Shown one piece after another: positions 1-36,068 of a stretch of 36,068 nt of DNA (position 1 is the stretch's first letter; each line of letters starts with the position of its first letter). The translations under genes were made by a program, and so were the position numbers. Origin of the DNA: Bacteroidota bacterium (lineage in GTDB: Bacteria > Bacteroidota > Bacteroidia > Flavobacteriales > Schleiferiaceae); the NCBI GenBank assembly GCA_003045825.1, contig PZPA01000006.1, positions 1-36,068 of the forward strand, given 5' to 3'. Under the pieces are notes generated by a model. The model was not told the DNA's origin. It searched no databases and saw only the letters and a program-made list of their open reading frames with translations.

Positions 1-1791
1 AGTGTGCTCGCCGATGCCATTGCCAAAGGCTACCATACCGATACTGCCCTGACCCTAGAAGCCATGCGTGCCACGGCTGAGATGGACGTGTTCGGATTGG
101 GTGAATATCAGGAATCGGGGTTTTTGAGTATTGAGGACGAAAGTGAATCGGTCAGTAAAACATTGGAATATGCCTACGACGATGCATGTATCGCATGGAC
201 GGCCGAGCGTCTGGGGAACCTCGGCATGATGAATAGCTACAAGCAACGTGCTTCTGCGTACCGTTCGCTCATTGATCCGGAAAGCGGCTTTGTACGTCCG
301 CGGACCAATGGAGATTTTTTATCGCCCTATGCCCCGCAAGAGGTGAATAATCATTTCACTGAGGCCAACGCCTATCAATACAGCTTTTCCCCAGTACATG
401 ATATAGAGGGTTGGATGGAAGTATTGACCAATTTTAGAGCAGCCCGCGAAAGTTGGAATTCGCTGCCGCGCAAAAAGCAAGCGATGATTGTTAAAAGCAG
501 GCACGATGTACTTGAGGATTTGCTTGACGAGCTGTTTACCGCACCAAGCGAAACTACGGGCAGAGCGCAGGCCGATATCACAGGACTGATCGGTCAATAC
601 GCACACGGTAATGAACCTTCACACCACATTGCCTACCTCTACAATGCTACCAACAACCCGGGCAAAACGAGCTATTGGGTCAATGAAATTTTGAACTCAC
701 AATATCAAAATGCCCCGGACGGATTGAGTGGCAATGAAGATTGTGGGCAGATGAGTGCCTGGTACGTGATGGCCTCTATGGGACTCTACCCATTGGTACC
801 CGGTCAGCCACATTACCAGCTGAGTACACCCAAATGGGACGCCATTCACCTAGAATTGGACAGTGGAAAATCATTGGATATCGCAGCTAAAGGAACGGGG
901 CCTTATCTATCAAGTTACAATCTGGGTGAAGAAGTTTTGGCCCACAAACAGAAGCGCTACGTCACTCATCAAAAGCTACTTGAAGGAGGTACTTGGGATG
1001 TGGAACGTGGCACAGACGAAGGACTCTGGAAGATTACGCAACGGTACACTACAAGTTTAAATAACCCTACGCCTCCGGCACCCATCATTCGTGTGAACAG
1101 AACCTTTTCTGGGGAGACACCCGTGGAGATTATACCCACGGGCAGCTATGATCTTTGGCGCTATGACCGCTATGAAAACGTGAAATGGAAAAAGGACCGC
1201 AAGGGTCGAGAACGGATGGGCACGGCCTTCGATAATGGTTTTGTTACGGCAATCACCCCACATTTTGGATACGGCAATCACATCGCAAAGGCGGTGTTCA
1301 CTAAGAGAGACGACAACTATAGTGCTCGCTGGATACAAGGAACCCCGACGGCTCAATACACTGCGGGTGGTGCAGGAGCAGCTGTAGATGGCATAGAGGG
1401 TGATACCGATTGGCGCAAGGGCCACTGGATTGGGATCCAAGGAGAAGATGCGGTACTAGAAATCAGCCTAGAAAAACCTAAGTCTGTACATTCTATTTCG
1501 GTGGGCGTCTTAAAAGACATTCGCGCTTGGATTGCATTGCCCAATAATGTAGCTGTTGAAGTGCGCTATCAAGATGAGGAAGAATGGACGGCACTTGGCA
1601 GCGTTAATTTCGAGTACCGAGCACTTTTTGAGGAAGAACCGGTTCGTCTCTCGTTACCCTATGAAACGAACAGCAGTATTCCCGTTTCGAAAATCAGAAT
1701 TCACTTCGAAAATGCTGGTGAGTTGATGTTTTGGCACCCCGGTGCAGGGTACCCGAGCTACTTCTTCGTTGATGAAGTAACCTTGGAATGA
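1..1791 (+). CDS. GH92 family alpha-mannosidase-like glycosidase, 3' part (5' end outside window), with C-terminal discoidin-like region
   Basis: Frame is open from base 1. GH92-type motif HFTEANAYQYSFSPVHDIEGWMEVL and NEDCGQMSAWYVMASMGLYPLVPGQPHYQLSTP. The C-terminal ~150 aa resemble an F5/8-type beta-sandwich. The listed start at 4 is only an internal GTG. Confidence 0.9.
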   Translation, partial: SVLADAIAKGYHTDTALTLEAMRATAEMDVFGLGEYQESGFLSIEDESESVSKTLEYAYDDACIAWTAERLGNLGMMNSYKQRASAYRSLIDPESGFVRPRTNGDFLSPYAPQEVNNHFTEANAYQYSFSPVHDIEGWMEVLTNFRAARESWNSLPRKKQAMIVKSRHDVLEDLLDELFTAPSETTGRAQADITGLIGQYAHGNEPSHHIAYLYNATNNPGKTSYWVNEILNSQYQNAPDGLSGNEDCGQMSAWYVMASMGLYPLVPGQPHYQLSTPKWDAIHLELDSGKSLDIAAKGTGPYLSSYNLGEEVLAHKQKRYVTHQKLLEGGTWDVERGTDEGLWKITQRYTTSLNNPTPPAPIIRVNRTFSGETPVEIIPTGSYDLWRYDRYENVKWKKDRKGRERMGTAFDNGFVTAITPHFGYGNHIAKAVFTKRDDNYSARWIQGTPTAQYTAGGAGAAVDGIEGDTDWRKGHWIGIQGEDAVLEISLEKPKSVHSISVGVLKDIRAWIALPNNVAVEVRYQDEEEWTALGSVNFEYRALFEEEPVRLSLPYETNSSIPVSKIRIHFENAGELMFWHPGAGYPSYFFVDEVTLE

Positions 1792-2574
1792 TTACCCTAA
1801 TTCCGATGGAATGGCACACACCGGAATAGGCAACATTTTGTGCTTGTTCGCTGTATTAAATTTGATGTAGATGGCCATGACTTCGGCTTCGCGGCCCGAG
1901 AAGTCTGAAGTGGATTTTCCGGCTTCCTGTTGCGCCATGGCCCATTCTAATTCTGGATAAGTGGCGCCCAACTGGTCTTCGTCTGTGCGATCATCGCCCC
2001 ACAGCCCGTCCGTGGGTTTGGCATCCAAGATGCTATCGACTACACCTAGATGACGCGCCAAAGCGAATACTTCTGTTTTCAATAAATCCGCAATGGGGCT
2101 CAGGTCTACCCCACCATCGCCGTATTTTGTGTAAAAGCCTACCCCAAAATCTTCGACTTTATTGCCCGTACCGGCAACCAATAAACCGTTGGCTTGGCCA
2201 TGGTAATAGAGTGTGGACATGCGCAGGCGCGCACGGGAGTTGGCCAGAGAGAGCTCGTGGTCCGCGCCGCCTGGAATCATTGCAGCGACAAAGTGGTCGT
2301 ATACTGGAGTGAGGTCAACCTGGGTGTGACGTGTATTTGGGAAGTTGACGGAAAGCCATGCCTGGTGGTCTTGACCGCGCGAAGCTTGATCGGGATGCTG
2401 GTGGATGGGCATTTCTAGGGTAAGTACTTCGAGGCCCGTGCGGGCACAGAGTGTGGAGGTGAGCGCGGAATCGATCCCGCCACTAACGCCTACAACAAAA
2501 CCCTTTACGCCAGCGTTCTCTGCATAGCTTTTCAACCAATTCGTAATATGATCTGCCGTTTCCTGTAATTTCAT
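1792..2574 (-). CDS. nadE: NH3-dependent NAD+ synthetase
   Basis: SGGIDSALTSTL PP-loop, GTGNKVEDFGVGFYTKYGDGGVDLSPIADLLKTEV and AKPTDGLWGDDRTDEDQLG motifs. Start set at the ATG of MKLQETADHITNWL (2574); the longer ORF to 2667 would overlap the divergent gldB. Confidence 0.95.
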   Translation of the reverse strand: MKLQETADHITNWLKSYAENAGVKGFVVGVSGGIDSALTSTLCARTGLEVLTLEMPIHQHPDQASRGQDHQAWLSVNFPNTRHTQVDLTPVYDHFVAAMIPGGADHELSLANSRARLRMSTLYYHGQANGLLVAGTGNKVEDFGVGFYTKYGDGGVDLSPIADLLKTEVFALARHLGVVDSILDAKPTDGLWGDDRTDEDQLGATYPELEWAMAQQEAGKSTSDFSGREAEVMAIYIKFNTANKHKMLPIPVCAIPSELG

Positions 2575-2585
2575 TGCTTTCCCCT

Positions 2586-2593
2586 TAATTTTG
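2586..2593 (+). promoter_or_regulatory. Candidate Bacteroidota -7 element (TAATTTTG, matches TAnnTTTG) for gldB
   Basis: Exact match to TAnnTTTG 5 nt before the gldB ATG (2599). No clear -33 TTTG recognised. Confidence 0.4.
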
Positions 2594-2598
2594 CCCTC

Positions 2599-3609
2599 AT
2601 GAAAGGCACTTATCAAATATACCTCTTCGCAGCGACCCTCTTGGTCGCTATTGGCTTCTTTATTCAACGAAGTTTTGGGGGACCAAGTTCATTATACGCC
2701 ACAGAAACTGATTTAGGATTTGATTGGGAAGTACGGCATTTTGACGAGGCTTTGTTTGGTGGGGATTCGCTCGACATGAAAGAATTGGCCACCTATTTCA
2801 ATCCTTTTTTCGAATCCAATCCCATCCCAAATTTTTGGAAGCAAGAGCGTGCCAATCCTACATTGCGCGACCATTACAGCAACGTCCAGAACTTGATGGA
2901 CAAGTCGGCAATCGCAAATGACCTCCAGGCAATAAGTGCACGCGCTAATGCTCTCTTGGGACTGCCATTGCCGGACCAATTGTTTTTTTACATCAGCGGA
3001 ATTGATCTGGAGACACCGTGTCTTTATTTCCCTGGAGCGGCGCAAGGCGACTTAAAGTACGCTTTTGTAGGCTTGGATAATTTCCTAGGTGCGGGCTATC
3101 CGGGCTATGAAGGCATTCCAGCATACCAAAGAGATTTGTTGCGCCAAAGCCAATTGCCTGTGGCGTATGCACACGCTTTATTAGCAACCCTATCCTTAGA
3201 AAATTTTAACGACCCAACCTTAGTTGCACAAATGGTCTACCAGGGCAAAATCGCTCTAGCTACTGAAGCGCTTACAGGATACAGCATAGAAACCAGTGAA
3301 GTATTAGGGTACCGCCCAGAGGAATGGTCCTTTTTAGAGACTAGCGAATCGAACATTTGGGAGGTCATGGTACGTGAGAAAATGCTGTTTTCCACAGATA
3401 TGATGGTCCGGCAGCGTCTCGCAGAACCGGCACCATTTTCAAAGTTAGGTACTGCAATGGACGGCGATATACCGGGTCGAGTTGCTCGATATATCGGGTA
3501 TAAATTGGTCAAGAGTTATGCGGAAAACCACCGCGAATTGAGTTTAAAAGAAATTATTAAAATCCGCGACGCACAGAAGTTTTTACGCGACGCACAATAC
3601 AAACCGTAA
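2599..3609 (+). CDS. gldB: Gliding motility protein GldB-like
   Basis: GldB-like sequence (YAFVGLDNFLGAGYPGYEGIPAYQRDLLRQSQL, DIPGRVARYIGYKLVKSYAEN) directly upstream of a gldC-like gene with TAATG overlap. Confidence 0.8.
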   Translation: MKGTYQIYLFAATLLVAIGFFIQRSFGGPSSLYATETDLGFDWEVRHFDEALFGGDSLDMKELATYFNPFFESNPIPNFWKQERANPTLRDHYSNVQNLMDKSAIANDLQAISARANALLGLPLPDQLFFYISGIDLETPCLYFPGAAQGDLKYAFVGLDNFLGAGYPGYEGIPAYQRDLLRQSQLPVAYAHALLATLSLENFNDPTLVAQMVYQGKIALATEALTGYSIETSEVLGYRPEEWSFLETSESNIWEVMVREKMLFSTDMMVRQRLAEPAPFSKLGTAMDGDIPGRVARYIGYKLVKSYAENHRELSLKEIIKIRDAQKFLRDAQYKP

Positions 3610-3953
3610 TGGCTGTACAGAAACAAAGCGAAATCAAAATCACCGTAGGACTAGACGAAAATAAAATTCCTGAAACCATCACATGGGATGCCACAGATGG
3701 TGGCGTTACCAATGAAGAGGCAAAGGCTTTAATGATGGGCGTTTGGGACGACAAAAATTCTGAATGTTTGCGCATTGACCTGTGGACCAAAGACATGCTC
3801 ATGGACGATATGAAACGCATGTACCACCAGACCTTTATTTCGATGGCCGACGGTTATGAACGTGCGACGGAGGACACCGCCTTGGCGGCAGATATGAGAG
3901 ATTTCGCCCGTTACTTTGGGGAAAAATCAGGGTTAATTTCTCCTGAGAAATAA
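3609..3953 (+). CDS. gldC: Gliding motility protein GldC
   Basis: SEIKITVGLDENKIPETITWDATDGG...AKALMMGVWDDKNSECLRIDLWTKDMLMDDMKRMYHQTF is typical of GldC; overlaps the gldB stop. Confidence 0.88.
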   Translation: MAVQKQSEIKITVGLDENKIPETITWDATDGGVTNEEAKALMMGVWDDKNSECLRIDLWTKDMLMDDMKRMYHQTFISMADGYERATEDTALAADMRDFARYFGEKSGLISPEK

Positions 3954-3966
3954 GAACGTCCTGAGC

Positions 3967-4587
3967 TTATAGCTTTCGGTACATTTCAGCGGTAATGCTT
4001 TTATTGACCTCATCGAGGTAGCGCAGCAATTCCTCGCGACCTGATTTTCCTTCAGCCGAAGTCATAAATACTGGTGGCAAAGCTTCCCATTGCAATAAGA
4101 GTTTTTTCTTGTATTGGGCAACCTGCTTCATTAAGGCGGATGAGCCTAGTTTGTCAATCTTTGTAAAGACGATCGAAAAGGGTATGCCTTCCATACCACA
4201 CCACTCCATAAATTCCAGATCTATTTTCTGTGGATCGTGACGACAATCAATCAAGACGAACGTGTTGATTAAGTTGTCGCGTTTCTTAATATAGTTTGTG
4301 ATCATCTCCTGGAAAATGGCGCGATTCTTCTTTGAGGTTTTCGCATAACCGTATCCTGGTAGATCTACGAGGTACCAATCTTCGTTCACCTCAAAGTGAT
4401 TGATTAATTGGGTTTTTCCAGGTCGTCCAGAAGTCTTCGCTAAGTCTTTGCGCTGCATCAACATATTGATCAACGAGCTCTTCCCAACATTTGACCGCCC
4501 GATGAAGGCAAATTCATTTTTAGTAGGTGCAGGACACTCTTTGAGTTCTGTAGATGATTTTACGAATTCAGCACTGTTAATCTTCAT
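3967..4587 (-). CDS. engB: Ribosome biogenesis GTP-binding protein YihA/YsxC/EngB
   Basis: P-loop GRSNVGKSSLINML, GRPGKTQLINHFEVN, DLPGYGYAKTSKK, TKIDK. Confidence 0.96.
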   Translation of the reverse strand: MKINSAEFVKSSTELKECPAPTKNEFAFIGRSNVGKSSLINMLMQRKDLAKTSGRPGKTQLINHFEVNEDWYLVDLPGYGYAKTSKKNRAIFQEMITNYIKKRDNLINTFVLIDCRHDPQKIDLEFMEWCGMEGIPFSIVFTKIDKLGSSALMKQVAQYKKKLLLQWEALPPVFMTSAEGKSGREELLRYLDEVNKSITAEMYRKL

Positions 4588-4604
4588 AGTTCCTAGGATT
4601 AGTG

Positions 4605-4612
4605 CAAAGTTA
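4605..4612 (-). promoter_or_regulatory. Candidate -7 element of the engB promoter (TAACTTTG on minus strand)
   Basis: Plus-strand caaagtta reads TAACTTTG on the minus strand, an exact TAnnTTTG match 17 nt before the engB ATG. Confidence 0.45.
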
Positions 4613-4654
4613 GGCCAATTTATCGAGGCACCTTAACAAACGCTATTCACAATC

Positions 4655-4663
4655 TTATTCACA
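4655..4663 (+). promoter_or_regulatory. DnaA-box match TTATTCACA
   Basis: Exact match to TTATNCACA; a one-mismatch copy CTATTCACA lies at 4643-4651. Confidence 0.5.
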
Positions 4664-4669
4664 CTCATT

Positions 4670-4694
4670 TTTCACTTCTTCCCACTTCTTCCCA
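4670..4694 (-). promoter_or_regulatory. MraZ-type box, minus orientation (TGGGA-N5-TGGGA-N5-TGAAA)
   Basis: Plus strand TTTCA CTTCT TCCCA CTTCT TCCCA; on the minus strand, two perfect TGGGA repeats and one degenerate repeat at 10-bp spacing. Confidence 0.55.
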
Positions 4695-4744
4695 CCGCTC
4701 TATACATGACTTATAGCGAAGTTTTGAGTTTATAGCTTCAAAAG

Positions 4745-4753
4745 TTATCCACA
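4745..4753 (+). promoter_or_regulatory. DnaA-box match TTATCCACA
   Basis: Exact match to TTATNCACA, 13 bp upstream of the plus-oriented MraZ-type box. Confidence 0.5.
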
Positions 4754-4766
4754 ATGTGTATGTTTG

Positions 4767-4781
4767 TGGGAAATCGTGGGA
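4767..4781 (+). promoter_or_regulatory. MraZ-type box, plus orientation (TGGGA-AATCG-TGGGA)
   Basis: Two TGGGA direct repeats separated by exactly 5 nt, as in the known operator upstream of E. coli mraZ. Confidence 0.65.
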
Positions 4782-4790
4782 CAAGAATTC

Positions 4791-4798
4791 TACTTTTG
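4791..4798 (+). promoter_or_regulatory. Candidate -7 element of the mraZ promoter (TACTTTTG)
   Basis: Exact TAnnTTTG match, 20 nt upstream of the mraZ ATG at 4819. Confidence 0.5.
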
Positions 4799-4818
4799 TA
4801 AGAGAGCAGTCAAAACAC

Positions 4819-5292
4819 ATGTTAAACCTCATCGGAGTACACGAATGCAAGATGGATGCGAAGGGTCGCATCAGTCTCCCGGCAGCGCTGAAGAAGCAGC
4901 TGGCGCCGGAGATGCATGACGCGTTCGTGCTCAAAAGAAGCGTGTTTAACAGTTGTTTAGAGTTGTATCCTATGCAAGAGTGGAATGCGGTCATGAACAA
5001 GGTGAACACCTTGAACCGTTTTGTCAAAAAACACAATGATTTCATTCGACTTTTTACGGCAGGCGTAAAGCTTGTAGAATTGGACGGTGCATCAAGGGTA
5101 GGGATTAGCCCAGACTTGAAGGCATTTGCCAACCTTAGCAGACAAATCGTACTTAGTGCCCACAGCGGTATTATCGAGATTTGGGATAAGGACGCGTACG
5201 AAAACGCCGTAAATGTGGATAGTGATGACTTTGGATTGCTCGCCGAAGAAGTAATGGGCGGAATAAATCCAAGTCAGCATGAGCTACCATGA
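4819..5292 (+). CDS. mraZ: Transcriptional regulator MraZ
   Basis: GVHECKMDAKGRISLPAALKKQL plus a second AbrB-like half; first gene of the dcw cluster. Start placed at MLNLIGVHE because the longer ORF (4756) would translate through the operator/promoter motifs. Confidence 0.93.
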   Translation: MLNLIGVHECKMDAKGRISLPAALKKQLAPEMHDAFVLKRSVFNSCLELYPMQEWNAVMNKVNTLNRFVKKHNDFIRLFTAGVKLVELDGASRVGISPDLKAFANLSRQIVLSAHSGIIEIWDKDAYENAVNVDSDDFGLLAEEVMGGINPSQHELP

Positions 5293-6199
5293 TCCAGTTC
5301 TCTTAACGGAATGCCTTGAAGGTTTGCGCATCGATCCCAGCGGGTCGTATGTGGACGTGACCTTTGGCGGCGGGGGTCACAGTAAGGCCATTTTAGACCA
5401 ATTAACGACCGGCACCCTGTACGCATTCGATCAGGATCCCGACGCTAAAAACAACCTTCCCGACCATCCGAACCTTGTCTTTATCGCGGCAAATTTCCGC
5501 TACATAAAGAACCACTTGCGACTTCACGGTGCTAAAAATGTAGACGGTATTCTTGCCGATCTCGGCGTTAGCTCGCACCAATTCGATCAAGGTTCACGCG
5601 GCTTTTCCATACGCTTTGACGGCCCATTGGATATGCGTATGAATCCAGCGATCGGTATTTCAGCAGAAGAGGTTTTAGCCACTTATGAAGAGCAAGCACT
5701 TTACGATTTATTCAGAAAACATACGGATCTAAAAAGTCTCAAGCCGCTCGTTCATGCGCTTCTGCTCGCGCGTATTCAAGCGCCTTTAAAAACTACAGCA
5801 GAACTCCGAGAACTGTGCGAACCCCTTGCACCGCGAGGCGGGTGGCACAAATATGTGGCACAAGTATTCCAAGGCTTACGCATGGAAGTCAATAAGGAAC
5901 TCGAGGTTTTGGAAGACCTGCTGAACGGATGTATTGACGTTTTAAATCCAGGAGGAAGACTGGTCGTGATGAGCTACCACAGCCTTGAAGACCGCATGGT
6001 TAAAAACTTCATTAAAGAGGGTAAGGCCACAGGTCAGACGGAATCAGACTTTTTTGGCGTAAAGCGACTGCCGTTTAAAGCCATCACTAGAAAACCGGTG
6101 ATTGCTTCCGCCGCTGAAAACGCTAAAAATCCTAGAGCGACCAGCGCTAAGCTCCGCATCGCCGAACGCTCAGAACACGAATGGAACCGCGATGAGTAA
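5279..6199 (+). CDS. rsmH: 16S rRNA (cytosine1402-N4)-methyltransferase
   Basis: HDPVLLTECLEGL, DVTFGGGGHSKAIL, GILADLGVSSHQFDQGSRGFSIRFDGPLDMRM, SYHSLEDRMVKNF. Confidence 0.97.
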   Translation: MSYHDPVLLTECLEGLRIDPSGSYVDVTFGGGGHSKAILDQLTTGTLYAFDQDPDAKNNLPDHPNLVFIAANFRYIKNHLRLHGAKNVDGILADLGVSSHQFDQGSRGFSIRFDGPLDMRMNPAIGISAEEVLATYEEQALYDLFRKHTDLKSLKPLVHALLLARIQAPLKTTAELRELCEPLAPRGGWHKYVAQVFQGLRMEVNKELEVLEDLLNGCIDVLNPGGRLVVMSYHSLEDRMVKNFIKEGKATGQTESDFFGVKRLPFKAITRKPVIASAAENAKNPRATSAKLRIAERSEHEWNRDE

Positions 6200-6512
6200 G
6201 TGGAGTAACATAACGTCAAAAATTGGTGCAACGCTGCGTATTAGCGATGAAGGCATTTTGCGTGCGCTTCCTTTTGCCGCATGGTTGAGTTTTTTGGCAT
6301 TGATTTCTATTTACACCAGCCACAGCGCAGATCGCAAGGTGCATGATATTGAAGAACTGAGTGAGGCGCGCCAGGAATTGGAAGCTGAATACACGGAAAC
6401 GAAAGAAAAATTAACGGACCTCTCGCTGGAAAGCAAAGTATTGCGGAAAGCGAAAGAATTGGGCCTTAGTGCGCCCACGGAACGCCCTAACAAGATAGTT
6501 GTGGAAGAATGA
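6192..6512 (+). CDS. ftsL: FtsL-like cell division protein
   Basis: Small single-TM coiled-coil protein between rsmH and ftsI. ATG at 6192 (MSKWSNITSKIG) overlaps the rsmH stop; the listed 6102 start lies deep inside rsmH. Confidence 0.8.
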   Translation: MSKWSNITSKIGATLRISDEGILRALPFAAWLSFLALISIYTSHSADRKVHDIEELSEARQELEAEYTETKEKLTDLSLESKVLRKAKELGLSAPTERPNKIVVEE

Positions 6513-8488
6513 GCATAGAAATTGGACAAATAAAGAAACGAATCACTTGGATCAGCGCAGTAGTTTATGCGTTCTTCCTGATCGTCCTTGTCCGATTATT
6601 CTACGTCTCGTTGGTCATGGGGCCAGAGCTCCGTGCACAAAGTCAGGAACGCGTGATTGAACGTCGCCCTATCGAAGCTAAACGTGGCGATATCTACAGC
6701 GCAGACGGCAAAACACTTGCTACAACGAAACCCGTCTACAACATCTATTTCGATGCCGTAACGGTAGACGAAACGGTTTTTGATAAAGATGTTGCCGCAC
6801 TTAGTGAAAAATTGGCCCTCCTAAATCCAAGGCGCAATGCGGCACAATGGGAGCGCTACCTGCGCAGTGAACGCGAGAAAAAACACCGTTACATTCCCTT
6901 AGCTGCAGATTTGAACTACAGCCAACTGCAACGTATTAAATCCTACCCAATCCTATCGCGCGGCGTATTCCAGGGCGGCATGATCATCCAAGAAAAACTA
7001 GAACGCATTCAAATGGCCACGGACGTTCGCTCAAGAACTATTGGTCGCGATAAAGATGGTGCACAGGCTGGTCTTGAGGGGTATTACAGCAACTACCTCC
7101 AGGGCAAACCCGGTAACCGATTAATGCAAAAAATCACGGGAAATGACTGGAAGCCTCTTGACGATCCGCAAGCCGTAGAGCCTGTGGACGGATTCGATTT
7201 GTTTACCACCATTGATACACGCATTCAAGACGTTGCCCAGCAAAGCCTTCTTGCCCAATTGAAAAAATATGATGCAGATCACGGTTCCGCAGTGGTCATG
7301 GAAGTAGCTACCGGACGCATCGTGGCCATGGCTAACCTTGGGCGTAATGAAGACAGTGTGTACAGTGAACTACGGAATTATGCCGTTTGGGAGCGTACAG
7401 AGCCGGGGTCCACTATCAAACTGCTCAGCGCAATGGCCCTGCTAGAAACGGGAGTCGCAGATACCAGCGACATGGTGAATACGGAAAAGGGCGAAGTCAC
7501 CATCTACGGCAAAAAAGTCCGTGATTCAAAAAAAGGCGGTTACGGAACCATTTCCTTGCGCAGGGCTTTTGAGGTCAGCTCGAATACGGGGATTGTAAAA
7601 TTGGTCCAGCAGCATTTCGAACAGCATCCAGACGACTATGTCGATTTTCTCTACAGCCGCGGTTTTCACAAAACTACAGGCATTACCATAAAAGGCGAAA
7701 GTGTACCGAACATTCCAAAACCAAGTGACGACCGTTGGTCTGGCCTTTCACTCCCATGGATGGCCTACGGTTACGGCGTTGAATTCACACCGCTCCAATT
7801 ATTGACCATTTACAATGCAGTGGCGAATAACGGTACCATGGTTAAACCTCAGATTGTTGAACGAATCATGGACCACGGACGAATCGTAGAGGACTTTGAA
7901 ACTGACATTCTCAACCCTGCGATTTGCTCTCAAGAGGTCGTGCATAAACTCCAAGCCATGCTAGAAGGCGCGGTGCATTCTGGAACGGCCAAAAATATTT
8001 ACGACGAGCGTATACCCGTTGCAGGTAAAACAGGTACTTGTCAGTTGAATTACTGGCGTGGAGGGAAAGACTACCAAAGCTCATTCGCCGGCTATTTTCC
8101 CGCGAACGACCCTAAGTACAGCTGCATTGTTGTGATCAACAAGCCCGATTACTACAAAGGATATTACGGGAATATCGTCGCGGGGCCTGTATTTAAAGCT
8201 ATCGCTGATGAAGTATACAGCCAGCTGCCTGAAAGCCCTACAACTTTGATCAGCAATCAATTGATTGCTGCACGCACCACGACAGTAAGCGAGGACCGAT
8301 TCGAACAAGCATTCCAAAAAAACTTTCTGCCCAGTCTTAATGGACTGGATGCGCGCACAGCTACGCGACTGTTAGAAGGCCAAGGACTTTCCGTTGCATT
8401 AGCAGGTACGGGGCGTGTCGTGGGGCAAGAACCGGTCTTAGGCACCCCACTCAACCAATGTTCCACTATTAAACTGGTACTGCGATGA
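6509..8488 (+). CDS. ftsI: Division-specific transpeptidase / penicillin-binding protein with C-terminal PASTA domain
   Basis: RGDIYSADGKTLATT, EPGSTIK (SxxK), SSN, KTGT motifs; C-terminal PASTA-like segment. Confidence 0.94.
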   Translation: MSIEIGQIKKRITWISAVVYAFFLIVLVRLFYVSLVMGPELRAQSQERVIERRPIEAKRGDIYSADGKTLATTKPVYNIYFDAVTVDETVFDKDVAALSEKLALLNPRRNAAQWERYLRSEREKKHRYIPLAADLNYSQLQRIKSYPILSRGVFQGGMIIQEKLERIQMATDVRSRTIGRDKDGAQAGLEGYYSNYLQGKPGNRLMQKITGNDWKPLDDPQAVEPVDGFDLFTTIDTRIQDVAQQSLLAQLKKYDADHGSAVVMEVATGRIVAMANLGRNEDSVYSELRNYAVWERTEPGSTIKLLSAMALLETGVADTSDMVNTEKGEVTIYGKKVRDSKKGGYGTISLRRAFEVSSNTGIVKLVQQHFEQHPDDYVDFLYSRGFHKTTGITIKGESVPNIPKPSDDRWSGLSLPWMAYGYGVEFTPLQLLTIYNAVANNGTMVKPQIVERIMDHGRIVEDFETDILNPAICSQEVVHKLQAMLEGAVHSGTAKNIYDERIPVAGKTGTCQLNYWRGGKDYQSSFAGYFPANDPKYSCIVVINKPDYYKGYYGNIVAGPVFKAIADEVYSQLPESPTTLISNQLIAARTTTVSEDRFEQAFQKNFLPSLNGLDARTATRLLEGQGLSVALAGTGRVVGQEPVLGTPLNQCSTIKLVLR

Positions 8489-9939
8489 AACTACTAAAAG
8501 ACTTGCTTTACGGGGTCCGCATCCAAGAAATTGTCGGGAATACTCAAATTGCTATTGAGAGTGTTTGCTACGACAGCAGAAAATCGGCAAAAAATGCACT
8601 TTTCGTGGCCATTTCTGGTACGCAAGTAGACGGTCACGACTATATCGAAACCGCACTTGATGCAGGTGCTATTGCAGTAGTGTGTGAAAAAATCCCTGCA
8701 AAAACAAGGACAGGCATTCATTACATTCAAACCAAAGACAGTGCCTTCGCGTTGAGCGCTGTTGCAGCGAATTGGTTTGGAAATCCTAGTGAGGAAATGA
8801 AGGTCATTGGGGTCACCGGTACAAACGGTAAAACCACCGTAGCAACGCTACTCTTCAACCTATTTAGCGAACTTGAAGGAGAACTCTGCGGGCTGCTGAG
8901 CACCATAGCAGTGCGTATTGGAAGAGCAACCCTGCCAGCCACGCATACCACACCCGATGCATTGGCCGTTCAAGAGCATATGCGTGCTATGGCAGATGCC
9001 GGCGTGAAGTACTGCTTTATGGAAGTGAGTTCTCACGCCTTGGTACAACACCGTGCCGCACATGTGGATTTTGACGTTGCTGTCTTCACTAATATTACCC
9101 GAGACCACCTGGATTATCACGGTGATATGAACGGGTATATTGCAGCGAAAAAAATACTCTTCGACGGGCTAAAATCGGAAGCTATAGCCCTGTATAACGA
9201 GGATACCAAACACGGCCCAACAATGATTAGCCAAACAAAGGCTAAGGTGAAGAGCTACGCATTGAAGTTCCCTGCAGATTATAAGGTGAAAATTTTAGAA
9301 CGTCGGTTCGACGGAATGCTTTTAACGTTGAACGATCAAGAGTGTTGGTCACGCATTTTAGGTGATTTCAACGCTTATAACCTATGTGCCATTTATGCGG
9401 TTGGTGTGGAATTGGGCAAAGACCCGCTTCAATTGCTTACCGCCATTAGCCTCCTTAAATCCGTGGACGGTCGGTTCCAAACTATTCAGGGAAAGAACAT
9501 CACAGCCGTGGTGGATTACGCGCACACACCCGACGCACTTCAAAATGTGCTAAGCACCATCAATGACCTCAACCAGGGACGTGGAAAGGTCATCACAGTG
9601 GTGGGATGTGGCGGTAATAGAGACAAAGGAAAACGTCCTCAAATGGCCGCCATTGCAGCGAATGAAAGCAATAAAGTCATATTGACAAGTGACAACCCAC
9701 GCAACGAAGAACCCAACGCGATACTCGCAGATATGGAGGCCGGCTTGAGTCCCGACCAAAAGGCAAGAACCTTGACCATTGAAGACCGCGCGCAAGCTAT
9801 CAAGAGCGCGCTTATGCTCGCACAAACAGGCGATATCATTCTCATTGCGGGGAAAGGCCATGAAAAATACCAAGAAATCAAAGGAGAACGTACGCACTTC
9901 GATGATGTCGAAGAGGTACAAAACTTCCTAAACAACTAA
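8485..9939 (+). CDS. murE: UDP-MurNAc-tripeptide synthetase, meso-DAP type
   Basis: [35 protein letters not shown] (DNPR motif associated with meso-DAP specificity); GKGHEKYQ. Confidence 0.95.
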
Positions 9940-9941
9940 TT

Positions 9942-11177
9942 ATGCTGTACTACCTATTCACTTATTTGGACCAAGCATACGACATCCCGGGCGCTGGTGT
10001 CTTCCAATACATCACTTTCCGTGCTGCTATGGCGGTGATTACCTCTTTAATTATCTCCATGTTGTTTGGCAAGCGATTGATTGATCGATTGCAGCGTCTG
10101 CAAGTCGGTGAAACGGTTCGCGATTTAGGTTTAGAAGGACAAACGCAAAAAGCAGGAACGCCAACCATGGGCGGTGTGATCATTATTCTGGCCATTGTGG
10201 TTCCAACGCTGCTTTGGGCAAAATTGGACAATATCTACATTCTGTTAATGCTCATTTCTACCCTGTGGATGGGGGCAATTGGGTTCCTCGACGATTATAT
10301 CAAGGTTTTCAAAAAAGATAAAAAAGGACTGCGCGGCATTTTTAAGGTCATAGGACAAATTGTGCTTGGAATTATTGTTGGCAGTACGCTGTATTTCCAT
10401 CCTGATGTAACAATCAAAGAAAAGCAACCTGTGCTCGAAACGACCTCGTGGGAAGTAGGCGAGGAAGCGCCAGCGGCGACCTATGGTGATGCATCAAAGA
10501 GCTCAAAGACAACACTGCCTTTCTTGAAGGACAATGAATTTGATTACGATATTTTCACACGATGGATGGGACCTTCAGGGGCGAATTGGACCTGGTTGGT
10601 GTACATTTTTGCGGTCATCTTTATCATTACCGCTGTCTCTAACGGAGCCAATTTAACCGACGGATTGGACGGCTTAGCGACGGGTACTTCCGCAATTGCC
10701 GGAACGGCTCTTTTGGTACTGGCGTATGTCAGTGGTTCCATCGTCTTCTCCAGCTACTTAAACATCATGTACATCCCTGAATCAGGGGAGCTCGTGATTT
10801 TCACGGCTGCTTTTATCGGTGCCGCAATCGGATTCTTATGGTACAATAGTTTTCCGGCCCAAGTCTTCATGGGCGATACAGGCTCACTCGCTATAGGGGC
10901 AATTATAGCCGTCATAGCACTGGCCGTGCGTAAGGAATTCTTATTGCCCATTATCGCGGGTGTTTTCTTAGCAGAGAACGTGAGTGTAATTCTGCAAGTG
11001 AGCTATTTCAAATACACGAAGAAGAAGCACGGGGAAGGCCGTCGAATTTTCTTGATGAGCCCACTTCACCACCATTACCAAAAGAAAGGATTTCCAGAGA
11101 CCAAAATTGTTACGCGATTCTGGATTGTAGGAATCATGCTCGCCGTATTAGCTATTGCAACCCTAAAGCTCAGATAA
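9942..11177 (+). CDS. mraY: Phospho-MurNAc-pentapeptide transferase
   Basis: [63 protein letters not shown]. Central hydrophilic insert ([31 protein letters not shown]). Confidence 0.96.
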
Positions 11178-11178
11178 G

Positions 11179-12543
11179 TTGAATCATCCGTATCCAAATA
11201 TCGCCATAGTAGGTGCCGGTATCAGCGGTATGGGTGCTGCGCATTTAGCGTATGCCTTGGGTATTCCTGCCTTTCTCAGTGATGCGAAACCGCTTAAAGC
11301 GAAGGACAAAGAACTTCTTGAGCAGTGGGGCATAGGCTATGAAGAGAATGGACACAGTATGGACCGACTAAAAGCAGCGGCGGCCGTAATTAAGAGCCCG
11401 GGGATTCCACACACCTCCGCAACCATTCAAGAGTTGAAAAATGCCGGGAGAATTGTTTTGGGTGAAGTGGATTGGGCCGCCCAATACACAAAAGCCAAAC
11501 TGATCGGAATCACTGGAAGTAACGGTAAAACGACAACCGCTACGTTGTGCCACCACATCATCGCAGCGGAAAAAGATGCTGTTTTGGCGGGAAATATTGG
11601 TCAAAGTTTGGCGGGCACGCTCGCGGACCGAATGCAGCAGGGACAGCCGGATCCTGAAGTGGTGGTTTTGGAGTTGAGCAGTTTCCAGCTGGACGATGTA
11701 GTGCAACTAAAATTGGACCAGGGCATACTGACAAATATTACCCCGGACCACCTCGACCGGTATGAATACGACATACGAAAATATGCAGCCAGTAAAATGC
11801 AATTGGCCACTTATACCACAGGACACTTTATCTACTGCGACGATGACCCCATTACAAAATCCGCTTTAGAGGAATGGTTGCAACAGCATCCCAACCCTCC
11901 AACACTACTGGCTTATGGAGCTGACGCACCGGCCGGTCCTCATAGAACAACAACGCAAGAAAATAAAACAATAACCATTCAACTAAATAACGAAGCAATG
12001 ACTATTGAAGAACTCGCTTTACAAGGAAAGCACAACATGTACAACAGCATGGCCGCTGGATTAAGCAGCCGCTTGATGAACATTAGAAAAGAAACTGTTC
12101 GCAAACAACTTTCGACGTTTGATTCGCTCGAACACCGTTTAGAAAGTGTCCTAAACATCAGCGGTGTAGAATATATCAACGACAGTAAGGCAACGAATGT
12201 AAACGCTACCTATTACGCGCTGGAATGCCAGAACAAGCCCGTGGTTTGGATCGTGGGTGGTGTGGATAAAGGAAATGATTATTCCGAATTGCTCTCGTTG
12301 GTGAAAGGCAAAGTGAAAGGCATTGTTGCATTGGGTTTGGACAATGAAAAAATCAAAGCCGCTTTTGGAGAAGTTCCCGTCATCGCTGAGGCAGATACAA
12401 TGAAAGACGCCGTTCGTGCAGCTTCAAAAATGGCCGATAAAGGTGATGTTGTGCTGCTCAGTCCTTGTTGCGCATCCTTTGATCTCTTTGAAAGCTATGA
12501 AGATCGCGGACGCCAATTCAAAAATGCAGTACGCATGCTCTAA
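11179..12543 (+). CDS. murD: UDP-MurNAc-L-alanine:D-glutamate ligase
   Basis: GAGISGMGAAHLA, GITGSNGKTTTATL, LELSSFQLD, NDSKATN; TTG start two bases after the mraY stop. Confidence 0.95.
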   Translation: MNHPYPNIAIVGAGISGMGAAHLAYALGIPAFLSDAKPLKAKDKELLEQWGIGYEENGHSMDRLKAAAAVIKSPGIPHTSATIQELKNAGRIVLGEVDWAAQYTKAKLIGITGSNGKTTTATLCHHIIAAEKDAVLAGNIGQSLAGTLADRMQQGQPDPEVVVLELSSFQLDDVVQLKLDQGILTNITPDHLDRYEYDIRKYAASKMQLATYTTGHFIYCDDDPITKSALEEWLQQHPNPPTLLAYGADAPAGPHRTTTQENKTITIQLNNEAMTIEELALQGKHNMYNSMAAGLSSRLMNIRKETVRKQLSTFDSLEHRLESVLNISGVEYINDSKATNVNATYYALECQNKPVVWIVGGVDKGNDYSELLSLVKGKVKGIVALGLDNEKIKAAFGEVPVIAEADTMKDAVRAASKMADKGDVVLLSPCCASFDLFESYEDRGRQFKNAVRML

Positions 12544-12554
12544 GATAGGATACG

Positions 12555-13739
12555 GTGAACTCGGTCAATAAATATCTAAAAGGGGACCAATTCCTTTGGG
12601 GCCTCATTCTTCTGCTCATGCTAGTGAGCTTCTTGCCTATCTACAGTGCGAGCAGCTCCCTTGCGTACAAATTCAGCGGAGGGAACACCTTTAAATTTTT
12701 GACTCGACACCTCCTCCACTTAGTCCTTGGCGGATTCTTTTTGTACAGCGTGCATCGACTGAATTTTAGGATCATAGGCAAATTTTCAATCATCATTCTA
12801 CCCGCTGCTATCGTACTTCTTATCGTTACTTTATTCCAAGGAACGACAATGGGCGGCGCAAATGCTGCACGTTGGGTGCGCATCCCGGTATTAAATATGA
12901 GTTTTCAAACCTCAGCCTTTGCTTCGTTAGCGCTGCTGGTTTGGCTCGCCCGGTGGTTAGCGAAACCTAGAGACTTTGCCTTATTTAAAAGCCTATACTT
13001 TCCGCTTGGAGCCATTGCCCTAACCCTAATTTTTATTTTACCGGCCGATTTCTCCACGACCGCCATCATCTTCGGTATGACCTTCATCCTCATGATTGCC
13101 GCCGGAGTCCCCTGGAAGCATTTGGGTAAAATCATCGGTATAGGAGCGGCAGGCCTCACACTTTTCATCTTAATCATTCTTGCCTTCCCCGGCATTTCCA
13201 ATAGAGTGGATACCTGGAAATCTCGTATCGTCAACTTTGGCGCCACAGATTCCGATGCTTCTTACCAAACGGACCTGGCAAAAATGGCCATTGCCGAAGG
13301 ACAACTCTTTGGGAAAGGTCCCGGAAAAAGCGTTCAGAAAAATTTCTTACCCCAATCAAATTCGGATTTCGTTTTTGCCGTAATAACAGAAGAATATGGC
13401 CTCCTAGGCGCAAGCGGTGTAGTACTCTTGTATATGGCACTGTTTCGACGTTTTGTTCGAATCGCACGGCGCGCACACACTAGGTTTGGTACATTACTAG
13501 TGTTAGCTGCGGCCTCCGGCATGATCCTACAAACCCTAGTGAATATGGGTGTAGCCACTAACCTGATGCCTGTCACAGGACAAACCCTCCCCTTTTTAAG
13601 CGCAGGAGGCTCCTCAATATGGATGACCTGTATCGCTTTGGGAATCATCTTAAGCGTTAGCCATACGGATGTCGAAAAGGTGGTTGGGGTGAGCGCACAA
13701 AGCCAAGAGGAAAACCAAAACGCTAAAGCCCATGTCTAA
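12555..13739 (+). CDS. ftsW: SEDS-family septal peptidoglycan polymerase FtsW
   Basis: Multi-TM SEDS protein; NMGVATNLMPVTGQTLPFLSAGGSSIW motif; GTG start. Confidence 0.93.
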   Translation: MNSVNKYLKGDQFLWGLILLLMLVSFLPIYSASSSLAYKFSGGNTFKFLTRHLLHLVLGGFFLYSVHRLNFRIIGKFSIIILPAAIVLLIVTLFQGTTMGGANAARWVRIPVLNMSFQTSAFASLALLVWLARWLAKPRDFALFKSLYFPLGAIALTLIFILPADFSTTAIIFGMTFILMIAAGVPWKHLGKIIGIGAAGLTLFILIILAFPGISNRVDTWKSRIVNFGATDSDASYQTDLAKMAIAEGQLFGKGPGKSVQKNFLPQSNSDFVFAVITEEYGLLGASGVVLLYMALFRRFVRIARRAHTRFGTLLVLAAASGMILQTLVNMGVATNLMPVTGQTLPFLSAGGSSIWMTCIALGIILSVSHTDVEKVVGVSAQSQEENQNAKAHV

Positions 13740-14817
13740 AAGTTTTATCATCAGCGGTGGCGGAACCGGCGGACATATTTTCCCAGCTTTGAGCATTGCT
13801 CATGGACTCAAGGCGCAATACCCTGATGCCGAAATCCATTTTATAGGAGCCAAAGGCAAGATGGAAATGACCAGAGTGCCTGCTGCGGGCTTTTCGATAA
13901 CCGGCGTGCCTATCGCGGGGATTAATCGACAAAAACCATGGAAAAGCTGGAGTGTTCCCTTCAAACTGATCTATGCACTATGGCTTTGTCGTAAGATTTT
14001 AAAACTGCGCAAACCGGATGCCGTGATAGGAACAGGCGGTTATGCAAGCGGGCCGGCATTACTGATGGCGCAAAGAATGGGAATCCCTACCGTAGTTCAG
14101 GAGCAAAACAGCTTCGCTGGTGTGACCAACATAAAACTAGGCGCTAAGGCAAAAATCATATGCACTGCTTATAAAAATGCAGAACGGTTTTTTCCTGCCG
14201 ACAAAGTGCAACTTACAGGAAATCCGGTGCGAAAGGAATTTACTGTGGCGCTTCCAGATCAAGGGGAAAGTAAAAAGAAATTGGGCCTTGACTCGAAACG
14301 ACCAACACTTCTCGTACTGGGTGGAAGTCTAGGTGCAAGAGCGGTAAACCAACAAATGGAAAAGAGCCTTTCAACCCTCCTAGGCCAGGGCTGGCAGATC
14401 TATTGGCAATGCGGTAAACTCTACGAAGAAGAATACGTGGCTTTTACATCGGATGAGGTGAAAGTTCATGCATTTATTGACGATATGGCCACTGCCTATG
14501 CCGCATCAGATGCCATCGTAAGCCGCGCAGGTGCGGGTACCTTAAGTGAACTCTGTTTGATCGGTAAAGCTTCCGTTTTAATCCCAAGTCCGAACGTGGC
14601 CGAAGACCATCAAACACATAATGCGCGTGCTTTGAGCGAAAAAGGTGCAGCCGTGCTCATTCCTGAAATAGAATTGGACCAGCGCTTTAACATTGAACTT
14701 GAGGCCCTCTATCAAAACACAAAGCGCAGGGACCGACTAGGTGAGAACATAAAAAAACTGGCCCTCCCCAATGCAACCCAGGACATATGTACCCTTATTA
14801 ACGAATTAACGGCGTGA
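13732..14817 (+). CDS. murG: UDP-GlcNAc:undecaprenyl-PP-MurNAc-pentapeptide transferase
   Basis: SGGGTGGHIFPALSIA, QEQNSFAGVTN, GGSLGARAVN, SRAGAGTLSEL. Confidence 0.96.
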   Translation: MSKSFIISGGGTGGHIFPALSIAHGLKAQYPDAEIHFIGAKGKMEMTRVPAAGFSITGVPIAGINRQKPWKSWSVPFKLIYALWLCRKILKLRKPDAVIGTGGYASGPALLMAQRMGIPTVVQEQNSFAGVTNIKLGAKAKIICTAYKNAERFFPADKVQLTGNPVRKEFTVALPDQGESKKKLGLDSKRPTLLVLGGSLGARAVNQQMEKSLSTLLGQGWQIYWQCGKLYEEEYVAFTSDEVKVHAFIDDMATAYAASDAIVSRAGAGTLSELCLIGKASVLIPSPNVAEDHQTHNARALSEKGAAVLIPEIELDQRFNIELEALYQNTKRRDRLGENIKKLALPNATQDICTLINELTA

Positions 14818-16118
14818 CAAATAAAGAATCACATATCGTTTTTATTGGGATTGGCGGGATCGGCATGAGTGCTTTGGCGCGGCATTTTCTGCACAGAGCT
14901 GTTCCTGTTTTTGGCTTTGACCGAACCAGGACACCCTTGACCGAAGCCTTGGAAAAGGAAGGTGCCATTGTTTGCTACAACGACGATGTGAATGCCTACC
15001 CAGGATGGTCTGCAGACGAAACGACTGTCATTTACACGCCCGCCATAGCCGCTTCTCATCCGTGGAGGTTGTTTTTTGAAAAATTCCAACCGATCAAACG
15101 TGCAGAAGCGCTCGGGTTAGTGACGAAAGGGCACAAGACTTTAGCAGTTGCCGGGACACATGGAAAAACCAGTACGAGCGCTATCCTTACCCACCTTTTG
15201 ACGGAATCAGGTTTAGATCCTACGGCTTTTATCGGCGGAATCTTAAGCGCATCAGGCACCAACTACAGGCTTGGAAAAAGCCCCTGGATGATTGTGGAAG
15301 CCGATGAATTTGACCGTTCCTTCCTGCATCTGCATCCCACCGCCGCCGCAATTACAACGGCAGATGCAGATCATCTAGACATCTATGCTGATGAAACCGA
15401 TTTAACCAACACCTTCGCTGCGTTTATCCAACAAGTCGACGGCCCGACTTTCTCTGGGACGGAATTAAAAAATACTGTACCTATAGGCGCAGCCCATGAT
15501 ACTGCCTTTGCCAGCAATGTTCGCGCAGATCAAGGGGCCTATTCGTTTACGCTACATTTAGGCGAACGTTCTGCGGACACGAAGCTCTTTATGCCAGGCA
15601 AGCACAACGTATACAATGCCGTGCTAGCCGCAGCGCTTGCCCAATATGCAGGTGCTAGCTTGGAAAACATCGTCCGTGCACTGCCCTCCTTTGCAGGAAT
15701 CAAACGCAGGTTTGAATACCATCTAAAGGAAACATCTATACTCATAGAAGACTACGCGCACCATCCTACGGAGCTTAAAGCACTTCTTGACAGCGTTACA
15801 GAGATGTACCCAAACAAAAAAATAGCATTGTGCTTTCAGCCTCATTTATACAGCAGGACAAGAGATTTCTTTGCTGGATTTGTTTCGCAACTTAAACGCG
15901 CTGACCACTGTTTTCTTTTACCTATTTATGCGGCACGTGAACATCCCATTGATGGAATAAGTTCCGATGCCCTAGCGGCCAAAATATCCGGCGCCACAGT
16001 ATGCGATGCCAGTAGGCTTGCTGAAGCAGTTTTCGCGGCACATTGCGACGTTGTGCTTGCCGTAGGCGCAGGAGATATTGGAGATACTGTACCTCATTTA
16101 AAAGCCGTTTTGCGATGA
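14814..16118 (+). CDS. murC: UDP-MurNAc:L-alanine ligase
   Basis: GIGGIGMSALAR, AVAGTHGKTSTSAIL, EADEFDRSFL, EDYAHHPTELKA; GTG start overlapping the murG stop (GTGA). Confidence 0.95.
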   Translation: MTNKESHIVFIGIGGIGMSALARHFLHRAVPVFGFDRTRTPLTEALEKEGAIVCYNDDVNAYPGWSADETTVIYTPAIAASHPWRLFFEKFQPIKRAEALGLVTKGHKTLAVAGTHGKTSTSAILTHLLTESGLDPTAFIGGILSASGTNYRLGKSPWMIVEADEFDRSFLHLHPTAAAITTADADHLDIYADETDLTNTFAAFIQQVDGPTFSGTELKNTVPIGAAHDTAFASNVRADQGAYSFTLHLGERSADTKLFMPGKHNVYNAVLAAALAQYAGASLENIVRALPSFAGIKRRFEYHLKETSILIEDYAHHPTELKALLDSVTEMYPNKKIALCFQPHLYSRTRDFFAGFVSQLKRADHCFLLPIYAAREHPIDGISSDALAAKISGATVCDASRLAEAVFAAHCDVVLAVGAGDIGDTVPHLKAVLR

Positions 16119-16843
16119 AAAAGAAACGACTTTTATATACCACGCTTAGTGTCATCCTGGGCTCAGGACTGATTTTCTGTACCGTACTGAGTAAAAACCA
16201 TTGGAAATCTGCCACTTTCAAAAACGTAGATATACGTTTTCAATATTCTGATAATCAAGCAGTTGTAGTTGGCTCTGAGGTATCACCGTTGATCGATGAA
16301 TTTTTAGCTTCACAACCCGATTCTAGTGCCTTGAGTGTCCCTGCATTTTTGTTAGAAACCTCTTTGGAAGCCCTGCCGTACGTGGCGGATGCACAGGTAT
16401 ATTGGAATTTAAAGGAGTCTTTAGTTATAACGATAGAAGCGAAGCAAGCAAAAGCGAAGGTATATATGAACGGCCAGCAGTTTTTATTGACGCAAGAACA
16501 CGAGCTCATAAGAGCGCCAAAGCAAACGCCTTTGGATTTACCCATCATTACTGGCGTTAAAGACAGTGCGAGTGCTGCTAGAGCTGGAGGGCTATTAGAC
16601 CAGGTGATTGGCAGTCCCGCATTCACTATGGACGGTCTCGCGCAGATGGCGGTAACCGAATCGAGTGTTGTGTTGATTCCTCAAGGATATCCGCACCGCA
16701 TTCTGGCAAATACCGGAAAAGAATTGGCCGGTGACCTTCGAAAGTTAAGTGCCTTCTATGCCGCTAAACCGACGCAAGAACTAGAGGACATAAAAAGCAT
16801 TGACTTGCGATATAAGAACCAAGTAGTAAGCACAACGAGATGA
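16115..16843 (+). CDS. ftsQ: Cell division protein FtsQ/DivIB-like
   Basis: Single N-terminal TM, POTRA-like segment, position between murC and ftsA. Start at ATG 16115 (MKKKRLLYTT); the listed 16043 start is inside murC. Confidence 0.85.
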   Translation: MKKKRLLYTTLSVILGSGLIFCTVLSKNHWKSATFKNVDIRFQYSDNQAVVVGSEVSPLIDEFLASQPDSSALSVPAFLLETSLEALPYVADAQVYWNLKESLVITIEAKQAKAKVYMNGQQFLLTQEHELIRAPKQTPLDLPIITGVKDSASAARAGGLLDQVIGSPAFTMDGLAQMAVTESSVVLIPQGYPHRILANTGKELAGDLRKLSAFYAAKPTQELEDIKSIDLRYKNQVVSTTR

Positions 16844-18210
16844 TACAAAACGCCCCCTTAGCAGTAGGTCTTGACATTGGAACCACTAAAATTGTTGCCG
16901 TAGTGGGCCGATTAAACGAGCACCGCAAGATTGAAGTCTTGGGTATCGGAAAAAGCAAAAGCCTCGGTGTCCAGCGCGGTGTGGTGGCAAACATCACGCT
17001 CACCATCGAAAGTATTCAAGCCGCGGTAAAGATGGCCGAAGAAAACTCCGGTCTCAAGATCACCGAGGTCATGGTGGGTATTGCTGGTCAGCACATCCGC
17101 TCCATGCAACATTCAGACTATATCATGCGCGAAGATGCGGAAGCCATCATCAATGTTAATGATCTCGAGTCTCTGCAGAAAAACGTACACAATCTAGTCA
17201 TGATGCCCGGCGAACAGATACTGCACGCCTTGCCTCAGGAGTACAAAGTAGACGGCGACGCCAACATCGTGAATCCTCAGGGGATGTATGGCTCAAGGTT
17301 AGAAGCCAATTTTCATATAGTCGTCGGACAGATTGCATCAATAAAGAATATTGCGCGCTGTGTCGAACAAAGTGAACTTAAGGTGGGAGATATTACTCTT
17401 GAACCGCTGGCTTCTGCCGCTGCAGTTCTCGCTGAAGAAGAAAAAGATGCCGGTGTTGTTTTAGTAGATATCGGTGGTGGAACCACTGACATAGCAATCT
17501 TCAAGGATCATATTATCCGCCATACTGCGGTCATCCCATTTGGTGGGAAGGTCATCACTGAGGACATCAAAGAAGGATGTGAGATCATAGAAAAACAAGC
17601 AGAAACTTTGAAAGTGAAGTTTGGCTCTGCATGGCCAGGGGAGAACAAAGACAATGAGATAGTGAGCATCCCTGGATTGCGCGGAAGACCGCCAAAGGAA
17701 ATTAGCTTAAAGACCTTATCGAAGATTATCAATGCACGTGTTCGTGAGATCATGGAAAGCGTTATTGCGGAAATTCGCAACTACCAGCAAAACGATCCTC
17801 GGAAACGACTTATCGGCGGTATTGTGCTTACCGGTGGTGGTTCGCAGCTGAAACACATGAGCCAATTAGTGGAATACCTCACAGGAATGCCCACGCGCAT
17901 TGGCTACCCGAACGAGCATTTAGCCAGCGGGTATGTCAAAGAATTGGCCTCACCAGTATATGCAACTTCCATTGGATTATTAAGTATGGCCTTGGAATCA
18001 CAAGACCATCCTATGGCCTATGACCCGAGAGAAACGGAACAACCCATCGTTCCTGAAGCTCCCGCGGCAGAAGACGAACAGATTGAAGAGGTTGAAGGCG
18101 CTCCTAACCAAACGGGAAGTACACAAGCAGCGCCGCGTAAAGATCCTTTCTGGAAAGGCTTTATGAACAACATCAGAGAATGGCTAGAAAACGACGAAGA
18201 CATCGAATAA
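16840..18210 (+). CDS. ftsA: Cell division protein FtsA
   Basis: AVGLDIGTTKIVAVVG, VLVDIGGGTTDIAIF, GGIVLTGGGSQLKHM; C-terminal amphipathic helix KDPFWKGFMNNIREWL. Confidence 0.96.
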   Translation: MIQNAPLAVGLDIGTTKIVAVVGRLNEHRKIEVLGIGKSKSLGVQRGVVANITLTIESIQAAVKMAEENSGLKITEVMVGIAGQHIRSMQHSDYIMREDAEAIINVNDLESLQKNVHNLVMMPGEQILHALPQEYKVDGDANIVNPQGMYGSRLEANFHIVVGQIASIKNIARCVEQSELKVGDITLEPLASAAAVLAEEEKDAGVVLVDIGGGTTDIAIFKDHIIRHTAVIPFGGKVITEDIKEGCEIIEKQAETLKVKFGSAWPGENKDNEIVSIPGLRGRPPKEISLKTLSKIINARVREIMESVIAEIRNYQQNDPRKRLIGGIVLTGGGSQLKHMSQLVEYLTGMPTRIGYPNEHLASGYVKELASPVYATSIGLLSMALESQDHPMAYDPRETEQPIVPEAPAAEDEQIEEVEGAPNQTGSTQAAPRKDPFWKGFMNNIREWLENDEDIE

Positions 18211-18220
18211 CCTGACAACC

Positions 18221-20539
18221 ATGATAGAAGACGGAATCCAATTCAACCTTCCAAAAAATAGAAGCTCAGTCATCAAAGTTATTGGTGTCGGTGGCGGAGG
18301 CTCAAACGCTGTCAACCACATGAAAAATGTTGGCGTAAACGGCGTGGACTTTATCATCTGTAATACAGATGCGCAGGCACTTTACCACAGTCCTGTTGCA
18401 AATAAGGTGCAACTAGGTGCCTCTCTCACCGAAGGACTGGGCGCTGGTGCAGATCCGGAGATCGGGCGCAGTGCTGCGGAAGAGAGTATTCAAGAAATTC
18501 AAAACATCCTTGAAACCGGTACAAAGATGTGTTTCATTACCGCTGGTATGGGCGGTGGAACCGGTACGGGTGCGGCTCCCATCATCGCAAAAGCTGCCCG
18601 CGAAATGGGCATACTTACCGTTGGTATTGTGACCGCGCCGTTCTCTTTTGAAGGGAAAATAAGAGCGGCACAAGCCGAAGAAGGTGTAAAAGCCATGCGT
18701 GATGCTGTGGACAGCCTCATTGTCATCAACAACGATAAACTTCGTCAAGTCTATGGCGATTTAGGATTCAGAAATGCCTTCAGTAAGGCAGATGAGGTTT
18801 TGGCTGGTGCAGCTAAAGGAATAGCCGAAGTCATCACGAACCACTATACCCAAAATATTGACTTGCGCGACGCCAAAACCGTCCTGGAGAACAGTGGTTC
18901 AGCGTTGTTCGGAACTGGTGAAGGTGAAGGAACTGGGCGAGCGGCCAAAGCTGTAGGTGCAGCACTAGATTCGCCATTATTAAACGACAACCACATCAAA
19001 GGTGCGAAAAACGTGCTTTTGCTCTTGACTTCGGGCGATGGCGATCACGAAGTGACGATCGACGAGATTGGGGAGATTACGGACCATATTCAGCGCGAGG
19101 CAGGTGGAAATGCGAATGTAATTATGGGAATTGGCTCTAGTGAAGAAACTGGCAGCCGCATTACTTGTACCATCATCGCAACAGGATTCCCCACAGGAAC
19201 ACAAGTGCTTCCGTCAGACAAACCTGAATTAGTAAAATACAACCTTGAAGGCAATGATTCTCATGGGGCTGTTGATGCTGTACCAGTTACATTAGAAGCT
19301 TCAGTGGTCACCGAGCAAAAAGAAAGAGTGGTCATGGACCTCGAAGATGTTGCTCCAGAAAATCTGGCACCTACGTTTGAAACGGATGAAGTCGTTGAAG
19401 ATATTGAAGATGCAGTTAATACGACGACCGAAACAGAGGGCTTCCCACAGCAACCTGATGAGGATATAGAGGCCACCTTTGAAGGAGCCCTAGAGAATGA
19501 AGGGCTTGAGATTGAAGAAGACGAAACACCGATGGTACATGTTCTAGAATGGGACATGGAAGACGAATCCGATGAAGCCACAGAGGCGATCGAGCAGGCG
19601 GTAGATGAGTCGCATATCGATAGTGAAACAGTGGACGAAGGAGATTCGCCAACTTTAGCCGGAGGCTGGGATTTGTTTACCCAAGATGAATTGGTCGAAG
19701 AAGAGATGGAATTAACCTTCGTCGACGAAGACGAGGCTGAAGAAATTCTTTCCGAGGAAGACGAGGCTATTGGTTCCTATTCTGAAGATGTCTTTGATGC
19801 GGAAGCTCCGCCAAAAATGGAGCGACTGGAGCTAGAAGAAACTGAAGCACTAAGCGAAGAGGTAGTAACCGCTGCGGATGCTTCAAGCGAAAACGTTCAG
19901 TCGATCGGGGAAGAACGCCGGTTTACGCTTGAAGACATAGAAGGTGACGGTTTTACACTGGAAATAGAAGAATTAGAGACGCCGCAAGAAAGCGGTCCTT
20001 CCAACGACTCCATAGAAGATACCCAATACGACCCTTTTGACCTCAGCTTGAGTGATATGCCAGAACTCAAGCAGAAAGCGGAACAGGAGAGTATGGAAAG
20101 CAGTTTCACGTTGGTCAGTAAAGAGTTTGAACTGGAGCCCCAAGCAGGCCTTCCAATGACTGAGACGGATACTTTGGAGGAAGCCGATCCTGCCTTACAT
20201 TTTCAAATAAAGGAAAGTGATGCACCAGCAGCGAAAGGCGCCCCGGAAGAGGAAGAAACTTTTGATATGGATCAACCGTTGAGTGAAATGCCAAGGCGCC
20301 CGCTCAGTGATTTGCCGTCAAAAATCCAAGACCGAATGTCGCGCTTGCAATCGTTTCAATACCAATTCAAGGCGAACTTGCAAAACCTGAGTGACGCGGA
20401 AAGAGTTCCTGCCTATTTGCGCCAAGGAATGGAGGTTGATTTGGACCAAAAAAGCAACGAACAACCTTCGAATATAGGGGTTGATAATGATGGAAACATC
20501 AGAACGAATAATTCATTCTTACACGATAACGTAGATTAA
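18221..20539 (+). CDS. ftsZ: Cell division protein FtsZ with very long acidic C-terminal linker
   Basis: GTPase core: [40 protein letters not shown]. About 350-residue E/D-rich linker, then [15 protein letters not shown] and tail [13 protein letters not shown]. Confidence 0.96.
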
Positions 20540-20541
20540 TC

Positions 20542-20988
20542 ATGTCCTTAGAAGCACAAATCATGACCGATTTAAAATCGGCAATGAAAGCAAAAGATCG
20601 CGTCGCCCTGGAATCACTGCGCGCCATAAAAACAGCCATTCTCAACGAAAAAACTGCCGCAGGCGCAAGTGAAATGTCCGAAGCCGATGAAATGAAGATT
20701 TTGACTAAGTTGAGAAAGCAACGTGTGGAAAGCGCCACCATTTTTAGAGCACAAAACCGCGCGGACCTCGCTGAACCTGAAGAAGCTCAATTAGCGATTA
20801 TTGAACGCTATTTGCCAGAAATGCTTTCTGAAAGTGAGATTGAAGCGAAAGTTGCGGAAATCATTGCGGCCGTAGGCGCCACATCGATGGCAGATATGGG
20901 GAAAGTTATGGGCCAGGCAACCGCTGCAATGGCGGGTCAGGCTGATGGTAAAGTGATCAGCGGATTTGTGCGCAAATTACTCGCATAA
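20542..20988 (+). CDS. GatB/YqeY domain protein
   Basis: IMTDLKSAMKAKDRVALESLRAIKTAI, RYLPEMLSESEIEAKVAEII, MGKVMGQATAAMAGQADGKVISGFVRKLL. Confidence 0.92.
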   Translation: MSLEAQIMTDLKSAMKAKDRVALESLRAIKTAILNEKTAAGASEMSEADEMKILTKLRKQRVESATIFRAQNRADLAEPEEAQLAIIERYLPEMLSESEIEAKVAEIIAAVGATSMADMGKVMGQATAAMAGQADGKVISGFVRKLLA

Positions 20989-21007
20989 TTTCATATTCAG
21001 TTAATCT

Positions 21008-21036
21008 AAAAAGCCCGGCAAATGCCGGGCTTTTTT
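21008..21036. terminator. Intrinsic terminator
   Basis: aaaaAGCCCGGCA-aa-TGCCGGGCTtttttt: perfect GC-rich inverted repeat with flanking A and T tracts (likely bidirectional), 20 bp after the YqeY-like stop. Confidence 0.92.
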
Positions 21037-21068
21037 CGTTAAATTTAGCTCCAGCAAAACGCATCAGT

Positions 21069-22307
21069 GTGAGACATTCTTTTCTTTTGGTATTCAGCAT
21101 TTTAACGCTAAGCAGTGTTGCACAAGACCGTACTGTTCGTCTGATGACTTACAATCTTTTGAATTACCGCAACACCACATCGTATTGCACGGGTTCAAAC
21201 AACAGCTCCAGTAGCAAAGAAGGGCATTTGGAAACCATCATTGGTGAAATAGAGCCGCATGTCGTAGTGATGAATGAGATAGGAAGTAATCCAAACAATC
21301 TTACTTACCTTCTAAACAACGCATTTAATACGGGAACAACCACGCACTGGGCCATGGCAAACCATGTACACAACGGTTTTTCATCCTTAGTGAATGGTGT
21401 CGCGTACCGCAGCGATCTTTTAGGAATATCAAACCAATGGGCTATCACAAAGGATGCCGACAACAATTCTTTAGTTAGAGCTATAGATATTGTTCGTTTT
21501 TATTACAAGGACGCGTTGCTACAAGGCAATAGCGATACCGCTTCCTTCGTAGTTATCGGTGCACATTTTAAAGCAGGAAATACCTCTTCTGACGCTGCAG
21601 AACGCAACAAAGCGGCTACAGCAATCGTCGACTGGGTCGACGCGCACAACTTTGAGAACGTTTTCTTATTGGGCGATCTCAATACGTATTCCAGTAACGA
21701 AGCTTCTTTTCAAAGCTTGATTGGAGGGAATTCCTTTCGCTTTGAGGACCCCATAAACTCCAACGGAAATTGGCACAACAACAGCAGTTTTGCTTCCATA
21801 CATACGCAGAGTACACGGACTTCAGGGAATTGCCATTCGGGTGGTGGCCTAGACGATCGCTTTGACCACATTCTTTGTTCAGAGGCAGTGATTGAAGGCG
21901 ACGAGCAAATCACCTATGCACCGAATAGTTATTTCGCAGTCGGGAACGACGGTAATCACTTTAACAACGCCATCAACTCTGGCAACAACTACAGTGTAAG
22001 TAGCGCTGTATTAAGTGCGCTATATGCCTTGAGCGATCACTTACCAGTGATTTTAGACATTGAAATCGAAGGACAGCATTTGGCCATAGCATCGCACGAA
22101 GGGAATTGGACCCTACCGAACCCCATGCCCGTTGGTACGACGCTAACGCTACCGGAGCATAGTCGGTTGTACATTAGCAATCTGGCAGGGCAAAGAGTAT
22201 TCGAAACATCGGCAACCAGCGTCGAGATTCCACTACTACCTAAGGGAACCTACCTGCTTCGTTTAGAGACAATGAACGGTCACACAACGCGTAAAATTCT
22301 TTTTTAA
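21069..22307 (+). CDS. Secreted endonuclease/exonuclease/phosphatase (EEP, DNase I-like) protein with T9SS-like C-terminal domain
   Basis: Signal peptide; RLMTYNLLNYRN, VVVMNEIG, VIGAHFKAG, LLGDLNTYSS, DDRFDHILCS, LSDHLPVILDIEI; C-terminal LYISNLAGQRVFE...LPKGTYLLRLETMNGHTTRKILF. GTG start. Confidence 0.88.
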   Translation: MRHSFLLVFSILTLSSVAQDRTVRLMTYNLLNYRNTTSYCTGSNNSSSSKEGHLETIIGEIEPHVVVMNEIGSNPNNLTYLLNNAFNTGTTTHWAMANHVHNGFSSLVNGVAYRSDLLGISNQWAITKDADNNSLVRAIDIVRFYYKDALLQGNSDTASFVVIGAHFKAGNTSSDAAERNKAATAIVDWVDAHNFENVFLLGDLNTYSSNEASFQSLIGGNSFRFEDPINSNGNWHNNSSFASIHTQSTRTSGNCHSGGGLDDRFDHILCSEAVIEGDEQITYAPNSYFAVGNDGNHFNNAINSGNNYSVSSAVLSALYALSDHLPVILDIEIEGQHLAIASHEGNWTLPNPMPVGTTLTLPEHSRLYISNLAGQRVFETSATSVEIPLLPKGTYLLRLETMNGHTTRKILF

Positions 22308-24427
22308 TGCAGCACAGAATCCTCCTTCTTCTCGCTTTTTTGTGTAGCCTTTTTATGCAAGCGCAAAACTTTGAAGAGTTCCAAACAACACAAGCGAACA
22401 TTCGACTCTCCGCAACAAACGCAGGTACTTTTGGCAATGCTTTTAGAGGCTACAAAGACGGTTCCGGTACTCCATCATTAGAATATCCGGCTGGATCTGG
22501 GATTGAACATTTGTTTGAAGGCGGTATATGGATAGGGGGAACGTCTAATGGCGTGATTCGTGTGAGTACCTCAGCCTACGATTCTCCACAAGGATATGCG
22601 CCAGGCCGCGGTGGTTTCGAATTCAATCCAGTGCCTGGAATGCCGGTGAAAGAAATGAGCAGTCTAAAGACTTCGCCAAAGTTTAATTCCTCTGCGATTT
22701 CTCACCAAGATTTCATTGCAAATTTCTCTGATTCCACGTTGTTAGTACCGGGGACATCCATCCCTATCAACAACCACATCAACCCCATGGATATCGTCGC
22801 AGAAATGCGCCTTTTGAATTGGAACTACAGCTTTTCAGATTTCATGGCCATGTGCTCGTTGACCATTTACAACAGAGGAGACCAAACCTTTGATGATCTG
22901 TATATAGGCTTGTGGAACAACACGGTGGTTAGAAATATCAACATCACTCCCGCTGGAGCTGGCGGCGCCACCTTCTACACACAAGGCGGTAATGGATTTG
23001 TAGACAGTCTAAATCTAGCTTATTGTTACGATGCTACCGGTGATGAAGGATTTACGGACAGTTATGTGGGTCAAGTCTTTTTAGGCAGCGAAGACAAACA
23101 AGGCTTCCGTCATCCTAGAACCGATTCTAGTTTCAGAGTAAACTACAACGCATGGGTATTCAACAACAGCGGTCAGAGCACCTTCTTTTTCCCAACTACG
23201 GATCAGCAGCGCTATCAAAAAATGACAGACGGCTTTAACCACAATGCTTGCTGGACCAACCCTTCATCCCCCGGGTGCGTAAGTACCTTAGATGTGGATC
23301 TTCAAGACGAACTTAATAAGAGCGGGAACCGTTCTGACCTCATTTCAGCGGGTCCATTCAGCACTTTTGCACCGGGAGACACCATCAACATTGCCTTTGC
23401 TTTTGTCGTGGCTAAGAAGATGGAAGACGGCAACCCCAATGCGCAAAACAATGCAGTTCAGCGCGGAGGTCTTCTTAGCGCAGCGAATTGGGCGCAAACT
23501 ACCTACAACGGCGAAGACGGTAATTTCAATGGAATCTTAGATCCGGGAGAGGACAAAGATGGAGATGGAAGAATTACTCGTTTCATACTACCTACCCCGC
23601 CATCCATACCTTATTCAAGGGTGGAAGCAGGAGAGAATAGCGCAACTATTTATTGGGCCAATAATAGCGTTACAAGCGTAGACCCTATTTCTAAAAAACA
23701 AGATTTTGAAGGCTTCAACGTATACGCTACCTCAACGGGATTTGATGTTTTCGGCACCCCAAATCTCGCTGAAGATTTAAGTTTAGTTGCGTCCTTCGAT
23801 AGCATTGGAAACGACTACGGCATGAATAATGGCTTCGCTCCGGTAAAGCTCCTAACCCCAAAGGTATTTGAAAACGACACCGTAATTTACGACTACGCTT
23901 ACACGCTTTCTCCTTTACCGAATGGATGGCAGACAGCCATGGCTGTTACTGCTTTTGATAAGGGCGATCTAAATTCAGGACTTGAAAGTTTAGAAAGTTC
24001 AGCACTTGCCAACGTTACGCGTGTATTCCCAGGTAAAGAAGCTGCGGGTGAAGAAGATCGGCCTTATGCTTACCCCAATCCCTATTACCTTAGTGCAGGA
24101 TGGGAGGGACAGAGTAACTTCCAAGAGGAGAGTCGTAAGATCATTTTTGCCAATCTGCCTGCACATTGTCAAATCACTATTACGACGGCTGCAGGTGACT
24201 TGATCGACACCTTCGAGCATACGCCTAACTACAACGGCACTGATATCCGCTGGTTCAGAACCTTTGGATCTGAGAATCCTGATCAAAATACTTTTTCAGG
24301 CGGAGAACATGCCTGGGATTTATTATCAAAAGAAAGTCAAATCATCGCAAGAGGTACGTACCTCTTGCATGTACAAGATTTAGAAACTGGAAAACGAACT
24401 ACAGAACCCTTTATAATAGTTAAGTAA
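22307..24427 (+). CDS. Large secreted protein with EF-hand/dockerin-like loops and C-terminal FlgD/T9SS-like beta domain
   Basis: Signal peptide MQHRILLLLAFLCSLFMQAQ; GNFNGILDPGEDKDGDGRITRF; C-terminal YAYPNPYYLSAGW...ITTAAGDLIDTFEH...GTYLLHVQDLETGKRTTEPFIIVK. TAATG overlap with previous gene. Confidence 0.7.
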   Translation: MQHRILLLLAFLCSLFMQAQNFEEFQTTQANIRLSATNAGTFGNAFRGYKDGSGTPSLEYPAGSGIEHLFEGGIWIGGTSNGVIRVSTSAYDSPQGYAPGRGGFEFNPVPGMPVKEMSSLKTSPKFNSSAISHQDFIANFSDSTLLVPGTSIPINNHINPMDIVAEMRLLNWNYSFSDFMAMCSLTIYNRGDQTFDDLYIGLWNNTVVRNINITPAGAGGATFYTQGGNGFVDSLNLAYCYDATGDEGFTDSYVGQVFLGSEDKQGFRHPRTDSSFRVNYNAWVFNNSGQSTFFFPTTDQQRYQKMTDGFNHNACWTNPSSPGCVSTLDVDLQDELNKSGNRSDLISAGPFSTFAPGDTINIAFAFVVAKKMEDGNPNAQNNAVQRGGLLSAANWAQTTYNGEDGNFNGILDPGEDKDGDGRITRFILPTPPSIPYSRVEAGENSATIYWANNSVTSVDPISKKQDFEGFNVYATSTGFDVFGTPNLAEDLSLVASFDSIGNDYGMNNGFAPVKLLTPKVFENDTVIYDYAYTLSPLPNGWQTAMAVTAFDKGDLNSGLESLESSALANVTRVFPGKEAAGEEDRPYAYPNPYYLSAGWEGQSNFQEESRKIIFANLPAHCQITITTAAGDLIDTFEHTPNYNGTDIRWFRTFGSENPDQNTFSGGEHAWDLLSKESQIIARGTYLLHVQDLETGKRTTEPFIIVK

Positions 24428-26628
24428 TGAGAAAATATCTACTCACCCTTTTAGTTGCTGCATTCGCTTCAACTGCTTTTGGCCAATCCTACGTTAGTAT
24501 TAATGCCATCAATACCGTTTCCGCAACTGATCTAGCTGCTTGTAACGACACCTCGGCCTACCTTGGCCAGACCATCATCACACGTGGTGTTGTGGTTACC
24601 CCTGGTTGGGCAACCGAAGTTGCTTCCGGCTCCGTGACCGGTGGTCTTCGTCCGTTCATATTTATTCAAGATACTGCAGTTGGTGGCCAGAGTTCACCGT
24701 GGTCAGGAATCGAAGTGATGGGTGTTTACTCTGCGTCTAACGGATCGCTTCAAGTTCCCTCAACATTCACTCAGGTGCTTCCAGGAGATATCGTTGAGGT
24801 CAAAGGTTTGGTCGGTGAATACAACGGTTCAAACCAATTAAGTCTTGTCGATGCCAACAGCTTCAGCATCATATCAACTACCACTGATCCTGTGGTCAGC
24901 GACACCATTTCATTAGGCGACCTAAACGACAACCAGCAGGTGAACCAACTCACCACTGGAGAAAAATACGAAGGTTCTTTTGTAACGCTCGAAAACCTTA
25001 CCGTAACAACGGTCATCCAATTCTCCGGAAACCGCATCAGTTTCAATGTAGCCGATGCCAATGGAAACGTGATCAACGTGAGTGACCGATTCTTAGCTCA
25101 AAAACTCTCATCGTACAGTACAGTGAATCCGAACTCACCGCAGTCGCAGGGTTCCTTTGTACCTCCAGTCCCTGGAACATTCCTAAACTCATTGAGTGGT
25201 GTAGTTCGTCACGACGCCAACGGTTGTACCGGTGATAACGGACGTGGCTATGAAATCAATCCATTTGACAGCACACATTATGATGTAGGCTATGCGCCGC
25301 CATACATCGCAAACTTCGAGCGTGATCCATCCGTACCTACTTCTAATCAAGACGTTGAAATTATCTGTAACATCACCGATTACGACGGTACTGTCGATAG
25401 CGTTTGTATCGCTTGGACTGCAGATAATGCAGTGAGTATTGCGAACATGCCTAAATATACCTTCCCTTTGAGTGCAGGTACAACGGATGAATACGAATAC
25501 GAAATTCCTGCACAAACCGACGGCAGCACCGTACGTTACTACATTTACGCTGCGGATAACGACGGGAACGAAAGTTGGTATCCAACAAAACCGACGACGC
25601 AAGCCTCACCCAATATTGAATTCTACACGGTCCGTGATAATGGAATGCTCGTCTACGACATTCAATACACCATGGATCCATTTGGAGACAGTCCTTTAGA
25701 AACGCAAGAGGTGACCGTCAAAGGGGTAGTAACCGCTTCTACTAAAATTGGCGATTTAGGGTACCTCTACATTCAAGATGAAACCGGTTCTGCATGGAGT
25801 GGGATTTGGTGTGTGGGTATTGGACTGAACCAATTTTACCGCAACGAAGAAGTTGAAGTAACTGGCGTGGTAGAAGAATACTACGGGATGACCCGCCTCA
25901 ATGTTACTTCTGCAAACAAAACAGGCAACTTAGGTAACGTAAGCGCTACCGTGCTTGATCCTTCCGATTCTGCATCCTATGCAAACTTTGGCTGGGAGCC
26001 GTACGAGAGTATGTTTATCCGCTACGAGCAGCCGAACGGTAAACTACACATTAGCCAAACGAATTTAGGTTTTGGTGATTTTGCTGTAAGCAGCTCTAAT
26101 ACTGCCGCAGTAAGCCATAGTGGTCGCGTTCTTGCAGGACGACAGAGCACTACCGCTTACAGTTCTCTAGACGTACAATTGGTCACCGATACTTCGTACA
26201 GCAGTTTAGACGGTGAAATGAACGTAACACCGATCGTTGTAAGCGATACCATGACTTTTGATGCCATTGAAGGCATCTTGTTCTACGGTTTTAGCAACTA
26301 CCGACTTTTACCTCGTAATAATAATGACTTCATCGGTGCAAACGTGACCCTTGATAGCATTACGGTGGCTAATTCACCGATCAGCGTTGTAGAATTGGAC
26401 CAAATGAATGTTGCCTATTACCCGAACCCTGTAAATAATCAGTTGACCGTTAAAGCACCTATGGATGGTGTATTAGCGATTTACAATAGCGCGGGAAAAC
26501 GAGTGTTAGGTGAGCGTTTCTCGCAAGAGTCAAATGTAGATGTAAGTGCATTACCTAATGGTTTGTACTTACTAAGTCTCGAAGGATCAACAGGCCAATT
26601 CTTTACTCGAATTTCTGTACAACACTAA
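24427..26628 (+). CDS. Secreted T9SS protein with two YhcR/ExeM-type OB-fold segments and an Ig-like segment
   Basis: TIITRGVVVTPG...RPFIFIQDTAVGGQSSPWSGIEVMG...LPGDIVEVKGLVGEYNGSNQLSLVD and VTVKGVVTASTKIGDLGYLYIQDETGSAWSGIWCVG...YRNEEVEVTGVVEEYYGMTRLNV; C-terminal YYPNPVNNQLTVKAP...NSAGKRVLGE...LPNGLYLLSLEG. Confidence 0.8.
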   Translation: MRKYLLTLLVAAFASTAFGQSYVSINAINTVSATDLAACNDTSAYLGQTIITRGVVVTPGWATEVASGSVTGGLRPFIFIQDTAVGGQSSPWSGIEVMGVYSASNGSLQVPSTFTQVLPGDIVEVKGLVGEYNGSNQLSLVDANSFSIISTTTDPVVSDTISLGDLNDNQQVNQLTTGEKYEGSFVTLENLTVTTVIQFSGNRISFNVADANGNVINVSDRFLAQKLSSYSTVNPNSPQSQGSFVPPVPGTFLNSLSGVVRHDANGCTGDNGRGYEINPFDSTHYDVGYAPPYIANFERDPSVPTSNQDVEIICNITDYDGTVDSVCIAWTADNAVSIANMPKYTFPLSAGTTDEYEYEIPAQTDGSTVRYYIYAADNDGNESWYPTKPTTQASPNIEFYTVRDNGMLVYDIQYTMDPFGDSPLETQEVTVKGVVTASTKIGDLGYLYIQDETGSAWSGIWCVGIGLNQFYRNEEVEVTGVVEEYYGMTRLNVTSANKTGNLGNVSATVLDPSDSASYANFGWEPYESMFIRYEQPNGKLHISQTNLGFGDFAVSSSNTAAVSHSGRVLAGRQSTTAYSSLDVQLVTDTSYSSLDGEMNVTPIVVSDTMTFDAIEGILFYGFSNYRLLPRNNNDFIGANVTLDSITVANSPISVVELDQMNVAYYPNPVNNQLTVKAPMDGVLAIYNSAGKRVLGERFSQESNVDVSALPNGLYLLSLEGSTGQFFTRISVQH

Positions 26629-26631
26629 TTC

Positions 26632-28020
26632 ATGAAATACCTACTGTACTTCGCGTTAGCGGTACTTGTCTTTAGTTGCCGCGGGACGGACAATCCCGTG
26701 GCAAACAAGGCACCTGAAACACTGCTTCAAGTAGACAGCATTGTGCGTTCAGGTGACCTGCGATTGGGAACAAACGTTACCCTGCATTGGTACGGTATGG
26801 ATGTAGACGGCTTTATTAAAGGATACCACATCACTGTGGATGAAAGCACAAGCTTTACCGAACGTACAGACAGCACCTTCAGCTTTAGTATTGAAGCGGG
26901 TCAAGATACCACTGACATTCTACTCACGGTGGCGGCAGAAGATAACGAAGGACTGATCGACCCTTCCCCTGCTACGCTTATTGTACCTATAAAGAATGCT
27001 GCACCTGAGGTAGCCATTGATCCGGACGGACTGTTATCAGATAGTGCATTCATTGTAGCTACGGTGGATTGGCGGGCAACGGATGCCGATGGAGATGAAA
27101 CCATTGAAAGTGTAGAGTTCAAATTGAATACCGGAAATTGGGTGGAAATAGGCTCCTCCGTTTCTTTATTATCCTTTGCAACGGATCCTCAAGGCAACGT
27201 CGCTTATTACAAAAACGCGGGCTTCATTGATTCCATACCTGGTGCCGATTTGCAGGGTGAAAATTTCATTTTCCTCCGTGCTAGAGACCGCGCAGGGGTT
27301 TACTCCGCTGTGGATACTACGGCAGGATTCTATTGGAAAGCTGCAAATAGTGCTACCCTCGTTATAAACGGACAACCGGAATACATCGGTAGTACGTACA
27401 AAGCGTGGATGGACAGTGCAAATGTTCTTTACGACTACTTACAAATGGATGCGGTCAGCGGTGCAGGAATTCCTGCTTATTGGGACCCCACCTTTGAAAT
27501 CATCATGTCGAGCTATTCTAAAATTGCACTCTTCACAGATGCGACAGTATTCCCTACTAAATCTGGTGACGACTACCTCCTGAACATCCTTGCCTTAAGC
27601 ACACAAAAGTTTCTACAACAAGGCGGAAAGTTGTTTACTGCTTCCCAATTTTCATCAAATATGGCAGGCGGTGCCTTTTTAGACATCTTTCCTGTTGAAA
27701 GTTTAGTTTTCAGCAGCGGTCAAGCTCGATTAACCAATGACAGTACCCTAGCTCCTCTACAACCCGGGTTTCCATCGCTCCAGCCTCAAAATATTGTCTT
27801 AGGTATTACACCCATTGTCCCCTCTGCAGATGCAACGGCGCTCTATGACGGGCAGATTACAAAAATTGCAGGATGGAACGGTGCGACCACGATGGGCGCG
27901 ACTCGGACACAAAACGGCAGTATTAATCAGGTGTTTGTGGCTTTGCCATTGCACGTTTTTAATAGACCCACCAACCACGGAGGCCTACTCCTAGACCATG
28001 TATTCAATGCGGTATTCTAA
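26632..28020 (+). CDS. Lipoprotein with Fn3/Ig-like N-terminal part and possible GATase1-like C-terminal fold
   Basis: Lipobox MKYLLYFALAVLVFSC; two beta-sandwich-like segments; C-terminal SATLVINGQ...SYSKIALFTDAT...KFLQQGGKLFTASQFSS (fold assignment is inference). Confidence 0.6.
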   Translation: MKYLLYFALAVLVFSCRGTDNPVANKAPETLLQVDSIVRSGDLRLGTNVTLHWYGMDVDGFIKGYHITVDESTSFTERTDSTFSFSIEAGQDTTDILLTVAAEDNEGLIDPSPATLIVPIKNAAPEVAIDPDGLLSDSAFIVATVDWRATDADGDETIESVEFKLNTGNWVEIGSSVSLLSFATDPQGNVAYYKNAGFIDSIPGADLQGENFIFLRARDRAGVYSAVDTTAGFYWKAANSATLVINGQPEYIGSTYKAWMDSANVLYDYLQMDAVSGAGIPAYWDPTFEIIMSSYSKIALFTDATVFPTKSGDDYLLNILALSTQKFLQQGGKLFTASQFSSNMAGGAFLDIFPVESLVFSSGQARLTNDSTLAPLQPGFPSLQPQNIVLGITPIVPSADATALYDGQITKIAGWNGATTMGATRTQNGSINQVFVALPLHVFNRPTNHGGLLLDHVFNAVF

Positions 28021-30805
28021 AGCCCTATTTACCCTAACCTTCATCTTGTGCCAATTCCTAGTTGCAGCACAGGAAAAAGGCGTCTTGCGTGGGCAAGCCC
28101 TCGAGAAAGGTACTAAAGAACCGCTGCCTAATGCCGCAGTAACTATTGTGGGTACGTTCTATCAAACGCTCACAGATTTTGATGGAAACTTCGAAATACG
28201 CGACATTAAACCCGGAACCTACAGCGTCAAATTTCAGTTCATAGGCTACCAACCTATCCTCTTCAATGATATTAAAATCACGAGTAAAAAACCGGTGACT
28301 ATAACCGCAGAATTGCAGGAGCAGAGCGAAATGCTCAATGCGGTAACGGTGGTCGGACGCAAGAACCAAGTTGATCTTGAAAAGGCGTCTTCTGCGATTA
28401 CTCTTACCGGCAATGAAATCGGAAAACTGGTTGCGAAAGGCGTTGAGGATGTACTCGCCCAACAAGCCGGAGTACAGCGCACTACTGATGGACTACAAAT
28501 CCGTGGCGCACGCGTGTACGAAACGGAATACCTCATCGATGGAATTTCAGCACAAGATCCACTGGCTGGAACTGGTGGTGGTGTTAGTGTAAGTTCTTCT
28601 TCAGTAGGCTCCCTTAATTTAATGACCGGAGGGGCAAGTGCAGAATACGGCGGAGGCTCTGCCGGGATTATTAATACGCGCATCAAAGAAGGCGGTGAAA
28701 AATTCAGTTGGGGTTTAAATTATCAAACGGACCAAATCGTAGATGCTACCTCTTTCAATACGGACGAAATAGAGGTAACCATAAGCACCCCCGTTCCTTT
28801 TACCAAGAAAAAACTTCGCCTCTTCACTACAGCTAGAGGCCAATGGACGGACCACTATTTTGGAGCGACGGCAACCCAATTAAAATCGAGTTTATTCCCG
28901 GATAACCCAGAGTTTTGGGCACCGCGTCAAAGCAATGATTATACCCACACCGTGAAGCTGAGTTATGCGGACAAAACCGTTGGAAAGTTTACGTTAACCA
29001 ACAGCCACAGCCTTAAGGTGAATCAAAATTCTCGAACGCTTCAAATCGTTGGATTCGATGCCCTACTCACACCCGGATTTCAATACGATAGAAGCAACAA
29101 CCTAGACAACGCCACGACTTATACCCACCACAGTAACCTTACCGTGCTCGGCTGGAATAAACGAATCAATGCAAAAACAGGCTTAACCATAAGTGCAGGT
29201 AGACTCTTCACCAACCTAAGAGCAGATGCTAACGGACGCCCATTCCGCGCTGAAACAGTCGATCAGATTTATGACGAAGCATACATCTTCACCGGTGACC
29301 TGACCGTTTTTAACCCTAATGATCCGTATGGGAATTACTATTTAATCCCAGGCAATGGACTTATTAATAATGGCGGCGTCACTCCTATCTGGCACGACCA
29401 CTACGCTGCGGAAAATACGTTTAAAGGAAAATTGACCTTTCAACCCAATGCCATACACACCATTAGCGGTGGCCTAGAACACGCTTTGACAGAATACCAA
29501 TGGGTAGATGTCTACCGCCCTTGGGTAGGCGCACCCATCGTTTTGAACGACAGTACCACAACTCCCTCTGTATCTATTGGATCCAGCAACGATATTTGGA
29601 AAGTAAGTCCACAGAAAGGTGGGCTCTTCGCTCAAGACCGTATTGAATACAAAGGCGTAAAAGCCACCTTAGGGATGCGTTTCAACTACTGGGCACCAGG
29701 TAAATTCGCAGACAACGCGGTGGCCGATTCGACCTCGCCCGTCCTCCCCGCCATTCGAGATGCATACAACCAGAATTCTTTTAATGCTGGAGGATTGAGC
29801 TGGAAAGTCCGTCTTCTTCCTCGATTGAATGTGAGCTTTCCCGTCACGGAAAACAATGTACTTTACTTTAACTATGGGCACAGCATGCGTATGCCGCATC
29901 CCCGCTTCATGTATGCCGGACTTGACCCGCAGTACCAGGACCGTAGTTTCTTGTCTTCGCTAGGTAACCCAAACCTCAACCCTGAGGTGAACATCTCATA
30001 CGAAGTGGGATACAAGACGTTAGTCGGAAGCCGGATCGGTTGGACCATCAATGCGTTCAACAACAACCGCTTCGATTACATCGTTTCGCGTCGTGTAATT
30101 ACGACAGATGCAACCGGTCGTCCGGTCACTAAAACCATGTACATCAATCAAGACTATGCTAAAATAATTGGTGTAGAAACGCAGTTGAATGCACGACTAA
30201 ACAATTCATTTACGTCCTTCTTTAACGGATCATACCAACAAGCAAGAGGAAAATCAAACAGTGCCCGCGAGAGTGCCTTACAGATTGCACAAACAGGTGA
30301 GGTACCGCTGACTCAAGAGCAATTCTTAGCCTGGGATCGACCCTGGAAATTCAATGCCGGGGTCAGCTTCCAAAACGACAGCAGTAAATTCCGTGCTTCA
30401 CTCAATGCACAATACACGTCCGGTTACAGATATACCCCCCAAATCCTCGAAGGATACAACGACCTGGGTCGTCCGCAATACCGTGTAGATAACGCAAACT
30501 ATTTGAGAGAACGCGGCGCCTACTGGTTTGGGATTAATGGAAAAGCATCCTACGCTCTAGTGAAATTTGGAACGGGCGGCATTCTATTAAACGTTGAGGT
30601 TATGAATATTACCGGACGTAGAAATGCACAATTGGTCAACCCTATTACCGGTCGCGCATACGAATACGGAGACGATGTCCCGTTGACTTGGCGTGATCCT
30701 CGCCCAGAATTCAATGGGCCTCAAGAAACCGGAACAGATCCAAGAAACCCGGCACGCTACTCAGCACCGACTCAACTATTAGCTGGAATTCAAATCAAAT
30801 GGTAA
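28007..30805 (+). CDS. TonB-dependent outer-membrane receptor with carboxypeptidase-regulatory-like N-terminal domain
   Basis: GVLRGQALEKGTKEPLPNAAVTIVGTFYQTLTDFDGNFEIRDIKPGTYSVKFQFIGYQP; plug GVEDVLAQQAGVQRTTDGLQIRGARVYETEYLIDG; beta-barrel ending in aromatic W. Alternative start 27998. Confidence 0.9.
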   Translation: MRYSKALFTLTFILCQFLVAAQEKGVLRGQALEKGTKEPLPNAAVTIVGTFYQTLTDFDGNFEIRDIKPGTYSVKFQFIGYQPILFNDIKITSKKPVTITAELQEQSEMLNAVTVVGRKNQVDLEKASSAITLTGNEIGKLVAKGVEDVLAQQAGVQRTTDGLQIRGARVYETEYLIDGISAQDPLAGTGGGVSVSSSSVGSLNLMTGGASAEYGGGSAGIINTRIKEGGEKFSWGLNYQTDQIVDATSFNTDEIEVTISTPVPFTKKKLRLFTTARGQWTDHYFGATATQLKSSLFPDNPEFWAPRQSNDYTHTVKLSYADKTVGKFTLTNSHSLKVNQNSRTLQIVGFDALLTPGFQYDRSNNLDNATTYTHHSNLTVLGWNKRINAKTGLTISAGRLFTNLRADANGRPFRAETVDQIYDEAYIFTGDLTVFNPNDPYGNYYLIPGNGLINNGGVTPIWHDHYAAENTFKGKLTFQPNAIHTISGGLEHALTEYQWVDVYRPWVGAPIVLNDSTTTPSVSIGSSNDIWKVSPQKGGLFAQDRIEYKGVKATLGMRFNYWAPGKFADNAVADSTSPVLPAIRDAYNQNSFNAGGLSWKVRLLPRLNVSFPVTENNVLYFNYGHSMRMPHPRFMYAGLDPQYQDRSFLSSLGNPNLNPEVNISYEVGYKTLVGSRIGWTINAFNNNRFDYIVSRRVITTDATGRPVTKTMYINQDYAKIIGVETQLNARLNNSFTSFFNGSYQQARGKSNSARESALQIAQTGEVPLTQEQFLAWDRPWKFNAGVSFQNDSSKFRASLNAQYTSGYRYTPQILEGYNDLGRPQYRVDNANYLRERGAYWFGINGKASYALVKFGTGGILLNVEVMNITGRRNAQLVNPITGRAYEYGDDVPLTWRDPRPEFNGPQETGTDPRNPARYSAPTQLLAGIQIKW

Positions 30806-31776
30806 GACGTCAATTTTACATACCGCTGGTCATTGGATTACTATTGAGTTTTGCTTCAAATGCCCAATTATTGCCCTCTTACGGTGAGGAACGTGCAGGA
30901 CTCAGTGCCTTCACCTTCTTAAAACTTCCTATTGACCCGGCGAGCACAGGCGTCGGAGGTGCAAGTTTAGCGATGACCGAACACAGCTTCGGAGCCCTCA
31001 TTAATCCTGCACTCATAAGTGGCGGCAACCAACAAGGTGTTTTTTCTGCAAACCGTGCTTTAGGAGGCGGTATCAATCACGATTTTGTTGCGCTGACGAA
31101 AGCACGAAAAAACGGTCAGCACATCGCGCTAACCCTCAATAGTCTTAGTACGGGTTCCATCATCGAACGCACCGTTTGGCAACCGGAAGGAACCGGCGCA
31201 ACGACTTCTGCCACATTGGCTTCTGTAGGGTTAGGCATTAGCCAGGCCTTCAGCGAATACTTCCATGCGGGGGTTCAGCTTAAATACGGGCTGGAGCAAC
31301 TAGGTGTCTACCGTGCACATAACGTTTACCTAGATTTAGGATTCCTATATAAACTGGATATCGCTGACCTCCAGTTCGCAGCTGCACTAACCAACTTCGG
31401 ACCCAATACACCGATAAGCAATATGCCAATAGGTCAAGAATCTGCGTTGGCGGCTTCACCGCAAATGTTCTCCATGGGCATACAATGGACGGCATGGGAA
31501 AATGACGACCACAGCCTTACCCCGAGCTTACAACTCAACCACCCTACAGACAACGCTGAATTCTACGCGGGTGGACTAAAGTACCAATGGCGTTCGCAAT
31601 TGTGGGGTGCTGTTGGTTACCAAATTGGCAGTCAAAAAGCTTTGCCGTGGATGGGCTTCGGAATGAAAACGGTCCTAAAAGGTTGGCCAGTAGAATGGGG
31701 TGTTGGGGCACAGCCTACACCATACAACCAATACCAAGGAACCATAGGAATAAAAATTAAACCACTCACATGGTAA
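30799..31776 (+). CDS. PorV/PorQ-like outer-membrane protein
   Basis: Signal peptide; AFTFLKLPIDPASTGVGGASLAMTEHSFGALINPA is typical of PorV/PorQ proteins; beta-barrel ending KIKPLTW. Confidence 0.8.
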   Translation: MVRRQFYIPLVIGLLLSFASNAQLLPSYGEERAGLSAFTFLKLPIDPASTGVGGASLAMTEHSFGALINPALISGGNQQGVFSANRALGGGINHDFVALTKARKNGQHIALTLNSLSTGSIIERTVWQPEGTGATTSATLASVGLGISQAFSEYFHAGVQLKYGLEQLGVYRAHNVYLDLGFLYKLDIADLQFAAALTNFGPNTPISNMPIGQESALAASPQMFSMGIQWTAWENDDHSLTPSLQLNHPTDNAEFYAGGLKYQWRSQLWGAVGYQIGSQKALPWMGFGMKTVLKGWPVEWGVGAQPTPYNQYQGTIGIKIKPLTW

Positions 31777-32954
31777 GAATCTTAGGCATACTCTCCGTCC
31801 TTTTCATCGGTGTCTTTCTAAGCAGTTGCGACAACTACTTTGGTGAGCGAACTAATCTAGATTTTATTGAAATCCCTACTTACGATGTCAGGGAGATCAG
31901 TTACGTACCCATCGCACCAAACATTCAAGACGCCATTGCACCCGTAGATGTTTATATCGGATATGATGAATTCATTTATGTTGTAGACAGCGCTCAAGAC
32001 CTCATTCTACGCTACGATATTGCCCTTAATTTACAAGGAAGTATCTATGTTCCTGGCGTTCGAAAGGTAACACAGACCCGAAGCTTTGATCTTCTCGCCA
32101 TAGGCACCTACGACACGACCATCACTGGGGTTGATTACAGCCTAACTGCGCTTTATGAGATTGAAATGGTCGGTAACGATAATGTCCTATCAATGCAAGG
32201 TGCCACGGCAGAAGCCGTTATTGTCCACCCCTTTTATTTTAAGAATAGTTTCTCCTCATCTGATGCCAAGGTGAAGTTTACGGATGTTGCAATCATTGGT
32301 TCCAACATTCAACTAGAAAACAACAGCTATTACTTAAGTCGTACGGGTACAAGCAGCAACAATGCAGGATTCGGTCCAGATAACGCGGTGCTTAAATTCA
32401 CAAAAGATCACCAGTGGATTAGTGCTTTACCTATTACTGCAACAGGCGCTTTGTACAACGACTATTTTAAAAATCCACTTTCACTACAAGGATTTACACA
32501 GGCCCCGCAGCTTACTGCGACCAACAGTCCAGACTTTTGGGTACTGAATCAAGATGAGGATCAGGAAATCCAGGTGCAACACATCCAGTTTACTGAAGGG
32601 CCGTTCGGGGCGCTTTACCAACCCATCTTTTACAGCACTCTCGATCCGGCAGCAAAACGCTATTTACAAACACCAAAGCGATTTCTCGACCCTGTTGATT
32701 TATGTTTAGCAGGCGACGGTTCAAGGTTTTTGTTTGTCGCCGACGCTGGTGTAGACAGTGTGTACCAGTTTACCTCTTCCGGTTTGGAAGGTGTGCCACC
32801 ACCACCAGCTTCGGCAGCTGAGTTTAATGCTCTTGCCTCATTAGGCGGATTTGGAAAGGTCAGTGCCATTGGTTACTACGACAAGATTTTATATGTAGCT
32901 GATTCTAAAAATGGTACAGTGCAGAGGTTTAAACTAACTCTTGATTTTGACTAA
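31770..32954 (+). CDS. Lipoprotein, beta-propeller/NHL-like
   Basis: Lipobox MVRILGILSVLFIGVFLSSC; propeller-like strands VDVYIGYDEFIYVVDSAQDLILRYD, FLFVADAGVDSVYQFTSSG, ILYVADSKNGTVQRFKL. Confidence 0.7.
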   Translation: MVRILGILSVLFIGVFLSSCDNYFGERTNLDFIEIPTYDVREISYVPIAPNIQDAIAPVDVYIGYDEFIYVVDSAQDLILRYDIALNLQGSIYVPGVRKVTQTRSFDLLAIGTYDTTITGVDYSLTALYEIEMVGNDNVLSMQGATAEAVIVHPFYFKNSFSSSDAKVKFTDVAIIGSNIQLENNSYYLSRTGTSSNNAGFGPDNAVLKFTKDHQWISALPITATGALYNDYFKNPLSLQGFTQAPQLTATNSPDFWVLNQDEDQEIQVQHIQFTEGPFGALYQPIFYSTLDPAAKRYLQTPKRFLDPVDLCLAGDGSRFLFVADAGVDSVYQFTSSGLEGVPPPPASAAEFNALASLGGFGKVSAIGYYDKILYVADSKNGTVQRFKLTLDFD

Positions 32955-33033
32955 CTATTAGCATTCAAATAATGCTCAGAATATTCGTATATTTCAAACT
33001 TAATTTTACACATCAATAATCATTGAACAAACT

Positions 33034-36000
33034 ATGAAAAAGTATTTATCCATAGTTCTTGTATGCCTTTCCTATTTTGGATTTGCTCAAACAAACTATG
33101 TCGTCACATTCAAAGTGAACGCAGCAAACATCACCGTAGGTTCTAACGGAATTTACTTAGGTGGTGGTGTCATCGGCGGAGCGAACGCCGTCCAATTAAC
33201 CGATGCAGATGGAAACGGTGTTTATGAAGGTACTGACACCTTGAGTGGTGCCGGTGGCGGTAATTTCATCTTCCTGAATTCTCCTACTTGGAATGGCGAT
33301 TGGGGAACAAAAGAAAATCTTGCAGGCTTGGCATGTGCAGATGCTAACAATTATAACGACCGTATACTCCCGAGTTTTACTCAAGATACGACGTTGATGT
33401 TCTGCTACGGTACCTGTTCTACAGATACACTCTGTACAACAACGTATACCGCAACCTCATGTGGTGACTTGTTCTTCTCAGAATATGCAGAAGGCTCTTC
33501 AAACAATAAATACTTTGAAATTTATAATCCGACCGCTAGTGCGATTTCTTTAAGTGGGTACACCGTTTACTTGAGTGGTAATGGCGGGTCTTACACAAAT
33601 ACGTTCACATCTAGTGCTTCAATTGCATCTGGGGACGTATACATGATTTCAACGAACCAGTTAGATAGTGCAACCCAAACATTAGCAGATACCGCAATGG
33701 GCTATCCTTCTGTAGCGCACTTCAACGGTGACGATGCATTAATTCTCGTTAACGGAACAGATACTATTGATGTGATTGGTGTTCCTGGTGTTGATCCAGG
33801 TTCGTCTTGGACAGTAGGTACCGGTTCTACTGCTAACCATACGCTGGTTCGTAAGGCAACTGTAGACATGGGTTCTACGGACTGGACTACAGGTGCAGGA
33901 GAATGGGATGTTTACGCCAGTAACACATGGACTTACGCGGGCTCAAATTCAAGCAATTGTATTGTGACGCCTAAAAATGTGACGTTCCAAGTAGATATGA
34001 GCAATGTATCTGCTTCCTTCACTAACGTGTATGTGAGCGGTACAGTGAATAACTGGAGTGGTAACTCAAACCAATTAACTGATGCCGATGGTGATGGTGT
34101 GTATGAAGGTACATTATCCCTCATGCCAGGTTCTTACGAATACAAATTCACGTATGACAACTGGACCGGTCAAGAAACTCTCGACCCTGTAGCCGATGCC
34201 ACATGTACTTTAACTACTGGCGCCTTTACCAACCGCTATTCTACTATTGGAAATGCAGATACAACTTTGCCTGTGGTATGTTGGGAATCTTGTAATACTT
34301 GTGGCTATGTTGCCCCTTGTTCAGAATTATACTTCAGCGAATATGCAGAAGGCTCTTCAAACAATAAATACTTTGAAATTTATAATCCGACCGCTAGTGC
34401 GATTTCTTTAAGTGGGTACACCGTTTACTTGAGTGGTAATGGCGGGTCTTACACAAATACGTTCACATCTAGTGCTTCAATTGCATCTGGGGACGTATAC
34501 ATGATTTCAACGAACCAGTTAGATAGTGCAACCCAAACATTAGCAGATACCGCAATGGGCTATCCTTCTGTAGCGCACTTCAACGGTGACGATGCATTAA
34601 TTCTCGTTAACGGAACAGATACTATTGATGTGATTGGTGTTCCTGGTGTTGATCCAGGTTCGTCTTGGACAGTAGGTACCGGTTCTACTGCTAACCATAC
34701 GCTGGTTCGCAAGCATGCCGTTTCCGGGGGTTCAACAGACTGGACTACTGGGGTATTAGAATGGGATGTTTACGCTAGCAATACATGGTCTTACGCCGGT
34801 GAGCACTCCAGCACATGTATTATAACTCCTGTAGATGTGACTTTCCAAGTAGACATGAATTATGTAACTGCATCGTACACTAACGTTTATGTGAGCGGTA
34901 CCGTAAATAACTGGAGTGGTAACTCAAACCAATTAACTGATGCCGATGGTGATGGCGTGTATGAAGGTACATTATCCCTCATGCCAGGTTCTTACGAATA
35001 CAAATTCACGTATGACAACTGGACCGGTCAAGAAACTCTGGATCCTGTAGCCGATGCCACTTGTACTTTGACCACCGGGACGTTTACAAACCGTTACTCT
35101 ACGATCAGCAATGCAGATACTACGTTACCTGTGGTATGTTGGGAAGAGTGTGCGGCATGTGTAGGACCAACAGACTTCGCCGTAACTTTTATGGTGAATA
35201 CAGCCAATATCACTGTTGGCACAAATGGTCTCTACCTTGGTGGTGGTGTTATTGGAGGTGCTAATGCCGTTCAATTGCTAGATCCTGACGGTGATGGTAT
35301 TTACGTAGGTACTGATACCTTGAACGGTTCAAATGGAGGGAATTTCATTTTCCTCAATAGCCCTGCGAATGCTTCAGACTGGAACGCGAAAGAAAACCTA
35401 GCTGGTTTGTCTTGTGCTGATCCGTCAAACTACAACGATAGAATTCTTCCAACCTTTACTCAGGACACAACATTGATGTTCTGCTACGGCACCTGTTCTA
35501 CAGATACGTCGTGTACAGTTACCTCTACGAATCCAGATGTGACCTTCCGTGTGGACATGAGCAATGTTTCTGCGTCATTCACTAATGTTTATGTGAGTGG
35601 AACGCTGAACAGCTGGAGCGGTAATGCAAACCAATTGACTGATCCTGATGGTGACGGTGTTTACGAAGCAGATATTAGTCTTGCCGCTGGTAATTATGAA
35701 TTTAAGTTCACCTACGATAACTGGGTTGGTCAAGAGTCGTTAGATGCAACTCTAGATAGCGCATGTACGCTAACCACAGGAGCGTTTACAAACCGTTACA
35801 TCACCATTGGTGCATCTGATACCACCCTCCCAGTATTCTGTTGGGAAGAGTGTACTTCTTGTGCTACGACGACGACGGGTTGTACCGAATTGTTCTTCAG
35901 CGAATACGCAGAAGGCTCTTCTAACAATAAATACATTGAGATCTACAACCCAACGGCAAATGCTATTTCATTAAGCTCATACACCGTATACCAAAGTGGT

Positions 36001-36068
36001 AATGGTGGTTCTTACACGAATACGTTCACAACGAATGCTACTATCGCTTCTGGTGGCGTCTATATGAT
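33034..36068 (+). CDS. Giant modular surface/secreted protein (3' end outside window): alternating E-set/starch-binding-like modules and lamin-tail domains (LTD)
   Basis: My translation from ATG 33034 (MKKYLSIVLVCLSYFGFAQTNYVVTFKVNAANITVG...) found no in-frame stop up to the window end. Module order A1-L1-B1-L2-B2-A2-B3-L3. Absent from the ORF track, presumably because it has no stop. Confidence 0.87.
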   Translation, partial: MKKYLSIVLVCLSYFGFAQTNYVVTFKVNAANITVGSNGIYLGGGVIGGANAVQLTDADGNGVYEGTDTLSGAGGGNFIFLNSPTWNGDWGTKENLAGLACADANNYNDRILPSFTQDTTLMFCYGTCSTDTLCTTTYTATSCGDLFFSEYAEGSSNNKYFEIYNPTASAISLSGYTVYLSGNGGSYTNTFTSSASIASGDVYMISTNQLDSATQTLADTAMGYPSVAHFNGDDALILVNGTDTIDVIGVPGVDPGSSWTVGTGSTANHTLVRKATVDMGSTDWTTGAGEWDVYASNTWTYAGSNSSNCIVTPKNVTFQVDMSNVSASFTNVYVSGTVNNWSGNSNQLTDADGDGVYEGTLSLMPGSYEYKFTYDNWTGQETLDPVADATCTLTTGAFTNRYSTIGNADTTLPVVCWESCNTCGYVAPCSELYFSEYAEGSSNNKYFEIYNPTASAISLSGYTVYLSGNGGSYTNTFTSSASIASGDVYMISTNQLDSATQTLADTAMGYPSVAHFNGDDALILVNGTDTIDVIGVPGVDPGSSWTVGTGSTANHTLVRKHAVSGGSTDWTTGVLEWDVYASNTWSYAGEHSSTCIITPVDVTFQVDMNYVTASYTNVYVSGTVNNWSGNSNQLTDADGDGVYEGTLSLMPGSYEYKFTYDNWTGQETLDPVADATCTLTTGTFTNRYSTISNADTTLPVVCWEECAACVGPTDFAVTFMVNTANITVGTNGLYLGGGVIGGANAVQLLDPDGDGIYVGTDTLNGSNGGNFIFLNSPANASDWNAKENLAGLSCADPSNYNDRILPTFTQDTTLMFCYGTCSTDTSCTVTSTNPDVTFRVDMSNVSASFTNVYVSGTLNSWSGNANQLTDPDGDGVYEADISLAAGNYEFKFTYDNWVGQESLDATLDSACTLTTGAFTNRYITIGASDTTLPVFCWEECTSCATTTTGCTELFFSEYAEGSSNNKYIEIYNPTANAISLSSYTVYQSGNGGSYTNTFTTNATIASGGVYM
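33100..33420 (+). repeat. Module A1 (E-set/CBM-like); related copy A2 at about 35179-35499
   Basis: VTFKVNAANITVGSNGIYLGGGVIGGANAVQLTDADGNGVYEGTDTLSG...LMFCYGTCSTDTLC versus VTFMVNTANITVGTNGLYLGGGVIGGANAVQLLDPDGDGIYVGTDTLNG...LMFCYGTCSTDTSC (offset 2079 bp). Confidence 0.85.
33481..33851 (+). repeat. Direct repeat copy 1 (LTD-encoding), 371 bp identical to 34339-34709
   Basis: Line-by-line comparison shows identity at constant offset 858 bp (286 codons). Confidence 0.95.
34048..34181 (+). repeat. Direct repeat in B module copy 1; copy 2 at 34906-35039 with one observed mismatch
   Basis: aataactggagtggtaactcaaaccaattaactgatgccgatgg...ggtcaagaaactct at both sites, offset 858 bp; mismatch at 34098 (t/c). 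Confidence 0.92.
34339..34709 (+). repeat. Direct repeat copy 2 (LTD-encoding), 371 bp identical to 33481-33851
   Basis: Same comparison, offset 858 bp. Confidence 0.95.
34906..35039 (+). repeat. Direct repeat in B module copy 2 (see 34048-34181)
   Basis: As above. Confidence 0.92.
35539..35862 (+). repeat. Module B3, diverged copy of B1 (from 33979) and B2 (from 34837)
   Basis: VTFRVDMSNVSASFTNVYVSGTLNSWSGNANQLTDPDGDGVYEADISLAAGNYEFKFTYDNWVGQESLD...CWEECTSC versus VTFQVDMSNVSASFTNVYVSGTVNNWSGNSNQLTDADGDGVYEGTLSL...CWESCNTC. Confidence 0.85.

Follow-up and report, generated by a model that had tools for sequence, protein, structure and literature searches.

How DNA crosses the outer membrane of Bacteroidota is an open question, and a screen in R. 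anatipestifer has revealed outer-membrane transformation genes without homology to well-known machinery. The DNA stretch analyzed here (the window, 36,068 nucleotides at the start of a 47.6-kb contig from a 1.83-Mb Schleiferiaceae genome) carries an operon at 21069-32954 that combines a predicted secreted nuclease, a putative DNA binder and a TonB-dependent receptor. As judged from sequence comparisons, the products of the operon probably form a complex at the cell surface that captures and cuts extracellular nucleic acid and imports it across the outer membrane. The operon is a compact and widespread candidate, from which one would expect a DNA importer that is powered by TonB and whose nucleases can be exchanged, and it provides a context for protein families that have no annotation (P2, P4, P7 and DUF5689). 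A literature search, with most subscription journals and bioRxiv outside its scope, found no published description of this operon.

The operon and its products

Bases 1-20988 of the window are occupied by a cell-wall and division cluster with yqeY as its last gene, and the terminator that follows sets the operon apart from this cluster (Table 1). Genes P1 to P7 share a strand, either overlap slightly or are separated by only a few bases, and are therefore likely to form one transcription unit; a promoter scan performed no better than on shuffled sequences. P8 starts 79 bases downstream of P7.

Table 1. Features of the window and of related loci
Feature	Coordinates	Strand	Evidence or remarks
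Intrinsic terminator after yqeY	21010..21037	+	AAAAAGCCCGGC-AAAT-GCCGGGCTTTTTT; fold -23.6 kcal/mol, z -7.2
P1, predicted secreted EEP-fold nuclease, T9SS sorting tail, GTG start	21069..22307	+	profile matches, invariant catalytic positions
P2, 706-aa secreted protein, beta-sandwich domains, sorting-tail-like C-terminus	22307..24427	+	no Pfam family
P3, double OB-fold (ExeM/YhcR/DUF5689-like) protein, T9SS tail, putative DNA binder	24427..26628	+	sequence profiles
P4, surface or outer-membrane lipoprotein, no Pfam family	26632..28020	+	lipobox FSC, Cys16 invariant, conserved order
P5, TonB-dependent receptor of its own lineage (CarboxypepD_reg, plug, beta-barrel)	27998..30805	+	profile match
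P6, PorV/PorQ-family outer-membrane barrel	30799..31776	+	NF033709; profile matches solved PorV
P7, lipoprotein	31770..32954	+	lipobox SSC, Cys20 invariant, conserved order
P8, 1791-aa LTD protein, peripheral	33034..36068, continues to C17:38409	+	LTD x4, DUF5689 x2, CBM48-like domains, T9SS tail
Cupredoxin-LTD proteins at the P8 position	L046:14718-18620, L050:14970-18854, L047:14669-18010, L251:7720-10992, L282:15177-17819
Sister receptor + PF01663 loci	L342:6703-13340, L343:7321-11438, L344:8839-12830

The first gene product, P1, matches Exo_endo_phos slightly below the Pfam cut-off (E=5e-5, 23.6 bits) and the ExeM_NucH model with 33 bits, while its T9SS tail scores 30.6 bits; its best model matches are the nuclease families ExeM/NucH and MnuA. 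The catalytic positions N29, E70, H166, G202-D203-x-N205 and D323-H324 (motifs GDxN and SDH) are invariant among 17 relatives. EEP enzymes as a group also include members with phospholipid or sugar phosphate substrates.

P3 matches the N-terminal (OB) region of ExeM_NucH over two stretches (64 bits, E=1e-17) and the PF01336 OB-fold with 22 bits, and carries a T9SS tail of 43 bits. Among its relatives, PF01336 is matched in 6 of 24 (best 7e-7) and DUF5689 in 3 of 24. The P3 profile also matches the N-terminus of the solved OB-EEP protein 9sf8/9sf9 (E=3e-9) and, modestly, DUF5689 (probability 83%, E=8e-6); proteins at the P3 position in other families exceed the DUF5689 cut-off (38-41 bits), whereas the P3 of the window does not. 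On these profile matches, the OB parts of P3 are related to those of the R. anatipestifer type at the level of DUF5689/ExeM OB folds. The predicted structure of P3 (pLDDT 81) gave only generic beta-sandwich/FN3 matches in whole-chain fold searches (query TM <0.3), so the OB assignment rests on the sequence profiles. One weak match in this search was the baculovirus single-strand DNA-binding protein LEF-3 (TM 0.10-0.18), which by itself is not evidence for the role that such a resemblance may suggest. In some distant families (L102, L119 and L137) the protein at the P3 position is longer and combines a chitobiase C-terminal-like domain with DUF5689. An OB-EEP fusion considered for the P3-position proteins of ~820-900 aa was rejected, Pfam finding no EEP domain in them.

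P5 matches the TonB receptor model with 84.8 bits. P6 belongs to the PorV/PorQ family NF033709 (92.7 bits, above the cut-off of 90), its profile matches solved PorV with E=3e-26, and it possibly acts as an anchor or shuttle for T9SS-exported parts. P7 probably adopts a beta-propeller fold. The predicted structure of P2 (pLDDT 84) yielded only generic beta-sandwich/FN3 matches in a whole-chain fold search, with query TM <0.3.

These assignments bear out most of what a sequence-only reading of the window had proposed. All genes that it named are present where it placed them, including the EEP nuclease with intact catalytic motifs, the two YhcR/ExeM-type OB-fold segments and, between the nuclease and the LTD protein, the TonB receptor, the PorV/PorQ-like protein and two lipoproteins. 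It omitted P2 from its list of parts. The structure prediction that it had proposed for P3 was uninformative as to fold, the OB domains being recovered by profile. For the LTD protein, at least three LTDs had been claimed, which is correct, since three lie inside the window and four in the complete gene (1791 aa, 183 bits); its casting as a constant part of the system does not hold, as P8 occurs in a few Schleiferiaceae genera only.

Within P8, the stretches 33455-33754 and 34313-34612 are 96% identical over 300 bases at a distance of 858 bases and represent a recent internal duplication. In other Schleiferiaceae the P8 position is taken by a variable protein, which combines an N-terminal cupredoxin domain with one or two LTDs and, in the majority of cases, with OB/DUF5689 domains. 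The genome that contains the window encodes another LTD protein of 1090 aa (G000:C79:1099-4371, L009), and the other LTD genes of this genome (on C60 and C79) have no adjoining nuclease, as judged from ORF starts only.

Conservation of the block and exchange of its nuclease

The order P2-P3-P4-P5-P6-P7 is complete in 26 of the 29 loci from Schleiferiaceae, and across 28 fetched family loci the order P1 to P7 is fixed wherever the contig permits, with P1 missing in one genus. P3 is single-copy in nearly all family genomes sampled. Mean column identities within the family are highest for P5 (73%) and P2 (72%), followed by P7 (63%), P3 and P6 (60% each), P4 (54%) and P1 (51%); the receptor and P2 thus form the constrained core.

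Outside the order Flavobacteriales, in families from other classes of the phylum, the same six-gene order is complete in 26 of 40 loci, several of the other 14 being interrupted by contig ends or ORF-calling errors. A P2 profile gives strong matches in 89 of 297 phylum genomes, all of which except the window's own genome lie outside its class. A search of a named collection recovered the order in 49/80 loci and added Phaeocystidibacter, Thermaurantimonas, Owenweeksia, Vicingaceae and further Flavobacteriales. In Bacteroidia, loci L266-L279 keep P2 to P5 without P6 and P7 and mostly without an EEP or PLD neighbor, which represents a minimal block. The genes are therefore found together, in the same order, well outside the family, as the sequence-only reading would require; its general proposal of a multi-gene, T9SS-exported system for binding, cutting and uptake with its own receptor gains from this co-occurrence, whereas its two further elements, a split ExeM and a constant LTD part, are not supported.

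The least constant part is the nuclease, whereas the OB protein, P2 and the receptor stay. Of the 83 Flavobacteriales loci that could be scored, 63 have an EEP gene immediately upstream of P2. These counts use an EEP profile built from the catalytic part only, a version with sorting tails having drifted and flagged every OB protein. In distant loci, EEP or PLD adjoins the block in 12 of 35 cases (10 of 25 families), and the other 23 have neither directly beside it. Slots adjacent to the block contain EEP or PLD more often (12/69) than those further out (4/155; Fisher p=2e-4). The EEP gene is found at the far end of the block in seven loci of distant families (L100, L104, L106, L109, L113, L116 and L121), while a T9SS-tailed PLD-type protein takes this place in L122, L123 and L126; L131 has both, and in L117 a PLD gene lies one position further on. 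PLDc_2 scores at the block range from 79 to 142 bits. Endonuclease I occurs near the block in L286 and L290 (Endonuclease_1, 111-113 bits). Most of these swapped-in nucleases (EEP, PLDc_2 and Endonuclease_1) carry T9SS tails. The three folds are mutually unrelated, and their common feature is a nucleic acid substrate. PLD matches in L058, L059, L233 and L234 were discarded, because their N-terminus and motif look like polyphosphate kinase.

Proposed function and possible fate of the imported material

The gene content and order of the operon, its co-conservation, export signals, intact EEP motifs and repeated nuclease swaps suggest a division of labor among its products, in which the steps beyond gene content and export signals are those that we infer. 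P1, P3 and probably P2 would leave the cell through the T9SS and stay attached to its surface by way of the P6 barrel together with the lipoproteins P4 and P7. Binding of DNA may then fall to P3, joined by P8 in genomes that encode it; P1 would nick or cut this DNA, and P5 would pull the product into the periplasm with TonB energy. The genome encodes ComEC, DprA and the T9SS protein SprA; since ComEC and DprA are present, recombination of the imported DNA is possible. Recombination through ComEC/DprA and nutrition appear about equally probable as its fate. In its most specific and more tentative form, the proposal is that the operon could represent a second, independently evolved TonB-receptor DNA importer, spread over several classes, that has an exchangeable cutter, builds its surface complex from P2, the PorV/Q-like barrel and the two lipoproteins, and serves transformation.

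The main rival concerns this fate. DNA might be degraded at the surface and its nucleotides or short oligonucleotides imported by the receptor as a source of P, N or C, without recombination; for the substrate this is a sub-case of the importer reading, and for the fate it is a competing account that we regard as quite conceivable, if somewhat short of probable. ExeM/Xds-type enzymes are known as extracellular DNases, the operon is kept in streamlined marine genomes of 1.6-1.8 Mb, and a sister lineage of the R. anatipestifer-type receptor adjoins a nucleotide pyrophosphatase. In addition, the EndA1 and EndA2 proteins of F. johnsoniae are induced by phosphate depletion (PMC8115612). Against scavenging, transformation depends on the most similar locus for which genetic data exist, and it demands long intact DNA (PMC8459023). 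Moreover, the operon contains no phosphatase or 5'-nucleotidase, and its nuclease is the component most readily varied. Either outcome would be informative, pointing to genetic exchange among bacteria of the sea and the soil or to the recycling of dissolved DNA as phosphorus.

It is unlikely that the operon is instead an accessory T9SS or biofilm-matrix module, in which P6, P4 and P7 build a surface layer, P1 and P3 bind the DNA of the matrix or break it down, and P5 serves as a structural plug instead of an importer. The PorV/Q-like P6 and the T9SS-tailed products agree with such a role, and biofilm DNA is a target of ExeM and Xds; however, P5 has both a plug and a carboxypeptidase-like domain, and its strong sequence constraint, among the highest in the operon, is what a functioning transporter would show. 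Import of a different polymer containing phosphate or sugar, or of a glycolipid, with the EEP protein as its phosphodiesterase and the OB folds as oligosaccharide binders, is improbable. OB folds are capable of binding oligosaccharides, lipids can serve as EEP substrates and P8 has CBM48-like domains; however, the PLD and Endonuclease I proteins that replace the EEP at this place have nucleic acid, rather than sugar or lipid, as their common substrate, the families that P1 matches best are nucleases, and the operon has no glycoside hydrolase.

Comparison with known systems

Like the PorV and PorQ proteins of the T9SS, P6 is a member of their common family, but it scores below the equivalog cut-offs of both and is dedicated to this operon. 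With SusCD-type loci (PULs) the operon shares a TonB receptor, surface lipoproteins and a secreted degrading enzyme. In contrast to them, it has a PorV/Q-like barrel and an OB protein in place of SusD; P5 scores 64 bits where the SusC model requires 368, and neither P4 nor P7 matches SusD. The LTD+fn3+Endonuclease I proteins EndA1 and EndA2 of F. johnsoniae are likewise surface nucleases with LTD, and Endonuclease I adjoins loci related to ours; they differ in being phosphate-induced orphan genes without a receptor operon (PMC8115612).

The ExeM/NucH nucleases (NF033681, NF033680) contain the same LTD, OB and EEP modules. The sequence-only reading had accordingly proposed an ExeM split over separate genes, which finds no support as an origin: P1 (33 bits) and P3 (64 bits, in its OB part) fall far below the 300-bit cut-off, there is no sign of gene fission, and the modules have been assembled in many ways. 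OB and EEP domains are encoded by separate genes in the window and in all loci of its family, with a receptor and a barrel in addition. A split ExeM describes the list of parts, but the data do not show it as their history.

The closest parallel is the transformation locus of R. anatipestifer, where deletion of either RA0C_RS04915, a carboxypeptidase-domain TonB-receptor-like barrel, or RA0C_RS04920, a DUF5689 protein, abolishes natural transformation (PMC8459023), and where mutation of tonBA reduces transformation while causing no iron defect (PMC8383284). Both loci combine a surface OB/DUF5689 protein and a carboxypeptidase-domain TonB receptor in one operon, although in the window P4 lies between the two. 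Flavobacteriaceae- and Weeksellaceae-like genomes (family names inferred) have the R. anatipestifer-type pair with a divergent EEP gene (Exo_endo_phos_3) next door. In other Flavobacteriales families, a PLD nuclease occurs together with an LTD protein and with a receptor whose full-length match (E=1e-107) places it in the same lineage, DUF5689 being recognized in part. In other Bacteroidia families, the R. anatipestifer-type receptor lies beside a DUF5689 protein in 10 of 13 cases and beside EEP, PLD or Endonuclease I in 9 of 13. Two receptor lineages have thus collected the same modules (OB, LTD and nuclease), and among the arguments from sequence alone this one speaks most strongly for nucleic acid as the substrate of both.

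A placement of P5 in the RA0C_RS04915 lineage was rejected. The two match over the N-terminal 275 columns only (A8 vs A18, E=1.7e-24), and a sister receptor lineage without OB, LTD or EEP/PLD neighbors, used as a control, scores better (E=2e-32), although it is not a clean unrelated control because some of its members lie beside a nucleotide pyrophosphatase. In other classes, this sister lineage adjoins a type I phosphodiesterase/nucleotide pyrophosphatase (PF01663, 320-331 bits), and the two possibly form a nucleotide-uptake pair.

Strong matches to the P2 block (89 genomes) and to the R. anatipestifer-type receptor (50 genomes, at a threshold of 590 bits chosen after seeing the scores) do not overlap in any of the 297 genomes, where 15 were expected. 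This exclusion fits functional equivalence of the two locus types but is confounded by class-level ancestry, and since it follows class boundaries, shared ancestry explains part of it. The loci differ in receptor lineage, in the additional P2, P4, P6 and P7 of the window, and in the EEP gene, which here lies inside the operon rather than divergent and belongs to another Pfam subfamily. DUF1343, needed in R. anatipestifer, was not found in the window's own genome. Because its receptor is not specifically related, the operon is best viewed as a system that may work like the R. anatipestifer-type locus rather than as a member of that type.
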